DNA from: Corynebacterium felinum
GTDB lineage: Bacteria; Actinomycetota; Actinomycetes; Mycobacteriales; Mycobacteriaceae
Assembly (NCBI RefSeq): GCF_030408755.1
Contig: NZ_CP047209.1
Location: forward strand, 3,162,001-3,226,000
Direction: 5' to 3'
Length of the DNA stretch: 64,000 nt
The stretch's first letter is position 1; the number at the start of each line of letters is the position of its first letter. The position numbers and the translations under genes were made by a program. A model generated the notes under the pieces. It did no database searches. It saw nothing but the letters and a program-made list of their open reading frames with translations, and was not told the origin of the DNA. Shown piece by piece: positions 1 through 64,000 of the stretch.

Positions 1-34
1 AGCCTTTCCCCTTCCCGTTGGGGCTGCTTACAGT

Positions 35-75
35 GGCCTGAGATTACGCCGAGGCGCTTTTTCAGGCCATTTTCC
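35..75 (+). terminator. Hairpin at window start, likely terminator of an upstream gene
   Basis: The arms GGCCTGA (35-41) and TCAGGCC (62-68) form an inverted repeat, followed by a short T-rich stretch. No complete gene precedes it in the window. It probably ends a transcript entering from the left. The 75-211 stretch after it holds no gene I can support. Confidence 0.5.
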
Positions 76-211
76 TTTGTGGATTTCCACTGTTCAGGCG
101 GCCTTTTTTCACTGCTTGTACCACTGTATGGAACACAATTGAAAATGAGTGTGTGGCCGGAACTACTCTCTGACTCATACTGTCACTCATCTCACACTTT
201 TAGGATGTGTT

Positions 212-1636
212 ATGTCTACTCAGTCACCGGACTTTACGTTGAACCCGCATGGCCCCGCAGCGGGCTCCACCGTGATCGTTGGTAACGACGATCCGAAGGA
301 ACGCCGCCGTGCCGTCCTTTCCAGTTTCTTGGGTTCTACCGTTGAATACTATGACTTCCTTTTGTACGCCGCAGCCGCAGGCTTGGTTTTCCCACAGCTG
401 TTCTTCGGCGATCTTCCCCCTGCCCTAGGAACCACCCTTTCGTTTGCCATTCTTCTCATTGGCTACATTTCCCGCCCCATTGGTTCCATGGCTTTCGGCC
501 ACTTCGGCGATAAATACGGACGCAAGAATGTTCTTGTAATCACCCTGCTCACCATGGGTATTGTTTCTGTGGCAATCGGCCTGATGCCTTCTGCACAATC
601 CATTGGTGTCGCTGCGCCTATCATGTTGGTTGTGCTGCGTACCGTCCAAGGTTTGGCTGTCGGTGGCGAGTGGGCTGGTGCCACACTGATGGCTATGGAG
701 CACTCAAAGGAAGAAAATAAGGGCTTTGGTGCATCCTTGGCTATCGCCGGTGGCCCTGCCGGCGCAGTGTTGTCCACTCTGGTGCTCTCGATCTTCTCGA
801 TGATTTCTGGCGATAACTTCGCAAACCCTGAGCAGTACTTTGTCACCGACTGGGGGTGGCGTGTGCCGTTCCTGTTTTCCGCAGGCATCGTGATTTTTGG
901 CCTGTACTTGCGTTCACGCGTGACGGAATCTCCTGAGTTTGAGGCTGCCCGCCTGCGCGGTGAGGTTCATACAGGTGTTCCTTTGATGAAGATGCTCAAG
1001 GATTCTCCTGGCGAGCTGGTTTTGGGTTCGCTTGCGGGTATGGCTGGTTTGTTCATTCAAGGTTTGCAGGCCTCGTTCATGGTTCCGTTTATCGTGAAGG
1101 CCACTGCGGATTCTGATTCTCCTATTTCTCGCGCCGACGGTTTGATGATGGTCACCATCGGTTCGTTTATCGCTATTTTCATGATGCCGTTCCTGGCATT
1201 CCTGTCAGATAAGTTCGGTCGTCGTCGGGTGATGCTTGCTGGTGGCGCGGTGTCGGTTACTGGCTTGTGGATCGTCATCAACATGATCGAGACGGGTAAC
1301 CCTGGGCTTGTCTGGGCTGGCCTGATTTTGATGGTGAGTGTGGTTCAGCCTGCCCAGTACGGACCTATTGGCGCGTTCTTGTCTGAGAAGTTTGATGCGG
1401 CGCACCGCTACACCGGTGCCGGCATTTCTTTCCAAGTGGCGTCGATTCTGGGTGCCGGTACTGCACCATTGATTGCCAACCGTATTGTTTCGGAGTCTTC
1501 TGGCCTGACCCCAGTTGCTATCTATGCCACGGTGCTGTTTGCTATTTCTTCGTTTGCGATTTGGCGCTCAAAGGAAACTGCCCATGTGGAAACTCACGAA
1601 GAGCGCTTCCAAGAAACTGCGGTGTTCAAAGCGTAG
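212..1636 (+). CDS. MFS transporter, metabolite:H+ symporter (MHS) family
   Basis: This is a 474-residue polytopic membrane protein. After a hydrophilic N-terminus of about 35 residues it shows the FLGSTVEYYDFLLYAAAA opening typical of the MHS branch of the sugar-porter superfamily, then the loop 2-3 signature GHFGDKYGRKNVL and a second GRRRVM loop after the sixth helix. About 12 membrane segments can be drawn. MHS proteins import small organic acids, shikimate or compatible solutes with protons; the substrate cannot be told from sequence. An upstream in-frame ATG exists at 149, but the start at 212 is better because AGGA lies 6 bases before it and homologues begin with a short hydrophilic leader. 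It is a single-gene unit with hairpins on both sides. Confidence 0.88.
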   Translation: MSTQSPDFTLNPHGPAAGSTVIVGNDDPKERRRAVLSSFLGSTVEYYDFLLYAAAAGLVFPQLFFGDLPPALGTTLSFAILLIGYISRPIGSMAFGHFGDKYGRKNVLVITLLTMGIVSVAIGLMPSAQSIGVAAPIMLVVLRTVQGLAVGGEWAGATLMAMEHSKEENKGFGASLAIAGGPAGAVLSTLVLSIFSMISGDNFANPEQYFVTDWGWRVPFLFSAGIVIFGLYLRSRVTESPEFEAARLRGEVHTGVPLMKMLKDSPGELVLGSLAGMAGLFIQGLQASFMVPFIVKATADSDSPISRADGLMMVTIGSFIAIFMMPFLAFLSDKFGRRRVMLAGGAVSVTGLWIVINMIETGNPGLVWAGLILMVSVVQPAQYGPIGAFLSEKFDAAHRYTGAGISFQVASILGAGTAPLIANRIVSESSGLTPVAIYATVLFAISSFAIWRSKETAHVETHEERFQETAVFKA

Positions 1637-1654
1637 TTTTCTTGCACTTTCGTT

Positions 1655-1699
1655 GAAGCCGTACATGTCGAGTGCCCAACTCGGTGTGTGCGGCTTTTC
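1655..1699 (+). terminator. Terminator-like hairpin after the MHS transporter
   Basis: Nested stems GAAGCCGTACA/TGTGCGGCTT and CGAGT/ACTCG are followed by TTTTC. The hairpin lies between two convergent genes (the MHS gene on plus, the VanZ gene on minus) and could serve both. Confidence 0.5.
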
Positions 1700-1735
1700 G
1701 TGTCAGTGTGGTGAAATCGGTCAGTGCCGTTCCGG

Positions 1736-2302
1736 CTAGGGCTGGGCGCTGTCGAATAGTAGGAGGGCGATGAATATGCCGCTGGTGGCTACTGCGATGG
1801 TGGTCCACAGCCGGTGGGCGCTGCGGCCGAATGCTGTGACGATGCTTGCGCCGAGGAAGCCGCCGAGGGTGTTGCACCAGAGGTCATCGATGTCGGTGCG
1901 GCCGAGGGCGAAGATGTATTGGCTGGATTCAATGAGTAGGCTGAATAGGAATGAGTAGCCAGTTGCTTTAATGATGCGGTGGTTGTGCCTGGCGAGGAGT
2001 ACTGCGGTCATCATGCCGAAGGGGATGAAGAATCCGATGTTTCCTATGGTGTCGAAGAGGGGTGCGAACCAGTTGCGGGAGTGGAAGAAGAGGTCGAAGG
2101 GCTGGAGTTCGAGGTTGCGTACGCGTTGCCGTTGGGGTACCCAGAGTCCGCCGATGCTGAAGAAGGATTTGAGGGTGGTGAGGGTGATGATGACGCAGAC
2201 GATGCCGGTGAAGGCTATTTTTTGGGCACGGGTGGGTGCGGGTGTGTGGGTGGTGTGGTTTTTGTGGGGTTGTTGTGGTGTGTTGCTTTCTGTGTCGCTC
2301 AT
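1736..2302 (-). CDS. VanZ-like family membrane protein
   Basis: A 188-residue protein starting MSDTESNTPQQ. A polar N-terminus of about 25 residues is followed by four or five hydrophobic helices. The stretch FGMMTAVLLARHNHRI, the motif ESSQYIFALGRTDIDDL and the segment CNTLGGFLGASI are the hallmarks of the VanZ/acetobutylicum-phosphotransbutyrylase fold, where the E-S-x-Q and D-I-D-D residues are the conserved core. VanZ domains are linked to glycopeptide tolerance in some bacteria, but most members have no known role. The reading frame is open upstream to 2647, but that part is a His/Pro-rich shadow of the neighbouring gene, so the start overlapping the DUF2752 stop (four bases) is chosen. 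It is translationally coupled to that gene. Confidence 0.8.
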   Translation of the reverse strand: MSDTESNTPQQPHKNHTTHTPAPTRAQKIAFTGIVCVIITLTTLKSFFSIGGLWVPQRQRVRNLELQPFDLFFHSRNWFAPLFDTIGNIGFFIPFGMMTAVLLARHNHRIIKATGYSFLFSLLIESSQYIFALGRTDIDDLWCNTLGGFLGASIVTAFGRSAHRLWTTIAVATSGIFIALLLFDSAQP

Positions 2303-2715
2303 GGGGTTTGGAGGGGTGGGTAGATGAGGCGGATGAGAAACCATGCGGTGAGTATTGTGATGACGGTGTGTGGGGTGTAGCGCCATCGTGTCCAGTGTGT
2401 CCAGCGGGGGAGTGTGTAGCCGAGTGTTGTGAGCATCCAGTTGATCCACGCCCAGGTGAGCATGAGGGTTGCGAGGAGGGCGATTGCGTTGTAGTGGAGT
2501 GCGGCGGTGATGTTGCCGTGGGTGAGGGAGTAAAGCATGCGGGTGGTGCCGCAGACTGGGCAGTCGATTCCGAGGAGTGTTTTGGTGGGGCAGCGGGGCA
2601 GGATGCTGTCGGGTTCGGTGGGATTTGCAATGGCGATGATGATGCATCCGCAGATGGCGGTTCCGGCGACGAGCAGTGGCCCGGTGGGGCGGTGTTCGAG
2701 GCTGCGGGTGCTCAT
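2299..2715 (-). CDS. DUF2752 domain membrane protein
   Basis: A 138-residue membrane protein with about three hydrophobic segments. The motif CPVCGTTRMLYSLTHG after the first segment matches the conserved C-P-x-C-G-x-T-R core of DUF2752. Function is unknown; paired cysteines and the membrane setting suggest a small metal- or redox-linked role, which is inference. The start has GGAG five bases upstream. The stop overlaps the start of the VanZ-like gene by four bases, so the two form one operon and may act together in the envelope. Confidence 0.8.
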   Translation of the reverse strand: MSTRSLEHRPTGPLLVAGTAICGCIIIAIANPTEPDSILPRCPTKTLLGIDCPVCGTTRMLYSLTHGNITAALHYNAIALLATLMLTWAWINWMLTTLGYTLPRWTHWTRWRYTPHTVITILTAWFLIRLIYPPLQTP

Positions 2716-2951
2716 GGTCGCTCCTTGTGGTGCGTTGGGGTTTAGGTGTGCGTGTCCTAGCTTACTGAGTTTTGGGTTGGTGGTTTTGTTTGAGGGTCGG
2801 GTTCTAGCACTCCCCCTATGTAGGTGTAGCAGGGTGTGTGGTTATAGTAGGTGTGCTTTCTTTTGTGGGTTTTACGTGGCAGAATCAGGGTGTTATTGAA
2901 ACAGTTTTGTGTTTCATTTTCACGCTTTTCCCGGTATTTTTTGGAGGCTTT

Positions 2952-3350
2952 ATGTCGAAGGTTCGTCTCGGTGCTATTGCGCTTGCTGCTGCGTTTTCGG
3001 TAGCTGTTTCCCCGATGGCTGTTGCGCAGGATGCTGCTCCTGCTGATCAGACCCCACAGACTGCTCCTGCGCAGTCTGGTGCTGAGAGCAAGTCTCCTGT
3101 TGATGTGTTGTCTTCTGTGTTGAGCAACAAGGATGTTCAAAACTTGATCAATGATCAGCGCGCTGATGCGTTTGCCAAGGAGTGGGGTTCTGCTGGTAAG
3201 ACGGCTTTGTCTGCTGCGCGCAATCCTGGTGCTGCTATTGCGGTGACTGTGCTTACTGCTTTGGTGGGCATTGGGTCGACCGTGGGCATTATTGGTGGTG
3301 CGATTGCTGGTTTGGTCAATCTGATCAAGAAGACTTTCCGCCTGCCATAA
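2952..3350 (+). CDS. Small secreted protein with C-terminal membrane segment
   Basis: A 132-residue protein. Residues 1-26 are a signal peptide ending near AVAQ. A Gln/Pro/Ala-rich linker and a helical acidic-basic region with SPVDVLSSVLSNKDVQNL follow, and a Gly/Ala/Ile hydrophobic segment sits near the C-terminus with a short basic tail (NLIKKTFRLP). The start is set by GGAGG five bases before ATG; an upstream in-frame extension to 2838 lacks a good ribosome site. I do not recognise a family. The layout (signal peptide, hydrophilic body, Gly-rich hydrophobic end, few basic residues) is the same as in the gene at 30605, which suggests a cell-envelope protein held in the membrane by its C-terminus. 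Confidence 0.75.
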   Translation: MSKVRLGAIALAAAFSVAVSPMAVAQDAAPADQTPQTAPAQSGAESKSPVDVLSSVLSNKDVQNLINDQRADAFAKEWGSAGKTALSAARNPGAAIAVTVLTALVGIGSTVGIIGGAIAGLVNLIKKTFRLP

Positions 3351-3372
3351 GTGGCTGCGTGCGTGCATGTTT

Positions 3373-3409
3373 AAAAGGGTTGGGGCAGTGTGTGCTCCAA
3401 CCCTTTTTT
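3373..3409 (+). terminator. Rho-independent terminator after the small secreted protein gene
   Basis: AAAAGGGTTGG pairs with CCAACCCTTTT around a short loop and is followed by a T run. The hairpin is symmetric enough to serve the convergent lipoprotein gene too. Confidence 0.9.
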
Positions 3410-3492
3410 GTGCTGCTTATGCGTGTCGACGTCGTCACGCTAGACTCGTTTCCCGCGCACGGTTGGCGCGGGGTTAAAGGCTGCGGTGGTGT

Positions 3493-4467
3493 TTAGCCCT
3501 CGGGCATTGCCGAGGAGTGGTGGCTTGAGATCTTCCACTGATTGCCGTCCCACTTGTAGGTGTAGGTGAAGCGGGCGGATACGGTTGTGCCATCTTCATA
3601 CTTGAAGGTGTACAAGCCGGCATCGGTGGCGGTGTTGCAGCCCTTGGTGGTCCAGCGTTGGTCGATGGTTCCTACGGGCTTTTTCTCCAGCCAGTGCGCG
3701 AAGTAGTCTTCTTTTTCCGCTGCGGTGAAACGCAGCTTGTTCGATACCGTGGGCAGCAGAAGCGACTGCTCGCCATAAAGTTTTGCTACTTCGGCTGCGT
3801 TGCCTGTTTGCAGTGCGGCATTCCAGGTATCAAAGAGTCCGGTGATTTCGGTATCTTCTGCAACCGCGCACGTGCCTCCTGAAAGATCTGGGGCAGGTGA
3901 GCCGGTGCTTCCTGTAGCCACGGGCATGTTCACGTCCGCGCCTTCTTCAGGCATGGCGGAGGAGTGGTGAGTGGTGATCTTCCATTCATCACCTTCGAGG
4001 CCATAGACGAAGGTGTAGCGTGCGGGCACTTTAGTACCGTCGGCGTAGGTGAAGGTGTAGGTTCCGGCGTCGATAGCGTAGTCGCAGTCGATTTCAATCC
4101 AGCGTTCGTTGACCACACCGGAGGGTTTTTTCTCCAGCCAGTGAGCGAAATAGTCTTCTTTTTCCGCTGCTGTTGTGCGCGGCTGGTTTGAAACAGTGGG
4201 CAAAAGTACAGATTCGCTGGCGTAGTTTTCCATGACCTTTTTCGCATCGCCGCTTTCAAGGTCTTCATTCCAGCGTTCAAAAAGTGCGGCGATTTCCGCT
4301 TCTGTTGTTGCCTTGCAGGAATCTTTCTCAGCGGCAACATCTTCGGTGGTCATAGTACCGGCATCAGCTGCGGTGGTTTCGCTAGTGCTGGTGGTGGGGG
4401 CTTGGCTACAGCCGGTTAACACTAGCGATAAAGCTGCGGCACAACCGAATGCGTACTTGATTTTCAA
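3493..4467 (-). CDS. Lipoprotein with two tandem CaMKII-AD/NTF2-like domains
   Basis: A 324-residue lipoprotein starting at TTG (GGAAGGA about nine bases upstream). The lipobox LTGC ends the signal peptide at residue 20. Two copies of one domain follow, roughly residues 52-175 and 200-323. Both contain EIAALFxxWNxxLxxG, a LLPTVSN segment, AAEKEDYFAHWLEKKP, a YTFxYxDGT strand, ARxTxxY and the terminal ISSHHSSAMPE-type motif. These are the conserved blocks of the PF08332 CaMKII-association/SgcJ-EcaC group of NTF2-like folds. The copies are clearly an internal duplication. The protein is expected on the outer face of the membrane; no catalytic role is established for such secreted members. The long AT-rich stretch upstream (4468-4690) carries its promoter and no gene. 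Confidence 0.82.
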   Translation of the reverse strand: MKIKYAFGCAAALSLVLTGCSQAPTTSTSETTAADAGTMTTEDVAAEKDSCKATTEAEIAALFERWNEDLESGDAKKVMENYASESVLLPTVSNQPRTTAAEKEDYFAHWLEKKPSGVVNERWIEIDCDYAIDAGTYTFTYADGTKVPARYTFVYGLEGDEWKITTHHSSAMPEEGADVNMPVATGSTGSPAPDLSGGTCAVAEDTEITGLFDTWNAALQTGNAAEVAKLYGEQSLLLPTVSNKLRFTAAEKEDYFAHWLEKKPVGTIDQRWTTKGCNTATDAGLYTFKYEDGTTVSARFTYTYKWDGNQWKISSHHSSAMPEG

Positions 4468-4698
4468 TGCACTAATCCTTCCGAGATTTTATGGAGAAAA
4501 GCAGAAGTTTCTTGGCCAATACTTTTATTATAGTGCGCTTTTACCGACCCCGCTAGACAATTAGCAATTTTCAGACAATATTTATGCTAAAACTAGGCTA
4601 AATGCAATTTATTCACATTTTTCGCCATTTTTCGCGAATTAGTGTACTGAATAACAAAAATTAATTTACGTATTTTTCAACAAAACGCACTCACCCAT
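4468..4698. other. AT-rich intergenic region
   Basis: About 230 bp that are much richer in A and T than the surroundings. No reading frame is worth calling. It holds the promoter of the lipoprotein gene (minus strand) and the end of the COG2865-type gene. I cannot assign precise boxes. Confidence 0.4.
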
Positions 4699-6423
4699 CT
4701 ACGCTTTGATCCACCGCACTGTTGGCCCACGCGAGGGCCCTGCGGGATCTTTCATGATTTTTCCAGCACCGTGGAGATACCGCAGGACAGCGGTGACTTC
4801 TTGGGGATCAAGGCCTGTGCGCTGCACAATGTCTTTGTTGCTTAACAAAACACCCGAAGCTAGTTGCTTTTCCACCCAATCGGGAAGATTGCCGATTGTC
4901 AGGGGGATCTGGATAAACCTACTAACGACTGTGTACGCACGTTCACTGAGCGCCCATTGATCTTTGTTATATCCCACGGGTTGAACCAATCCGTGTTCTT
5001 CCAATAGATCGAAGTACTGGCGCACCACGCGCGCATCGCACTGCGTTAACTGCTGTGCTTTCGTCACAGTAATAACGTTAAAATCACACAGCTGGCGAAT
5101 AATAATCAACGAACCAACATTATTCAGTATGTGCTCCGGAAAATGCTCGCGCAAAGCAGTTAGGGCTTGGATGAAATCCACGCGGGGTTTTCCAGAGTCC
5201 AAAGTCACCGATACGTGATAGTTTTCTTCTGTGACTACAGGGGCTTCACGGCCAGTTTCCAACATTGCGCTCCACATGCGGGAGAATCCTTGGCTCGCGC
5301 GCTCAACTAAACCAAGAATCCGCAACGCCTGCATAAGGCATTCGTTGACTGGATAAGACGCTGTGCCTAGAACCGTGTTTTCATTTACTCCTTGAGGGAA
5401 GCCTCCTGGTGAAATAATCCGCAGCTCTTGCGGGCTTTGCTCAATCACAACTGGTGCTTTGAGCTGCCAATTCCGATGCGCGAAAGCGTTGTAGATAACT
5501 TCATCTATAGCTCGTGCAGGAAAACGAGGAATTCTTATCTCTTGGCCATTGGGGAACACTACAGTGGCCACTTGCCCCGAAGCAGCTTCGTTGATTTTTG
5601 CCAACAGTTGCGGAATCAGTTCAACCAGTGGCCCTAAAAAGTCGTAGATCTCTGGGTCGTCAAATAGGCTGAACTTCTTGAGTAGGTACTGCGCCCTTAA
5701 ACCGTTTCGGGCGGGGGAGAAGAGAATTTCTGCCGCTAATGTGAGTTTCCCGTTGGGCAATATGAGTCCAAGAACGGTCAAGAAATCTTCATCGGTTAAG
5801 GGAACATTCAATGGTTTCTGTTCTGCAGTAACGCGTCGTTGATAAAGAGATTTTCCGTAAGCTAACGCTTCTGGGCTCAGATCATTGAGGTCAAGTGTTG
5901 ACTGATAAAAAGTGTAATCAGGGTTCGAACGACGGTGCTGCAGTCTGCGCAATTCTTCGGGCTCTAATGGTATGCACGCATCTTTCACTCGATATGTTGC
6001 CGAGCCGTTTGTCCGCTGAATAACGCTCAGTCCCCGCGGAACTGTAAACACTATCAGTCGCTTGTCATGGAAAATAAGCTCTTCAGCGTGCACCTGAAAT
6101 TTCGGTTGAGTCCTGTCATAAACTGCCTGCCTTAAACTATGCACATCGGCGCTTGTGCCACGAAAAGCCTCAGGGCCTCGTGCTTTATCACTGACTCCCA
6201 AGATTAGGTAGGCATATTCTTCTTCGCCATTGGCAAAGCATATGCACGCATCAGTGATGAGATCTTTGAGTTTGTCTTTCACACGTTGGTCGGTGCCGTA
6301 GTTGTGGCGTGTTGGTTCCTCTTTGAAGTCCAACGTAGCATCTTCACAATCTGCAGCACGTTCGCCTGCCCAAATTCGATTCAAGGCTTCGTACACGTGC
6401 TGATTGAAATGTCCTGCATTCAT
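4699..6423 (-). CDS. AlbA_2/HATPase domain transcriptional regulator-like protein (COG2865 type)
   Basis: A 574-residue cytoplasmic protein. Residues about 25-150 form an AlbA_2 (Schlafen-like) putative nucleic-acid-binding domain, recognisable from LDFKEEPTRHN, the NGEEEYAYLILGVSD strand-turn and the terminal ATYRVKDACIPLEPEEL. Residues about 290-390 resemble the ATP-binding HATPase_c_4 module, with IDEVIYNAFAHRNW, LRIISPGGFPQGV and the NECLMQALRILGLVERASQGFSRM block. Winged-helix segments follow (TVTKAQQLTQCDARVVRQYF and DIVQRTGLDPQEV). This order is that of COG2865 proteins, called predicted regulators and sometimes tied to phage defence or stress. The gene stands alone. Its start has no ribosome site and lies shortly after a -10-like TACACT, so a leaderless transcript is likely. 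The operator array just upstream suggests self-control. Confidence 0.82.
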   Translation of the reverse strand: MNAGHFNQHVYEALNRIWAGERAADCEDATLDFKEEPTRHNYGTDQRVKDKLKDLITDACICFANGEEEYAYLILGVSDKARGPEAFRGTSADVHSLRQAVYDRTQPKFQVHAEELIFHDKRLIVFTVPRGLSVIQRTNGSATYRVKDACIPLEPEELRRLQHRRSNPDYTFYQSTLDLNDLSPEALAYGKSLYQRRVTAEQKPLNVPLTDEDFLTVLGLILPNGKLTLAAEILFSPARNGLRAQYLLKKFSLFDDPEIYDFLGPLVELIPQLLAKINEAASGQVATVVFPNGQEIRIPRFPARAIDEVIYNAFAHRNWQLKAPVVIEQSPQELRIISPGGFPQGVNENTVLGTASYPVNECLMQALRILGLVERASQGFSRMWSAMLETGREAPVVTEENYHVSVTLDSGKPRVDFIQALTALREHFPEHILNNVGSLIIIRQLCDFNVITVTKAQQLTQCDARVVRQYFDLLEEHGLVQPVGYNKDQWALSERAYTVVSRFIQIPLTIGNLPDWVEKQLASGVLLSNKDIVQRTGLDPQEVTAVLRYLHGAGKIMKDPAGPSRGPTVRWIKA

Positions 6424-6445
6424 GCTTATCTAGTGTAGCCACATT

Positions 6446-6485
6446 GAGTTCTTTTTGAGTTGTTGAAAGAACTCAAAAAGAACTC
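6446..6485. promoter_or_regulatory. Perfect 16+16 bp inverted repeat, likely operator of the COG2865-type gene
   Basis: The arms at 6446-6461 and 6470-6485 are exact reverse complements around an 8-bp spacer. Each arm holds two half-sites 11 bp apart: GAGTT at 6446 and 6457, and AACTC at 6470 and 6481. The repeat lies 23-62 bp upstream of the ATG, across the expected promoter. Half-sites one helical turn apart fit binding of a dimer or tetramer to one DNA face. Confidence 0.75.
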
Positions 6486-6549
6486 AGCGCATGTTTCCTC
6501 CCTTTTCACGCCCCAGATGATGCATTAGTGCAGCTCAGGGTAGTTGTTG

Positions 6550-6565
6550 GAGTTGTTTAAAACTT
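6550..6565. promoter_or_regulatory. Second operator-like site, GAGTT-N6-AACTT
   Basis: GAGTTGTTTAAAACTT repeats the half-site pair of the inverted repeat nearer the gene, with the same 11-bp step. It lies about 130 bp upstream of the start of the COG2865-type gene. Confidence 0.5.
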
Positions 6566-6620
6566 TCTGCCTACGCTCCTGAAAAAATCAAGCGTTTGCG
6601 CAGGTCATCATAATTGTTTG

Positions 6621-6636
6621 GAGTTGTTTAAAACTC
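6621..6636. promoter_or_regulatory. Third operator-like site, GAGTT-N6-AACTC
   Basis: GAGTTGTTTAAAACTC is nearly identical to the site at 6550 (a shared 16-base stretch GGAGTTGTTTAAAACT) and has the perfect half-site pair GAGTT/AACTC with the 11-bp step. The rest of 6486-6721 holds no gene. Confidence 0.55.
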
Positions 6637-6721
6637 ATAAAGAACAGTGCGCCCGCCACAACCGCTCACATTGCCTGCCTATGCTTTGCGCCGCCACCCC
6701 TTTCCGGAATCACAGCAGCGT

Positions 6722-7192
6722 CTAGTATTTGCTCAGTGATTCGATGAAAGCCATGATGAACAGGCCGAATATCAGCCAACCGATGAGTGCAAAAACCAGC
6801 GAAATTATTGCCCATGTTAAAGACTGGCGCGAGGCTCGCACAGAGTCATACTGCCTACCCATTTGCCACAGTTTGTCCACTTTCACAGAAAAGTACACAC
6901 TGACCAAGCCCAGAAACGGAAAACCAAAAATAGCACTGAGAACCGATAAAAGCATGTAATCTTTGGGTTTTGCTACTGATGCTTGCCCATACATAGAGGG
7001 CTGGGGATTATTTGCCAGATACTCAGGAAACACAGCAGCGGACTGATAGGGTTCAGCAGGATAACCGAGCGTATGTGCGCGGGGGTCGGAAAAATTTTGT
7101 GGTGTGCTCATCGCAGAATAGGGGTTGGCGCTATTCCATTGAGGGTGCGAGCTGGGGATGGCGGGATTGTGAAAGCCGTCGTTGTTGTTCAC
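6722..7192 (-). CDS. CD225/dispanin-like membrane protein
   Basis: A 156-residue protein starting at GTG with AGGAG nine bases upstream. Residues 1-75 are a Pro/Asn/Ser/Tyr-rich, probably disordered cytoplasmic arm. Two membrane segments follow (about 80-103 and 125-150). The loop between them, VYFSVKVDKLWQMGRQYDSVRASRQSLTW, carries the W-x2-G-x4-A-x2-AS-x3-W pattern of the CD225/dispanin (interferon-induced transmembrane protein) family. Bacterial members are common in Actinobacteria and have no settled function. It stands alone between the operator region and the leuS terminator. Confidence 0.72.
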   Translation of the reverse strand: MNNNDGFHNPAIPSSHPQWNSANPYSAMSTPQNFSDPRAHTLGYPAEPYQSAAVFPEYLANNPQPSMYGQASVAKPKDYMLLSVLSAIFGFPFLGLVSVYFSVKVDKLWQMGRQYDSVRASRQSLTWAIISLVFALIGWLIFGLFIMAFIESLSKY

Positions 7193-7353
7193 TAAGGCGT
7201 TCTCCTATCGTGAGGGAATTTAAGGTGCTATGCGTGCATAGTTTAATATTCTCCTTTTTGATGAACCCACAGTTTTTCTTAAATTTTTTGTGTGACTATC
7301 GCTGTGCGCAGGCGCTAAAACGGTGGCAAAGGATGGGGTGCACACAAAGCTGT

Positions 7354-7392
7354 GTACCCCTGTGCCCACCACAGGATGGGGCACAGGGGTAC
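7354..7392 (-). terminator. Strong hairpin after leuS
   Basis: Perfect 14-bp arms GTACCCCTGTGCCC and GGGCACAGGGGTAC enclose an 11-base loop just past the leuS stop. There is no clear T run on either side, so it may act as a transcript-stabilising end or a weak terminator. Confidence 0.55.
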
Positions 7393-7409
7393 GCAATGAG
7401 CAGTGGAGG

Positions 7410-10262
7410 TTATTTCACCACGAGGTTGACCATGCGTCCTGGCACGACGATCTGCTTGATCACAGTCTTGCCATCGGTGTGTACCTGCACGCCTTCATCG
7501 GCGAGCGCAGCTGCCACGATGGTGTCCTGGTCGGCGTCGGCAGCAACCATGATGCGGCCACGAACCTTGCCGTTGACCTGCACTGGCAGCTCAATTTCGT
7601 CATCCTTCAACCACTTTTCCTCAAATGCTGGGAATGGTTGGAAGGTGATGGTTTCTGTGCCACCAAGGCGTGTCCACAGCTCTTCGGCGATGTGTGGGGC
7701 CACTGGGGCGATCAGCTGCACCAGTGGGCGCACTGCCGCGCGTGGCGCACCAGCGGGGAACTGCTTGGTTAAGAAGTTCACGTACTCGATTGCCTTGGCC
7801 ACAACGGTATTCAGGCGCAGGTTTTCGTAGTCGTCTTTCACGCCCGCGATGGTGCGGTGCAGGGCCTTGTTGGTGGCGTCGTCAAGCGCATCATCGGTGA
7901 CCACGACAGCACCTGTGCTTTCGTCGACCACGAGGCGCCACAGGCGCTGGAGGAAGCGCTGCGCACCGACCACATCCTTGGTTGCCCACGGGCGGGAGGT
8001 ATCCAGTGGGCCCATCGCCATTTCGTACACGCGCAGGGTGTCGGCACCGAAGTTGTCGCAGATTTCGTCCGGGGAGACGGAGTTCTTCAGCGACTTACCC
8101 ATCTTGCCGTACTCTTGGTTTACTTCTTCGCCCTGGTAGTAGAACTTTCCGTCCTTTTCTTCCACCTCAGCGGCGGGCACGTAGACGCCGCGGGCATCGG
8201 TGTAGGCGAAAGCCTGGATGTAGCCCTGGTTGAACAGGCGGCGGTATGGTTCGCAGGAGGAGACGAAGCCAAGGTCGAAGAGCACCTTGTGCCAGAAGCG
8301 GGAGTAGAGCAGGTGCAAAACTGCGTGTTCAACACCACCGACGTACAAGTCGACGCCGCCGCAGTCGCCTTCAAACTGTGGCCCGGTCCAGTACTTTTCG
8401 TTGTCCAGGTCGCAGAAGGTGTCCGTGTTGGTGGGGTCGATGTAGCGCAGCTGGTACCAAGAGGAGCCAGCCCACTGGGGCATAACGTTGGTGTCGCGGC
8501 GGTACTTCTTCACGCCGTCGCCTAAGTCGAGCTCCACATTAACCCAGTCGGTGGCTTTCGCCAGCGGTGGTTGGGGTTCGGAGTCGGCGTCCTCAGGATC
8601 GAAGGCAGCAGGCTTGTAGTCGGGGACTTCCGGCAGCTCAACGGGCAGCATCGATTCTGGCAGTGCGTGGGGGATACCGTCCTCGTCGTAGACAACGGGG
8701 AAGGGTTCGCCCCAGTAGCGCTGGCGGGCGAACAGCCAGTCGCGCAGCTTGTACTGAATCTTCTTATTGCCCAGGTTGTTGTCAACCAGCCATGCGATTG
8801 CGGCGTCGATTGCTTCCTGCTTGCCCATGCCGTTGAGGTTAAGGCCTGCATCGTTGGCGGAGTTGATGTGTGGCGCATCCCCAACAAAGGCTTCCTCGCT
8901 GATATCCCCGTCGAGAACAGGGATGATGGGCAGGCCGAATTCTTGGGCGAATTCATAGTCGCGGGTATCGTGTGCAGGCACCGACATGATCGCGCCTGTG
9001 CCGTAGCCGGTGAGCACGTAATCGGCGATGAACACGGGGATTTTCGCACCATTCACTGGGTTGGTGGCATAGGCACCCAAGAATACGCCGGTCTTGTCCT
9101 TATTCTCCTGGCGCTCCAGATCAGACTTCGCGGCGATTGCTTGGCGGTATGCGGCAACGGCTGCGGCAGGGCTGTTTTCACCGTATGTCCAGCGCGTATC
9201 GACGCCGTCATAGGTACCCGTTCCGGCGTCGACAAGCGTATCAACAAGCTCGTGCTCGGGTGCGAGCACCATGTAGGTTGCGCCGAACAGGGTGTCGGGG
9301 CGGGTGGTGAACACGCGCAGGGTGTGTCCGAGGCAGTCGAAGTCGACTTCCGCGCCGGTGGAGCGGCCGATCCAGTTGCGCTGCATGCTCTTGACTTTTT
9401 CGGGCCAGTCGAGCAGCTCAAGGTCGTCGATGAGGCGGTCGGAGTAGGCGGTGATGCGCATAACCCACTGCCCGAGGCGCTTGCGGAAGACGGGGAAGTT
9501 GCCGCGCTCAGACTTGCCGTCGGCGGTGACTTCCTCGTTTGCCAGCACGGTGCCCAAACCGGGGCACCAGTTGACCACGGAGTCGGAGTAGTACACGAGG
9601 CGATACGCGTCGATCACATCAGCCTGCTGCACGCGGTCGAGCGCGTTGAAGTCTGCGGTGCCAAACTCCGCAGCAAGATCGGCGGGAACTTCGCGTTCGC
9701 CGGAGGTCAGCAGCGGGATCAGCTCGTCAATGTGACGGGCTTTCTGTATTTCCTCATCGAACCAGGCGTTGAAGATTTGCAGGAAGATCCACTGGGTCCA
9801 GCGGTAGTATTCCACATCGGTGGTGGCAATTGCGCGACGCTTATCATGCCCCAGCCCCAAGCGGTTGAGCTGGCGTTCCATGTTATCGATGGACTCTTGC
9901 GTCTTCACCGCGGGGTGGGTGCCGGTTTGGATGGCGTACTGCTCAGCAGGCAGGCCGAACGCGTCGTAGCCCAGGGTATGCAGCACGTTTTTGCCCAGCA
10001 TGCGGTTGTAGCGTGCATAAACATCGGTTGCGATGTAGCCGAGTGGGTGACCGACGTGCAGCCCCACCCCGGAAGGGAAGGGGAACATATCTTGCACGAA
10101 GAGCTTATCTGAGGCAAGGGGCTGATCGGTTGCTAAATCACCCACGGGATTCGGAGTGTGGAAGGTCCCGTTGTCCCGCCAAAATTCTTGCCATTTCTTC
10201 TCAATGTCACCGGCTAACTCGGGGGAGTAGCGGTGAATTGGTGCCTCACTCGGATTAGTCAT
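7410..10262 (-). CDS. leuS: Leucyl-tRNA synthetase
   Basis: A 950-residue class I aminoacyl-tRNA synthetase that charges tRNA-Leu with leucine in the cytoplasm. The HIGH-type motif HVGH is at residues 69-72, and the KMSKS-type loop appears as KMGKS near residue 715. The long insertion between them contains the editing-domain signature [19 protein letters not shown], and the tail [11 protein letters not shown] is typical of LeuRS. Length and order fit the bacterial enzyme. M-to-S exchange in the KMSKS loop to KMGKS occurs in many actinobacterial sequences and does not suggest inactivity. The gene stands alone; an open frame of 513 codons on the opposite strand is a shadow. Confidence 0.97.
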
Positions 10263-10716
10263 GCGTAACAGTGTAATACGCCCGATTACAAGTTGTAGAC
10301 TTTGCGCCGTGCGCTACCTTTCTTGTTTGTGGGGGTGGGGTGCTTAGAATATCCGGTTGGTACGCAGCAGGTGCAGCACCCTCGCGATACCAGCACCGAG
10401 CGCTCCGACGAGGCTGGTGATGACGTCATATACAGCGCACGCTTACGTGGGTTGTGGGGTTTGCTTTCTGCTTATCGACGCCCACACTATGCCCACCGTC
10501 ACTTTACTCCGTGCCACACTGGGCATTGTTGTTTCAGGGATGCTTGTCAACCTGTGTTTTGAGGCGCCGATCAGCAACGCAGGTGCGGTCGACCAGAGCC
10601 AATCGCATCCTTCCCCCATTTCGAGGGAGTATGAAGATACTGAGGTGAAAAGAAGATAACAAGTAGCGAAGATTGCGGCGAAAAGAGATACATTTCTCAC
10701 AAAAATCCAATGCCCC

Positions 10717-10747
10717 TTGACTTTCCCACCTATCCAGCCTGCACAAT
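10717..10747 (+). promoter_or_regulatory. Putative promoter of the ECF transport locus
   Basis: TTGACT at 10717-10722 and CACAAT at 10742-10747 resemble -35 and -10 boxes, with a rather long 19-bp gap. The DtxR-like box follows directly, where a repressor would block the start of transcription. Confidence 0.4.
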
Positions 10748-10750
10748 GAA

Positions 10751-10769
10751 TTAGGTAACCCTAAGCACT
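10751..10769. promoter_or_regulatory. DtxR-like iron box upstream of the first mptD-type gene
   Basis: TTAGGTAACCCTAAGCACT matches the 19-bp DtxR consensus TTAGGTTAGSCTAACCTAA at 14 positions, with the left half-site and centre intact. It lies 18 bp before the start codon and just after the putative -10. DtxR with Fe2+ represses iron-uptake genes in corynebacteria. Confidence 0.6.
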
Positions 10770-10786
10770 TTCGGTGAGAGGTGTTC

Positions 10787-11377
10787 ATGCACACAACCAT
10801 CACACATCCCCGCAATTTGGTTCTGGCGGGCGTGTTTTCTTGCGTTTATGTTGTGGTGACTTCTTCGGGCGCGTTTCTTGGCGTTTTTTCGCCGGTGATG
10901 ATCTTTATTGGCGGACTCATTGCACTTGCGGTTAATTCGATAGTGATCATGCTGTATTTAGCCAAGGTTCCCTGTTTTGGCGCATTGTCGATAGCGGGTG
11001 TGGTTATCGGTGCGGTGATGACTTTAAGTGGGCATTCGTGGGTCACATTGGTTACTGGCGCAGTGTACGGAGTTCTCGGTGATGCGGTGGCGCAAATTGG
11101 TCGGTATCGCCGGCCGGTTCTCAACGCTGCTGCATATAGCGTGTTTCAGCTGTGGGCAGTGGGGATTATTGTGCCGATCATTATCAACACCGAGAAGTAC
11201 CTGCGTGAGGTTGCTACCACGATGAATAATCCGGCCTATGCCGAGGCGATGCGTGAGCTGTTTTCCCCGGTGGTTCTCTTTTCCTGGACCCCGATCAATG
11301 TCATCGTATGTTTTCTTTGCGGCTTGGTCGGGATGCGGGTACTGCGGCGGCATTTCGTTCCGGCGGGTGTGGTGTAG
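10787..11377 (+). CDS. MptD-family putative ECF transporter S component
   Basis: A 196-residue integral membrane protein with about five or six hydrophobic segments. The opening HPRNLVLAGVFSCVYVVV, the centre ALSIAGVVIGAVMTLSGHSW and the loop GDAVAQIGRYRRPVLNAAAYSVF are shared with the next gene and fit the MptD/Trep_Strep family of ECF substrate-binding subunits. S components sit in the membrane, capture one substrate and dock on EcfT/EcfA. The ATG at 10787 has GAGAGG five bases upstream; a GTG two codons earlier would be too close to it. The upstream DtxR-like box and the later YbtPQ-like genes point to an iron chelate as substrate, which is inference. Confidence 0.8.
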   Translation: MHTTITHPRNLVLAGVFSCVYVVVTSSGAFLGVFSPVMIFIGGLIALAVNSIVIMLYLAKVPCFGALSIAGVVIGAVMTLSGHSWVTLVTGAVYGVLGDAVAQIGRYRRPVLNAAAYSVFQLWAVGIIVPIIINTEKYLREVATTMNNPAYAEAMRELFSPVVLFSWTPINVIVCFLCGLVGMRVLRRHFVPAGVV

Positions 11378-11459
11378 TTGCCCTCTTTGGGAGGTATCCG
11401 CGAAGGGAAACCCTTGACCGATGTGCTGCAAAGCCACTAATACTGAGGAGGTATGTGAG

Positions 11460-11478
11460 TTAATGTAGCCAAACCTAA
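11460..11478. promoter_or_regulatory. DtxR-like iron box upstream of the second mptD-type gene
   Basis: TTAATGTAGCCAAACCTAA matches the DtxR 19-bp consensus at 15 positions, here with the right half-site intact. It lies 18 bp upstream of the GTG start, the same distance as the box before the first paralogue, so both genes probably respond to iron separately. Confidence 0.6.
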
Positions 11479-11496
11479 ATTTTAAGGAGTGGGGCG

Positions 11497-12087
11497 GTGG
11501 CTCTTCCGATTACCAAACCTAAAAGCCTAATTCTTGCTGGCGTTTTTTCCTGCGTGTATTTCGTTGCTGTTTTCGGCTCTGGCATGCTCGGGATCATTGC
11601 CCCTGTCATGATGCTGGTCGGTTGGGTCATCGGAATCACCATCAATGGCATCGTTGTGATGCTCTATATTGCCAAAGTGCCTCATGTCGGTGCCTTCACA
11701 ATCCTCGGTGCACTCGTTGGTTTAGGCATGACTCTCACTGGGCATGTGTGGTACACGATGCTTCTGAGCACTCCTATTGGATTAGTCGCCGATCTTGTTG
11801 CGCGAACTGGAAGTTACCGCAGACCACTGGCCAACGCGGCTGCTTACGGCGTGTTTAACCAGTGGTTTATCGTGCCACTGCTGCCCATTTTGTACAACGC
11901 CGATGAGTACTTCCAGTATGTGGCGGAATCCATGAATAGCGTGGATTATGCGGAGAAGATGCGGGCGTTATTTAGCCCCACCCTGATTTTTAGCTGGACC
12001 ATTGTGGTCTTCATCGTCAGTTTTATTACCGCCATGCTGGGCATGAAGATGCTGCGCACCCACTTTGAACGAGCTGGGGTGGTCTAG
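11497..12087 (+). CDS. MptD-family putative ECF transporter S component, second copy
   Basis: A 196-residue paralogue of the preceding gene, starting at GTG with AAGGAG upstream. Both share the KSLILAGVFSCVYFV-type start, the VMMLVGWVIGITINGIVVMLYIAKVP segment, LGMTLTGHVW, the loop with RTGSYRRPLANAAAYGVF, and an end in ...RTHFERAGVV. It is expected to serve as an alternative substrate subunit for the EcfT/EcfA module encoded next. Two S components sharing one energising module is normal for group II ECF systems, but two near-identical types side by side suggests recent duplication with possible change of substrate. Confidence 0.8.
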   Translation: MALPITKPKSLILAGVFSCVYFVAVFGSGMLGIIAPVMMLVGWVIGITINGIVVMLYIAKVPHVGAFTILGALVGLGMTLTGHVWYTMLLSTPIGLVADLVARTGSYRRPLANAAAYGVFNQWFIVPLLPILYNADEYFQYVAESMNSVDYAEKMRALFSPTLIFSWTIVVFIVSFITAMLGMKMLRTHFERAGVV

Positions 12088-12199
12088 TGCTTGCCCTGCC
12101 CCTTGCTTTCCGGCAGTTTCTGTTACCCCCTTTGTCGCTAGTTGGCACGCATCGATACAGCGCACCGGGAGCCCGCAGTGTTTCGCTGCAAGTAGGTGA

Positions 12200-13000
12200 A
12201 TGCACGTGATGACTTCGCACACGAACCCCACCGCGGGAAAGGGACATTCTGAAGGTGCACATCTTCATGCGCTGCTTGGGGCTGGCGGGGTGTCGCGTAG
12301 AGCTCGGCTTCCGATCGATCCGCGTACCAAACTCTTTTTCCTTCTTATCTGCAACGCATTGTTGCTGGGTACACGCAATTCGCACCTTGTGCTGCCCATT
12401 GGATCCGTTGTGCTGATTCTGTTAATGGTTGATAGTTCCCTCACGCGAGGTATTCAATTTTGCGCAACTATTGCGGTGTTGTATCTGCTTTTGTTCACCC
12501 CAGGATGGTTGCCGAATATTCTCACTGCCGCAATTGCTGGTTTTGCGTTCTATGGCCTTCGTTTTTATATCTGCATCATGATTGCTTATTGGATGTTGAG
12601 CACGACCAAGATCAGTCATTTTATCCAGTCCTTGCATGCGTTGCGGCTGCCTGTCGTGCTGATTATCCCGTTGAGTGTGATGTTGCGTTTCTTCCCCGTG
12701 GTTATTTCTGAGTGCCGTGGGGTGCTCGAAGCAATGAAAATTCGGGGTTATTCCGGCTCGAAATTGTGGTTGCATCCGCTGCGCACGATTGAGCTGATTG
12801 TGGTGCCCACGTTGTCGGCGATTGCGCGTATCGCCGATGAGCTTGCTGCTGCTGCGCTGATTCGTGGGTTGGGTTCGCCGGGTCGGCCGACGCAACTGGG
12901 CACGGGGCGTTTTTCGCTTGCCGACGCCGTCCTTCTTCTTTTCACCATCGTTGTTCTTGGCTGGCGGCTTGCATCGTCACGCTGGATTGGGTTGCTCTAA
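12200..13000 (+). CDS. Energy-coupling factor transporter transmembrane subunit (EcfT/CbiQ family)
   Basis: A 266-residue membrane protein with a polar N-terminus of about 40 residues and about five helices. The stretch LPIDPRTKLFFLLICNALLL is the usual opening of EcfT proteins. The two coupling motifs with a short A-R-G core appear as ISECRGVLEAMKIRGYSG and ADELAAAALIRGLGSPG, which contact the ATPase grooves. It links the S component to ATP hydrolysis. The start is uncertain: ATG at 12200, GTG at 12206 and ATG at 12209 all follow the AGGTG ribosome site. The next gene starts three bases after its stop. Confidence 0.85.
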   Translation: MHVMTSHTNPTAGKGHSEGAHLHALLGAGGVSRRARLPIDPRTKLFFLLICNALLLGTRNSHLVLPIGSVVLILLMVDSSLTRGIQFCATIAVLYLLLFTPGWLPNILTAAIAGFAFYGLRFYICIMIAYWMLSTTKISHFIQSLHALRLPVVLIIPLSVMLRFFPVVISECRGVLEAMKIRGYSGSKLWLHPLRTIELIVVPTLSAIARIADELAAAALIRGLGSPGRPTQLGTGRFSLADAVLLLFTIVVLGWRLASSRWIGLL

Positions 13001-13003
13001 ACC

Positions 13004-14392
13004 ATGACATCGTCTTCACAGTCTTTGCCTCATCCGTCCGCCGCGGAAATCCATATGGATATTGCGCATGTGCGCTATTCGGCGGTTCAGGCGGATGTTG
13101 TTCATGATTTTTCCTTCCATCCTCGTCCTGGCAGTGTCACGTTGATTTGTGGGGCTAGTGGTAGTGGGAAGTCTTCTGTTCTTCGGTTGATTAATGGGTT
13201 GATTCCGCATTTTCACCAAGCCGAGGTTGAAGGCACAGTGACGGTGGGGAAGTTGGATGTGTCCACGATGGAGCTGTATCGCAGTGGTGAATTATGCGCA
13301 ACTGTGTTTCAGAATCCGCGCACTCAGTTTTTTACCACTGAGGTTGATTCCGAATTGGCGTTCGCGGGGCAGAATTTCCATGTTCCTGCTCAAGAAATTG
13401 CTAGGCGCAGTGCCATGGCATTGAACAGGATTGGTATTACTGAGTTGGCTGGGCGGAGTTTGCATCAGCTTTCTGGTGGCCAGTTGCAGAAAGTAGCCTG
13501 TGCGCAGGCCATGGCGCAATATACGCCGATTGTGTTGTTTGATGAACCCACGTCGAATCTTGACCCAGGGGCGATTGAGGATTTTTCCGCAGTGATTGCC
13601 GCGTTGAAGGAGGAAGGTAAGACGATTGTTATTGCTGAACATCGCCTATATTTCCTTCGTGCTTTGGTCGATGAGGTGCTGGTGTTAGATAACGGCACGG
13701 TCACGCACAGGTTTAGTGGCGAGGAGTTTTTCGGCCTCGATCAGTCCTTTGTTCATGAGCTGGGTTTGCGCCGTACGCTCCCGCCAACTCTTGAGGTTGA
13801 AGCAGATCACCCATCAGTTTCTGAGGTTTCTCCCAAGGATGCTGGGGTGGTTATTGAGTCCCTTCGGGTGAGCTTTGGCAAAACTCCGGTGCTCGATGTC
13901 GCTGGTGTGTTTTTTCCTTCAGGTGTGGTTACGGGTGTGGTGGGTCCTAATGGGGCGGGGAAGACCACGCTGGCGCGGGTGCTGGTGGGGGTGCAAAAAG
14001 CTGATCGCGGGTCGAAGATTAGTGGTGTGCGCTCTGCATTTTTGGTGATGCAGGATGTGCACCGCCAGTTGTTTGCCGAACGTGTGGATAAAGAAGCACC
14101 CATGGAGTTTCTTGTCCCGATGGGTTTGGATACTCTTGCTTCGCGCCACCCGTTGTCGCTTTCTGGGGGTCAAAAACAGCGCTTAGTGTGTGCCACTGCC
14201 ATGAGCATGAATGCGCAGGTGGTTATTTTTGACGAACCTACCTCAGGGGTGGATTACCGCCATCTTCAGAGCATTTCGCAATTGCTTCGCACTCTGGCTG
14301 AGCAGGGGAAGGTGGTGATTGTCATTAGCCACGACTATGAATTTCTCAACCATTGTGCAGACCGCATCGTGGAGCTCCAACCCCACGGTTAA
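13004..14392 (+). CDS. ECF transporter ATPase with two fused ABC domains
   Basis: A 462-residue protein made of two ABC ATPase domains. Domain one has Walker A GASGSGKSS (about 50-58), signature LSGGQLQK and Walker B IVLFDEPTSNLD. Domain two has Walker A GPNGAGKTT, signature LSGGQKQR and Walker B VVIFDEPTSGVD. All catalytic motifs look intact in both. It replaces the EcfA/EcfA' pair of other ECF systems and would power uptake through EcfT and the two MptD-type subunits. It is almost contiguous with ecfT and belongs to the same operon. Confidence 0.9.
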   Translation: MTSSSQSLPHPSAAEIHMDIAHVRYSAVQADVVHDFSFHPRPGSVTLICGASGSGKSSVLRLINGLIPHFHQAEVEGTVTVGKLDVSTMELYRSGELCATVFQNPRTQFFTTEVDSELAFAGQNFHVPAQEIARRSAMALNRIGITELAGRSLHQLSGGQLQKVACAQAMAQYTPIVLFDEPTSNLDPGAIEDFSAVIAALKEEGKTIVIAEHRLYFLRALVDEVLVLDNGTVTHRFSGEEFFGLDQSFVHELGLRRTLPPTLEVEADHPSVSEVSPKDAGVVIESLRVSFGKTPVLDVAGVFFPSGVVTGVVGPNGAGKTTLARVLVGVQKADRGSKISGVRSAFLVMQDVHRQLFAERVDKEAPMEFLVPMGLDTLASRHPLSLSGGQKQRLVCATAMSMNAQVVIFDEPTSGVDYRHLQSISQLLRTLAEQGKVVIVISHDYEFLNHCADRIVELQPHG

Positions 14393-14494
14393 ACGCCGCT
14401 GACGCGTGGCTTTGTGCTGTGCCACCTTTGCTTTAATTCGCGGGAACATTGCGACGCCCACAATAAAAAACACACATGTACGAAAGGTAACCTT

Positions 14495-14577
14495 ATGACT
14501 AGTGACCCTACTTCACACCTGAAGCTGCCGCCGGAACCGCCGGTGGACAAAGTTGAAAAGACCGTGCAGGAGCTTAA
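14495..14577 (+). pseudogene. 5' fragment of an ABC half-transporter gene cut by an insertion sequence
   Basis: ATG at 14495 follows GAAAGG and opens a frame reading MTSDPTSHLKLPPEPPVDKV... up to codon CTT at 14573. The frame then runs into the insertion sequence and stops at 14605. Removing the element together with one copy of its TTAA duplication joins this frame exactly to TTAAAGAAGAACGC at 16435, giving an uninterrupted 616-residue ABC transporter. So this is not a small peptide gene but the original start of the gene that resumes at 16439. The Pro-rich N-terminus is the usual cytoplasmic lead-in before the first membrane helix. Confidence 0.88.
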
Positions 14578-16434
14578 CCCGGATTTTTCATGGGGTGGGG
14601 CTTAAAAGGTGTGTAAAAAGTAAAGAAAGTGCTTCTTGACCTGCTAGAATAGAGATGTTGTTAAGCCTTTATTCCAAGCAGAAAAGGAGCACTTTCATGG
14701 TGAAGACTACTACATACACCCCTATGATGGCCAGCTGCACCCGTCTTGTTTCCCGCGCGGGGGTGTTACCCTTTGCTCATGTAGCTCAATTAGTCGGGAT
14801 TGGTGCCAGCCTTGATCGTGTTTTCTCACGGCAACGGTTAACACATACTTTTGGTGATGCGTGTACTGGGTTAGCGTTATCGTTAATTGCTGGTGGTGAC
14901 GATGTTAAAGACATCAACTTGTTAGATTCTGTTTCGACAGCATTATCGTCTCAGCCATTGCCGTCGGTATCAACCCTGTGGCGGCGACTGACAGAGCATA
15001 AAGACACCAGCGATAAAATACGTGAAGAATTCCTTCACGCGATCAAATACGCCCGTAGCACACTATGGAACCTGCTGGGCGATCAAGCCCCACATAAGCT
15101 CGCTACAGTAGACAAACCCCTGATAGTAGATATTGATGCGACACTGATCTGTGCGCATTCTGGCAAGGAAAAAGCCGCACCTACCTATAAGAAGGGGTTT
15201 GGTTTCCACCCATTATGTGCTTTTATCGACTACACCAGCGTAGGGTTAACTGGTGGGGAATTTTTAACCTGTCTGCTTCGCCCAGGTAACGCGGGAGCAA
15301 ACACCGCTAATGATCATTGCCAGCTTGTCAAAGAAATCCTGACCGCTCTCCCCGATCACAGCGATGGCAAACCTTGGGGCAAACGACTTGTTATCCGTGC
15401 TGACAGTGCTGGTGGGACAAAACAATTCCTTAGCTCCTTAGACGACCATGACCTCGGTTATGTTGTTGGCTTTTCACCCTCACCTACAGCAAGTATCCTC
15501 CTCAATGAGCACATCAGATCCGGTAACGAAGCAACTAGTCACACAGATTATCGATCATTACGTAACACCCGTGTGCCAATTGTGCGTGGCAATGGGGATA
15601 TCAGCTTTGATGACCAACACTTCCTTGAAGACATCACCGGACTACTACAAACCGCACACCTAGAAGATGACAAACCACTGGTGAACCTTCTTACTGATTA
15701 CCCCACCACGATGCGCGTGATCGCACGGATAGAATCCCCCCCACGCAGGGTGCCAACACAGCATTTTCAATCAACTCGGCATACGCACCCAATTATGCGC
15801 AACAAACCTCAACTGCAATATTCAACGCATTGACCAGTACTATCGCCAAAGATCACTATGCGAACAACACATCAAAGACGCCAAAGATCAAGGCCTTGCA
15901 AAACTACCGTTTTGCCAGTTCAAAGCTAACCAAATCTGGTGTCTCATCATAACCTTAGCCCACCAACTTCTCACCTGGACAAAACTACTCGACCATCACT
16001 ACAACAACCACAACAGCGGCAACAACAAGAAACGAAATCAATCCGACAACCCGTGGTGGACATGGGCACCAAAAACCATTCGAGCAAGGTTTATTGCAAT
16101 CTCTGCAAAAATCACGACAAGCAGCAGGCGCATATACCTCCACCTCGATCAACAAAGCACACACACCCCCACACTGGTGACACTTATGGAATACACCCAA
16201 AACCTCCTACGCCCCCTTAAAAAACGAAAAACCTAACCCCCTCAACCACAACACGCAGCAGACCCCACCACCGGCAGCCAACCGCAGGCACCCCACCACA
16301 AAACCCCACCACAAAAACACGGACGTACACCTTGCCATTGAAAACCACAACCAAAGGCGAAGGTGCCCCAACCAACCCCACAAACACACCACCCCAACCC
16401 ACCACCACCAAACCCACCCCATGAAAAATCTGGG
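14578..16434 (+). mobile_element. IS1380-family insertion sequence
   Basis: A 1857-bp element with terminal inverted repeats of about 22 bp and one mismatch: the left end begins CCCGGATTTTTCATGGGG and the right end, read inward, CCCAGATTTTTCATGGGG. It is flanked by the direct repeat TTAA at 14574-14577 and 16435-16438. Four-base target duplication and transposase type fit the IS1380 family. It carries one transposase gene, now frameshifted. The last 200 bp (16237-16434) are A/C-rich on the plus strand and non-coding. The element splits the first ABC half-transporter gene of the locus. Confidence 0.92.
14697..16236 (+). pseudogene. IS1380-family transposase, frameshifted
   Basis: The start is set by AAGGAG before ATG 14697. 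The N-terminal part (MVKTTTYTPMM...) includes the DDE-region pieces PLIVDIDATLICAHSGKEKAAPTYKKGFGFHP and RLVIRADSAGGTKQF, which contain the conserved acidic residues. At a run of seven C (15736-15742) the frame shifts; one fewer C would continue as PHAGCQHSIFNQLGIR and on to QHIKDAKDQGLAKLPF, the usual C-terminal IS1380 block, ending in TAA at 16234-16236. Restored length is about 513 residues. The shift could be real inactivation, slippage-based expression, or a homopolymer sequencing error. Confidence 0.88.
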
Positions 16435-16487
16435 TTAAAGAAGAACGCGCCCAAGGGCGAGCCGCGCTCCAGCACCTTCTTGGCCCG

Positions 16488-18206
16488 GTGGCGTGGCGCC
16501 TGCGCGTGGGCAAAGTTCTTGCTGGGTTGTCTGGGGTTTTGGCAATCGCTCCGTATATTGCGCTTGTCAAAATTGGTGAGCTACTTTTACAGGCATACAC
16601 CACCGATACCGCCGTCGATAGCGATGCTGTGTGGCGCTACGTGTTCTTGCTGATCAATACGTTCGCGGTGCGGTTGTTTGTGATTGGTTTAGCGCTCAGC
16701 GTCACCCATTTTGCGGACGTGAAAATTTCCACACTCATCCGAGAAATGACTCTTCACCGCTTATCCCATGCCCCCTTGGGGTGGTTTAGCAGCACGAATG
16801 CGGGTCGGATTCGGAAGGCGGTGCACGACGATATTGCGCAAATCCACACCCTGATTGCGCACCAGCCTGTTGATGTTATCCAGGCCATCATTACCCCACT
16901 TGCGCTGGTGGGTTTCGCGTTCACCATCGACTGGCGTTTGGGAATTCTCGCTGTTGCCGCCATTCCGATTTATCTGGGTGTCACAGCGCGGATGATGCGG
17001 GATATGGGTGAGAAAACAGTCGAAATGGATCTCCATTTAACACGTGTTTCGGCCACTATGGTGGAGTTTTTCACCGGCATCTCTGTGGTTAAAGCTTTCG
17101 GTACTGTCGGCAAGGCGCATAAGCGCTATCAGGATGCTGCGGATGGATTCTCCCAGTTCTACGAAGCGTGGGTGACTCCGATGCTGCGCGGTTCTTCCCT
17201 AGCTGGGGCGTCGATTGCGATTCCGGTGTTACTTGCGATCAATCTTGGCGGCGGGTCGTTGATGGTTGCGTCTGGGTGGGTCAGCCCCATCGATGTGCTG
17301 GCAACGACGCTTATTGCGTTGATGGTTCCGTCCTCGATTGAGGTTTTGGCGGGAATGGTGTGGGCATATCAGCTGGCGGGTGCAGCGGCGTTGCGTGTGA
17401 CTCAGGCGTTGGAAACACCGGTGCTACCGCAGTCGGATTCGGTGCAGAATCCGCAGGGGAATCGGGTGGTTTTTGATGCGGTGAGCTTTGCGTATGGGGA
17501 AACAGTAGCTGCTCGAGATGTGAGTTTTACGCTTGAAGAAAATACTGTGACCGCGCTTGTGGGCCCGTCGGGGTCGGGGAAGTCGACGATTGCGATGTTG
17601 TTGGCTAGGTTTAATGATCCTGATTCTGGTCGGATCACGATCGGTGGGGTTGATATTGCGTCTATGCCTACTCACCAGCTGTATCGCCAGGTTGCTTTTG
17701 TGTTGCAGGATCCGCAGCTGTGTCGGATGTCGGTGCGCGACAATATTGCGCTGGGTCGCCCCGATGCGTCCTTTGAGCAGGTTGTTGCTGCTGCCCGTAA
17801 GGCCCAGATTTATGAGGCGATTGCTGCGCTCCCGCAGGGTTTTGACACCATTGTGGGTCAGGAGACGAATTTCTCGTCGGGACAGGCGCAGCGTATCGCG
17901 ATTGCCCGCGCTTTGCTTATCGACGCCCCCATCCTCATCTTGGACGAAGCTACTGCTTTCGCCGACCCAGAGTCCGAGGCTGAAATTCAAAATGCCCTCT
18001 CATTGCTGGTTGAAGGTCGCACGGTGTTGGTGATTGCGCACCGTCCGGAGTCCATTGCGGGTGTGGATCGGATTATTATCCTCGACCAAGGGGAGGTCTC
18101 CGCCTGTGGTCGTCATGAAGATTTGTTGGATCATCCGCTGTATCGCAAGCTGTGGGCGTCGCGTCAGAGGCTCACCCCATCTGATGTCAACGAGGAGAAT
18201 TCTTAA
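16488..18206 (+). CDS. ABC half-transporter, YbtP/IrtA-like, 5' end lost to IS insertion
   Basis: 572 residues from the first usable GTG, although the coding frame is open from 16425 and originally began at 14495. It keeps the six-helix exporter-fold membrane domain (from GKVLAGLSGVLAIAPYIALV) and a full ATPase domain: Walker A GPSGSGKST, Q-loop FVLQDPQL, an odd signature FSSGQAQR and Walker B ILILDEATAFADPESE. The EATAFADPE sequence is typical of the YbtP/YbtQ and IrtA/IrtB type, which import ferric siderophores despite the exporter fold. No good ribosome site precedes the GTG, so expression after the insertion is doubtful. It runs straight into the next gene. Confidence 0.82.
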   Translation: MAWRLRVGKVLAGLSGVLAIAPYIALVKIGELLLQAYTTDTAVDSDAVWRYVFLLINTFAVRLFVIGLALSVTHFADVKISTLIREMTLHRLSHAPLGWFSSTNAGRIRKAVHDDIAQIHTLIAHQPVDVIQAIITPLALVGFAFTIDWRLGILAVAAIPIYLGVTARMMRDMGEKTVEMDLHLTRVSATMVEFFTGISVVKAFGTVGKAHKRYQDAADGFSQFYEAWVTPMLRGSSLAGASIAIPVLLAINLGGGSLMVASGWVSPIDVLATTLIALMVPSSIEVLAGMVWAYQLAGAAALRVTQALETPVLPQSDSVQNPQGNRVVFDAVSFAYGETVAARDVSFTLEENTVTALVGPSGSGKSTIAMLLARFNDPDSGRITIGGVDIASMPTHQLYRQVAFVLQDPQLCRMSVRDNIALGRPDASFEQVVAAARKAQIYEAIAALPQGFDTIVGQETNFSSGQAQRIAIARALLIDAPILILDEATAFADPESEAEIQNALSLLVEGRTVLVIAHRPESIAGVDRIIILDQGEVSACGRHEDLLDHPLYRKLWASRQRLTPSDVNEENS

Positions 18207-19958
18207 ATGAAACCGCTATTGTTTTCGTTGCTGCCAATGTGTAAAAACATGCTGTCGCGGCCTGAGTTGATTACAAAGGCCATGTGGATGTCCATTGTGA
18301 TGGGTATTGCCGAGGCCATGTCGCTATTTTTACTGGTTCCCGCAATTACTGCGCTGTCCACCCAAGAAAATGTGTGGGGGCTCAGTATCCAGGCGTGGGT
18401 GTATTGCGCGATTGTTTTGGGTGTGTGTTCTGGCGTGTTTGGGTATTTCCAATTTCGTCATGGCTACGACACCGCCATGGATATGGTCAAAAACATTCAC
18501 CGGAAGTTGGGCGATCAGATAGCGAAACTTCCCCTCGGCTGGTTCCATCAGGCCAAGGCTGGGCAGATTTCGCGCATGGTATCCTCCGAACTGCTGATGG
18601 TGGGGGAAGTTATCGCCCACCTGTTTTCCCCAATGATTAGTCGGATCACTGTCACCGTGGTGATCATGGTACTCACTTTGATCTGGGACTATCGTTTAGG
18701 GCTGATCTTGGTGGTGTCCACCCCTATTTATCTGCTGTTCCTTTCCGCATCCGGCGCTTTGAGCCGGAAGGGCAAGAATATCGCGGAGCCGCGTGAACGC
18801 GAGCTTTCCGACCGTATTGTGGAATTTACCCATAACCAGGCCACGTTGCGTTCGTGTGGGTTAAGTACGCACTATCCGCCTTTAGTTCAGGCTAACAAGC
18901 AGTGGCGCAAGGCCAAGTCTAAGGAGCTGTGGTTTGAGATTGCAGGCAATATTGTCGGTGGTGTGCTCACCCAGATCGTGGTGATTTCGCTGATTATTGT
19001 TGCAGCTCGGCTGGCCATTACCGGCAGCTTAGATCCTCTTGTGACTGTAGCCTATATCGGTTTGGCACTGCGCTATGCCCAGGTGTTGATGGCGCTCACG
19101 GAAGCCTCGGTGGGGTTGGAAACACGTCGCCCACTGTTAGAAGCTATCAATGAGATCCTTGATGCCTGCCCGTTGCCGGAGCCGGTAAACTCAGTGCCTA
19201 TGCCTACTCCTGGCACGGTGGAATTGGTGGATGTGTGCTTTGGGTACCAGCCGGATAAACCCGTTTTACGCAATGTGAGTTTTACTGCTGGTGCGCATCA
19301 AATGGTGGCGCTGGTGGGTCCCTCGGGCTGTGGCAAAACAACTGTTGCCAGGCTCATTAGTCGTTTCTACGAGGTCGATTCCGGCTGCGTGAAGGTCGGT
19401 GGGGTCGATGTTCGGGAATTAACCAGTAGTGATTTGATGCGGCAGTTATCCATGGTGTTCCAGGATGTGTACCTGTTTGACGATACGTTGCGTAACAACA
19501 TCATGATTGGTAATCCACAGGCAACGGAGGATGAGATTTATGAGGCTGCGCGTCTCGCTGGGGTCAGTGAGATTGTAGCGAGGTTGCCGCAGGGCTGGAA
19601 CACCCCAGTGGGCGAGGGCGGAAAGAGTTTGAGCGGTGGCGAGCGGCAACGTGTTGCGATTGCGCGCGCTTTGCTCAAACAAGCCCCGATTGTGCTTCTC
19701 GACGAGGCGACCAGCGCCCTGGATCCGGAAAATGAAGCGAACGTGGTGGCCGCCGTCGATAAGCTTCGCGAGCATGCCACTATCATTGTGATTGCACACA
19801 AACTACACACCATTGCACAGGCCGATCTCATTGTTTCGCTGAGTGCTGAGGGCACTGTGGAAGATGTGGGAACCCACGAAGATTTGTTTTCACGGGGTGG
19901 TACGTATCGTAGTTTCTGGGATAAACGTTCCCAAGCGCAAGGTTGGCGACTAACCTAA
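18207..19958 (+). CDS. ABC half-transporter, YbtQ/IrtB-like
   Basis: A 583-residue partner of the preceding half-transporter, beginning directly after its stop codon. Six membrane helices (about residues 20-300) precede an ATPase domain with Walker A GPSGCGKTT, signature LSGGERQR, Walker B IVLLDEATSALD and the H-loop VIAHKLH. All motifs are canonical, unlike the FSSGQ signature of the partner, so the pair probably forms an asymmetric heterodimer. Context (iron boxes, ECF genes, TetR regulator) suggests import of an iron chelate. Export of a peptide or drug is the main alternative. Because the partner gene is broken, this subunit may now lack its mate. Confidence 0.85.
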   Translation: MKPLLFSLLPMCKNMLSRPELITKAMWMSIVMGIAEAMSLFLLVPAITALSTQENVWGLSIQAWVYCAIVLGVCSGVFGYFQFRHGYDTAMDMVKNIHRKLGDQIAKLPLGWFHQAKAGQISRMVSSELLMVGEVIAHLFSPMISRITVTVVIMVLTLIWDYRLGLILVVSTPIYLLFLSASGALSRKGKNIAEPRERELSDRIVEFTHNQATLRSCGLSTHYPPLVQANKQWRKAKSKELWFEIAGNIVGGVLTQIVVISLIIVAARLAITGSLDPLVTVAYIGLALRYAQVLMALTEASVGLETRRPLLEAINEILDACPLPEPVNSVPMPTPGTVELVDVCFGYQPDKPVLRNVSFTAGAHQMVALVGPSGCGKTTVARLISRFYEVDSGCVKVGGVDVRELTSSDLMRQLSMVFQDVYLFDDTLRNNIMIGNPQATEDEIYEAARLAGVSEIVARLPQGWNTPVGEGGKSLSGGERQRVAIARALLKQAPIVLLDEATSALDPENEANVVAAVDKLREHATIIVIAHKLHTIAQADLIVSLSAEGTVEDVGTHEDLFSRGGTYRSFWDKRSQAQGWRLT

Positions 19959-19963
19959 TATCT

Positions 19964-20623
19964 ATGATGGCTCAGCGTAGGGGTCGCAAAACTGGCCCGA
20001 AACCGAAGTTTAGTAGACAAGACGTGATTGATGCAGCCTTCCGTGTTGGTGTCGATGATTTCACCCTTGCAGAGGTAGCGAAAGAACTCTCCGTTGCCCC
20101 TTCAGCGGTGTACCGCCTTTTCGACAGCCGCGATGCGCTCGTGCATAGCTGCATGAAACAAGCCGCCGAGGAATTAGCCCAACCTGTCAAAGAGGGAACT
20201 AACTGGAAAGATGCGCTCATGCTGTGGGCGACGCGCTGCTGGGACTTGTGCGAAAAATACCCCGGCCTTGCCTTAACTATCCTGCGCCACCCCAGCGCCA
20301 TTGTGTATCTCGAAGAATATTTCAACTATTTTGTCCCCTTCCTTGTCAAGGCAGGGCTGAAGCAAGACGACGCCATGCTTGCCCTCGATTTCATTAGTGA
20401 TACAGTACTGACCACGCATGTATCTGTTACCGCAATGAAAACAGCGAACGCCCAAGGACAGAGTGAACTTGATTTCCTTTTCGCCCACACCAGCGAAAAC
20501 GCTGTGATCCGCCCCGATGAATCGTGGGCACAGCGCGGCTTTCTGGATCGCAAACTAAGCCTCATCATTGAAGGTTTGGCCGTCCACAGCCCCATCCCTG
20601 AAACATCAAGCACCACACTGTAA
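19964..20623 (+). CDS. TetR/AcrR-family transcriptional regulator
   Basis: A 219-residue one-component regulator. Residues about 15-60 form the TetR helix-turn-helix: FSRQDVIDAAFRVG, then TLAEVAKELSVAPSAVYRLFDSRDALV. The rest is a helical ligand and dimer domain. The frame overlaps the end of the preceding transporter gene (open from TTG 19943), but ATG 19964, just past that stop, gives the normal Arg/Lys-rich N-terminus. Its position at the end of the transport operon suggests that it senses the transported compound. Confidence 0.85.
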   Translation: MMAQRRGRKTGPKPKFSRQDVIDAAFRVGVDDFTLAEVAKELSVAPSAVYRLFDSRDALVHSCMKQAAEELAQPVKEGTNWKDALMLWATRCWDLCEKYPGLALTILRHPSAIVYLEEYFNYFVPFLVKAGLKQDDAMLALDFISDTVLTTHVSVTAMKTANAQGQSELDFLFAHTSENAVIRPDESWAQRGFLDRKLSLIIEGLAVHSPIPETSSTTL

Positions 20624-20994
20624 CCTCAGTATTTTTTACCCACCACACCATACTCCCCACCGTGCTCACAACCTCACTACCACAGGTTTTATTCCACACG
20701 GTGGGGAATGTGGACTATACACCCATTGAGCTAGAGCCGTTGCCCCAAAAAACGCGCACCTATCAATGCGCACTGATTGATTGAAAATTAATAGTTAGAG
20801 TTTCAGCACAGAAGGCAAAAATTGACCTGCGGTTTTGCAAGTAGCACTCGCTCTATCTCTAACTGATAATTTCCACGCACCTTACACAGCGTGCACACAG
20901 CATGCCAGTTCGGGGGTCAATTACTCACAACAATTATTCCTCGCCCTAATGAGCAAGCCCACTACAACCCTCATAAACCCGTGAGCTGGGCTGT
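20624..20994. other. Convergent intergenic region with hairpin and structured repeat
   Basis: The region lies between the TetR gene (plus) and a minus-strand gene. It contains an inverted repeat with arms CCCCACCGTG (20655) and CACGGTGGGG (20697) and copy one of a ~98-nt structured repeat described separately. No coding region is supported. Confidence 0.5.
20776..20873. repeat. Structured ~98-nt repeat, copy 1
   Basis: It aligns without gaps to 58651-58749. Highly similar parts are TTTCAGCACA, AAAAATTGACCTGCGGTTTT and GTAGCACT.GCTCTAT. The outer stem here is AGTTAGAG with CTCTAACT; in the other copy the same positions read TGATTCGAC with GTCGAATCA, so pairing is kept while bases change. An inner hairpin ACCTGC...GCAAGT encloses GGTTTT. 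Strand and function are unknown. Candidates are a small RNA, a MITE-type element, or a bidirectional terminator. Confidence 0.7.
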
Positions 20995-21807
20995 TTAGAA
21001 CAACAGGGAAAACTGTTCACCCACCTTGGTGTCCACCTGCTTTTCCACGTCCAGCAAGGTGCGAGAAATCTTTGGCTTACGCCCAGGTTTGGTCACCTGC
21101 ACCTGCTCAATACGGCACGCCAACTGCAGATGCTGGTCGCTTTTCATCGTGGCAAGCAGCTCTTGGACGCGGCGGACAAGCTCCTCCGTGGCACTGACCG
21201 CTTGGGAAGTTCCGTTCATCATTAAGAACACGGTGTCGGAGGAATCTTTGAAACCATCAAACAAGAATGTGTCTTCCACAATTGTTGTGAGCACTTTTTC
21301 TTCCCGAAACTGTGCCACCAGGCTCTCCGCATGCACACAATTGCCCACATAGTGACGGGTTTCCATGCCCCGCTGCTGTACTTGAACGTGGAAGGCATTG
21401 CGCTTTTTCTGCAGTACCCGCGCCGCGTTCGCGGTGGCTTGCTGCGCCTGGTGCGGCAGATTTTCCAACTGTGTACCTTCCCCAAAAAGCGTGGAGAGCA
21501 CTTGGCATAATGCCGTGTCGTCGGCATCGCGCACCGCAAAATCAAGCTCAATGTCATTCGGGCGCTTTGGCCGTGGGGCAGCTGCCAAACTAAAACCAGT
21601 GGCGGTAGGAGTAAGCACCAGTGGGCGACCACAGTTACGCGCCACCCCCGACTTCGCCGCGAAAGCCTTCGCCGTGGCAGTGGTGGCTTGGGAAATATTT
21701 GTCACCAGCACCGCGAAATCACGGGCATTCATGGGTCGGCCATTATCGGTGGTGAAAACGGCTTCGGCACGCTCATGCTCAGGGGGCATAGGAGCTGTTG
21801 CGGTCAT
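20995..21807 (-). CDS. Hypothetical protein, family not recognised
   Basis: A 270-residue soluble protein from ATG 21807, which has GGAG six bases upstream. The frame is open to 21966, but the added part is Arg/Leu-rich and lacks a ribosome site. No signal peptide or membrane helix. Visible traits are DIELDFAVRDADDTALCQVL in the first half, a strand-rich middle with HVQVQQRGMETRHYVGN, a VVEDTFLFDGFKDSSDTVF-like segment, and a basic-acidic C-terminal part containing GRKPKISRTLLDVEKQ. I do not recognise the fold. It stands alone between a structured repeat and the HrtA-like gene. Confidence 0.7.
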   Translation of the reverse strand: MTATAPMPPEHERAEAVFTTDNGRPMNARDFAVLVTNISQATTATAKAFAAKSGVARNCGRPLVLTPTATGFSLAAAPRPKRPNDIELDFAVRDADDTALCQVLSTLFGEGTQLENLPHQAQQATANAARVLQKKRNAFHVQVQQRGMETRHYVGNCVHAESLVAQFREEKVLTTIVEDTFLFDGFKDSSDTVFLMMNGTSQAVSATEELVRRVQELLATMKSDQHLQLACRIEQVQVTKPGRKPKISRTLLDVEKQVDTKVGEQFSLLF

Positions 21808-22051
21808 GAAAAATCTCCGTTTCACCTTAAAAACTGTGACACGCTTTCCTCGAGCCCCTCTAATTCGTCCTCTTTGATCAATCAGCAAAAGATAGACACA
21901 TACATAAAGAAAGGGAAGAAAGCTACTGAACGCACTAATTTTACTTCCCTTTGCCACCTTCAACAATCACAACACCCCTCTTATCTGACCGCGCATACAC
22001 ACATGCACGGTCACAGAAAAGGGGAGCGGAATCGAAACGAGAAAAACCGCA

Positions 22052-22765
22052 TTACTTCAGCTGCGCATGGGTGGGATCAAGCAGACGCCCATCCCGCATT
22101 TCCAGCACCTGATCCACCAACTCCAACTGGCTCCGATCATGAGTGACCATCAGCGTAGCCAAAGAAAACTCGTGGGTAACAGCACGCAATAGTTCCACAA
22201 TCTCCACCGACAAACGGTGATCCAAGGCCGACGTAGGCTCATCAGCAAGCAGCAGCGAAGGATTACCCATCAACGCACGCGCAATATTCACACGCTGACG
22301 CTGACCACCAGAAAGCTGACTCATCGAACGCGAACCAAAACCACCAAGACCCACCTGCTCCAACAGCTCCTCGGCACGCACCCGGCGCGCCTTTAAGGCT
22401 TTGCCGCGCAGGCCACGGATGTGGTCGGTGATGAGTAGTTGTTCGGCGGCGGTCAGTGAGCCCAGCAGGTTAGGGGATTGGAAGACAATGCCGATGTTGT
22501 GGGCGCGCAGGTGGGCGGCCTGGTCTTCGGTGATGGTGGTGATGTCGTTGCCTTCAAAGGTGACCGTGCCGCTCGTGGGTGTGGTGAGGGTGGCGGCAAC
22601 GGAGAGGAGGGTGGATTTACCGGAACCGGATTCGCCCACAAGCGCGGTCATGGTTGTGGGGTACAGCTGCACATTGGCCTTATTGAGGGCGATTACTTCG
22701 CTGTGTCCGTCGGGGTAAACCACGCTGGTGTTGGTCAGTTCAAGAACGGGTGTGGGGGTAGTCAT
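22052..22765 (-). CDS. hrtA: ABC transporter ATPase, HrtA-like (haem export)
   Basis: A 237-residue ABC ATPase of the MacB/LolD type. Walker A is GESGSGKST (44-52), the Q-loop VFQSPNLL, signature LSGGQRQR, Walker B LLLADEPTSALD and the H-loop VTHDR. It pairs with the FtsX-type permease encoded 59 bp upstream. With a divergent ChrSA-like two-component system next to it, the arrangement is that of corynebacterial hrtBA, which pumps out toxic haem. Assignment rests on context and permease type. The start may also be GTG three codons earlier (22774). Confidence 0.7.
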   Translation of the reverse strand: MTTPTPVLELTNTSVVYPDGHSEVIALNKANVQLYPTTMTALVGESGSGKSTLLSVAATLTTPTSGTVTFEGNDITTITEDQAAHLRAHNIGIVFQSPNLLGSLTAAEQLLITDHIRGLRGKALKARRVRAEELLEQVGLGGFGSRSMSQLSGGQRQRVNIARALMGNPSLLLADEPTSALDHRLSVEIVELLRAVTHEFSLATLMVTHDRSQLELVDQVLEMRDGRLLDPTHAQLK

Positions 22766-22824
22766 GGTGTGCACGGCTTTCTGGAGAAAAGTGGGAGGGG
22801 GTTACAAAGGGGTGGTTGGAGGTG

Positions 22825-23910
22825 TTATTGGGCTGCGCCGAGTGCAAGTAGGGGGTTGACCTTTGATACTGTGCGTACTGCAATGAGCGAGCCAATAAGC
22901 CCAAGGATGAACACACCTACTGCGGGAGCGGCTACGGTTTGCCAGTCGCTGTGGAAAGGAACTGTGCCGGTGGATTGCACTGCCCAACCCGCAGCCCACC
23001 CCAATACAGCCCCGAGGAAACTGCCCACGCCGAGGATGATCGCGGACTGGGTGAGGGCGTCGATAAGCACATACCTGCGGCTGGCGCCGATCGCCCGCAG
23101 CACCGCAATATCGCGGGTGCGCTGCATTGTCCACACGGTCAGGAAAGAAATCGTCACCAGTGCCGAAATCGCATACAAAAAGCCTTGCATCGACCGCAAC
23201 GAACCTTGCTCCGATGAGTATGCGGCAAGCCCGGCGAATGAACCCTTCAACCCCGTGACCACAGAATGCTCAGGCACATCAAGATCACCAGCATGGGAAT
23301 CCACCGTCAACAACACCACAGTGCCCAGTGCCGACGTGTGCGCAGCCTGCTGCCAGGTGTGCGTATCTACCCACGCCACTGGCGAGTGCGAATAGTAGTT
23401 ACTCACCGCGCCCTCAGGGGCATCAACCACACCCACAACAGACGCTTCTTGGCCGCCAAGAGTGATCACATCACCTGTTCCCACCTGCAATTTCCGCGCG
23501 AGTTCAGCTGATAGCACCGCGCCATCGCCCACAGTGCCGCCTGCAAACTCAGTACCCTCAGGGAGTGCTAAAAGTGCGCCGGGTTCAGCTGCATGCTCGG
23601 ATTCGAGGCGGGTTTGGGATACGCCCAGTGGGATTGCCTTTTCAACACCTTCCACCGCACGCCAGGAGTTCAGGGCTTCGTCGCTGACTGCGGAGTTTGT
23701 AAACGACACCTCAGGTTCACTGGTGCTACTTGGGCTAACGAACGCTATTTTGTCGGGGTTTAAGGATTCCAACGCACCGGTGTTTTGCTTCCCTAAACCG
23801 TTCGTCAGCCCGGTAAGCATGACGATCAGCAGCGTAATCAGCACGGTGACACTGCCGATGAGCGCAAACCTAGAGCCGGCTTTGCGGATTTCTCGGATAC
23901 TTAAAAACAT
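22825..23910 (-). CDS. hrtB: ABC transporter permease, HrtB-like (haem export)
   Basis: A 361-residue FtsX/MacB-fold permease. An N-terminal membrane helix follows MFLSIREIRKAGSRFALIGSV, an extracytoplasmic domain of about 190 residues begins with GLGKQNTGALESL, and three C-terminal helices include TMQRTRDIAVLRAIGASRRYVL, the conserved FtsX coupling segment. The start has AGG before ATG; a longer frame to 23976 lacks support. HrtB with HrtA exports excess haem from the membrane. Its divergence from a haem-type two-component system supports the call. Confidence 0.72.
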   Translation of the reverse strand: MFLSIREIRKAGSRFALIGSVTVLITLLIVMLTGLTNGLGKQNTGALESLNPDKIAFVSPSSTSEPEVSFTNSAVSDEALNSWRAVEGVEKAIPLGVSQTRLESEHAAEPGALLALPEGTEFAGGTVGDGAVLSAELARKLQVGTGDVITLGGQEASVVGVVDAPEGAVSNYYSHSPVAWVDTHTWQQAAHTSALGTVVLLTVDSHAGDLDVPEHSVVTGLKGSFAGLAAYSSEQGSLRSMQGFLYAISALVTISFLTVWTMQRTRDIAVLRAIGASRRYVLIDALTQSAIILGVGSFLGAVLGWAAGWAVQSTGTVPFHSDWQTVAAPAVGVFILGLIGSLIAVRTVSKVNPLLALGAAQ

Positions 23911-24286
23911 CTTTTTACCTCGTCTTTTCTTTAGTCTCCACGCCTGGGATGGTGGCGCATAGGCCGATGATGTCATGCACGTGTTCGCACAGGTGCCTGC
24001 GCTTTTATGCTGTGCTGGTGTACCTGTTAGCGTGGTTGTTCCTCATAATCTCTATTCAACCCCTGCCACAGGGGTGTTTACATCGGCTAAGCGCCCGAAA
24101 CTCCACTCAACCGGTTGGTTGATGAAGTATCAACCAACTGCCTTTGTGTGGTCGTGGGCACTACAGTAGGAATCATCTTTTCTTAGATGCCCTGAACCGC
24201 TCGTGGCGATCCCCACTGGCTTCATTCACCTTCACCAACCTGACGTAATCTTCCTTAACTTCCTTCTTTGCACTGAAAGCACAGCG
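23911..24286. promoter_or_regulatory. Divergent hrtB/chrS control region
   Basis: A 376-bp region between two divergent starts with no coding frame. Besides the perfect palindrome at 24114-24138, it contains a smaller inverted repeat CCCCTGCCACAGGGG near 24060-24074. ChrA in related species binds the hrtB promoter region, so control sites of both units are expected here. Confidence 0.5.
24114..24138. promoter_or_regulatory. Perfect palindrome GTTGGTTGAT-N5-ATCAACCAAC, candidate ChrA site
   Basis: Ten-base arms are exact reverse complements around GAAGT. The palindrome lies between divergent hrtB-like and chrS-like genes, about 150 bp from the chrS start and 200 bp from hrtB. Response regulators of the NarL/LuxR type bind such inverted repeats. 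Confidence 0.55.
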
Positions 24287-25603
24287 ATGACCCCACGCCC
24301 CAACGCACACTCCACCACATCACCGCCTGCCGATACCGGCTCTGGCCTGCACCACATCTTGGTCATGCTGCGGGTCAGCCTGCACGTCACCTTCGCATTC
24401 TTGCTCAGTGTCGCACTCATCCAAGCTCTCGCCGCCCGCGAATTCTCCTTTACCCAACCCGGCACCCTCGGCATCGTCGTGTTCACCGCCTTGCTCGCAG
24501 GCATCTACCTGGTGGGCACAACATGGGAAAACCGCAGCCTGGCCAGCCAAGCCAAGCTTGGTAGCCAGCTCAGCAGCACCACCAGTTCCGCTCCTCGCCG
24601 CCTCACTACTGTCTGGCTCGCAGCAGTGAGCATCGTGTGGGTCGCCCTCGTGGCGCTCTCGCCCTCCTTCGTGTGGCTTCTGTTCCCCCTCGCCTTTCTC
24701 TACCTGCACATCCTCCCCTTGGGTGTGTCCATTTTTGCGGTGATCTTCGGCTGGGGTGTTGCAGGTATCCTCCCCGCGCTCACACACCCCGAATCCTGGT
24801 CCTTGGCACACGTCATCGGCCCTGGTATCGGTTCTGTGTTCGCCACCGCCGTGTATTTCCTTTACCGTGCGCTGGGTCGCGAGATCGACCACCACGCGCA
24901 GATTGCCCAGCAGTTGCGCGCCGCCCAGGCCGAGCTGGCAGAATCTGAGCACCAGGCAGGCAGGTTGGAGGAGCGAGAGCGACTCAGCCGCGAAATCCAC
25001 GACACTGTCGCCCAAGGCTTAAGCTCCATTGTGCTGTTGGCGCGTGCCGCCCAAGCGCAGCTTTCCTCCGGCACTACCGACGCCGTTGCCGAACAGTTGA
25101 AGGTGATCGCACGCCAGGGCCAGGCGTCGTTAAGCGAAGCTCGCCGTTTCGTGCGCGACCTCGCCTCCCCCGACCTCGGCGACCCCCTTCCGCGCGCCTT
25201 GGAGCGCATCATCGACCGCGCCCAAGAACGCGATACTGCGCTGGGCATTGCCCGCACATTCACGCTCGAAGTCACAGGCGACGCCAATCTTGTGCCGGAG
25301 CCGGTGTCGCGGGCGATTGTGCGCACCGTGCAGGAGGCGATCAGCAACATTCATAAGCACTCCAACGCCACCAAAGCTGTGATTACCGTAAGCATTTGGG
25401 AAGATGAAGTGCTCATCGATGTGATGGACAACGGCACCCTCGACACCGACACCCACAACCCCAACTTTGGCTTCGGGCTGAGCGGGATGCGCCAACGCAT
25501 CGTAGACCTGAATGGAACTTTCGCAATAGAATTTGGGGTACACGATCACACCTCCGTGTCCATCAATTGCAAAATCCCCCTAACAAGCAGGAGAGATGAC
25601 TAA
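24287..25603 (+). CDS. chrS: Sensor histidine kinase, ChrS-like
   Basis: A 438-residue HisKA_3-type kinase. Six hydrophobic segments between residues about 28 and 195 form the sensor with almost no extracellular loops, as expected for intramembrane haem sensing. The phosphorylated His is H238 in SREIHDTVAQGLSSIVL. The ATPase domain contains VQEAISNIHKHSNA (N-box) and GFGLSGMRQRI (G-box). The ATG follows GAAAG by seven bases. It overlaps the response-regulator gene by eight bases. The neighbouring exporter and intramembrane sensor support ChrS; HrrS is the main alternative. Confidence 0.72.
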   Translation: MTPRPNAHSTTSPPADTGSGLHHILVMLRVSLHVTFAFLLSVALIQALAAREFSFTQPGTLGIVVFTALLAGIYLVGTTWENRSLASQAKLGSQLSSTTSSAPRRLTTVWLAAVSIVWVALVALSPSFVWLLFPLAFLYLHILPLGVSIFAVIFGWGVAGILPALTHPESWSLAHVIGPGIGSVFATAVYFLYRALGREIDHHAQIAQQLRAAQAELAESEHQAGRLEERERLSREIHDTVAQGLSSIVLLARAAQAQLSSGTTDAVAEQLKVIARQGQASLSEARRFVRDLASPDLGDPLPRALERIIDRAQERDTALGIARTFTLEVTGDANLVPEPVSRAIVRTVQEAISNIHKHSNATKAVITVSIWEDEVLIDVMDNGTLDTDTHNPNFGFGLSGMRQRIVDLNGTFAIEFGVHDHTSVSINCKIPLTSRRDD

Positions 25604-26231
25604 AGTGAGCACCGAAATCCGCGTCATGCTTATCGACGACCACCCAGTAGTGCGGGCCGGCTTACGCGCCATCTTAGACAGCTTCGACGACATCATCGTC
25701 GCCGCCGAAGCCAGCTCCGGGCAGGGGATCACCGCCGCCAGCCTTGCTGAGAAAAACATTGATGTTGTTGTTTCCGACATCCAAATGCCCGACGTCGACG
25801 GCATCAGCCTCACCAAAACACTCAGCGCCGACAAATCCGCCCCACCCGTGCTCATCCTCACCACCTACGACACCGAAGCCGACATCGTCGCCGCCATCGA
25901 AGCCGGCGCACTCGGCTACCTGCTCAAAGACGCCCCCGAAAAAGCGCTTCACGACGCCGTCATCGCCACCGCGAAAGGCGAACGCACCCTCTCACCCGAG
26001 GTTGCAAAAGCACTGATGAACCGCATCAGCCAACCCCACGCCTCACTCTCCGGGCGCGAGATTGAGATTTTGCGCGCCCTCGAATCAGGGGCAACCAACC
26101 GACAACTCGCCGCGCAACTCTTCATCTCCGAAGCCACCGTCAAAACCCATCTCGTGCACATCTACTCCAAACTGGGCGTCGATAACCGCACCGCCGCCAT
26201 TACCACCGCGCGGCAGCAAAAACTCATCTAA
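25596..26231 (+). CDS. chrA: Response regulator, ChrA-like (NarL/LuxR family)
   Basis: A 211-residue regulator. The receiver domain (about 7-125) has acidic residues D14/D15, phospho-acceptor D61 in VVVSDIQMPD, T-T in ILTTYD and K in LLKDA. The C-terminal LuxR-type HTH (about 148-205) contains LSGREIEILRALESGATNRQLAAQLFISEATVKTHLVHIYSKLG. Overlap with the kinase gene shows one unit. It would activate the divergent exporter when haem is in excess. Its stop overlaps that of the convergent Fic gene by four bases. Confidence 0.78.
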   Translation: MTKVSTEIRVMLIDDHPVVRAGLRAILDSFDDIIVAAEASSGQGITAASLAEKNIDVVVSDIQMPDVDGISLTKTLSADKSAPPVLILTTYDTEADIVAAIEAGALGYLLKDAPEKALHDAVIATAKGERTLSPEVAKALMNRISQPHASLSGREIEILRALESGATNRQLAAQLFISEATVKTHLVHIYSKLGVDNRTAAITTARQQKLI

Positions 26232-27466
26232 ATCCCCAGCATCTTACAACCAGCGTCACTGAGCGAATACCGCTTCGGTCGCGTCGACGTTTCAGAAATA
26301 AGCCCACGCTCAGCAAGCTGACGTAAATATCTTCGTGTTTGCGTAGGGCTTTTTTCTCTCCATCGAGCAAGCTCCATCCGCGTCACCCCATCACCTAAAC
26401 CACAAATTTCCACTTCGGCGACCACCGACAACACTAGAGCAAGATTTTTCTCCATCCGCCGATCACCTACCTGTGCCTCTTCTATCTTCTGCAGCACAGT
26501 GGTCAGTTGCTGTATCAAGACGTGCAGCTGCCCAATAACGCGCAGTTGTGCCCTGTGCACAAACTCTAGAAGTGTAGCTATAAATTCTGTTGCATCCCCC
26601 CGATTGTCTGGCTTTTCCACCTGCTCAAACGCGTTAAAATATTCCTCTTTCTGCTCATAAATAACAGTGGAAAGCGTCAACGCAACCAGTGGTGAGCAAA
26701 TTTTGCTTAAGCTCAAACCCAACAGAAACCGACCACAACGCCCATTGCCGTCATAGAACGGGTGCGCATACTCGAACATGAAGTGACTTATCAATGCATT
26801 AATAAGTTGCGGGTTGTTCTCATCATGCAGGGTAGCCAGCATCATTTCTACTGCCTCAATGATCTTTTCCTCAGGCTCAATGCCACGATGAATCTCACCA
26901 CGGGCAGGCGAAAAGACACTCACCTGTTGTGCGCGAAAAAGCGTGCCATCTAAGGCATCAGCTTGATCAATCTCACCTTCCAAGAATTGCAAGTAGAGAT
27001 CTTTGAGCTGCTGGGCACTACTAGGAATATCCAGCGTGCCATCCCCTAATCGATGGAAAAGTCGTGCTGCGTGTTGAAAACGCACACTCTTTGCCCCCTG
27101 CGGCTTTTCAAGGCGTGCAAGTGCAACTGCCAGCTCTGTGTGCGTTGAGGGCACCTGTTCAATAGCATTTGTGTCCACCACCTCATTGGCAATCAGTCGC
27201 AGCATATAATGCCTTCGTGCAACAGGTGAAAGTCGCAGATACAACGTCGCAATCAACAGTTCATTGTGATAGATCTTTTCCATCATGCCCACAATCGGAA
27301 CTGTGAGTTCACACCACAATGGCCATTCGGTTTGATTTCTGAAATCCCGAATCGGAAAATCCCACCTGATGCTTGTACCAGAAGTAATCCGCGCCCGATA
27401 AAGCTCATCAGCACGAGCTTGGTCACTGGCATGAAACTTTGCCTTGAGGCTGCGATATTGAGCCAT
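26228..27466 (-). CDS. Fic-family protein with N-terminal inhibitory motif
   Basis: A 412-residue protein from ATG 27466; a TTG at 27550 would add 28 residues but lacks a ribosome site. The catalytic Fic loop HPFYDGNGRCGR is intact at about residues 235-246, with the catalytic His. The segment VDTNAIEQV at about 97-105 resembles the (S/T)xxxE(G/N) inhibitory helix, but with Gln in place of Gly/Asn, which would make this a class II Fic. A winged-helix tail (MELARWREKSPTQTRRYLRQLAERGLI) suggests DNA binding. Fic enzymes transfer AMP or other groups from nucleotides to proteins. It overlaps the chrA stop, so the genes are tail to tail. Confidence 0.85.
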   Translation of the reverse strand: MAQYRSLKAKFHASDQARADELYRARITSGTSIRWDFPIRDFRNQTEWPLWCELTVPIVGMMEKIYHNELLIATLYLRLSPVARRHYMLRLIANEVVDTNAIEQVPSTHTELAVALARLEKPQGAKSVRFQHAARLFHRLGDGTLDIPSSAQQLKDLYLQFLEGEIDQADALDGTLFRAQQVSVFSPARGEIHRGIEPEEKIIEAVEMMLATLHDENNPQLINALISHFMFEYAHPFYDGNGRCGRFLLGLSLSKICSPLVALTLSTVIYEQKEEYFNAFEQVEKPDNRGDATEFIATLLEFVHRAQLRVIGQLHVLIQQLTTVLQKIEEAQVGDRRMEKNLALVLSVVAEVEICGLGDGVTRMELARWREKSPTQTRRYLRQLAERGLISETSTRPKRYSLSDAGCKMLGI

Positions 27467-27580
27467 GAGCTCACCACGTCTTCCATCAAAGTGATCATTT
27501 TGCTGCTTTATGACCACAATAACACCCAGAATGTCCCCCTTTGTGATCAAAATAGCCCATTATGATCATAAAGCACGGCG

Positions 27581-28612
27581 CTAGGAGCCGTGGTTAAACT
27601 TCAACTTCGCCACCTCAACAGAGCCGTTCTTCAACACCTGATCGCCACTAATTCCAGCAACCGTTCCCAACACCTGGCGCTGCATCTGATCAGGGCCCAC
27701 AGTCGGCGACTGAGATACCAATGCGCTGAGTTCAAAACCGCCAGCTACCGGACGCAACCACGGATCAGCCACCGCCACCTCCACCGCACTAAAACGGGCA
27801 GTCATAATCACCATGCCCGAGAAACGCAGGACACCATCCCCAGCATCCGCCGCCTTAGTGAAACTAATCATTCCGCCGTGCATTGCCGCCCCATTCTTTG
27901 CATTCACCCCACCACCAAGAGTGCGTGTGAGTGCGGCGATGGAGTGGGCGTCGACAAGCAAATCAGGGCGCGTAGGCACCGTATTCGCACCGGGGGAGGG
28001 GTCGAAGGGGATCGGAATGAAGATTTCTTCCGCCGCATTTATGCTGCCAGCACCGGCATACACATAAATACCCCACCGATCACCTGGGGTTTTCTCCGGC
28101 GGATCAACCACAACCCGCGCCACGAAACTCCCATTATCTGCCATCGGCTGCGCCACCCGCGCAATACTGCGACGCATATCAATAGGGGCTGTCGGAATCG
28201 ACTCCAACGTGCCTGCTGGCATTACCCATGCCATCCGATCATGCGGGTGCACACGGGCACTCGGGGGCGCACCTTGCGAAGGTTTCCAGTGTTCAGGCAA
28301 GGCTGAATACAGCACGAACACACCGTTGGGTACCCCTGGCGGAACAGGGAAAAGGAATCCGCCGCGATTAGCCTGCGGATCAAAGCCAGTACCGTAGACA
28401 ATTAACGTGTCACCACGACGTACCGGACCACTGAGTGTACGACCCTGCTCATCGGTGACGGTCACACGCGGCTGTACCACATGCGCTGGGACGGATGCCG
28501 GTGGAAGAGCAGGGTGGTGATCATCAATCACAGGTATAGAACTAGCCTGCGGCGCAAGCCCAACAATGACGCCACATACTGTAACAGCGGTGAAAAAGGG
28601 CATGATATTCAT
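27581..28612 (-). CDS. Secreted HtaA-domain protein, likely haem binding
   Basis: A 343-residue protein with a signal peptide (about 1-25, ending PQASS). A Pro-rich N-terminal part with an Ig-like TDEQGRTLSGPVRRGDTLIVYGTGF segment is followed by a C-terminal HtaA-like domain: HGGMISFTKAADAGDGVLRFSG..., ARFSAVEVAVADPWLRP and GGFELSALVS. HtaA domains in Corynebacterium bind haemin and haemoglobin at the cell surface. There is no C-terminal membrane anchor, so it may be released or held by other proteins. A DtxR-like box five bases before the ATG supports iron control. It is monocistronic, near an HrtBA/ChrSA-like haem locus. Confidence 0.72.
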   Translation of the reverse strand: MNIMPFFTAVTVCGVIVGLAPQASSIPVIDDHHPALPPASVPAHVVQPRVTVTDEQGRTLSGPVRRGDTLIVYGTGFDPQANRGGFLFPVPPGVPNGVFVLYSALPEHWKPSQGAPPSARVHPHDRMAWVMPAGTLESIPTAPIDMRRSIARVAQPMADNGSFVARVVVDPPEKTPGDRWGIYVYAGAGSINAAEEIFIPIPFDPSPGANTVPTRPDLLVDAHSIAALTRTLGGGVNAKNGAAMHGGMISFTKAADAGDGVLRFSGMVIMTARFSAVEVAVADPWLRPVAGGFELSALVSQSPTVGPDQMQRQVLGTVAGISGDQVLKNGSVEVAKLKFNHGS

Positions 28613-28616
28613 AGTT

Positions 28617-28630
28617 TTAGGCTATCCTAA
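28617..28630. promoter_or_regulatory. DtxR-like iron box before the HtaA-type gene
   Basis: Read on the minus strand it is TTAGGATAGCCTAA, which differs from the core TTAGGTTAGCCTAA of the DtxR consensus at one base. It is also symmetric (TTAGG/CCTAA). It lies five bases upstream of the start codon. Confidence 0.68.
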
Positions 28631-28694
28631 AAACTTAACTCACAGCACAGTGTTTTCCGCCACAGCAGGTCTACTTATGCAACATAGTTATGCA

Positions 28695-28710
28695 TGTTTC
28701 ACGTGAAACA
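28695..28710. other. parS site 1 (ParB binding)
   Basis: TGTTTCACGTGAAACA, inside a perfect 32-bp palindrome (28687-28718). Intergenic between the HtaA-type gene and DUF1846. Confidence 0.95.
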
Positions 28711-28838
28711 TGCATAACGATTTATCGTTGAACCAATGCATTTCTGCATGAAAAATGCACGCGCGCACGCGGGGTTTCTCCACTGAAGAAGATAATCCTC
28801 TCGTGCGTACGTACAGCTACACTTTCCAGCTGGTGCCT

Positions 28839-30332
28839 TTAACGCTTCTGGTACAAGGACTTGCGTTGGAACTTCGGATCACAGGTAACGAGCACACCGA
28901 GATTTCTAAAGATCGCTTCGTCGACCGATCCTAAAATTGTGGTGGTATGAGCATCGCAGCCACGCAGTTGCTTCAACTGTTCAAGGGCCAAACGTGATTC
29001 CTCACACGTACCCGCCGAAACCGACAGTGCAATGAGCACTTCATCAGTATGTAGGCGCGGATTGACCGAACCAAGGTGCTTCGTTTTCAACGACTGGATC
29101 GGCTCGATGGAATCAGGGGAGAGTAGGTGAACGGAATCATCAATGCCCGCCAGATGCTTGAGTGCATTCAGCAGCATTGCTGCGGAGCAACCCAACAGAT
29201 CACTGGTGCGGCCGGTGATGATGGTGCCGTCGGCAAGCTCCATGGCACAACCAGGTAGCCCATCCTGCTCTTCAATTGCGCGTGCTGGGGCAACCACGCG
29301 GCGCATTTCAGGTGTGATGTTAGCCTTTGCCATCACGACCGCTGCCCGCTCCGACTGGGTGGAATCCAACCCATTACGTGCCTCATCCACGAGTGCTTTG
29401 AAGTAGCGGCGGATGATTTCCTGGTTCGATGCTTCACGGCATGCGTCATCATCGATGATGCAGTAGCCGGCCATATTCACACCCATATCAGTAGGGGACT
29501 GGTAAGGGGTTGCGCCGGTCAAGCGTTCAAGCAGTGTTTTGAGCAGTGGGAACGCTTCGACGTCGCGGTTATAGTTCACGGTCTGCTCACCGTGCGCGGA
29601 CAGATGGAAGTGATCGATCACGTTCGCATCATTAAGGTCGACAGTGGCAGCCTCGTAGGCAAGATTGACGGGATGCTCAAGCGGCAGGTTCCAGATGGGG
29701 AAGGTTTCAAACTTGGCATAACCGGCATTAATTCCACGCTTGTGCTCGTGGTATACCTGCGACAGGCAGGTGGCGAGCTTACCAGAGCCTGGCCCGGGTG
29801 CCGTGACGACGATGAGGTCGCGGGTGGTTTCGGCATACTCGTTGCGTCCAAGCCCTTCATCAGAAACGATAAGATCCATGTTGGTGGGGTAGCCGGGAAT
29901 CACGCGGTGGCGGGACACCTTCAAACCGAGGCGTTCGAGGCGTTCAAGGAAGGACTGTGCCAGTCGGTTATCGTCTTCCATCTGGGTAAGAACAACGTGT
30001 TCGACGAGGAAGCCACGGTCGCGAAAGACATCGACGAGGCGCAAAACATCGTCTTCATAAGTGATGCCAAGGTCTGCGCGCACTTTGTGGCGTTCAAGAT
30101 CCTTGGCATTGATGCAGATGAGAATTTCGACTTCGTCGCGGATTTTTTCCAGCATTGCGATTTTATTGTCTGGGGTGAATCCGGGAAGAACGCGGGAGGC
30201 GTGCATGTCGTCGAAAAGCTTTCCACCCATTTCGAGGTAGAGCTTGCCGCCAATTTCTTCTCGGCGGGCTTGGATGTGTCGAGATTGCATCTCGATGTAC
30301 TGGTCACGGTCAAAGCCAATCTTGTTTGCCAT
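28839..30332 (-). CDS. DUF1846 family protein
   Basis: A 497-residue cytoplasmic protein whose length and blocks fit DUF1846: [14 protein letters not shown] at the start, [19 protein letters not shown] [66 protein letters not shown] and [12 protein letters not shown]. The G-P-G-S-G-K segment looks like a phosphate-binding loop. The family is widespread in Gram-positive bacteria, and structures show a Rossmann-like core, but no reaction is established. It is monocistronic. Confidence 0.92.
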
Positions 30333-30604
30333 GGACTTTTATTTAATCAGATGCGTAGCAATTCTGTAAAGCGATAGAAAAAGATTTTCATGTCCCACAC
30401 CTTTACCCCTTTTTAGGCAGTGAACTGCATTTTTCGCAGCCCACGCCTCCGACGCTGGATAGGCATCATCGCAGAACCAGAAAGCATGGGGCGCAGATCA
30501 CATTCCAGTTTGTCCAACACGTGGGAATAAATCGGAACAGTGACAACGTTTTAGATAATGACAATCGCATTCATTGATATTTTCACAAGAGAAAGGTTTT
30601 GATT

Positions 30605-31564
30605 GTGCAAAATCTAAGCGCAAAGCTCGGGGCTGCTGCGATCACCGGCGCTATCACCCTTAGCCCAATCCACGCCATTGCCCAGACCTCCGATTCTTCC
30701 CACCCCATCACCAACACCATCACCGATGGCACCTGCCACATCCAGGTACACAGGACCAATCCAGATGCCGCACACTGGTATAGCTACGATATGAGCCCTG
30801 AACTGTACGTATTCCGTAAACTTGCGCTCTCAGATGTGACCTTGTACCAGCTCATTGACTCATACAAAAGACAAACTCGTCAGACTCCACAATCTAAGGA
30901 AATCCACGACAAAATTGTCGAGCACTTGCGCGCTCACCATGGTTTCGAACAACAAGACTATGCCAGCGCTATCCACATTATCCTCAACAACTTCGACTAC
31001 ATCCTTCTTGGGATTAGCCCTAAATCAATTATTAAAAATGAACTGGTCGCGATCAATCCTGAAGCAGCCAGGGAAGCAGTGAAGAACAACGAGGTACAAA
31101 AGTGGTTCACCGATGCAAAGCCAATCGATCTTGCACCTTTAACTTCCAAGAATTCTAGTGCTTCCTACAATGCCCTCCGCCAACAAGCGGGTGCCGACCA
31201 CAATACATTCTTATCCACTTTGCGCAATGAATCCCGTGTCGCGTTCCAAGCCTGCGCGGAAAACAAGAACTATCCCGAAAAGGCAGGCAATGGGCAGGGG
31301 ATGGGCGAGAATACCCCGGGTGGAAACAACAATGCAAACCCGCCTGCAGGCAACGGTGACAACAATCAGAACCCACAAGATAATGGTGGCAATGGTAATC
31401 AGTCCAACCCAGATAAGAATATGGACAACACCCAGCCCAACGGTGGTCTAAGCGTCGGCGCAATCATCGGTATTGTCGCCGGTGTCATTGCCGCAGTGGC
31501 AGGACTTGCTGCACTCGCATTCCCAGCAATCAAACCAATCCTCGACCGCATCCTTCCACGTTAA
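30605..31564 (+). CDS. Secreted/anchored protein with Asn/Gly/Pro-rich stalk
   Basis: A 319-residue protein from GTG 30605 (GAAAGG eight bases upstream). A signal peptide (1-27, ending AIAQ) is followed by a mainly helical domain (about 40-210) without a family I recognise. A low-complexity stalk rich in N, G, P and Q (about 230-280) precedes a Gly/Ala/Val hydrophobic segment and the basic tail KPILDRILPR. The layout suggests a surface protein whose domain stands off the membrane on a flexible stalk. No sortase motif is present. The gene at 2952 has the same plan on a smaller scale. Confidence 0.75.
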   Translation: MQNLSAKLGAAAITGAITLSPIHAIAQTSDSSHPITNTITDGTCHIQVHRTNPDAAHWYSYDMSPELYVFRKLALSDVTLYQLIDSYKRQTRQTPQSKEIHDKIVEHLRAHHGFEQQDYASAIHIILNNFDYILLGISPKSIIKNELVAINPEAAREAVKNNEVQKWFTDAKPIDLAPLTSKNSSASYNALRQQAGADHNTFLSTLRNESRVAFQACAENKNYPEKAGNGQGMGENTPGGNNNANPPAGNGDNNQNPQDNGGNGNQSNPDKNMDNTQPNGGLSVGAIIGIVAGVIAAVAGLAALAFPAIKPILDRILPR

Positions 31565-31910
31565 CCTGCTGCCATCGCCCCTTTTTCAGTCACTTTCTTA
31601 GCTCCATCACCTCCTAAGATATCCATTCCCCCACAAGAGTTAAGGAAGTGACTGAAAAGGGGCGATCGTTTTTACTCACTGAAAACCATCACATTTCAAT
31701 TGTGAACAATTGACTTAAGAAGTCTAGCACCTTCTAGTCAGCGTCAACTTTGAATCACACATTGAGGCTTAACATTAGAGCAAACCGCGTTAAACACTGA
31801 CCTTTATTTATGAGCTTTGCTCCCTACAGTGACGCATTTTTCCATGTCCGCCAGCCCCTCGCTCAGTTAGACAATGTCCATCACCTGTGTGCCGACAACG
31901 TAGAAATTTC
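31565..31910. other. Intergenic region before the ankyrin pseudogene
   Basis: About 350 bp that hold the long-stem terminator in the first third. The rest is moderately AT-rich with no supported reading frame or recognisable site. Confidence 0.4.
31574..31673 (+). terminator. Long-stem terminator after the stalked surface protein gene
   Basis: ATCGCCCC-TTTTT-CAGTCACTT (from 31574) pairs with AAGTGACTG-AAAA-GGGGCGAT (ending about 31666) and is followed by GTTTTT. The loop between the arms is unusually long, about 50 bases. Confidence 0.75.
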
Positions 31911-32946
31911 ATGATTCCTTGGGATTTTGAAAATGCTGCAATGGCGCTGCCTATAAACTCTGTGTCCAGGACTCACCACTTATTTAAAGCAGCCAGCGCG
32001 GGAGACTGTGAGAAAATTCAACGTCGGTTGGCTTAAGGGGAAACCCTGGATTATCGGCATAAAGGCACAGGGCGTACCAGTTTGGCAGAAGCGGTGATCA
32101 ATGGACATTAGCAAACCGTTGAACTTTTGTTAGATAGTGGAGCAGATATTGATGCATCGTGCACCGCACTCGGTTACACCGGAGTGATGTGGGCAGTTGA
32201 AAAAAGAAACTACCATTCTTCAAACCCTCATTGGACGAGGTACGGACGTCAATCGCGTTTCTTCGCATGAATTTTTGGTCACAGTGCCGCAATTCTTACT
32301 GCTAGTAGTGGCATAATCGAAGCCTCGAAGATTCTCATTAAAGCAGGTACTGACCTATCTTATCGTGATAGGCGGGGATATAATACGATGCAGGAGACCA
32401 TCGAAAAGGGCAAAGACAACTGTCGTGTCTTCTTAGAATCTGTGAATGCGCCAGCACCCTTAAAGAAAACAGAAGACCAACCTTTGCTTTGGCCGGAACT
32501 ATCATGGGATCCAACAGCGCTTAAACCGATTTGCCCGTTGCCTGAAGGGCTAAGCCACGAACAGGTGGTGTGGAGTTACATTCAGTCGCGCTATCACTGG
32601 GAGAAGGAAGCAAACAAACGCCTCAATGAGGAAAATTCCAACTTTGATCGTGAGCTGGAATTAGGCGTAGACATTGCCATGCTCCACCTCACGGACAAGA
32701 AGCGTGCGAGTCTTGGTGGAGCGATCGGGTGGCCGCCTAAATTTTCTCCTGGCTATGAACTTTTGGGGGTGTCGCAGGTGAAGCCGTCACGAATTGAAAT
32801 CCATGTAAAACATCCACAGCCAACTAACTTCAACAAGGAGTACCAGTGGATTTTTGTGTGTCTGAAAAAGCGGTCAGTGGCGTATTGACTCTGGAAAGAA
32901 AAGTCTCAGTGGAGCCACTCAGTACACTTCCGGATACCTTGCCTAA
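31911..32946 (+). pseudogene. Decayed ankyrin-repeat protein gene
   Basis: From ATG 31911 the frame reads FKAASAGDCEKIQRRL, then an in-frame TAA, then LDYRHKGTGRTSLAEAVINGH with a TAG, then QTVELLLDSGADIDASC. These are ankyrin repeats. Frameshifts follow (around 32205 and 32265), after which ASSGIIEASKILIKAGTDLSYRDRRGYNTMQETI resumes the repeats. The last part (32388-32888) is open and codes for a C-terminal domain I do not recognise (WPELSWDPTALKPICPLPEG...). A further shift near 32865 would extend it as SGQWRIDSGKKSLSG to a stop at 32944. Two stops and at least two or three shifts show decay. Such proteins are often immunity or effector-linked. Confidence 0.82.
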
Positions 32947-32977
32947 CCTTCTGTAACCTTTAATCCTTCGACAACAC

Positions 32978-33032
32978 AAAACCCCCGCTGCCTTGCCTGT
33001 GGAAAATTCATTTCTCACTGGGGGAGCGGGGG
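32978..33032 (-). terminator. Terminator of the dicarboxylate symporter gene
   Basis: On the minus strand CCCCCGCTCCCCC pairs with GGCAGCGGGGG and is followed by TTTTGTG. It lies about 60 bp past the symporter stop, with parS site 2 in between. Confidence 0.65.
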
Positions 33033-33044
33033 ATTCTTTAGTGA

Positions 33045-33060
33045 TGTTTCACGTGAAACA
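33045..33060. other. parS site 2 (ParB binding)
   Basis: TGTTTCACGTGAAACA, within a 20-bp palindrome GATG...CATC. It lies between the symporter stop and its terminator. Confidence 0.95.
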
Positions 33061-33091
33061 TCGCAACGGTGTGATGCCGACGTCGATACGC

Positions 33092-34360
33092 TTAAGCTTG
33101 GGTCGCATCTTTGTCTGCATCCTCAACAGCGCCGCCCGAAATGGCGACGGCGAGGCCAAGATCGTCAGCATCATCGAGCTCATTGCGGGTGATGTTGCCC
33201 TTCGCAAACTTGTCGATCACCAACCCAATCGCGCCGTCGCCGGTCACGTTGCAGGCGGTGCCGAAGGAATCGATCGCGATGTAAGCAGCAATCATCAACG
33301 CAACCTGCTCATCGGAGAAGCCCAAATTCGCCGACAGCAAGCCCACAGCAGCCATAATTGCACCGCCAGGAACACCCGGCGCGGCAACCATGGTCACGCC
33401 CAGCATCAGGATGAAGCCCAAGGCCAGCGGAAGTGGCAGCGCCATGCCATCCATGAACATGATCGCGAAGGCGAACAGCGTAATCTTCATCATCGAGCCC
33501 GAGAGGTGAATGGTCGCGCACAGTGGGATCACGAAGCCAGCAACAGACTGCGACACATTGTTCTTGCGTGCGCATTCGTAGGTCACGGGGATGGTGGCGG
33601 CAGAGGAAGAGGTGCCCAGTGCGGTGAAGTATGCGGGCATCATGTTCTTGATCGAAGTGAATGGGTTGCGGCCGGTGAGCGCGCCAGCAATCAGGTACTG
33701 CAGGGTGAGCAGCACGATCGAACCAATGATCGCGAGTACCAGAACCTTGGAGAATGCGCTGAGAACATCGACCAAATTACCGTTCATGCCCAGCGACAGG
33801 AACAGGCCGAAAATGTAGACCGGCAGGAGAGGGACGATGAATTTTGCAATCACCTTCATTACCACGCGACGCAGATCAGCAACACCGCCATACAGGGTGT
33901 CAGACTTCACCGTCGTCATTGCAACGCCCACCACGAAGGCGAGTACTAGTGCGGTCATCACAGGCATCGGTGCGGGAATCTCAACCGAAATATACGGCGA
34001 AAGCTCGCCCTCAGAAATGTCGGCAATCGATACATCGCCGTGACCAGCCAACAACCATGGGTAGATGACAACAGACGCCGCCCACGAAATCAGACCTGAA
34101 ATCACCGCCGAACCGTAGGCAATACCAGTGGTAAACGCCAGCCACTTACCAGCGCCACGACCCATACCAGCAATAGCAGGAGTGATCAGGGAGAAAATCA
34201 GCACGGGCACGAAGAAGCCGAGGAAATTACCAAACAGACCATTGAAGGTAACGAAAACTCGAGCCAATGCTTCAGGGAAGAAGAAGCTGCAGATAATGCC
34301 CAGCACAATGGCGAGGACAATTTTGAACAACAGCGACGACGAGAGTCGACGTAGATTCAT
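33092..34360 (-). CDS. Dicarboxylate/amino acid:cation symporter (DAACS family)
   Basis: A 422-residue membrane transporter from ATG 34360; a frame extension to 34405 is possible. The signature blocks are present: hairpin HP1 region YFTALGTSSSAATIPVTYECARKN, then PLCATIHLSGSMM (TM7 with the N-M-D-G-like region appearing as MFMDGMALPL), and HP2 VAAPGVPGGAIMAAVGLL with DSFGTACNVTGDGAIGLVID. The S-S-S and D-x5-N residues that bind substrate and Na+ are conserved. The group moves glutamate, serine/threonine or C4-dicarboxylates; the plus-strand neighbours give no clue to which. Confidence 0.9.
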   Translation of the reverse strand: MNLRRLSSSLLFKIVLAIVLGIICSFFFPEALARVFVTFNGLFGNFLGFFVPVLIFSLITPAIAGMGRGAGKWLAFTTGIAYGSAVISGLISWAASVVIYPWLLAGHGDVSIADISEGELSPYISVEIPAPMPVMTALVLAFVVGVAMTTVKSDTLYGGVADLRRVVMKVIAKFIVPLLPVYIFGLFLSLGMNGNLVDVLSAFSKVLVLAIIGSIVLLTLQYLIAGALTGRNPFTSIKNMMPAYFTALGTSSSAATIPVTYECARKNNVSQSVAGFVIPLCATIHLSGSMMKITLFAFAIMFMDGMALPLPLALGFILMLGVTMVAAPGVPGGAIMAAVGLLSANLGFSDEQVALMIAAYIAIDSFGTACNVTGDGAIGLVIDKFAKGNITRNELDDADDLGLAVAISGGAVEDADKDATQA

Positions 34361-34405
34361 GAGAAAGATCCAAACTAAAGAGACGAATAACGACAAACCG
34401 AACAT

Positions 34406-34886
34406 ACGGCTTTGAGCCGAAGCCGACTCACACCCCCCTCAACAGCATTCACTTATTACAGTGTTGTGCATAATTAAGTAACGGGGGTCTGGGGCGACGA
34501 ACACATCCGAAGCAGCGCTGAGCTGCCGAAGAAGCACTCCCTATAAACTTAGCGCGAGCTAAACACTTTTCATATATTCACTCAAGCACAACATAAAATT
34601 CACCCCTCTTTTTCGTCAAACCCCAAGCTCAGCAACCACCTACACCCGCGGGACAGCACGGGGAGATTGACAGCCACCCAGTAGCTATTATGCGACACAA
34701 ACAGATTACACAGAGCATTTCTGGCTGTGCTGTGACTGGTTACGGGCTGTTATTTCTCACTGCTTTTTCTCACTGCCGATAAAGCCCTGTGTGGGCGAGG
34801 GGAGTATCAAAGGCTTTCGTGGGAGTTTGTAGCGTGAAGGCTTAAAATTTTTCAGGCGCTGGCTGTTCATCGCTAGAGTTGAAAGC
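34406..34886. other. Intergenic region, divergent promoters
   Basis: About 480 bp between the symporter (minus) and the SdpI-family gene (plus). It starts with a small hairpin (CGGCTTTGAGCCG) just upstream of the symporter frame. Otherwise I see no gene. Both promoters must lie here, but I cannot assign boxes with confidence. Confidence 0.35.
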
Positions 34887-35450
34887 ATGATGATTCTCGG
34901 CAGTATCCTCGCCCTCCTCTCCGTTTTCCTCCTTATCGTTGGCGGCCTCGCGTGGACCCGCCACCTGCCGGGTAATAAATACGTCGGCATTAAAGTCCCC
35001 GAAGTGCGCAAATCCAAAGAAAACTGGGACACGGCACACCAGTTCGCCGGCCCACTGTGGGTTGCAGCCGGCGCCGCCATGGCGATTGCCGCCGTGCCCC
35101 CATTCAGCGGCATCTCCTGGCTTTTAATCTTCACCCTCATCGGATTCATTGCAGCCCTCTACTTCCTTGGGCTTGGCGCATCGCTGGCTACTCGCGCTGC
35201 TGGGGTTATGGGTCAGGAGCACGAAAGCGACGGCTGCTCCTCTGATTCCGGTGGCTGCTGTGGCGGTGCAAGCAACGCTGACACCGATGCGCACGAGCAC
35301 ACCAGCTGTGAGGATGAGGGGGATATGCCGTGCGAGACTACGGGCAGCTGCGACCCCTCCGGCTGCTCTGGTGCTGGTATTTGCAACGAAGCACCCACCA
35401 CCATCGATCTAGCAGCTTTACGACGCGCGGCTGAAGAATCCGACAAATAG
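34887..35450 (+). CDS. SdpI-family membrane protein with Cys-rich tail
   Basis: A 187-residue protein. Three hydrophobic segments (about 3-25, 55-72, 77-100) include GNKYVGIKVPEVRKSKENWDTAHQFAG, the conserved SdpI/YhfL loop, where SdpI gives immunity to a toxic peptide in Bacillus. The C-terminal 80 residues are unusual: about ten Cys in pairs such as GGCCGG and GSCDPSGC, mixed with Asp, Glu and His (DTDAHEHTSCEDEGD), which looks like a metal-binding tail. ATG 34890 is an equally good start. It lies upstream of the trp operon but with its own promoter region between them. Confidence 0.78.
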   Translation: MMILGSILALLSVFLLIVGGLAWTRHLPGNKYVGIKVPEVRKSKENWDTAHQFAGPLWVAAGAAMAIAAVPPFSGISWLLIFTLIGFIAALYFLGLGASLATRAAGVMGQEHESDGCSSDSGGCCGGASNADTDAHEHTSCEDEGDMPCETTGSCDPSGCSGAGICNEAPTTIDLAALRRAAEESDK

Positions 35451-35650
35451 TCCCACTTCCGCCCCTCCCGCACCCTCCTCCTCACCCTCCCCAACCCTGA
35501 CCAGCATCACAACCTCCATCTGTGGTGCGTGCGTGAGGTGGGGAACACAGGGTGAGGTTTTTTCATCGGGAGGTACACATGCGGGGTGGGGGAATATCTA
35601 GGGGTGAAAGGTTGCGTCGGCTAAACACTTGTGTGTAGATTTTTCAGTTA
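35451..35650 (+). promoter_or_regulatory. trp operon promoter region
   Basis: The 200 bp before the leader peptide hold no gene. A TTGCGT at about 35613 and a TGTGTAGATT stretch about 35 bases upstream of the leader ATG are the only promoter-like elements I see. I give them little weight individually. Confidence 0.4.
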
Positions 35651-35689
35651 ATGAATACTATGAACAACTTCTGGTGGTGGCGCGCGTAA
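35651..35689 (+). CDS. trpL: trp operon leader peptide
   Basis: A 12-residue frame, MNTMNNFWWWRA, with three consecutive Trp codons followed by Arg and stop. It lies ahead of a hairpin with a T run and the trp genes. Ribosome stalling at the Trp codons when charged tRNA-Trp is scarce would prevent the terminator from forming. ATG 35660 is a second possible start. The three Trp codons make the assignment firm despite the small size. Confidence 0.93.
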   Translation: MNTMNNFWWWRA

Positions 35690-35718
35690 CCCGCGGGCCC
35701 CTTCGTTGTTCACTTTCA

Positions 35719-35779
35719 AGCCCACGGAAATTCGAAGCTTCAGCGCTTCTTTCGGTCGGGCCTAAATTTTTTTCTCCAC
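35719..35779 (+). terminator. trp attenuator terminator
   Basis: A stem built from CCC-CGGAAA-GAAGC and GCTTC-TTTCGG-GGG is followed by CCTAAATTTTTTT. An upstream GGGCCC (35695-35701) just after the leader stop can pair with the GGGCC in the 3' arm (35758-35762), the expected alternative fold. Together with trpL it forms a transcription attenuator. Confidence 0.85.
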
Positions 35780-35835
35780 CGCTCACCAAAAAGCCTTGAA
35801 GCTCCACTACCACTTAGAGCGAAAGGCATCACAAC

Positions 35836-37185
35836 ATGAGCGAGAACACCGTCCGCGAAACCCTCCTAGAGGCATACTTCGGCCCCTACGGCGGACAGTT
35901 CGTGCCCGAGAAACTCTACCCTGTGCTTGACCAGCTGGAAAAAGCCTTCGTTGAGGTTCTCGACGACCCTACCTTTGAAGAAGAACTCGACCACCTGCGC
36001 CGCACCTATCTGGGCCGCCCAACCCCAATCACCGAATGTGCGAACTTGCCGCTGGAAGGTCGTGGCCGAGGCACAGCCCGTATTTTCCTCAAGCGTGAAG
36101 ATCTCGTCCACGGTGGCGCCCACAAGGGCAATCAGGTGCTCGCACAAGCATTGATTGCCAAGCGTTTGGGTAAAAACCGCCTCATCGCTGAGACTGGTGC
36201 TGGCCAACACGGTACCGCCACCGCCATGGTTGCAGCGCTGATGGGTATGGAATGCACCATCTACATGGGTGCAAAAGATGTCGCCCGCCAGCAGCCAAAC
36301 GTCTACCGTATGCGGTTGATGGGTGCGACCGTTGTTCCCGTGACTAACGAGCACGGTGATTCCATGTCGGATGCCATTGATGTGGCACTCAACGATTGGG
36401 TGGATAATCTCGACACCACCCACTACTTGCTGGGTTCTGCCTGTGGCCCGCACCCATTCCCGAAGCTGGTGCGCGAATTCCAGGCAGTTATCTCCCGCGA
36501 ATCGCGCGAGCAGATGCTCGAAAGCACCGGTGTGCTTCCCGACGTCGTTGTTGCGTGCGTGGGTGGCGGTTCGAATGCGATTGGTGCTTTCGCGGACTAC
36601 CTCGAAGATAAGCCCGGCAACGATCGCGTGCGCCTCATTGGTGTTGAGCCTGCGGGTGAAGGGCTGGATTCTGGCCGACACGGCGCGCCACTAAACCGCG
36701 GTAAGGCTGGGGTGTTGCACGGCTCGCACACCTATGTACTGCTTGGTGAGGATAACGAGGTGCTGCACTCCCATTCGGTTTCTGCTGGCTTGGATTATCC
36801 TGGTGTTGGCCCTGAGCATGCGTACCTGCTCGATATCGGCCGTGCGGAATATGTTGGCATCACTGATGCTGAGGCGTTGCAGGCTTTCCGTATGCTCAGC
36901 CGTTACGAAGGTATTATTCCTGCGCTTGAGTCCTCTCATGCGCTTGCTTATGCTCTCAAGCTGGCTGAGGAGGCTGAGCGTAGTGGCGAGTCTATTAATA
37001 TTTTGGTGAACTTGTCTGGTCGGGGCGATAAGGATGTCAATTATGTGCGCAATATCCTCGGCGATCTTGCCGGTGAGGATCCAGCTGTAACCGATGTGAC
37101 TAATCCTCGTGTTGCTGAAGTTCTGGCAGCGATGACTTTAGAATCGAATAAGGCGGAAGGTGTGGGCAACCACGAAGGTAACTAG
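35836..37185 (+). CDS. trpB1: Tryptophan synthase beta chain, extra copy at operon head
   Basis: A 449-residue PLP enzyme of the TrpB1 type that condenses indole with serine to tryptophan. The PLP lysine is K97 in VHGGAHKGNQ, the catalytic Glu is E119 in AETGAGQHG and the phosphate loop is GGGSNAIG. Compared with the canonical H-K-T-N in the second copy (41993), the Thr after the lysine is Gly here. The C-terminus is about 45 residues longer. It is the first gene after the attenuator and is 4 bp from trpE, away from trpA. It may work without the alpha subunit, using free indole, or form a hybrid complex; both are inference. Confidence 0.9.
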   Translation: MSENTVRETLLEAYFGPYGGQFVPEKLYPVLDQLEKAFVEVLDDPTFEEELDHLRRTYLGRPTPITECANLPLEGRGRGTARIFLKREDLVHGGAHKGNQVLAQALIAKRLGKNRLIAETGAGQHGTATAMVAALMGMECTIYMGAKDVARQQPNVYRMRLMGATVVPVTNEHGDSMSDAIDVALNDWVDNLDTTHYLLGSACGPHPFPKLVREFQAVISRESREQMLESTGVLPDVVVACVGGGSNAIGAFADYLEDKPGNDRVRLIGVEPAGEGLDSGRHGAPLNRGKAGVLHGSHTYVLLGEDNEVLHSHSVSAGLDYPGVGPEHAYLLDIGRAEYVGITDAEALQAFRMLSRYEGIIPALESSHALAYALKLAEEAERSGESINILVNLSGRGDKDVNYVRNILGDLAGEDPAVTDVTNPRVAEVLAAMTLESNKAEGVGNHEGN

Positions 37186-37188
37186 ACC

Positions 37189-38769
37189 ATGAGCTGTAAA
37201 CAACACACACCTTTTTCTCTTGTCACCCAGGCGCGTGATGTGGCCTACCATGAAGACGCTTCCGCGTTGTTTGCCCACCTTGGGGGCACAGAAGCAACCG
37301 ATGCGATCTTGTTGGAAAGCGCTGATATTGAGTCGAAGAAAAACACTAATTGTCTTGCGATTATCCGCGCTGCGTTGCGTGTGACCTGCACGCACCATGA
37401 TGTTCAGGTTGATGCGCTCACACCCGTGGGGCAGCAGATGCTCGCCCGACTTGTTGATGATCTCGCTGACTATGTAATTTCCCAGAGCGTGACGACGGCG
37501 GCATTTCGTTTCCGCGCATCAAGAAAGGTCAATGAGCGCGACAGGTTGAAGGATGTGTCCAACATTGAGGTTCTACGCGCCTTGCAGTCTCGTGCAGGTT
37601 ATCAGGGCGAGAACCTGCCTTTGTTGGGGGGCGGTTTTGCCTTCGACTATGTAGCAAGCTTTGAACACCTGCCTGCAGTTGCTGATTCCACTAATACTTA
37701 CCCCGACTACCAGTTTTTGGTTGCGGAGGTATTGCTACAGATTGATCACCTCACTCGTAGTGCTCGCGTTGAATGTGTGGCAACAACCAAGGAGGAGGCA
37801 CACGCAACCCTTGACAGTATTGCGCACAATATAAATGAAGTACGGCCGTATGAGCCGGCACCGGCGATTGAAACGAACGGAACCCTTAGCGCAATCGCTA
37901 CCATCACCGACGCCGATTTCCGTAACCATGTTGGAGAAATGCAGAAGCATATCCGCCGTGGCGATGCCTATCAGGTAGTGCCGGCCCGTGCTTTCACCCT
38001 TGATTGCCCCAACGCATTCACCGCCTACCGACAATTGCGCACAATGAATCCGAGTCCGTACATGTTTTATGTACGCGGTTTTCACAATGACCGCACCTAT
38101 GAGCTTTTCGGCGCGTCGCCTGAATCCAATCTCAAATTCAATGCCGACACCCGCGAAGTACAGGTCTATCCCATCGCTGGAACCCGGCCACGTGGACTCA
38201 ACCCGGATGGCAGTATCAACCACGAACTCGATATCCGGGCTGAACTGGATATGCGCACCGATGCTAAAGAAATCGCTGAGCACACCATGCTTGTTGATCT
38301 CGCCCGCAATGATCTAGCCCGGGTCGCGGTTCCCGCCACCCGCAGGGTCGCCGACCTGTTGCAGGTTGATCGCTATTCCCGCGTCATGCACCTTGTATCC
38401 CGCGTGACTGCAACCTTGCACCCCGACTTTGATGCCCTCGATGCGTATCGTGCGTGCATGAACATGGGAACCCTGACGGGTGCGCCGAAGCTGCGTGCCA
38501 TGGAGCTTGTGCGTGAAGTGGAAGGCACACGCCGCGGATCTTATGGTGGGGCAGTGGGCTATCTGAAGGGGGATGGTTCCATGGATACTGCCATTGTGAT
38601 TCGCGCAGCCTTCGTTGACAATGGGATCGCCACCGTGCAGGCTGGTGCCGGTGTGGTGCGCGATAGTAACCCGCAATCGGAGGCCGATGAAACAGTGCAC
38701 AAAGCATATGCGGTGTTAAGTGCCTTAGCTGCCGCCACCAATAAGAAGCTGGAGATTTCACGCGCATGA
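37189..38769 (+). CDS. trpE: Anthranilate synthase component I
   Basis: A 526-residue enzyme that turns chorismate and ammonia into anthranilate. The feedback-binding motif LLES (41-44), which senses tryptophan, is intact. The chorismate-binding half carries GDAYQVVPAR, PSPYMFYVR, PIAGTRPRG, EIAEHTMLVDLARNDL, the GTLTGAPKLRAMEL block and YGGAVGYLKGDGSMDTAIVIR. Length and features resemble the enteric-type TrpE known from corynebacteria. Its stop overlaps the trpG start (ATGA), so the two subunits are translationally coupled. Confidence 0.96.
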   Translation: MSCKQHTPFSLVTQARDVAYHEDASALFAHLGGTEATDAILLESADIESKKNTNCLAIIRAALRVTCTHHDVQVDALTPVGQQMLARLVDDLADYVISQSVTTAAFRFRASRKVNERDRLKDVSNIEVLRALQSRAGYQGENLPLLGGGFAFDYVASFEHLPAVADSTNTYPDYQFLVAEVLLQIDHLTRSARVECVATTKEEAHATLDSIAHNINEVRPYEPAPAIETNGTLSAIATITDADFRNHVGEMQKHIRRGDAYQVVPARAFTLDCPNAFTAYRQLRTMNPSPYMFYVRGFHNDRTYELFGASPESNLKFNADTREVQVYPIAGTRPRGLNPDGSINHELDIRAELDMRTDAKEIAEHTMLVDLARNDLARVAVPATRRVADLLQVDRYSRVMHLVSRVTATLHPDFDALDAYRACMNMGTLTGAPKLRAMELVREVEGTRRGSYGGAVGYLKGDGSMDTAIVIRAAFVDNGIATVQAGAGVVRDSNPQSEADETVHKAYAVLSALAAATNKKLEISRA

Positions 38770-39407
38770 ATAACGGCACCCATGTGGTTTTGATCGACAA
38801 CCACGATTCCTTTGTATACAACCTCGTTGATGTTTTTGCCGTCGGAGGATACCGCTGCACTGTTTTTCGCAATACAGTCAGTGTTGAGCAGGTTCTCCAA
38901 GCTGAACCTGATTTGATTTGTCTTTCCCCAGGCCCTGGCCACCCGCGGGAGGCCGGCAACATGATGGACATCATTGAAGCCTGCATCGGGACAATTCCGA
39001 TCATCGGTATCTGCTTAGGATTCCAGGCTTTGCTGGAACATTTCGGCGCAAGCGTGGGTCCCTGCGGCCCCGTGCATGGGGTCACAGATTCTATGGAGCT
39101 TTCCCAGGCTGGTCTTCAGTCACCCATTTTCCAGGGACTGACAACCGATGCGGGACCCGAGAATAATTTCTCTGGTCGACTCGTACCGGTCGCACGCTAT
39201 CATTCGCTCGGCTGTCGCGTGGAGGATGCCCCAGCAGGAATCGTGAGTCTGGCAAGTGCCCGCGCGGAAATTGGTTCGGTGATCATGGCAGCGATCACTG
39301 ATGATCACTCAGCTATCGGTTTGCAGTTCCATCCCGAAAGCGTGCTCAGCCCTACCGGGCCGATCATCGTCGATCGCTGTATCACGCAACTGTTGCACCG
39401 CACCTAG
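38766..39407 (+). CDS. trpG: Anthranilate synthase glutamine amidotransferase component
   Basis: A 213-residue class I glutamine amidotransferase that feeds ammonia to TrpE. The opening LIDNHDSFVYNLVD, the oxyanion strand SPGPGHP, the nucleophile C83 in GICLGFQALL and the H189/E191 pair in QFHPESVLSP complete the triad. The next gene begins 88 bp later, a wider gap than elsewhere in the operon, with a palindrome in it. Confidence 0.95.
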   Translation: MNNGTHVVLIDNHDSFVYNLVDVFAVGGYRCTVFRNTVSVEQVLQAEPDLICLSPGPGHPREAGNMMDIIEACIGTIPIIGICLGFQALLEHFGASVGPCGPVHGVTDSMELSQAGLQSPIFQGLTTDAGPENNFSGRLVPVARYHSLGCRVEDAPAGIVSLASARAEIGSVIMAAITDDHSAIGLQFHPESVLSPTGPIIVDRCITQLLHRT

Positions 39408-39451
39408 TGTATGCCCACATCCCCCGCAAAAGTCACAGTGACAATACTAGT

Positions 39452-39483
39452 GTGCAGTGTGGCGACGTCGTCACGCACTGCAC
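39452..39483. promoter_or_regulatory. Near-perfect 32-bp palindrome between trpG and trpD
   Basis: Outer arms GTGCAGTG and CACTGCAC pair exactly, as does the centre CGACGTCG; a few mismatches lie between. It ends just before the ribosome site of trpD. It could be an RNA hairpin that sets relative expression of the distal genes, or a protein site. Confidence 0.45.
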
Positions 39484-39495
39484 GAAGGAAAAAAT

Positions 39496-40524
39496 ATGAG
39501 CACACCAGCCCTGATCGACAACCTACTGAACTATCTCGACAACCCACAGCCCACAGCGGACGAAGCCCAAAAAGTCTTCACCCCACTCACAATGGGCGAA
39601 TATGACGATGTGCACATCGCGGCGCTGCTGGCCACTTTGCGCACTCGCGGTGAAAAACTCGAAGATATTCTCGGCGCCGCACGCGCCTTCATCAACGCCT
39701 CCAGGCCATTCCCAGTGCAAGGCGAAGGCGTGTTAGATACCGCCGGAACGGGCGGCGACCGCTCGAACACCATCAACATTTCCACCGGCGCTTCACTGAT
39801 CACCGCCGCTGGGGGATGCCGGGTAGTCAAATGTGGCAACCGCTCCGTGAGTTCCAAATCCGGTTCCGCCGACGTACTCGAAGCGCTCAACATCCCCCTT
39901 GATCTTGACCCAGATCGCGCGGTGCGCCAAGTGGAAGCCTCGAATTTCACCTTCCTTTTCGCCCCCGCCTACCATCCAGCGATCGCGCATGTGATGCCGG
40001 TGCGACGCGCGTTGAAGCTGCCCACCATCTTTAATATTCTCGGACCCATCTTGTCGCCAGCCCGCCCAGCCCTGCAAATCATGGGCATTGCCAAACCTGA
40101 ACTAGGCCCGGTGATCGCCGAAGTGTTTCAGCAATTGGGTCGCGAACGCGCACTCGTTGTTCACGGTAGTGGTGTCGATGAGATCGCGGTGCATGGCCCC
40201 ACCGATGTGTGGGAGTTAAATAATGGAAGCATTGAACATTACCAACTCACTCCTGAGTCTATGGGTTTGAGCACCCATCCGCTCTCGGCATTAGCCGGTG
40301 GTGATGGTGCAGAAAATGCCGCGATTATACGCAAGATTTTTTCCGGTCACGGAACCCAAGCGCACAACGATGCGCTGGCTGCTTCCGCTGGCGCCATGTT
40401 CTATCTGCATGGTGCAGTACCCACCATTGGCGATGGTGCGATGAAAGCTCGCGAACTTATTGCTGACGGCACCGTTGCCGCATGGTTGAAGAAACATGAG
40501 GATTCTGATTATGGCACCCACTAA
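39496..40524 (+). CDS. trpD: Anthranilate phosphoribosyltransferase
   Basis: A 342-residue enzyme that adds phosphoribose from PRPP to anthranilate. The glycine loop DTAGTGGDRSNTINIST (residues 81-97) and KCGNRSVSSKSGSADVLEAL are the PRPP and anthranilate sites, with PTIFNILGPILSPA in the second half. ATG 39496 follows GAAGGAAAA; the frame open from 39457 lies in the palindrome and is not used. The end overlaps the start of trpCF. Confidence 0.95.
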   Translation: MSTPALIDNLLNYLDNPQPTADEAQKVFTPLTMGEYDDVHIAALLATLRTRGEKLEDILGAARAFINASRPFPVQGEGVLDTAGTGGDRSNTINISTGASLITAAGGCRVVKCGNRSVSSKSGSADVLEALNIPLDLDPDRAVRQVEASNFTFLFAPAYHPAIAHVMPVRRALKLPTIFNILGPILSPARPALQIMGIAKPELGPVIAEVFQQLGRERALVVHGSGVDEIAVHGPTDVWELNNGSIEHYQLTPESMGLSTHPLSALAGGDGAENAAIIRKIFSGHGTQAHNDALAASAGAMFYLHGAVPTIGDGAMKARELIADGTVAAWLKKHEDSDYGTH

Positions 40525-41989
40525 TTCATCTACGCAGTCGGCACTGCCAACCATCCTTGAAGAGATTGTGGCCACCCGTCGCACACACTTGGACGATATT
40601 CGCGATCGGATTGCTCACGTCGATCCGGCGACGCTTCCGCTCTCCGAACGCAGTTTGGAAAAAGGACTTGCCCAGCGGGGGAGGGGAGGGGCTGCGTTCA
40701 TCATGGAGTGCAAGTCCGCTTCACCGTCCCTTGGTCTTATTCGCAGTGAGTATAACCCTGGCGCGATTGCCAGGATCTACTCCCGCTTCGCCGTGGGCAT
40801 TTCCGTGCTGTGTGAGCCTGCCCGCTTCGGCGGGGATTATGATCACCTTTCTACTGTGGCTGCTTCCACTCATCTTCCGGTGTTGTGTAAGGATTTCATC
40901 ATCGACGAATGCCAGATTATAGCTGCCCGCTATTTCGGGGCGGATGCGATTTTGCTGATGCTCAGCATTCTCAGCGACGAGCAGTACCGGCATTTGGCGG
41001 CTGTGGCGGCTCGCTATAATCTCGATATTCTCACCGAGGTTATCGACGAAGAGGAAGTCGTGCGGGCGCAGAAACTTGGTGCGCGTATCTTCGGTGTGAA
41101 TCATCGGAATCTTCACGATCTCAGCATCGACTTGTCCCGCTCCGCTGCTCTTGCCGCACTAATTGGCGACGACGCGATCCTCGTTGCGGAATCTGGGATT
41201 CGGGACAATCACACCGTACGCACACTTAGCGCTCACGCCAACGGTTTCTTGGTGGGTTCGCAACTAACAAGCCAACCCGATGTTGATCTCGCTGCCCGCA
41301 GGTTGGTGTACGGCGCGAACAAAGTCTGCGGCATCACTTCGCCTGAAGTCGCCCAGGGTGTTCGCAGCATGGGTGCGGTCTACGGCGGGCTGATTTTTGA
41401 AGAGAAAAGTCCGCGCAATGTTTCACGTGAAACCGCGCAAAAAATCATCCACGCCGAACCTGATCTGCACTACGTGGCAGTATCGCGTCGGACCGAGAAC
41501 TTCCACGAGCTCGCAATGCCTGGCATCCACGCGGTTCAAATTCACGCGCCTTTATGCGCCAGTATCGAGGAGGAATTGAAGCTTATCGACGCCGCCCGCC
41601 GCGACCTTGATCGTGCCGGTTTCCCCGACATCCACCTGTGGCGTGCTATCTCCATGACCAAACCCAACGGACCTTTCATTGCCCAGCAACTTGTTGGGCG
41701 CGTCGATACGCTTGTGCTCGACGCGGGGGAGGGCGGCAGCGGCGAAACCTTCGACTGGACGCTCATCCCGGATGAAATAAAACAGCACTCCTTCATCGCC
41801 GGTGGCTTAAACCTCGACAACCTTGATGAAGCACTAGCAGTGGGCGCGTACGGCCTCGACCTGAACTCCGGCGTGGAGTACCCGGATCATTCCCACCGCC
41901 ATCACACGAAAGATCTCGGATTGGTGGCTCGCGCCTTTGCCCGCATCCGTTCCTTCCACTACACCCCATCAAAGAAAACAGGAGCCTAA
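40511..41989 (+). CDS. trpCF: Bifunctional indole-3-glycerol phosphate synthase / phosphoribosylanthranilate isomerase
   Basis: A 492-residue fusion of two TIM barrels performing two successive steps. The first half (about 1-255) has IMECKSASPSLGLIR, VLCKDFIIDECQI, LTEVIDEEEV, GVNHRNLHDL and VAESGIRD of TrpC. The second half has KVCGITSPEVAQ, VQIHAPL, LDAGEGGSGETFDW and GLNLDNLDEAL of TrpF. Fusion in this order is as in enteric bacteria and corynebacteria. ATG 40496 is an alternative start. A full parS core lies inside the frame at 41420-41433 and codes for NVSRET near the start of the TrpF half. Confidence 0.95.
   Translation: MAPTNSSTQSALPTILEEIVATRRTHLDDIRDRIAHVDPATLPLSERSLEKGLAQRGRGGAAFIMECKSASPSLGLIRSEYNPGAIARIYSRFAVGISVLCEPARFGGDYDHLSTVAASTHLPVLCKDFIIDECQIIAARYFGADAILLMLSILSDEQYRHLAAVAARYNLDILTEVIDEEEVVRAQKLGARIFGVNHRNLHDLSIDLSRSAALAALIGDDAILVAESGIRDNHTVRTLSAHANGFLVGSQLTSQPDVDLAARRLVYGANKVCGITSPEVAQGVRSMGAVYGGLIFEEKSPRNVSRETAQKIIHAEPDLHYVAVSRRTENFHELAMPGIHAVQIHAPLCASIEEELKLIDAARRDLDRAGFPDIHLWRAISMTKPNGPFIAQQLVGRVDTLVLDAGEGGSGETFDWTLIPDEIKQHSFIAGGLNLDNLDEALAVGAYGLDLNSGVEYPDHSHRHHTKDLGLVARAFARIRSFHYTPSKKTGA
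41420..41433. other. parS site 3 (ParB binding) inside trpCF
   Basis: GTTTCACGTGAAAC; the outer T is kept on the left (41419) but the right flank is C instead of A. It is the only site of the nine inside a reading frame. Confidence 0.9.
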
Positions 41990-41992
41990 CTC

Positions 41993-43243
41993 ATGAATGC
42001 CACACACACCTCCGCCGCGGCTGGCGGGCAGACCCTTCTTCCCGCATACTTCGGTGAGTTCGGTGGACAGTTCGTTCCGGAATCCTTGAGCCCTGCGCTC
42101 GATCAATTGGAGCGCGCTTTCGTTGACGCCATGGACGACGAAGATTTTCGGGCGGAACTGTCTGCCTACTTCCAAGACTATTTAGGCCGCCCCACCCCGC
42201 TGACGGAGTGCTCAAACCTTCCGCTTGCCGGGCAGGGTCGTGGCTTTGCGAGTATCTTTCTCAAGCGTGAAGATCTCGTGCACGGCGGTGCGCACAAAAC
42301 CAATCAGGTGATTGGCCAAGCTTTGTTGGCGAAGCGTATGGGTAAGACGCGTATCATCGCGGAGACTGGGGCGGGGCAGCACGGCACCGCAACCGCATTG
42401 GCTTGTGCGCTGCTTGGTTTGGATTGTGTGATTTATATGGGCGCTGAGGATGTGGTGCGCCAGCAACCGAACGTGTACCGGATGCAGTTGATGGGGGCGA
42501 CGGTAGTGCCTGTGGATTCTGGGTCGGGCACGTTGAAGGATGCTGTGAATGAGGCGCTGCGTGATTGGACTGCGACCTTCCATGAGTCGCACTATTTGTT
42601 GGGTACGGCGGCTGGTCCTCATCCGTTCCCCACTATTGTGAAGGAATTTCACCGTGTGATTTCTAAGGAGGCGAAAAAGCAGATTATTGAGCGCACGGGT
42701 AGCCTGCCCGATGTTGTGGTGGCGTGCGTGGGTGGTGGCTCTAATGCGATCGGTATGTTCGCTGATTTCATTGAGGAGGATCAGGTGGAGTTGGTTGGTG
42801 CTGAGCCTGGCGGCTTGGGTCTTGATTCCGCTAAGCACGGCGCGACGATCAACAGTGGGCAGATCGGTATTTTGCATGGGGCGCGCAGCTACCTGATGCG
42901 TAATTCGGATGGGCAGGTGGAGGAGTCCTATTCGATCTCCGCTGGTTTGGATTATCCCGGTGTTGGCCCGGAGCATGCTCACTTGGCTGCGACGGGTCGG
43001 GCGAAGTATGTTGCGGTCACTGATGCTGAGGCTTTGGAGGCCTTCCAACTTCTCGCGCGGGAGGAAGGTATCATTCCCGCACTCGAGTCTTCGCATGCGT
43101 TGGCCTATGCGCTCAAGCGTGCGCGTCTTGCTGAAGAGAATGGTGAGCAGATCACGATTCTTGTTTCTCTGTCTGGTCGTGGGGATAAGGATGTGGACCT
43201 CATTCGCCGCACGCTGGAAGCTCACCCTGAACTGTCTGTCTAG
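41993..43243 (+). CDS. trpB2: Tryptophan synthase beta chain
   Basis: A 416-residue TrpB1-type enzyme and the canonical partner of TrpA, encoded 19 bp downstream. PLP lysine K102 in [10 protein letters not shown], catalytic E124 in AETGAGQHG and the GGGSNAIG phosphate loop are all standard. It shares most blocks with the copy at 35836 ([47 protein letters not shown]). The symbol trpB2 here means second copy in the operon, not the divergent TrpB2 subfamily. Confidence 0.95.
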
Positions 43244-43262
43244 TTTCGAAAGTTGTTCTCTT

Positions 43263-44111
43263 ATGTCGCTTCATTCTTCTTCTCGTTATTCCGCCATGTT
43301 CACTCGCCTCGCTGGGGCAGGGGAGGGGGCGTTCGTCCCCTTCGTCATGTTGGGTGATCCCACCCCGGCTGATTCGCTTGCGATTGTGCGCACTCTTGTT
43401 GCTGCGGGCGCGGATGCGCTTGAACTTGGTGTCCCTTTCTCCGACCCGGTTGCTGACGGTCCGACGATTCAGCGCTCTCACATTCGTGCGCTCGCCGCGG
43501 GCGCAACAGTGGATTCTTCACTCTCCCTCATCCGGAAGATTCGTGAGGAGTTCCCTGATCTTCCATTGGGCTTGTTGATTTACGGCAACGTTCCGTTCAC
43601 CCGCGGCTTGGATCGTTTCTATCAAGAGTTTTCCGACGCCGGTGCCGATTCCATTCTCATCCCTGATGTTCCCGTGCGTGAGGGGCAACCGTTTATTGCG
43701 GCTGCGAAGAAGGCGGGCATCGCCCCAATTTTTATCGCCCCGGCCCAGGCGGCGGAAGCAACTCTCGCCGGTGTTGCTCGCCATTCGGAGGGTTATATTT
43801 ATGCGATTTCCCGCGATGGCGTCACTGGTGTTGAGCGTGAGTCTCAGACAACTGGTTTGCGCGAGGTTGTCGACAACATTAAGCGTTTCGACGGCGCCCC
43901 CGTGTTGCTTGGTTTCGGTATCTCCACCCCGCGCCATGTTGCCGACGCGATTGCCGCCGGTGCCGACGGCGCTATCACCGGCTCCGCTATCACCGCGATC
44001 ATTGAGCGCCATTGCCCAGACTCCCTTCCCACCGCAGTCACCGATTCCGCCTCGCTTCACGCGGAACTGACTGAATTCCTCACCGCCATGAAAGCTGCAA
44101 CCACACGCTAA
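43263..44111 (+). CDS. trpA: Tryptophan synthase alpha chain
   Basis: A 282-residue TIM barrel that cleaves indole-3-glycerol phosphate to indole and passes it to TrpB. Catalytic Glu lies in GADALELGVPFSDPVADGPTIQ and catalytic Asp in ILIPDVPVREG. YIYAISRDGVTG and LLGFGISTPRHV form the phosphate end. ATG 43263 is chosen although the frame is open further upstream as a shadow of trpB; ATG 43296 is possible. It ends the operon. Confidence 0.95.
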   Translation: MSLHSSSRYSAMFTRLAGAGEGAFVPFVMLGDPTPADSLAIVRTLVAAGADALELGVPFSDPVADGPTIQRSHIRALAAGATVDSSLSLIRKIREEFPDLPLGLLIYGNVPFTRGLDRFYQEFSDAGADSILIPDVPVREGQPFIAAAKKAGIAPIFIAPAQAAEATLAGVARHSEGYIYAISRDGVTGVERESQTTGLREVVDNIKRFDGAPVLLGFGISTPRHVADAIAAGADGAITGSAITAIIERHCPDSLPTAVTDSASLHAELTEFLTAMKAATTR

Positions 44112-44132
44112 TCTGTGGCTCCATCCCTTCCC

Positions 44133-44165
44133 AGCCCCGCCCACTTATACCTGTGGTGCGGGGCT
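44133..44165 (+). terminator. Terminator-like hairpin after trpA
   Basis: AGCCCCGC..CAC pairs with GTGG.GCGGGGCT around a short loop. parS site 4 follows four bases later, so there is no long T run. Confidence 0.65.
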
Positions 44166-44168
44166 GAG

Positions 44169-44184
44169 TGTTTCACGTGAAACA
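44169..44184. other. parS site 4 (ParB binding)
   Basis: TGTTTCACGTGAAACA directly after the trpA hairpin, at the left edge of the gene desert. Confidence 0.95.
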
Positions 44185-44665
44185 TTGCTAAAAAGTCCCT
44201 AGATAAATTTCTCTCCCACCTCGGTGGGGTAGGGGAGGGGTTTGACCTCGCATGTAGGCTCACCAGCACTAAACCCATCACCCATAACAGGCCACGCGTA
44301 CCACACAATCCACGCCCGCGCTTACAGCGCCCCACACCTAAATCTCACCGCAAGCATCCCTCCGCCAGCACCCACTACAGCACCTATTTCTTCCACTGCC
44401 GCCTTCCGGAATCACAGTCCAGTCTCCTTAAAGCAACAGCCCCTCCTGATCCCATAACACGAAGTTTCCAATGCGTTCCGCTTCGCGAACATCCGAAGCA
44501 CCCGTGAACAACCTCCGCACAATCACCGCATCAAAAACCACAACCCACTTCGCTTCAGCACCCACGATCTCTTCATCCACACCGCTCATCCAACCCCCAG
44601 AAGCACTTACTCTCGATCTCATTCTTGCCTGCGCCAGCATATCCATCGGCACTAATTTTCTAGTG

Positions 44666-44681
44666 TTTCACGTGAAACATT
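44666..44681. other. parS site 5 (ParB binding)
   Basis: TGTTTCACGTGAAACA within the gene desert, about 500 bp from site 4. Confidence 0.95.
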
Positions 44682-45727
44682 TCCATAGTTTCGACTCAAA
44701 CCTGCGCATGGTGAATTGACACGTTGATCGACATATCCACCTACCCTTCATTAGACACCCCTCCCATACCACCGCACCTCGGCCCCATGACTTATCCGCA
44801 GAATTCGGTTTCCTCTATGCAAGCCCCAATTTATCCCTGAAATGAAAGGCGTTTCTTCAGCCCACTTTGTGCCCCAGATTGTGGAAACACTTCATACCCG
44901 ACCTCGGGCGCGTACCGCATCTTCAACTTCCGCGCCGGTATTCCACTCCCTATTCAACACCACCATCTGTGCATCGCATGCCCTCGTTTTCCACTATTCC
45001 TTCGAAAATTTCCAAAGCGGCAGTCCCACCACAATTCCCCTCAAACTCCGAACCGCCGTGTGCTTCACCCACCAATGTCGACTTCCCGGATTGCGTCTTC
45101 ATGCATTCATGAAACACTCTTATTCGCCCTCAACATTACCGACGCACACCTACTCAGTAACGGAGAAAATTTCAAAGAACGGCCAACGTTTAGGGCTCTT
45201 TTCGGCGCAGAGTTACCCTACGAAAAATCGGCTCTCAAAATTTATGGTTCATCATTCATCCTTATCCACACCTCGCTCGAAACGAGGATTATCAATACTC
45301 CCGGAAAGAATGACGGACTACTTGGCGCTTGTTCCACATGCCTCCGGCCATCCCACAACACCAAAAACCAATCCGCTCTAGTGATGAATGGGCACGCGTT
45401 CTTGTTTTATCCGTTGGCATTGCACCCACTAACCCATCTTTGTCGTTCTAGGACCGCTAGGAAGCGAGCGATTCAACCCGTCTTCATGACCTTTGTGCGC
45501 TCACTTCATGTTGTTTTCTTACTACTGCCTCAACACCTATCCGCCAGTCCCGACCAACGGCTTAGGCTCGTGCTGCACCAGTGAAGTTCTTTACGATGGG
45601 ACTTGCGCAGGTTTCTTTCTTTTGTTCCCACCCCCAAATGAGAATGATCCACGAGTCAATCAATGACGGGATAGGGGAGTGTTCGTTGGCAATCATTAGG
45701 TGTCGATAGTCCGCGCCCATCGTTCAA

Positions 45728-45743
45728 TGTTTCACGTGAAACA
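45728..45743. other. parS site 6 (ParB binding)
   Basis: TGTTTCACGTGAAACA within the gene desert, flanked as CAATG...CAATG. Confidence 0.95.
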
Positions 45744-46351
45744 ATGATTTCACCACTTTAGGCCGACCTCATAATCGCGCTCCGTTTCTTTCAGCAACAA
45801 CCCCAAGGAAAACAGTGCGTTTGGATCTAGATGCACTGTCCTTTTTTCTCGCGCTTCAGATCGCTGCTATTCAGTGGAAGGTCGAGACTCGTACACACTT
45901 CACTTTAAATTCGGATACCGTTGCGACAGTGCCGTCCTTCTCGTTCCTCCCTCAGGTCCCAATTGTCTCCAGCGCTCATCTTGGCCCAGTACTGAACCTC
46001 GAAGAACACTCGTATTTCACCAACTCGTGCGCGCTAGTTTTAGTATCTACCGATAAAGATTTACCGCCTATGCAGGGTTCAGAAACTAAAGTGTCTCACC
46101 CTTTAATCCACCTCAGGATAAAGCTGTAGGCTCACAAACTTCCCACTCCAATCTGCACGCGCTTTCTTTGTCGAGGAGTTTGTGCATCGGCGGTATCTGT
46201 ATCCTTCGCACTCTTTGGCTCAGGTGGGACGCGAACCCTATGTTTTCCAGACACATCTTTTCCGCGCAACGTGTGCTTTTTTGTTGGTTTGAATCTTGAG
46301 GACTTTCATCAGTGCAACAGGCTAGGTCAACATTGTGCACTTTTAGGGCAG

Positions 46352-46367
46352 TGTTTCACGTGAAACA
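46352..46367. other. parS site 7 (ParB binding)
   Basis: TGTTTCACGTGAAACA within the gene desert, near the point where base skew changes. Confidence 0.95.
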
Positions 46368-47124
46368 TTCACCCTACTAATTGTCTTGTTTTCGGCAGTG
46401 GCGACTGCCGGATAGCTTCCAACGACACCAAAGTCCCCTGAAGTTCTTGAAGTAAAGCGCGGTAGTGGGTTTTGCCACCTTGTTGAGAACATTACGATCT
46501 CAATTTCGACATGGCGATATCCGCTGCTTTGATACACGGTTTCATCGTTGGATGGCGGTGTTGGGCATTGGAGCAAAACCACGCAACAGCCCACGACAGA
46601 TTTTTAATAGCGTCACCTTCACTGTTTCCTTTTCCACTCAATAAGTAGGAGTACTCACAACAGGGGTGCAATTGATTTTAATGGAATCGTCGTCTTCCTT
46701 AGGGTTTAAAAAATCCTTGCGCATAGTTATGCTTCGGGGGTTTAGTCCTGGCTGGAATCCTAATCCACCACAATAGAAATCTCGTTTGAGGGGCTAAAGT
46801 ATGCTACGTATGCAGCTTCTACAAAGTTCAACGCAACGGGGTGGTCTTTGAAGGAGACGTCCGAAAGCGATTAAGTGAACCCAATGGACGCACACTCTTG
46901 ACACTTAATTGTCGACGATAGGAGGTATGTTTTTTAGTGACTTTGTTCTTCGGAAGGCAACGCCAACCAACAAACAGGAGGGGCTCCGTTTCACGATTAG
47001 CGCTCATATACCAGCCGAAAACCGTTGCTAGGCATTCTTCTCAACCCGCCTCGTCATCTTCATACAAGCAGTTGGGGCTTCCTGATTGCGCAGACGATGC
47101 GGTTTCTGCGCGATCGTTTTTCTA

Positions 47125-47140
47125 TGTTTCACGTGAAACA
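47125..47140. other. parS site 8 (ParB binding)
   Basis: TGTTTCACGTGAAACA inside a 24-bp perfect palindrome (47121-47144, TCTA...TAGA), in the right part of the gene desert. Confidence 0.95.
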
Positions 47141-47859
47141 TAGACACGAGAGCCCATGCCAAAAAGCGCAACCTGGCATAACCAAACTCAATGTGCGATG
47201 CCTCAAGTTCTAGGATCGGGGCTAGGTGAGGGTTAAAAAATGCACCGAGCTCGTGCCACAGCGATGGCGGGGAATGGTTCATTGAAACTTCGCCTTGGAG
47301 TACAAGAATTGAAATTGCGGCAGTGCAGGCATCTCAAGGATAGGGGTGAAGAAGAAAATTGGGGCTAGAAGAATGCACTGACGAAAGCAGAACTGGGTTT
47401 AGAAGAAAACATAATAGTGTGCGTGCTAGGTAAAACAGTGGCGCTAATTTTGTTGTTCGAGGAATTGATGGGGGATTAGAGGTTGGGGCACGCCACATTC
47501 GTGTCAGTGAGAGAACGTGGGCGAGTGATAAAAGGAGGGGTGAAAACCCGAAAAAACAACTATGAGGGGTGAAGTTGGCACGGGTACACAAAGTTATCTT
47601 ATTTACATCACTGTGACGATAATTGTGACGCTGGCAGATGGTTGCCGGGGAGGGGAGTGAGACCTATTGAAGGCGTCTTGTGAGAGTCAGGCACTCAAGC
47701 TATCGCCAACACACCACCCGCGCCGAGGGAGATAGGAACTCTTTGAGCCGGGCGGTCGGTGACAATGAAGTGCGGTAGGTTGAGGCGTCGAAAAGCAGGA
47801 AAGCTCAAAAACAACCCCTAGTTATATTCAATTGCCAGCAATGTAAGTAAAGGGGGAGG

Positions 47860-48966
47860 TTAGCGCCACTCACCGCGATGATAGCTCGGCGCAACCGGCC
47901 AATCCGAACGATCCAAACTCAACGCATGAGCAGCACGCACCGGCCACGCAGCATCGAACAAGGCAGCGCGGCCAACATTAATCAGATCCGCCTTCCCCTC
48001 ATCCAACACCTGCTGAGCCAGCGCAGGATCACCCAGCTGACCAACAGCCGCAACCGGAACCGACACATGCTTTTTAATCGCCGCAGCGAAAGGAACCTGA
48101 TAACCAGGACCTGTCACAATTGGGGCAGGTGCCACACCACCAGACGACACATCAATAAGATCAACGCCCCGCGCCGCTAAATCCTGACACAACTGCACCG
48201 AATCAGCCACCGACCATGCATCCACGGAAGAATCATCGTCAAACCAGTCCGTGGCCGACAAACGCACGCTTACGGGATAATCCGGACCGACTGCTTCACG
48301 CACAGCGTCAACCACCTCATGCACGAGGCGAGTGCGGTTTGCGAAACTGCCACCATAGTCATCATCGCGCTGGTTTGATAGCGGGGAGAAGAATTGGTGC
48401 AGCAAATAACCGTGCGCCGCATGGATTTGCACCAAATCGAAGCCGGCAGCGACACTGCGCGCCGCGGCTTGGGCGAACAGAACCGGAATCTGCTGGATCT
48501 CCTCACGTGTCATCGCACAAGGGGTACGCAGCTTCGGAAACGCCACAGGGCTAGGTGCAGAAGTTTCCCAACCACCATCAGCAATGGGCACAGAGCCAGG
48601 GCTAAAGCCTGGCAGCATGGGGAAGGTTGAGGCTTTACGCCCCGCATGGATCAGCTGAATGCCCATTGCGCTGCCCTGGCTGTGAACACAATCGACGATT
48701 CTGCGCCACGCCTGGGCCTGTTCATCCGTCCACATACCCGCGCACAGCGGCGAGATCCGACCCTCAGGGCAGATCGCACTCGCCTCAGCCACGATCAGGC
48801 CGAAGCCACCGGCAGCGCGGGCACCGTAGTGCTGGAGGTGCCAATCAGTGACCATGCCGTCGCGGCCGATTGCCTGATATTGGCACATCGGTGGAAGCAC
48901 GATGCGGTTACGGAGCTGAAGACCACGCAATGAAAAAGGTTGGAAAAGGGAAGGGATTGTTGTCAT
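47860..48966 (-). CDS. NADH:flavin oxidoreductase of the Old Yellow Enzyme family (YqjM-like)
   Basis: A 368-residue FMN-dependent ene-reductase that reduces activated C=C bonds with NAD(P)H. LRNRIVLPPMCQY carries the Cys of the YqjM-type redox switch. HAGRKAS binds substrate and FMN, and VQIHAAHGYLLHQFFSPLSNQRDDDYGGSFANRTRL is the family block with the active His pair. VGRAALFDAAWPVRAA forms the phosphate end. The frame opens at TTG 48975, but ATG 48966 is the more likely start. It is monocistronic at the right edge of the gene desert. Physiological substrate unknown. Confidence 0.92.
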   Translation of the reverse strand: MTTIPSLFQPFSLRGLQLRNRIVLPPMCQYQAIGRDGMVTDWHLQHYGARAAGGFGLIVAEASAICPEGRISPLCAGMWTDEQAQAWRRIVDCVHSQGSAMGIQLIHAGRKASTFPMLPGFSPGSVPIADGGWETSAPSPVAFPKLRTPCAMTREEIQQIPVLFAQAAARSVAAGFDLVQIHAAHGYLLHQFFSPLSNQRDDDYGGSFANRTRLVHEVVDAVREAVGPDYPVSVRLSATDWFDDDSSVDAWSVADSVQLCQDLAARGVDLIDVSSGGVAPAPIVTGPGYQVPFAAAIKKHVSVPVAAVGQLGDPALAQQVLDEGKADLINVGRAALFDAAWPVRAAHALSLDRSDWPVAPSYHRGEWR

Positions 48967-49100
48967 ACCGCACAAGCTTAATCGTTGGAGCAGAGCAATC
49001 GCTGCCCTTTTTCCACAACTCAGCGCACATGCGGGAATCTTCGTGGCGCACAGATGGGGGTAATGGAGTTTGTGGGGCTGAAAGTGCGATACTGGAAACC

Positions 49101-49535
49101 ATGACTACCCAAAATTTCCCCCATCCCACCGATCCTGAGCACGCTAGTAGCCCACGCGCAACTGGCGCGGGGCAGGTGAAGTGTAGCCGCCGGATGTTCT
49201 TGCTGGGCACCGCGACTACTTTTGCTGGGATTGCCCTTACAGCCTGCGGTAAAGACCCTGTCGAGTTGAGCATTGCCGATGTCCCTGTTGGTAGCGCGGT
49301 GATTGTCGATGGTGTGATCCTGGCCCAACCGGTGGCAGGTGAGTACAAGGCGTATTCCACGGTGTGTCCGCACCAGAATTCGCAGATCAGTCAGGTTGAT
49401 GGTGATATTGTGCGCTGCCCGACGCACAATTCGGAGTTTTCGATTGTTGATGGTGCTGTGATCAGCGGACCTGCCCGCGACCCGATGAAGCCACTGAATG
49501 TGGCGGTTTCGGGCGAGACCGCAACGGTCGGCTAG
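49101..49535 (+). CDS. Rieske [2Fe-2S] lipoprotein, Tat-type signal
   Basis: A 144-residue protein. The N-terminal CSRRMFLLGTATTFAGIALTACG combines a twin-Arg motif with a lipobox Cys (C49), so it is probably exported folded and lipid-anchored. The Rieske ligands C89/H91 (CPHQ) and C106/H109 (CPTH) are present, within VCPHQNSQI and CPTHNSEF. The domain is the small single-cluster type (about 90 residues) found as an electron carrier of unknown partner in Actinobacteria, not the cytochrome bc1 subunit. The start at 49101 is chosen because the longer frame (48870) overlaps the divergent gene and adds no leader features. Confidence 0.88.
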   Translation: MTTQNFPHPTDPEHASSPRATGAGQVKCSRRMFLLGTATTFAGIALTACGKDPVELSIADVPVGSAVIVDGVILAQPVAGEYKAYSTVCPHQNSQISQVDGDIVRCPTHNSEFSIVDGAVISGPARDPMKPLNVAVSGETATVG

Positions 49536-49551
49536 ATGCGTGCGCGTGGCT

Positions 49552-50508
49552 ATGCGAGGACTTGTTCAGCGGCTTGATCCGCTTATTGTTTTGATCATTG
49601 CGGCGGTTATCCTGGCGATTGTCTTTCCCGCCCAAGGCTCCTTTGCGCAGGCTTTTTCTTTGGCCACGAAAATCGGTATTGCGGTGCTGTTTTTCCTCTA
49701 CGGTGCCCGTTTATCCACGGCGCAGGCGTTGCAGGGCGTGAAGCACTGGCGGTTGCATCTTGTTATTTTAGCTTTTACTTTTGTGGTGTTTCCGCTGGTT
49801 GGTCTGGCGCTATCGCCGCTGAAGTTGCTGGTGGGTGCGCCGTTGTATGCGGGGATTGTGTATTTGACCTTGGTTCCGTCGACGGTGCAGTCGTCGGTGG
49901 CGTTTACTTCGATTGCGCGGGGAAATGTTGCTGGGGCGATTGTTGCGGCTTCGGCAAGTAATCTTGCCGGTGTTTTCCTCACACCCGTGCTCGTGATGCT
50001 GTTTATGCGCGCTGATCAGGGTGTGCGTATCGACGCCGGGGTCTTTGTTGATATTGCCGTGCAACTTTTGCTGCCCTTCATTGTCGGCCAGTTCTGCCGT
50101 CCTTTAGTGGGCAGTTTCGCCGCGCTCAAGGCTACGAAGATAGTCGATCGCGGGTCGATCGCCATGGTGGTGTACTCGGCGTTTAGCGCAGGTGTGGTTG
50201 CTGGTGTGTGGTCGAAGGTACGCCTTGTTGACGTGGCATTTTTGTGCATTTTATCGGTTGTAGTGGTGGCCTTCATGCTGTGGCTGAGCTTCGTGGTGGC
50301 TAAACGTTTAGGTTTTGACGATGCTGATCGCAAGGCAATTCAGTTCTGTGGTTCAAAGAAGTCACTTGCGACAGGTTTGCCTATGGCTGCGGTGATTTTT
50401 GGCGGAGCGAATGTGGGTATGTTGATTTTGCCGTTGATGATTTTCCACCAGATTCAATTGATGATGTGTTCTGCTTTGGCATCGGCGTATGCTCGTAGAA
50501 TCGACTAG
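49552..50508 (+). CDS. SBF-like transporter (bile acid:Na+ symporter superfamily)
   Basis: A 318-residue membrane protein with about nine or ten helices. The opening RLDPLIVLIIAAVILAIVFPAQG, FFLYGARLSTAQALQGVKHWRLHL, TLVPSTVQSSVAFTSIARGNVAGAI and the late CGSKKSLATGLPMAAVIFG are hallmarks of the SBF-like (PF13593) group, where the crossed-over helices carry Na+ sites. Substrates are organic anions, unknown here. Possible starts are GTG 49540, GTG 49546 and ATG 49552, all close behind the Rieske stop at 49535; the two genes are probably cotranscribed. Confidence 0.85.
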   Translation: MRGLVQRLDPLIVLIIAAVILAIVFPAQGSFAQAFSLATKIGIAVLFFLYGARLSTAQALQGVKHWRLHLVILAFTFVVFPLVGLALSPLKLLVGAPLYAGIVYLTLVPSTVQSSVAFTSIARGNVAGAIVAASASNLAGVFLTPVLVMLFMRADQGVRIDAGVFVDIAVQLLLPFIVGQFCRPLVGSFAALKATKIVDRGSIAMVVYSAFSAGVVAGVWSKVRLVDVAFLCILSVVVVAFMLWLSFVVAKRLGFDDADRKAIQFCGSKKSLATGLPMAAVIFGGANVGMLILPLMIFHQIQLMMCSALASAYARRID

Positions 50509-50542
50509 ACCACCTACCACCTTGTACACAAAGGATATTGTG

Positions 50543-50851
50543 ATGAGCTCGTTATTTGTTCGGATTGATTTAACTATTCCCGGCGCTGGTTCCACTACGC
50601 ACATTGCGGAATTGGTACCACAGGCTGCAGGTATGTGTGCGTTGGTGCGCATGATTGAGCTAGATCCGCAGGGACGGATTCACGGGATGGCTACTGCTGA
50701 CAAGATGGTTGGTATGGCTTCTGCCCCACAGAAGTTGGTGCCGCATCCTGATTCTTATGCCGATTTCCCTGATATTGAGCCCTCATCCGTTTCGCAGGAA
50801 GAATTCGATACTTTGTGGCAGGAAGCGAAAGTAAAGTTCCCCGACTTTTAA
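50543..50851 (+). CDS. Small hypothetical protein
   Basis: A 102-residue soluble acidic protein from ATG 50543. The centre MCALVRMIELDPQGRIHGMATAD, with a strand-turn-strand look, resembles small DUF6881-type proteins, but I would not insist. The C-terminus SVSQEEFDTLWQEAKVKFPDF is helical. The gene lies 34 bp past the transporter and may be in the same transcript. The perfect palindrome around parS site 9 follows 50 bp after its stop. Confidence 0.68.
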   Translation: MSSLFVRIDLTIPGAGSTTHIAELVPQAAGMCALVRMIELDPQGRIHGMATADKMVGMASAPQKLVPHPDSYADFPDIEPSSVSQEEFDTLWQEAKVKFPDF

Positions 50852-50911
50852 CCGCTTTATATCCACAGGCACTTTATTTCACCGCGGTATACCGCAATTG
50901 CACAAGGCGAA

Positions 50912-50927
50912 TGTTTCACGTGAAACA
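50912..50927. other. parS site 9 (ParB binding) in a 38-bp perfect palindrome
   Basis: TGTTTCACGTGAAACA at the centre of a palindrome from 50901 to 50938 (outer arm CACAAGGCGAA on the left, TTCGCCTTGTG on the right). It lies between convergent genes. As RNA it would be a long stem with no loop, so it may also act as a terminator for both. Confidence 0.95.
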
Positions 50928-50944
50928 TTCGCCTTGTGTGTCAC

Positions 50945-51550
50945 TTAATTTTCTTCTTGGTCGTAGCCAGGGTGGGTACTCAGCAGCGGCATGGGCATGG
51001 GTTGGCGCTTCAAAGCGTCTGCCCACACATCTACTTTGCCTGGGGCGATAATATCGCCGGGCAGGCAGGGCGCTACGAACCAGTCGCCGCATTCAATTTC
51101 GTGTTCGAGTTGCCCTGGTGCCCATTCCGCCCAGCCGACGAAGAAGCGGGCACCTTCGAGTTCGTGGACAAGTGCAGTAGGGTCGGCACGCATATCTACG
51201 TGCACAATTCGGTTGGCCAGCCGGTTGAGGTAGGGTGCCGCGTCAATATCGACTTCGGGTTTGGCTACACCTAGTACTAGGGCGTTTTCGGGGAAGAGGG
51301 GGCCGCCGATAAATACCGCTTGGGGTTTGGCCATGCACAGTGCCCATTCTGGGAGGACGTTGGCTACCGCTTGTTCGGAAATATCGTTAATCACCACACC
51401 GAAGGTGCCTTGCTGTCCGTGGTCGATGAGAACGACGACACTGCGGCGAAAGTCGTCACTGTTCATGTCGGGTGCAGAGATCAGCAGCATGCCGGGTGCT
51501 GGTTCGCTGCGTTCGATTCCGCGGAATGAAGTGTGTGCAAATAAAGACAT
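50945..51550 (-). CDS. YqgE/AlgH family protein
   Basis: A 201-residue protein of the DUF179 family. Conserved blocks are GMLLISAPDMNSDDFRRSVVVLIDHG, FGVVIND, VFIGGPLFPENALVLG and ARFFVGWAEWAPGQLEHEI. Crystal structures show an alpha/beta fold; the biochemical role remains unsettled. It precedes pcnA in many actinobacteria, and the pair is transcribed in the same direction here with about 200 bp between them. Confidence 0.93.
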   Translation of the reverse strand: MSLFAHTSFRGIERSEPAPGMLLISAPDMNSDDFRRSVVVLIDHGQQGTFGVVINDISEQAVANVLPEWALCMAKPQAVFIGGPLFPENALVLGVAKPEVDIDAAPYLNRLANRIVHVDMRADPTALVHELEGARFFVGWAEWAPGQLEHEIECGDWFVAPCLPGDIIAPGKVDVWADALKRQPMPMPLLSTHPGYDQEEN

Positions 51551-51757
51551 CAGTCGTTGTTTCCCTGTGTGCCGTGTTCTCCTGATCCTGCCGTTTACAC
51601 GCGAGTACGTCGTGCGGTAGGGGAGAACGTGATGGAAAGGGGGGATATGTTGTTTTTTAGTGTAGTGCAGGCCTGTGCGAACACACCCACCGAGGGCTAT
51701 GCGCCCCCGATCAAAGCCAACGCTTCCTTAGCATCGTGGGGGTGTGTTTGCTTGCGC

Positions 51758-53230
51758 TTAACCGCTGGGGTTGTCCTTGTAGTCGTTCCACCACTCCAGC
51801 AGGTATTTTTCGGCGAGTTCGGGATCGAGTGGGCCGAGTTCGAGCCGGAGTTCTTTCAAATATGACCACGCTTTGCCCACCTCAGGTCCTGGCTTTAAGT
51901 TGAGCAGTTGCATAATTGCGTTGCCGTCGAGATCGGGGCGGACGCGGGCGAGATCTTCTTTGGCCGCGATGGCGTCGATACGCTCAAGCAGGTGGTCGTA
52001 GGTGCGTTGCAGGCGGGCTGCTTTGCGCTGGTTACGGGTGGTGCAGTCGGCGCGCACGAGTGTGTGCAGGCGGTCGAGCAGAGCACCGGCGTCAGTGACG
52101 TAGCGGCGTACCGCGGAGTCTGTCCATTTCCCTTCGGAGAAGCCGTGGAAGCGCATGTGCAGAAAGACCAGCTGTGATACGTCGTTGACCATGGCTTTGG
52201 AGTATTTCAGGGCGCGCATGCGGCGGCGAACAATTTTCGCGCCGACAACTTCGTGCTGATGGAAGCTGACCTTGCCATTCTCGTCGAAGGCGCGGGTATC
52301 AGGTTTGCCGATGTCGTGGACCAGCGCCGCCCAGCGCAGCACAAGATCGGGCTCGCCGTCTTCGCGATCCATGGCTTGGCGCAGCACTTGCAGGGAGTGC
52401 GCGTACACATCTTTGTGTTGCTGGTGCTCATCTTGCGTCATTTTGAGCGCGTCGAGTTCGGGGTAAACAATTTTCGCCAGCCCAGTTTCAGTCATGATGT
52501 CAATACCCACCCAAGGCCTGGCACCGAGCATCAGTTTATCCAGCTCAACTTGGATGCGCTCAGGAGTGATGCGCTGCAGTTCATGCGACATTTCACGCAT
52601 GGCCTCGTGCACGCGCGGTGCGATGTCGAAGCCAAGCTGTGAGGCGAAACGGGCAGCGCGCAGCATGCGCAGCGGATCATCGTGGAAGCTTATCGACGGC
52701 TTATCGGGGGTGTCTAAACGGTGCGCTAACAGATCCTCCATGCCCGATAATGGATCACAGAACTCTAGTTCCCCAGCTGGGGTGATCTCCATCGCCATGG
52801 CGTTGCAGCGGAAGTCGCGGCGAATCAGATCACCTTCTAAGCTGTCGCCGAATTGCACGTCGGGGTTGCGGGAGCACCCGTCGTAAGTATCGGAACGGAA
52901 GGTGGTGATTTCGATCTGTTGACCAGCTTTTTCGGCAGAAACAGTGCCAAAGGCGATCCCCGTGTCCCACACCGCTTCGGCATACTCGTTCAAAATCTCA
53001 ACAACGAGTTCCGGGCGGGCACTGGTAGTAAAGTCAAGATCGTTGCCGAGCACACCAAGCAGAGCGTCGCGCACGGAGCCACCCACAAGGTACAGGCGGT
53101 GCCCGTGCTCATGAAACTTCTCAGCCAAAGGCACAAGGTGTGGAAGGTACGGCTCTAACCCCTTGCGGGCCTGCTTAATTGCCTCCTCGGCAGTGTTTAC
53201 GCTCGGCGCAGCAGAATCAAAAGAGTTCAT
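51758..53230 (-). CDS. pcnA: CCA tRNA nucleotidyltransferase
   Basis: A 490-residue enzyme that builds or repairs the 3' CCA end of tRNAs. The nucleotidyltransferase head has LVGGSVRDALLG (residues 49-60), the metal-binding pair DLDF (64-67) and RRDFRCNAMA. HDDPLRMLRAARFASQLGF follows in the RNA-binding part. The HD domain is present (HDIGKPDTRAF and FHQHEVVGAKI), with additional 2'-phosphodiesterase activity known for HD-bearing forms. The start is ATG 53230; GTG 53254 and an open frame to 53308 are alternatives without a clear ribosome site. It stands opposite the NUDIX-DUF6049-MurJ block. Confidence 0.94.
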   Translation of the reverse strand: MNSFDSAAPSVNTAEEAIKQARKGLEPYLPHLVPLAEKFHEHGHRLYLVGGSVRDALLGVLGNDLDFTTSARPELVVEILNEYAEAVWDTGIAFGTVSAEKAGQQIEITTFRSDTYDGCSRNPDVQFGDSLEGDLIRRDFRCNAMAMEITPAGELEFCDPLSGMEDLLAHRLDTPDKPSISFHDDPLRMLRAARFASQLGFDIAPRVHEAMREMSHELQRITPERIQVELDKLMLGARPWVGIDIMTETGLAKIVYPELDALKMTQDEHQQHKDVYAHSLQVLRQAMDREDGEPDLVLRWAALVHDIGKPDTRAFDENGKVSFHQHEVVGAKIVRRRMRALKYSKAMVNDVSQLVFLHMRFHGFSEGKWTDSAVRRYVTDAGALLDRLHTLVRADCTTRNQRKAARLQRTYDHLLERIDAIAAKEDLARVRPDLDGNAIMQLLNLKPGPEVGKAWSYLKELRLELGPLDPELAEKYLLEWWNDYKDNPSG

Positions 53231-53308
53231 TTCACAGAAATCGGGGGTAGTCACGTTGCCCCAGTCTACCCTGTAGCCCGTGAGGATAAACACCCCAACT
53301 CTCACCAC

Positions 53309-53567
53309 CTGCCTAAGCTAACTGGCACCACCATCTCATAAACCCCCAAACCCACCACGCACTGCACTGACTCAAACAGCACACCACAAACCAAGTCACC
53401 CCACATTCACACCACCGCAGTGAACAACTACCACCAAAGGCACAGCTGGTTTAAAAATCTCCTTTCCTCACCTTATTGACCCAAGCGCCCCCTACCAGAA
53501 GAAGAAAAGCCCAGTTCAGCTGTGTCGAGCAGGCGCTAGGCGAGGGAAAAGGATACGATCACTTACG
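53309..53567. promoter_or_regulatory. Divergent control region between pcnA and the NUDIX gene
   Basis: About 260 bp (340 counted from the chosen pcnA start) that is A/C-rich on the plus strand. No gene. It must hold both promoters, but I cannot point to convincing boxes. Confidence 0.35.
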
Positions 53568-54791
53568 ATGACTGAAAAAATCCAGCCACCGACCAACCCC
53601 TCCGGGGATAAACGGACCGGTGACTCACGTCAGCGCCGTCGTCGGCGCCGAGGTCGGGGACGCGGCCACGGAAACTCCAACCAACGCACCCCCGAAAACT
53701 CCACCACCGGAGCACCCACCTCAGCGACGTCGACGAACAACGCTCGACGACACGGCACCCCAGCCCCACAGCGCACCAGCGACGGGGCCAATTCGCGTGC
53801 CACAAACACAGGCGAGAACAAGCGCGCACGTAAAAACAGCGGACATCAGCACAATAAAAACCGCAAGCAGCGCACCGAATCCCGCACCCACAGTGGCCAG
53901 CCCACCCCTAACCAGTTAGCCCACACCGTGCAGCCCACCGCCACCACACCCACCCCACCACGCTTCTCAGCACTGGACACCCCACACAACCTGCCACCCA
54001 CAACCACCTCAAGCGAGGTCAGCAGAAACGGGCATCAGGCACGCACTGGGCGTCGACAAGCAGAACGCAACCAGCGCACCGCCACGCGCACCACACACAC
54101 CCAACGCGACACTCAGCGCGGCACCCACGCACCAGCGCAACTAGCCGAGAAGGACACCGCACCGAGCAAAACTGGCCGCAACCAGCAAAAAACACCAGCC
54201 AAAAACCGCAAACGCAGTATCCGCAGCAACCCCCGCAGCAGCACCCCGGCGCGCCGGGGTGTGAAGTATTCCGACTCCTCCACACGGATGGTTGTTCGGG
54301 ATGAAACCTCTGCGGGCGGGTTGGTCATTTCGGGGCTTGCGGAAGCTGTTGCCGACAACGGGACCGTTGATTTGAGCAAGATTTATGTTGCTCTTATTGG
54401 GCGTATGGATCGTCGCGGGCGTTTGCTGTGGTCCATGCCGAAGGGGCATGTGGAGCAGGGTGAAGATATTGCGCACACCGCTGAGCGCGAGGTGTGGGAG
54501 GAAACTGGTATTCACGGTGAGGTGATTGCTGAGCTAGGAGTGATCGACTACTGGTTCGTCTCAGATGGGACGAGGATTCACAAGACTGTGCACCATCATC
54601 TTCTGCGCTATGTCGATGGGGTACTCAATGATGAAGACCCCGAGGTGACCGAAGTCGCGTGGATTCCTGCCTCCGCATTGTCCGAGCATTTTGCTTATGC
54701 CGATGAGCGTAAGCTTGCTCGGATTGCCCACGACATGATCCCCGAATATGCCCGCAAAGAGAAAGCTGAGGGGAGGTCGACCCCGCGGTGA
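53568..54791 (+). CDS. NUDIX hydrolase with long disordered N-terminal arm
   Basis: A 407-residue protein. The NUDIX box [23 protein letters not shown] (about 296-318) fits G-x5-E-x7-R-E-U-x-E-E-x-G-U completely. The domain starts near residue 240 ([10 protein letters not shown]) and runs to about 390. The first 235 residues are low-complexity, rich in Arg, Thr, Asn, Gln, Pro and Ala, and begin [18 protein letters not shown]; they would be strongly basic and disordered. The same gene order (pcnA, NUDIX, large secreted protein, MviN) is known from mycobacteria, where the protein is called MutT4. Substrate unknown. The stop overlaps the GTG of the next gene. Confidence 0.88.
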
Positions 54792-57580
54792 GCACACATC
54801 GTTCACTCTCTACTACACCATCGCATCAAGTGCACTACACCCGCGCCACCGCTAAGGAAGCAGCGTGTGCGCGGTGGCGTCGTCGTGGCATTAGCGTGTG
54901 CGTTGCTGTGGCGTTGGGTATGTTGGGTAGCGTTCAACCTGTTGTGGTGTTTGCGGATGCGTTGCCGAATTCCCCTTCTGATCCTGCTGCGATTGCGCGC
55001 TGGGTTAACCCGGATGTGCGCAGTGCTGATGGGGCTAGTGAGTTAAGCATTTCAGTCACGGGTACCCCTGCCCGCATTGATCTGGGGCAGCAGTTGCTGG
55101 TTAATATTCGTATTGCGAATAATTCCCGGCAAGCGCATTCGGGGCTTCTTGTGGTGCCGCAGCATGCGGATGCGCCAGAGTCGCTTGCGCGTGCCCGTGC
55201 GTTGCTTGCCGATGCCCCCAGCGCCTACCCCTATTTCGCTCGCACACAGGAGATTTCTGGGCAGCTGCGTCCTGGTGAAGTGCGGGAAATGAAGTTGGTG
55301 ATCGATACTGCACCGGATGTTTCAGGTGGGCTTAACATTGCTACAGCGGGCATCTACCCCATTCTTATTGCGCTCCAAGATCCAACGACGGGGGCGAAGT
55401 TGGATACGCAACGCTTCCTGCTCAGTGTGGGTGCTGTGCCCACTCCGCCGTCTAGTGCACCGCTGCCGCAGGATGCGGCAAATACTGTAGCCGACAACCC
55501 TGAGCTTGCCACCCCGACGGCTGATTTTACCCAGCCAGCATCTAGCCCGGTGAAAACATCGGTGCTCTACCCAATCAGTGCGACTGTGGATATTGTGGGT
55601 GGCGAAACAGGGGAGTCGAGAGACTTGATCGTGCGCACCGAGGATCTGTCCACCCAGCTGGGGCAAGGTGGGCGACTCGATGAACTGATTGACGATTATT
55701 CTGCCGCCGTTGCGGCTTCAGACAAGCTTGCCCAATCGATGTGTCTTGCGCTTGACCCGCAGCTTATCGACGCCGTAGACAGGATGACCCAAGGCTATAA
55801 GGTAGCGGCAACCCGGCCAAGCTCAGTTGCCCAAAACCGACGTTTGCGCGATTCCTGGACCATGGGCGCTGATGAATTTGAGCACACCCCAGGCCAAGGA
55901 GTGCAGGCTGCCAAAAACTGGTTGGAACGTGTGAAAAAGCTCTCGCAGGAATCCAGCTGCGTCATCGCCTTGCCGTGGGCAAATACGGATCTGAATGCGG
56001 TGTCAGCTACCGGAAACGATTGGCTGATGCGCGAGGCGCTGCAGCGCGGCAACGACACTCTCAACCGGGTACTCGATATTGCGCCTCGCACCAACATTGT
56101 GATCCCCGGTTCCGGTTATATTAGCGAAGCCACCGCAGTTGATCTCGGCTGGGCTGATCAAGCCCACCTGCTAGGGGAGAAGACCCCGCACAGTCCAGCA
56201 GATGCTGTGGCTGGCACTCATGGCACCCACACGGGTGACACAGCAGCCCCAGATACTACCCACGGTGGAAACGAACACTCCGCTGCACAGGAAACACCAC
56301 CGGCGAATACTGATGTTGCCGTCGGCACCACCATGGAAGGACTTACTGACCCCTCGCGCTTAGCACATTCCATTGACCAAGCCTGGGATAATGATCGCGA
56401 CAATGCTGGCCACCATCATCCCGCACCTGTACCTTCGACTCCTGTCACTGTGATGGTGGCCGACAATACTGTGTGGGAAGCTCCCACAGTGGATCGCTTT
56501 AGTCATCTAGCCCCCGGCGTGCGGGCTGTGAGCTATTCCGGTTCGCTTGCGGCCATCCTCGCTGAAGCCTCCAACCATCCCGTGACCATTGGGTTTAGTA
56601 ATTACAGCAACCGCTTCGACTATCGCAGCGATTCCCAGGCGGCGCGTCGCGCCACCGCCGATTCGGCCATCCGCATGACCATTGCTGAGCATCAGCGTCG
56701 GGGCGATACTCAGCCAATGCTCATCCCCTTCCCTGCAGCCATGACTGATTCCACCATCTGGCTGAAAACTCTCATTGAGCTTTTCGACCACAACATCACC
56801 ACCCCTGTGGATTTACGGGAGTACCTTAACCCCAGCAGCAGCCAAGAAGCCGAACTCAACCAGCTCGTGGCCGCTGCACCGGTGGCGGAAAACACCCGCT
56901 TTGGCGCACCTTTTGATGACCCCACCACCATTTCCGATACCGAAATTTTACGGGCGCGTCGGCAAGCAGAATCTATCGATAACGTCACCCAGCTTCTACT
57001 CAGCGACCCAGTGATCACGCTGACCCCTTACGGTTTCACCGAACCGCTGCGCAAAGATATACTTCGGGCTTTTACACACAATCAGCGCCAATCAATGGGC
57101 ACCTTCGATTCGCATGTTTCATGGGCGAACGACCTTCTCAACGCGAACCGGGATATTCTTACCGAACTGCGTAATTCTGTGAGTTTGCGCCCACCGGGCA
57201 ACGTATACACCCGAATCTCCGATGCTTCACCCTTGTTGATTGTTGCCCAAAATGGTTTGCCACTGCCGGTTGATGCCCGCATCCGCTATTCCGGCCCTGA
57301 GGGAAGCGAAATCCATGTCCCTGACACATTATTCATCCCGGCTAAGGGGTCGATCACTGTGCAGATGACCGCTGATCTAGTCGACGATTCCGAAGGCCGC
57401 ACCGACCTGAACCTGTGGTTGGCAGCAAACAATGATGCCGCTATTTCCGATCCTGTCACCATTGGTGTGCGCACACGCTCGGGTATCCTCGGCGCCTCCG
57501 GCCTTGCTGCAGCAGTGCTCATCGGTTTAGCTGTCACACTGGTTGGGCGCGTGATTGTGCGCAAAAAGCACAGGGCGTAA
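54788..57580 (+). CDS. DUF6049-type large membrane-anchored envelope protein
   Basis: A 930-residue protein starting at GTG, overlapping the NUDIX stop by four bases. A signal peptide or first helix (about 33-57) is followed by a large extracytoplasmic region of about 830 residues with an Ig-like N-terminal portion ([30 protein letters not shown]) and a linker rich in His, Thr and Gly (about 475-520). One C-terminal membrane helix ([20 protein letters not shown]) has a short basic tail. Position and topology match the protein encoded between NUDIX and MviN in other Actinobacteria. Its role is unknown, but conserved linkage to MurJ suggests a part in envelope assembly. Confidence 0.82.
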
Positions 57581-57595
57581 CTTAAGCTACAACAG

Positions 57596-57886
57596 CTAAC
57601 GGAAGTAGGAGAATATAAAGGTGACAGTCCACGCTAACACCACCAGCAACACACCAGTGAGCAGCCGTGAAGCTCTTTTCTTTCGTGTGTTACTCAGTTC
57701 ATCCCACCCGCGCTGAAGCGCATAAGTGAAGCCGAAAAAGACCATAAATTTCAGAAGGTACGCCCATGCAGGCAACCGGTCAGCGGCAAAGATCTCTCTA
57801 TCTGGTGTAAATGCAAGCGCAACTAGAAATGCAAACCCCGCATTATTCCACGCAGCTAAGCGTTTATCAGAGTTTATCGTAGCCAT
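57596..57886 (-). CDS. Small membrane protein, function unknown
   Basis: A 96-residue protein with AGG about six bases before ATG 57886. Three hydrophobic stretches (about 15-26, 40-57, 75-95) around the motif YALQRGWDELSNTRKKRASRLL. No family recognised. It lies tail to tail with the DUF6049 gene. Confidence 0.65.
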   Translation of the reverse strand: MATINSDKRLAAWNNAGFAFLVALAFTPDREIFAADRLPAWAYLLKFMVFFGFTYALQRGWDELSNTRKKRASRLLTGVLLVVLAWTVTFIFSYFR

Positions 57887-58161
57887 TGAAACCTCCGCAC
57901 TACTGTCAAAATTCGCGTGACGTACCTTTGAGCCCTCATACAGTTACACCCAAGAATAGTGCATGAATTCCACCTCGGTAAGGGAAGTATGATCCAGGGA
58001 TAAAGCCACAGAGTTTCATACCGCCACCACGCTTCCACAAAGCTACTAGGCTCGATGGTGGTGTTGGTGTTGTCAGGGTTGTTCTCCCACGCGCACGGAC
58101 ATCTCCCCTCACCTGTACAAAGCTGTCGTCTCTTTGAGCTTTCATCCACGAAAGGTTCTTG

Positions 58162-58602
58162 ATGTCTGAAAAGTCCCACCCACATTCACTATCGGTAGAA
58201 AAATACGACACCAATCAGCTTGCCTCGCTTGACGGGTTTGAGGCCTATATACACCCCCATTATTTAGTGGCGTTCTGGGAAGAAAGAATTGATCCAACCG
58301 GTGATGGGGAAACCTACTGGCATCAAATCTCCTACATCCTTGGTGGCGCACAAAATGTTGTTGAGGCAATTGAATGGGAAAAAGAAAATGCGCACGGGCG
58401 GCCTTCCGCAACTTTTGGCCTCTTCAGGGAGAACATCCACAACATTCCTGAGCCAGGCACGTGGCCGCAGTTGCCGGAAGACCAAAGCGCCCCTGACCTC
58501 GTACTTCGCCTCCATGGTGCGATACCGCAGGGCACAATCCTGGATGAGAATAATTTTTTCGAATTTACCACCCACATGATGGTTGATGAGGAGGACTCTT
58601 AA
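58162..58602 (+). CDS. Hypothetical acidic protein
   Basis: A 146-residue soluble, acidic protein with GAAAGG about seven bases before ATG 58162. It contains FEAYIHPHYLVAFWEERIDPTGDGETYWHQISYILGGAQNVVEAIEWEKENA, which looks like an alternating strand-helix fold, and ends in TTHMMVDEEDS. No family is recognised. Size, acidity and isolated position near a structured repeat are reminiscent of orphan immunity proteins, which is a guess. Confidence 0.6.
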   Translation: MSEKSHPHSLSVEKYDTNQLASLDGFEAYIHPHYLVAFWEERIDPTGDGETYWHQISYILGGAQNVVEAIEWEKENAHGRPSATFGLFRENIHNIPEPGTWPQLPEDQSAPDLVLRLHGAIPQGTILDENNFFEFTTHMMVDEEDS

Positions 58603-59309
58603 AAAAACCCTACGCACCGTAGCGAAAAGCACACCTATAAATACGCGGGAATTGATTCAAAAATACTGATTCGACTTTCAGCACACAAGTGAAAAATTGA
58701 CCTGCGGTTTTACAGGTAGCACTTGCTCTATGTCGAATCAATATTTCTCTTATATATCCAAAGCCCCACGACCCTACTAAGAACAGTGCTACCGATGCAC
58801 GCACGATCACAAAGTGGATGCGATGAATATCACGCGATTGATTGACTTCCGCGCCCTGATGATCCCGTGAATAGATCATGGTCGAAACTTAAAGAGTTAC
58901 CCAATGCGGCGGAAGGCTCAAGCGCGCAGCTGTTGAAGATCAGTGTGATAGTCATGAACCCAACCATTCTGAATGCACACGCTCCCGCGTGCTTAGACTT
59001 GAGGTTCCACCCGCCACATCCTCATAACCACAGGTTGGGGTTTCACAAGCGGATTTCTGCTGAGAAAAACTCAGTGTGTTAACGCTGGGCACTAACTGGT
59101 GAAAACTACCGAATCAGGCAATAAAATGGGAAAACAATAAAGCAACCAATTATCAACCGGCGCAGAGGGAGAAACGCCTTGTGCACTCAACCCCATCGAG
59201 CGTTGATTTCCATTCTGGCCCACAGAAGCGAGACAATAGAAAGCTTTAGGTGGCTGTGCGCCAGCACAACCCCCGCCAACCAAAATCTCAACAGTTAAAG
59301 GAGAGTGGC
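58603..59309. other. Intergenic region with structured repeat copy 2
   Basis: About 700 bp between the hypothetical gene and murJ. It contains the ~98-nt structured repeat near the left end. A 71-codon frame at 58867-59082 has no ribosome site or domain. The final 20 bp carry the murJ ribosome site AAAGGAG. Nothing else is recognised. Confidence 0.45.
58651..58749. repeat. Structured ~98-nt repeat, copy 2
   Basis: Gap-free counterpart of 20776-20873. The outer stem is TGATTCGAC/GTCGAATCA, the middle stem CAAGTG/CACTTG and the inner hairpin ACCTG-CGGTTTTA-CAGGT. Compared with copy 1, both sides of the outer stem differ yet still pair, which supports a conserved fold in RNA or single-stranded DNA. 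An additional ATTGATTC/GAATCAAT pair overlaps the ends. Confidence 0.72.
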
Positions 59310-62300
59310 GTGAGCGATCACGACCAGCAGCCAGGCTTGCGTGGCCGCATAATCGAGCCAGCACCACCGGCACCCGTACCCAAAGTGCGAAAAGCCACCA
59401 CTCGGCGCAGGAACCCCCAAGACCGCTCCGCCCTCAAATCAGCACCCCAAGCCGCCGCAGACACCACAACGACTGTCGCAACCCTCACCCCCGGTGAACA
59501 ACTCCACACCGCGGCACACAGTGCGCGCGAAGGAGAACAAGTGACGGCGTCGACAAGCACAAGCGCCGACAGCCCGCGCTCCACCGACGAAGATGTTGTC
59601 CGCTCCTCCGGCTCCATGGCAGTAGCAACACTGTGCAGCCGCATCACCGGATTCTTGCGCAATGTTTTCATCACCGCCACCCTCGGCGGCGCCATCGCCT
59701 CCGCCTTCAACACCGCAAACACACTGCCGAACCTCGTCATCGAAATCGTACTCGGCGCAGTGCTCACCTCCCTCGTAGTGCCGGTGCTCGTGCGCGCCGA
59801 AAAAGAAGACCCCGACCGCGGCGAAGCCTTCATCCGACGACTTTTCACCCTCGCCGCAACACTGCTCGGCAGCGTCACCATCATCGCAGTGATAGCAACA
59901 CCACTGCTCGTGACCGCCAACCTCGGCAGCGAAGGCAAAGTCAACCTCACACAAGCCACCGGATTCGCCTACTGGCTGCTGCCCCAAATCTTCTTCTACG
60001 GCATGTTCTCGCTACTCATGGCGATCTTGAACACCAAGGGAATATTCAAACCCGGGGCGTGGGCGCCGGTGATCAACAACATCATCGTGCTCATCGTCAT
60101 GGCCGCATACTGGCTAGTGCCCGGCGAACTCACCCCAGGTGAAGCCGCCGGAATCTTCGACCCCCACATCATGCTGCTCGGCGTCGGCACCACACTCGGC
60201 GTCATCGTGCAAGCCCTGATCATGGTGCCCTACATCAAAAAAGCAGGAGTCTCGCTCAAACCCTTGTGGGGAATCGACGAACGCCTCAAACAATTCGGCG
60301 GCATGGCAGCAGCCATCATTGTCTATGTTGCCATCAGCCAGCTCGGCTATATCGTCACCACCCGCATCGCCTCTGCCGCCGACGCCGCAGCGCCCAACAT
60401 TTACCAGCAAGCATGGCTGTTGCTGCAAGTACCCTACGGCATCATCGGCGTGACCCTGCTGACCGCAATCATGCCGCGGCTTTCCCGCAACGCCGCTGAT
60501 GGCGACGACAAAGCAGTCACGCGCGACCTCGTGATGGGCTCCAAACTCACCTTCATCGCCCTGATCCCCATCGTCGTTTTCTTCACCATCTTCGGTACCT
60601 GGATCGCCCGCGGTTTGTTCGCCTACGGCCAGTTCGACGGCCCCGAAGCCACCATCTTAGGTTGGACGCTGAGCTTCTCCGCCTTCACCCTCTTGCCCTA
60701 CGCCATGGTGCTGCTTCATTTGCGCGTGTTCTACGCCCGCGAAGAAGCCTGGACACCTACCTTCATCATCGCCGGAATTACCGCCACCAAAGTCGCGCTG
60801 TCAATCCTGGCCCCCTTCTTTGCTACCTCGCCGTCGCGCGTGGTTATTTTGCTCGGTGCGGCTAATGGTTTCGGCTTCGTCGCCGGTGCTGTCATTGGCG
60901 CATTCTTGCTACGCCGCAAACTCGGCAACCTTGGCACCAAAGATGTTGCCCGCACCTGCGTGTGGGCGCTTGGTGCCTCCGCTGTGGGTGGCGCTGTAGC
61001 CTTCGGCGCGGGGCTTGGCCTGGATATGATTGCAGGGTCGCTTTTCGACGCCCTGGGCTCCGTCGGCTACCTCGTCCAGCTTGCCATTACCGGCACTTTA
61101 TTCCTGATTGTCACCGGTCTTGTGATCTCCCGCTCCGGTTTGCGCGAAGTGATCAAGCTCGGACAAATGCTGCGCCGCATCCCAGGCATGAGCCGCATTA
61201 TCAAGGAAGCAGACGATGTTGAGCTGCCCACCATCAAAGGCGATGATCTTAGAATCGAAGCGACCTACATCGACGACACCTTCAACGCCACCCCAGTCCC
61301 ACCACCGATGTCGGCTGGTATTGTGCGCGGCCCCCGCTTGGTACCCGGCGCAGAGGTATCCGACGGTAGCTTCCGCCTGCTCGTCGATCACGGCAGCGTG
61401 CCCGGCGCCCGCTTCTGGCGCGCTATTGAGAAAAACAGTGGTAGGGAAGTGGCACTGACCTTCGTCGATACTTCCGGCCAAGCCCCCATGGCGCCGCTGA
61501 GTCCCGCCGAAGCCCAAGCCGCCGCCGACCGTGTGAAGGTGCGCACCCTTGCGCTCGCTGGAATCGGTGGGGAAGCAATCGCGAAAAACATTGAGGTGCG
61601 CGCCTACCGCAACGGCTGCCTGATCATCGCCGACTGGGTGCACGGTTCACCACTGGCGAAAGTTGCAGCCGATGCCGAAGGCGAAATCAACCCCTACGCC
61701 GCCGCGCACGCACTCGCACCACTGGTTGCGGCCTCGGAGCACAAAACTCTCGGCCTCGACAACCGTGCCCGCATCCGCATTAACACCGCAGGCGTTGCCG
61801 TGCTCGCCTTCCCCGCAGTACTCGATGATGCGTCTCATGAACGCGATCTGCGCTCGCTGCGCACCGCACTCTCAGCGCTTATCGACGCCGCCACCGCACC
61901 GAGCGACATCCAACAACTTCTCACCTGCGAACTCGAACAGATCCCTGCAGCCTTCCGTGCACAACAAGCACCGCAGGATAACAATGGCGTGGCCGACACT
62001 GAGCAAGAATTTAGCCGCGACACCACTGTTCGCCCAGAAGAACCCGCGTTGAAGGTGGTCGCACAAGCAGCACCACAACGTGTGGAAGAACCCGTCGGCG
62101 GTTTCGGCCGCAAGGGCTATAGCCGTGCCGCTACCACGGTGGTATTCATCGCCGCCACCGCGCTCGTTATCGCCGCAGCCGTGATTACCGCCTACCTCAC
62201 CTCCTTGTTCAACAGCGGTAAGGAACAAGCACCGATTAAGCCACAAACCATTGCCCACGAAAGCAGCAGCATGCTCATGCCCGATGTGATCCTCACACCG

Positions 62301-62828
62301 AGCATGAGCACCGGATGGCGGGAAGAAAGTCTCAGCGCCGCATTCGCCACCGACCGCGACTCCACCACCGTGTGGCATGCAGACGCGGGCCACGGCGTGC
62401 TGATGAACTTGGATGCACCTCACGAACTCAACCGCGTCGCTTTATCCACCACCACACCTGGATTTAAGGTGCGCATCTTCGGTGTACAAGAAGCTAAAAC
62501 CATCACGAACAGCACCTCGCTGAACGAACTTCTTGCCCAAAGCATTTTGGCCGAAAAGCAGGTGGATACAACCTTGACCACCATCGATATCGAATCCCGC
62601 ACCAAAGTGACTCAAGTACTGGTCTATATCGAACAAGTAGCACCAAAGAAAAATACTGACGACACACACACCACCACCGGTGTGGATATCTCTGAAATCA
62701 CTTTGGTCGGCCAACCCTACAACACTTTAGGCTCCGCACCATGCGGTACCCCCGCAGTAAACTCAACGCCCTTTCTGCCCACAATCGCAGAAGGGGCGTT
62801 TTCGCATGCCACGATACCCCTTAGCTGA
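59310..62828 (+). CDS. murJ: Lipid II flippase MurJ (MviN) with pseudokinase and C-terminal sugar-binding-like domain
   Basis: A 1172-residue protein from GTG 59310 with AAAGGAG upstream. Residues 1-80 are basic and disordered. About 85-600 form the 14-helix MOP-type flippase (MAVATLCSRITGFLRNVFI, FNTANTLPNLVIEIVLGAVLTSLVVPVL, NIYQQAWLLLQVPYGIIGVTLLTAIMPRLSR), which carries lipid II to the outer face for peptidoglycan synthesis. About 655-860 look like a kinase fold lacking the catalytic motifs, as in mycobacterial MviN, where the phosphorylated pseudokinase binds FhaA. A further helix near 935-960 leads to an external domain (WREESLSAAFATDRDSTTVWHADAG) of discoidin/F5-8C type. The last 25 codons run over a terminator hairpin, which is odd. 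Confidence 0.93.
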   Translation: MSDHDQQPGLRGRIIEPAPPAPVPKVRKATTRRRNPQDRSALKSAPQAAADTTTTVATLTPGEQLHTAAHSAREGEQVTASTSTSADSPRSTDEDVVRSSGSMAVATLCSRITGFLRNVFITATLGGAIASAFNTANTLPNLVIEIVLGAVLTSLVVPVLVRAEKEDPDRGEAFIRRLFTLAATLLGSVTIIAVIATPLLVTANLGSEGKVNLTQATGFAYWLLPQIFFYGMFSLLMAILNTKGIFKPGAWAPVINNIIVLIVMAAYWLVPGELTPGEAAGIFDPHIMLLGVGTTLGVIVQALIMVPYIKKAGVSLKPLWGIDERLKQFGGMAAAIIVYVAISQLGYIVTTRIASAADAAAPNIYQQAWLLLQVPYGIIGVTLLTAIMPRLSRNAADGDDKAVTRDLVMGSKLTFIALIPIVVFFTIFGTWIARGLFAYGQFDGPEATILGWTLSFSAFTLLPYAMVLLHLRVFYAREEAWTPTFIIAGITATKVALSILAPFFATSPSRVVILLGAANGFGFVAGAVIGAFLLRRKLGNLGTKDVARTCVWALGASAVGGAVAFGAGLGLDMIAGSLFDALGSVGYLVQLAITGTLFLIVTGLVISRSGLREVIKLGQMLRRIPGMSRIIKEADDVELPTIKGDDLRIEATYIDDTFNATPVPPPMSAGIVRGPRLVPGAEVSDGSFRLLVDHGSVPGARFWRAIEKNSGREVALTFVDTSGQAPMAPLSPAEAQAAADRVKVRTLALAGIGGEAIAKNIEVRAYRNGCLIIADWVHGSPLAKVAADAEGEINPYAAAHALAPLVAASEHKTLGLDNRARIRINTAGVAVLAFPAVLDDASHERDLRSLRTALSALIDAATAPSDIQQLLTCELEQIPAAFRAQQAPQDNNGVADTEQEFSRDTTVRPEEPALKVVAQAAPQRVEEPVGGFGRKGYSRAATTVVFIAATALVIAAAVITAYLTSLFNSGKEQAPIKPQTIAHESSSMLMPDVILTPSMSTGWREESLSAAFATDRDSTTVWHADAGHGVLMNLDAPHELNRVALSTTTPGFKVRIFGVQEAKTITNSTSLNELLAQSILAEKQVDTTLTTIDIESRTKVTQVLVYIEQVAPKKNTDDTHTTTGVDISEITLVGQPYNTLGSAPCGTPAVNSTPFLPTIAEGAFSHATIPLS
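62765..62803 (+). terminator. Rho-independent terminator overlapping the murJ 3' end
   Basis: AACGCCCTTTCTGC pairs with GCAGAAGGGGCGTT (one G-T wobble) and TT follows. It lies inside the open frame of murJ, upstream of its stop at 62828. Confidence 0.8.
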
Positions 62829-63419
62829 TCATTTTTCTGTGCGAAATTTCAGCAGGGGAGAAGGGTGGTGAGTGTACATCAGCACAACAAAGAATTGCTT
62901 AAGAATAGATATTATTTTTCTTACTAAAAATATATGGGACCGCGAACTCATTCGACCTTATACCCCAGGGACCATCCCCCTCACACCTGCAGTTTTCACC
63001 CTGTTTCACCCCGAAAAAAGCAGATACAAACAGTTTACTTAAGATAAAAGGGGTGATTGTGGGGACACCATTTTGGGGGAAACGCTGGAGCGCTCAGCTT
63101 CCACACGAGCTTTAAACACGAATAGACACACGCACTAACCTATGGACATATCCCCATAAAACTGGGCATATTGTGATTCGGATTGAGTTTATTACTCGGT
63201 TCGGAAAAGCATTGCAAGATATTTTAGGGAAGAATTTTTTTCTTCTAATTGCTAGACAAGGCACCTGTTCAAACCAATAATGACTGTACTTGCCCACTAG
63301 GGGTGACATGCGGAAAAGCACAGTCCACCTGCACGGCAAGCCAACTATCACAACCACTAAGAAAATACTGAAATCAATAAAATTTAGGCAAGACTTTAGT
63401 CTTTCGCGGAGGTGACACC
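62829..63419. promoter_or_regulatory. Long AT-rich upstream region of sigM
   Basis: About 590 bp, AT-rich and without a supported gene. Stretches such as ATTTTAGGGAAGAATTTTTTTC are notable, but I cannot assign an ECF-type -35/-10 pair. The region probably holds the sigM promoter or promoters, since ECF sigma genes are often self-controlled. Confidence 0.4.
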
Positions 63420-64000
63420 ATGGCACAATCCCGGCGAGAATCCACAATGCCTGGCACCCATGAACTCGTCGATCTCGGAGAACAAGAATTGATCCGAGCC
63501 TACCTCGACGGCGCACACAGCGCCTTCGAGGAAATCGTAACGCGACACAAAGAACAAATGACGTGGGTGGCCAAGAAATACTCCCGATGCGAATCAGACA
63601 CCGAAGAAATCCTACAAGAAGCCCTTCTCAAAGTCTCAACCAAACTCGAAACCTACAAAGGTACCGCACCGCTGCAAGCCTGGCTCAACAAAATCGTGGC
63701 CCACACCGGCTATGACCGCAGAACCAAAGAAACCGTTCCAGAAGACTTCATCGTGGACGACCCTAGCTACAACCACTACCTCAATTCCATACTCAGCCAC
63801 GACCCATTCGCAGAATTCCTCGAACAACTCTTCATGAGCACCGAAATCCGAAACGCTCTCAACGAAATCTCACACAAATACCGCACCGCCATCATCCTGG
63901 TAGACCTACTCGGATACACCATCGAAGAGGCAGCAGAACTACAAAAAGTCGAACCCATCACCATCCGCACCCGCCGATCACGCGGACGCTCCATGATGAA
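63420..64000 (+). CDS. sigM: ECF-type RNA polymerase sigma factor, SigM-like (3' end beyond window)
   Basis: 193 codons are visible from ATG 63420, preceded by GGAGG nine bases upstream; the gene continues past the window. Region 2 contains ELIRAYLDGAHSAFEEIVTRH, SDTEEILQEALLKV and the linker TYKGTAPLQAWLNKIVAHTGYDRR, the standard sigma2 fold that binds -10 DNA and RNA polymerase. Region 4 shows TAIILVDLLGYTIEEAAEL and TIRTRRSRGRSMM. The location after murJ and before the expected thioredoxin genes is that of SigM in corynebacteria and mycobacteria, where it controls thiol and envelope stress genes. Confidence 0.85.
   Translation, partial: MAQSRRESTMPGTHELVDLGEQELIRAYLDGAHSAFEEIVTRHKEQMTWVAKKYSRCESDTEEILQEALLKVSTKLETYKGTAPLQAWLNKIVAHTGYDRRTKETVPEDFIVDDPSYNHYLNSILSHDPFAEFLEQLFMSTEIRNALNEISHKYRTAIILVDLLGYTIEEAAELQKVEPITIRTRRSRGRSMM

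Follow-up and report, generated by a model that had tools for sequence, protein, structure and literature searches.

A gene-free interval with five parS sites as a candidate enlarged centromere segment in Corynebacterium felinum

We propose that the gene-free interval (hereafter the desert) between the convergent trpA and old-yellow-enzyme (OYE) genes of Corynebacterium felinum is probably part of the native ParABS centromere of the chromosome, namely a segment that has expanded and on which ParB loads. The desert carries five exact 16-bp copies of parS (TGTTTCACGTGAAACA), spaced by 495, 1064, 624 and 773 bp, and lies in a window of 64,000 nucleotides, which is the whole stretch of DNA from which the analysis set out (Table 1). 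Since denser gene-free parS clusters are found near the same spot in two other Corynebacterium species, the desert may be an enlarged bacterial centromere. A sequence-only reading of the window had pointed to a gene-free 3.7 kb with five exact parS sites 0.5-1.1 kb apart, and four more sites outside it, as a candidate centromere zone. The gene-free state, the spacing and the outer sites, one of them with a mismatch, were confirmed, and the candidate zone is well supported by sequence, in that the sites are exact, belong to the sole parS cluster of the genome, are accompanied by parB and smc genes and have counterparts in the similar clusters of the two other species.

Table 1. Coordinates of the desert, its flanking genes, stem-loop structures and parS sites in the window.
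Feature	Position	Strand	Details
Desert	44112..47859		3748 bp, G+C 0.495; between convergent trpA and OYE
trpA	43263..44111	+	Pfam Trp_syntA; transcribed toward the desert
OYE gene	47860..48966	-	Pfam Oxidored_FMN; transcribed toward the desert from the opposite side
Rieske-domain gene	49101..49535	+	Beyond OYE in this genome
GC-rich inverted repeat	44132..44166	+	Arms of 9 bp around a 17-nt loop, not followed by a T run; found by eye; between trpA and parS site 1
Terminator-like stem-loop	45812..45839	+	12 pairs followed by a T run; ~70 bp past parS site 3; from terminator scan
parS site 1 of desert	44169..44184	+	Exact; 57 bp beyond trpA stop
parS site 2 of desert	44664..44679	+	Exact
parS site 3 of desert	45728..45743	+	Exact
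parS site 4 of desert	46352..46367	+	Exact
parS site 5 of desert	47125..47140	+	Exact
parS core within trpCF	41419..41434	+	One mismatch in 16-mer; 14-bp core exact
parS	50912..50927	+	Exact; in a 93-bp gap toward which a small ORF without a Pfam family and the yqgE/DUF179 gene converge
Outlying parS	28695..28710	+	Exact
Outlying parS	33045..33060	+	Exact; in called gap 31565-33091, which holds a 167-aa ORF

parS sites and gene content of the desert

The parS consensus was matched nine times in the 64-kb window at up to three mismatches, against 0.36 matches expected by chance. The whole genome (3,236,025 bp) has ten exact parS cores, all within 42 kb (3,190,696-3,232,870) near the end of the record, base 1 of which we take to lie at oriC, as is the usual convention, and the desert sites make up half of this cluster. 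The tenth core is found outside the window, 2.2 kb from parB (TIGR00180 at 3,230,139-3,230,675, above cut-off), and one further copy, with a mismatch, lies at 455,141. The smc gene (TIGR02168) is also present, and both genes are found in G165 and G181, the two relatives with deserts described below. In the available portion of the description of C. glutamicum, ten parS sites similarly form one cluster (35 kb, compared with 42 kb here), which in that species lies on one side of oriC, and one of them is within trpCF, as in our window, whereas sites 2-10 are described simply as intergenic and a stretch of several kb that is free of genes and bears five sites is not mentioned (PMC7083940).

We propose that ParB clamps would load at the five desert sites and then slide into the adjoining DNA, and that SMC would be loaded from the same ParB complex. 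Such loading and sliding of ParB and the loading of SMC are established for the same parS motif in C. glutamicum, where ParB occupancy was measured (PMC7083940); for the desert, we infer ParB occupancy, SMC loading and any benefit that the gene-free state may have. A single parS suffices in C. glutamicum (PMC7083940), which we count against this explanation.

Neither a credible gene, or the remnant of one, nor an RNA family or a tandem repeat was detected in the desert. It holds 15 open reading frames (ORFs) of at least 60 aa. When they were scored with a codon model built from the remainder of the window, 13 were negative over the whole ORF and two positive, namely 45815-46129(+) at +5.1 bits and 44428-44652(-) at +4.4 bits (+12.5 for its last 54 codons). 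Pfam searches with all 15 ORFs returned nothing credible (two matches, E 0.31 and 0.099), no Rfam family reached its gathering score over the desert (one sub-threshold match, E 0.21), and tblastn with 2524 proteins from neighbours, the genome itself and relatives gave no match, the desert's own ORFs being excluded from the count. A DNA search of 201 genomes matched the desert outside its own genome in 13 of them, with lengths of 26-57 bp among the 14 matches listed. The five exact 16-mers lie within otherwise non-conserved DNA, which we count in favour of the ParB-loading explanation.

These homology searches, which the sequence-only reading had itself put forward as the means to refute it, found no conserved protein in the desert frames. 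The same reading had offered, as an alternative, that the desert is a graveyard of decayed genes lost through a clash with ParB, a view that was already disfavoured. We consider it highly improbable: no recognisable remnants of a gene graveyard or pseudogene island were found (zero tblastn matches from the 2524 proteins and no credible Pfam match), the listed DNA matches outside this genome are short and ORF 44428-44652(-) matched only one protein, on a contig of 3,236,025 bp, which is the length of this genome, and one 53-aa cluster on 4 contigs, of which the longest has 3,236,053 bp, although the 54-codon piece 44428-44589(-) scores slightly coding-like and the interval was indeed rearranged, as the position of the Rieske gene indicates (below).

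We also give little credence to hidden content, in which the 179-codon ORF 44842-45381(+) or an unannotated RNA would be the true content of the desert. A metagenomic protein matches this ORF at 120 of 157 residues without gaps, and simulated neutral copies at that divergence stay stop-free in frame in only ~16% of cases. However, its codon score is -30 bits, no DNA match covers it among the matches listed from 200 other genomes, and its replacements look neutral; indeed, when the longest ORF is compared with its metagenomic relative, 12 of the 37 replacements score positive, where 9.3-9.7 are expected. Of the OYE clusters in the same database, the closest has 98% identity and the second closest 63%; if the metagenomic relative corresponds to the closest one, as we presume, this ORF is evolving much more quickly than the adjoining OYE gene. 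The Rfam result argues against an RNA.

The sequence-only reading had called the window tightly packed elsewhere, which is a little strong, since called gaps of 1.5-2.1 kb exist in it, although these contain ORFs of 157-393 aa. In a sample of ~454 kb of the genome (20 stretches plus the window, minus a 10-kb overlap), the one called gap longer than 3748 bp is an rRNA operon and another, of 3509 bp, contains an ORF of 350 aa as well as a match to a group II intron. Genes were called by our own codon model with homology rescue, not by a standard caller, and a doubtful 54-codon call cuts the window's desert at 44589.

Six terminator-like stem-loops were returned by the terminator scan, which is not above the chance expectation of 4.8; the loop limit of the scan was 8, so that the inverted repeat next to trpA fell outside it. 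Downstream of trpA and of OYE alike, the sense strand is rich in C (ranks 4 and 7 among 81 gene ends). This two-sided pattern is not repeated in G165 or G181, and Rho-type termination at the desert edges was therefore rejected and left as a side remark.

Expansion and parS placement in related species

We examined 95 loci (94 relatives and our own), mostly chosen among the better TrpA matches of the 197 genomes with such a match. In the relatives shown that have all three genes together, the Rieske gene lies between trpA and OYE, whereas in C. felinum it is found on the other side of OYE, and the trpA-OYE interval was therefore rearranged. The trpA-OYE spacings of ~390-720 bp in other genomes were rejected as short intergenic gaps because the Rieske gene was found inside them; for this reason the gap at the OYE 3' end is the right baseline for the length of the desert, and the window parS at +557 is not equated with the sites that relatives carry at +553 and +562. 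Across 35 other OYE-bearing loci, the OYE 3' gap measures between -19 and 628 bp, compared with 3748 bp in the window and 3807 bp in G165, and in six near relatives the largest gap is at most 1039 bp in the stretch compared.

The G165 desert at the OYE 3' end (3.8 kb) carries 25 exact parS. This species has another desert, 3.1 kb long and with 20 exact parS, which corresponds to the 93-bp gap of the window. In the 80 kb read of G165 there are 45 exact and 13 one-mismatch parS cores, every one of them within the two deserts, and the second desert aligns to the first over 74% of its length. G181, a distant species, has a desert of 4183 bp after trpA with nine parS, in which each ORF of at least 70 aa has a negative whole-ORF score. 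Across the 95 loci, 5 of 1283 gaps exceed 2.5 kb; four carry 4 to 25 parS and the fifth carries a 323-aa ORF.

In the comparison of the trpA-OYE interval across Corynebacterium, which the sequence-only reading had called for, length expansion and parS clusters recur in G165 and G181, and the deserts of different species have little sequence in common beyond parS. The construction also differs between the deserts: G165 has long repeats, G181 has only brief similarity around its parS sites (74 bp at 73% at the most), and in the window such similarity is smaller still (34 bp at the most). A tree from one FastTree run, midpoint-rooted, places our genome (G000), G165 and G181 apart, and the deserts of different species look independently acquired.

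Inside trpCF, parS is found in 88 of the 95 loci, and within 250 bp of the trpA match end in 39 of the 95. In the 92 other loci, parS sites are observed 9 times in divergent (promoter) gaps against 39.7 expected, 40 times in convergent gaps (18.2 expected) and 125 times in tandem gaps (116.2 expected). Because sites shared by descent are not independent, orthologous gaps were collapsed; divergent gaps then have 6 versus 13.4 expected (P=0.0013), and the excess in convergent gaps is marginal (14 versus 9.8, P=0.055). In the relatives' 92 loci, 186 of 366 parS lie wholly within genes. This share of about half, the differing build of the deserts and the marginal convergent excess are counted against the ParB-loading explanation.

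The segment may have grown beside the trpA 3' end, a frequent parS place in the genus, facing a convergent gene, and parS would have been added as the spacer lengthened; such growth would be tolerated, or favoured, at this place because it breaks up neither a promoter nor a coding sequence. That two other Corynebacterium lineages arrived at a comparable state suggests that selection acts for additional ParB-loading DNA close to the origin. In the main rival explanation, parS is selected and the spacer was enlarged neutrally, by drift, rearrangement or duplication at a harmless 3'-to-3' gap, the gene-free state having no function of its own. We regard this as possible, though rather unlikely. 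It is in keeping with the rearranged place indicated by the Rieske gene, the composition of the desert, which equals that of other intergenic DNA of the genome (G+C 0.495 versus 0.494), the neutral replacements in the longest ORF and an unexceptional scarcity of promoter-like motifs (see below). Neutral growth alone, however, leaves unexplained that the count of parS climbs along with the deserts (5, 9, 20 and 25) and that all but one of the five gaps above 2.5 kb are parS clusters, the exception having a long ORF.

Transcription around the desert

It had been suggested in the sequence-only reading that the desert is kept free of transcription for ParB spreading. This is possible, as is a requirement that a centromere segment be gene-free; the avoidance of divergent gaps by parS is consistent with it, whereas the many parS sites in genes, including those in trpCF, argue against it, as does single-molecule work in vitro, the available portion of which describes RNA polymerase and ParB clusters as coexisting and working together (PMC10681803). 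In addition, trpA and OYE both point into the desert, head-on to SMC moving outward, which, like the coexistence of RNA polymerase and ParB in vitro, also counts against the ParB-loading explanation. The motif TANANT, which we take to be the -10 motif, is found 11 times in the desert against 19.2 expected, a ratio of 0.57 compared with 0.58 in coding DNA and 0.73 in other convergent gaps. Since coding DNA is equally poor in TANANT, a special promoter purge was rejected and we claim no special depletion for the desert. The G181 desert has 3 versus 8.8 expected, and the G165 arrays are less clear (20 versus 21.4 and 10 versus 16.4).

Comparison with known systems and significance

Plasmid centromeres have iterated partition-protein sites in a short non-coding segment, like the desert, but the desert is chromosomal, has canonical parS at irregular spacing and adjoins housekeeping genes. 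The closest dense chromosomal array that we found is that of Myxococcus xanthus, which belongs to another phylum. According to the available portions of the reports, it has 22 parS repeats of a different consensus in a 3-kb cluster near parAB (PMC3899335, PMC3778016). The G165 deserts are of the same order, one with 25 sites in 3.8 kb, the other with 20 sites in 3.1 kb, whereas the window has only five sites in 3.7 kb, compared with about 20 or more in ~3 kb for an array of this kind. In Streptomyces coelicolor and Listeria innocua, up to 20-23 origin-proximal parS are described in the available part of a review, whereas G165 packs 45 exact sites into two gene-free arrays and our genome has 10 sites (PMC7333895). 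In the open-licence literature, no paper was found on parS in a Corynebacterium gene desert or on a parS tandem array; new here is the comparative result, namely the expansion of the OYE 3' gap, the deserts of G165 and G181 and the avoidance of divergent gaps.

We tentatively put forward that some Corynebacterium lineages may have repeatedly and independently evolved regional centromeres, that is multi-kb gene-free segments with 5, 9, 25 and 20 exact parS, grown between convergent genes at or near the places where relatives have a single parS, one species having diverged satellite-like repeats common to two loci, which carry all its 45 exact sites. The same review, in the part available, raises why parS number varies when one site often suffices, and what drives clustering (PMC7333895). 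A set of related species in which up to 45 parS sit either in gaps measuring tens of bases or in 3-4-kb deserts at matching positions makes both questions directly testable, and does so within a single genus to which a good model organism belongs. Deserts that load more ParB or SMC would represent centromere expansion in bacteria, whereas deserts that do not would be a clean instance of a spacer growing around a motif under selection. Should the regional-centromere reading be true, it would parallel the eukaryotic transition from point centromeres to regional ones.

Gene content and parS sites of the trpA–OYE interval

The sequence-only reading had claimed that the DNA between trpA and the convergent old-yellow-enzyme gene (OYE) of Corynebacterium felinum contains five parS sites (ParB-binding sites) and lacks genes. 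Both claims were borne out, the first by a motif scan of the window, which found five exact copies of TGTTTCACGTGAAACA in this interval (Table), and the second by codon scores, Pfam, Rfam and tblastn. Over the whole window, nine parS matches with at most three mismatches were observed against 0.36 expected in shuffled sequence. The genome is complete (one contig, 3,236,025 bp) and its ten exact 14-bp parS cores all lie inside 42 kb near its end, with one single-mismatch core elsewhere; one parB, 2.2 kb from the last parS, and one smc on the chromosome score over their family cut-offs.

By a codon model fitted to the remainder of the window, the whole-ORF score was negative for 13 of the 15 ORFs of at least 60 aa in the interval, and those of 179 and 174 codons scored −30 and −20 bits. 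None of the 15 has a credible Pfam match (two are at chance level), and Rfam returned nothing at gathering score in the interval and one chance-level match. A homology search for conserved proteins in these frames found no credible one by tblastn or Pfam: 2524 tblastn queries, drawn from the loci of 92 relatives, the sampled C. felinum genome and the two species G165 and G181, gave zero matches, the interval's own ORFs being excluded from the count, and in the controls gaps with missed ORFs were picked up, with own ORFs as best matches. No tandem repeat was found in the interval, every BLAST self-likeness within it includes a parS core, and its G+C is 0.495 versus 0.494 in the other intergenic DNA of the genome. 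In about 454 kb sampled from this genome, the only longer called gap is an rRNA operon, and a called gap of 3509 bp contains a 350-aa ORF and a group II intron match. Two complete rRNA operons lie on the same strand within 15 kb at another locus, and three long open frames of the window differ in codon use from the rest of it; the latter are perhaps acquired genes or false frames.

One result counts against the emptiness of the interval, namely that the 179-codon ORF matches an open frame elsewhere. Its single database match is a predicted 178-aa protein on a 31-kb contig (120 of 157 aligned residues identical, no gap). The replacements look neutral, 12 of 37 being positive-scoring versus 9.3–9.7 expected from simulated neutral change, and the open frame was kept in only ~16% of the simulated neutral copies. 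For OYE, that database has its best cluster at 98% identity, followed by one at 63%; if the relative carrying the ORF belongs to the 98% cluster, which is an inference, the ORF is evolving far more quickly than the adjacent OYE. We take the match to be a spurious gene call in a relative that has the same DNA stretch; its presence there also argues against misassembly of a single genome. Database matches of the positive-scoring minus-strand ORF are limited to one protein and one 53-aa cluster on four contigs.

Features of the C. felinum window and of the other loci discussed
Feature	Location	Strand	Remarks
trpA–OYE interval	window 44112-47859		3748 bp
Exact parS copies	window 44169, 44664, 45728, 46352, 47125
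ORF with positive score	window 45815-46129	+	+5.1 bits, codon model
ORF with positive score	window 44428-44652	-	+4.4 bits, codon model; final 54 codons +12.5
C-rich sense strand after trpA and OYE	window 44112-45200 and 47200-47860		ranked 4th and 7th among 81 gene ends
OYE and Rieske-domain gene	window 47860-49535	-, +
Frames of unusual codon use	window 14655-15833, 32388-32888, 6722-7192
rRNA operons, C. felinum	L264 4525-9742 and 14072-19282	same strand	complete
Array of 20 exact parS	G165:C1 2706300-2709400 (L179/L180)		gene-free
Array of 25 exact parS	G165:C1 2712190-2716000 (L179/L180)		gene-free

Long parS-rich gaps in three species

A TrpA match is present in 197 of 201 Corynebacterium genomes, and 95 of these, C. 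felinum included, were examined around trpA over 6 to 80 kb each. Among 27 loci whose gene order was set out, a frequent arrangement is trpA(+), Rieske-domain gene(+), OYE(−), SBF-like transporter(+), a small gene(+) and yqgE(−), although several have no OYE and extra genes intervene in some. In the window, trpA and OYE are set apart by the gene-free interval and the Rieske gene is found beyond OYE, a swap relative to the trpA–Rieske–OYE order of other Corynebacterium loci. The gap 3' of OYE measures −19 to 628 bp in 35 other loci with OYE, 11 of which have one parS there, and in G165 it reaches 3.8 kb with 25 exact parS. G165 also has 3.1 kb, with 20 exact parS, separating the small gene from yqgE; the corresponding gap of the window spans 93 bp and has one parS. 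G181, a distant species, has nine parS in the 4183 bp that separate trpA from a convergent gene, and all ORFs of at least 70 aa in this gap have negative whole-ORF scores. In the comparison across Corynebacterium that the sequence-only reading had proposed, the deserts of the window, G165 and G181 have little in common beyond parS. Matches between the deserts of the window and G165, and of G165 and G181, are at most 77 bp and all but one include a parS core; those of the window and G181 gave no match at E 0.001.

The G165 arrays contain all 45 exact parS of that genome, the highest of the 201 genomes counted (the next have 18 and 12), and 13 further one-mismatch cores; the deserts of the window and G181 lack imperfect cores at one or two mismatches. 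The arrays are built of diverged repeats common to both, 74% of the second aligning to the first at 71–100% identity in 45 alignments, with no array-like sequence elsewhere in the 80 kb examined in G165. In G181, the DNA flanking parS sites is alike over as much as 74 bp at 73%; in the window such likeness reaches 34 bp at most. Close parS pairs (20–50 bp between) number nine in G165; no other genome among 242 from the genus, and none among 397 drawn from the order (a draw that did not include G165), has more than two. The second-highest count, 18, belongs to the draft genome G032 (contigs C4, C7 and C34), where most sites lie kilobases apart and not in a desert, and four genomes of one other genus of the family (G357, G389, G407, G419) carry exact-parS triplets at 27 bp start to start, a regular mini-array.

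In a tree from TrpB, TrpA and TrpCF of the 95 genomes, C. felinum forms a group with G026 and G136 (support 0.951) that is united with G100, G032 and G165 at 0.919, and G181 is far off, adjoining G120 and G160. For G026, G136, G032, G100, G120 and G160, the longest gaps in the fetched stretches measure 636 to 1039 bp. The simplest reading is three separate gains; repeated loss of deserts would be a less simple account of the same distribution.

Position of parS relative to genes

In a survey of 92 loci, with the three desert species left out and homology-supported genes added before counting, 186 of 366 exact parS lie wholly within genes, 179 fall in a gap or at an edge and one is beyond the outermost gene; thus a parS can do without gene-free DNA. 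By gap length, the 174 exact parS in gaps favour convergent gaps (40 vs 18.2 expected) and avoid divergent ones (9 vs 39.7), with 125 vs 116.2 in tandem gaps. When orthologous gaps were merged into 252 types, divergent gaps were still parS-poor (6 vs 13.4, P=0.0013), with a marginal surplus in convergent gaps (14 vs 9.8, P=0.055); the first gene set, without homology rescue, gave 8 vs 15.4 and 20 vs 15.2, respectively. Among the 1283 gaps of the 95 loci, a length of 2.5 kb is exceeded by just five. Four of them contain 9, 25, 20 and, in the window, four of the five parS of its desert, which was counted here as a 3270-bp gap cut by a doubtful 54-codon call; the fifth contains a 323-aa ORF.

A possible role for the gene-free DNA

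In C. glutamicum, one study reports ParB by ChIP at all ten parS, in three spreading zones, and loading of SMC at the parS region that depends on ParB (PMC7083940). If C. felinum behaves likewise, the desert would be where ParB loads most densely on its chromosome. Its position between two convergent genes leaves none of their promoters or gene starts buried. The C-rich sense strand after both genes would suit Rho-type termination; this two-sided pattern is not repeated in G165 or G181. The lack of genes may itself be of help to the desert. RNA polymerase is described as getting past ParB clusters in vitro, with both staying active (PMC10681803). The two flanking genes point into the desert, and SMC is reportedly hindered by transcription that meets it head-on (PMC5583512). 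Motifs like the −10 element are not depleted in the desert relative to the coding DNA of the genome. Neutral spacer growth around selected parS sites is therefore a serious rival explanation.

Clustered chromosomal parS are already well known: 22 sites in 3 kb are given for M. xanthus (PMC3899335), and a review cites up to 20–23 (PMC7333895). Among the open-licence papers listed by our searches, we noticed no account of corynebacterial parS deserts free of genes or of 45 parS in one corynebacterium. Alone, the desert of the window is a sparse example; its interest lies in being one of three.
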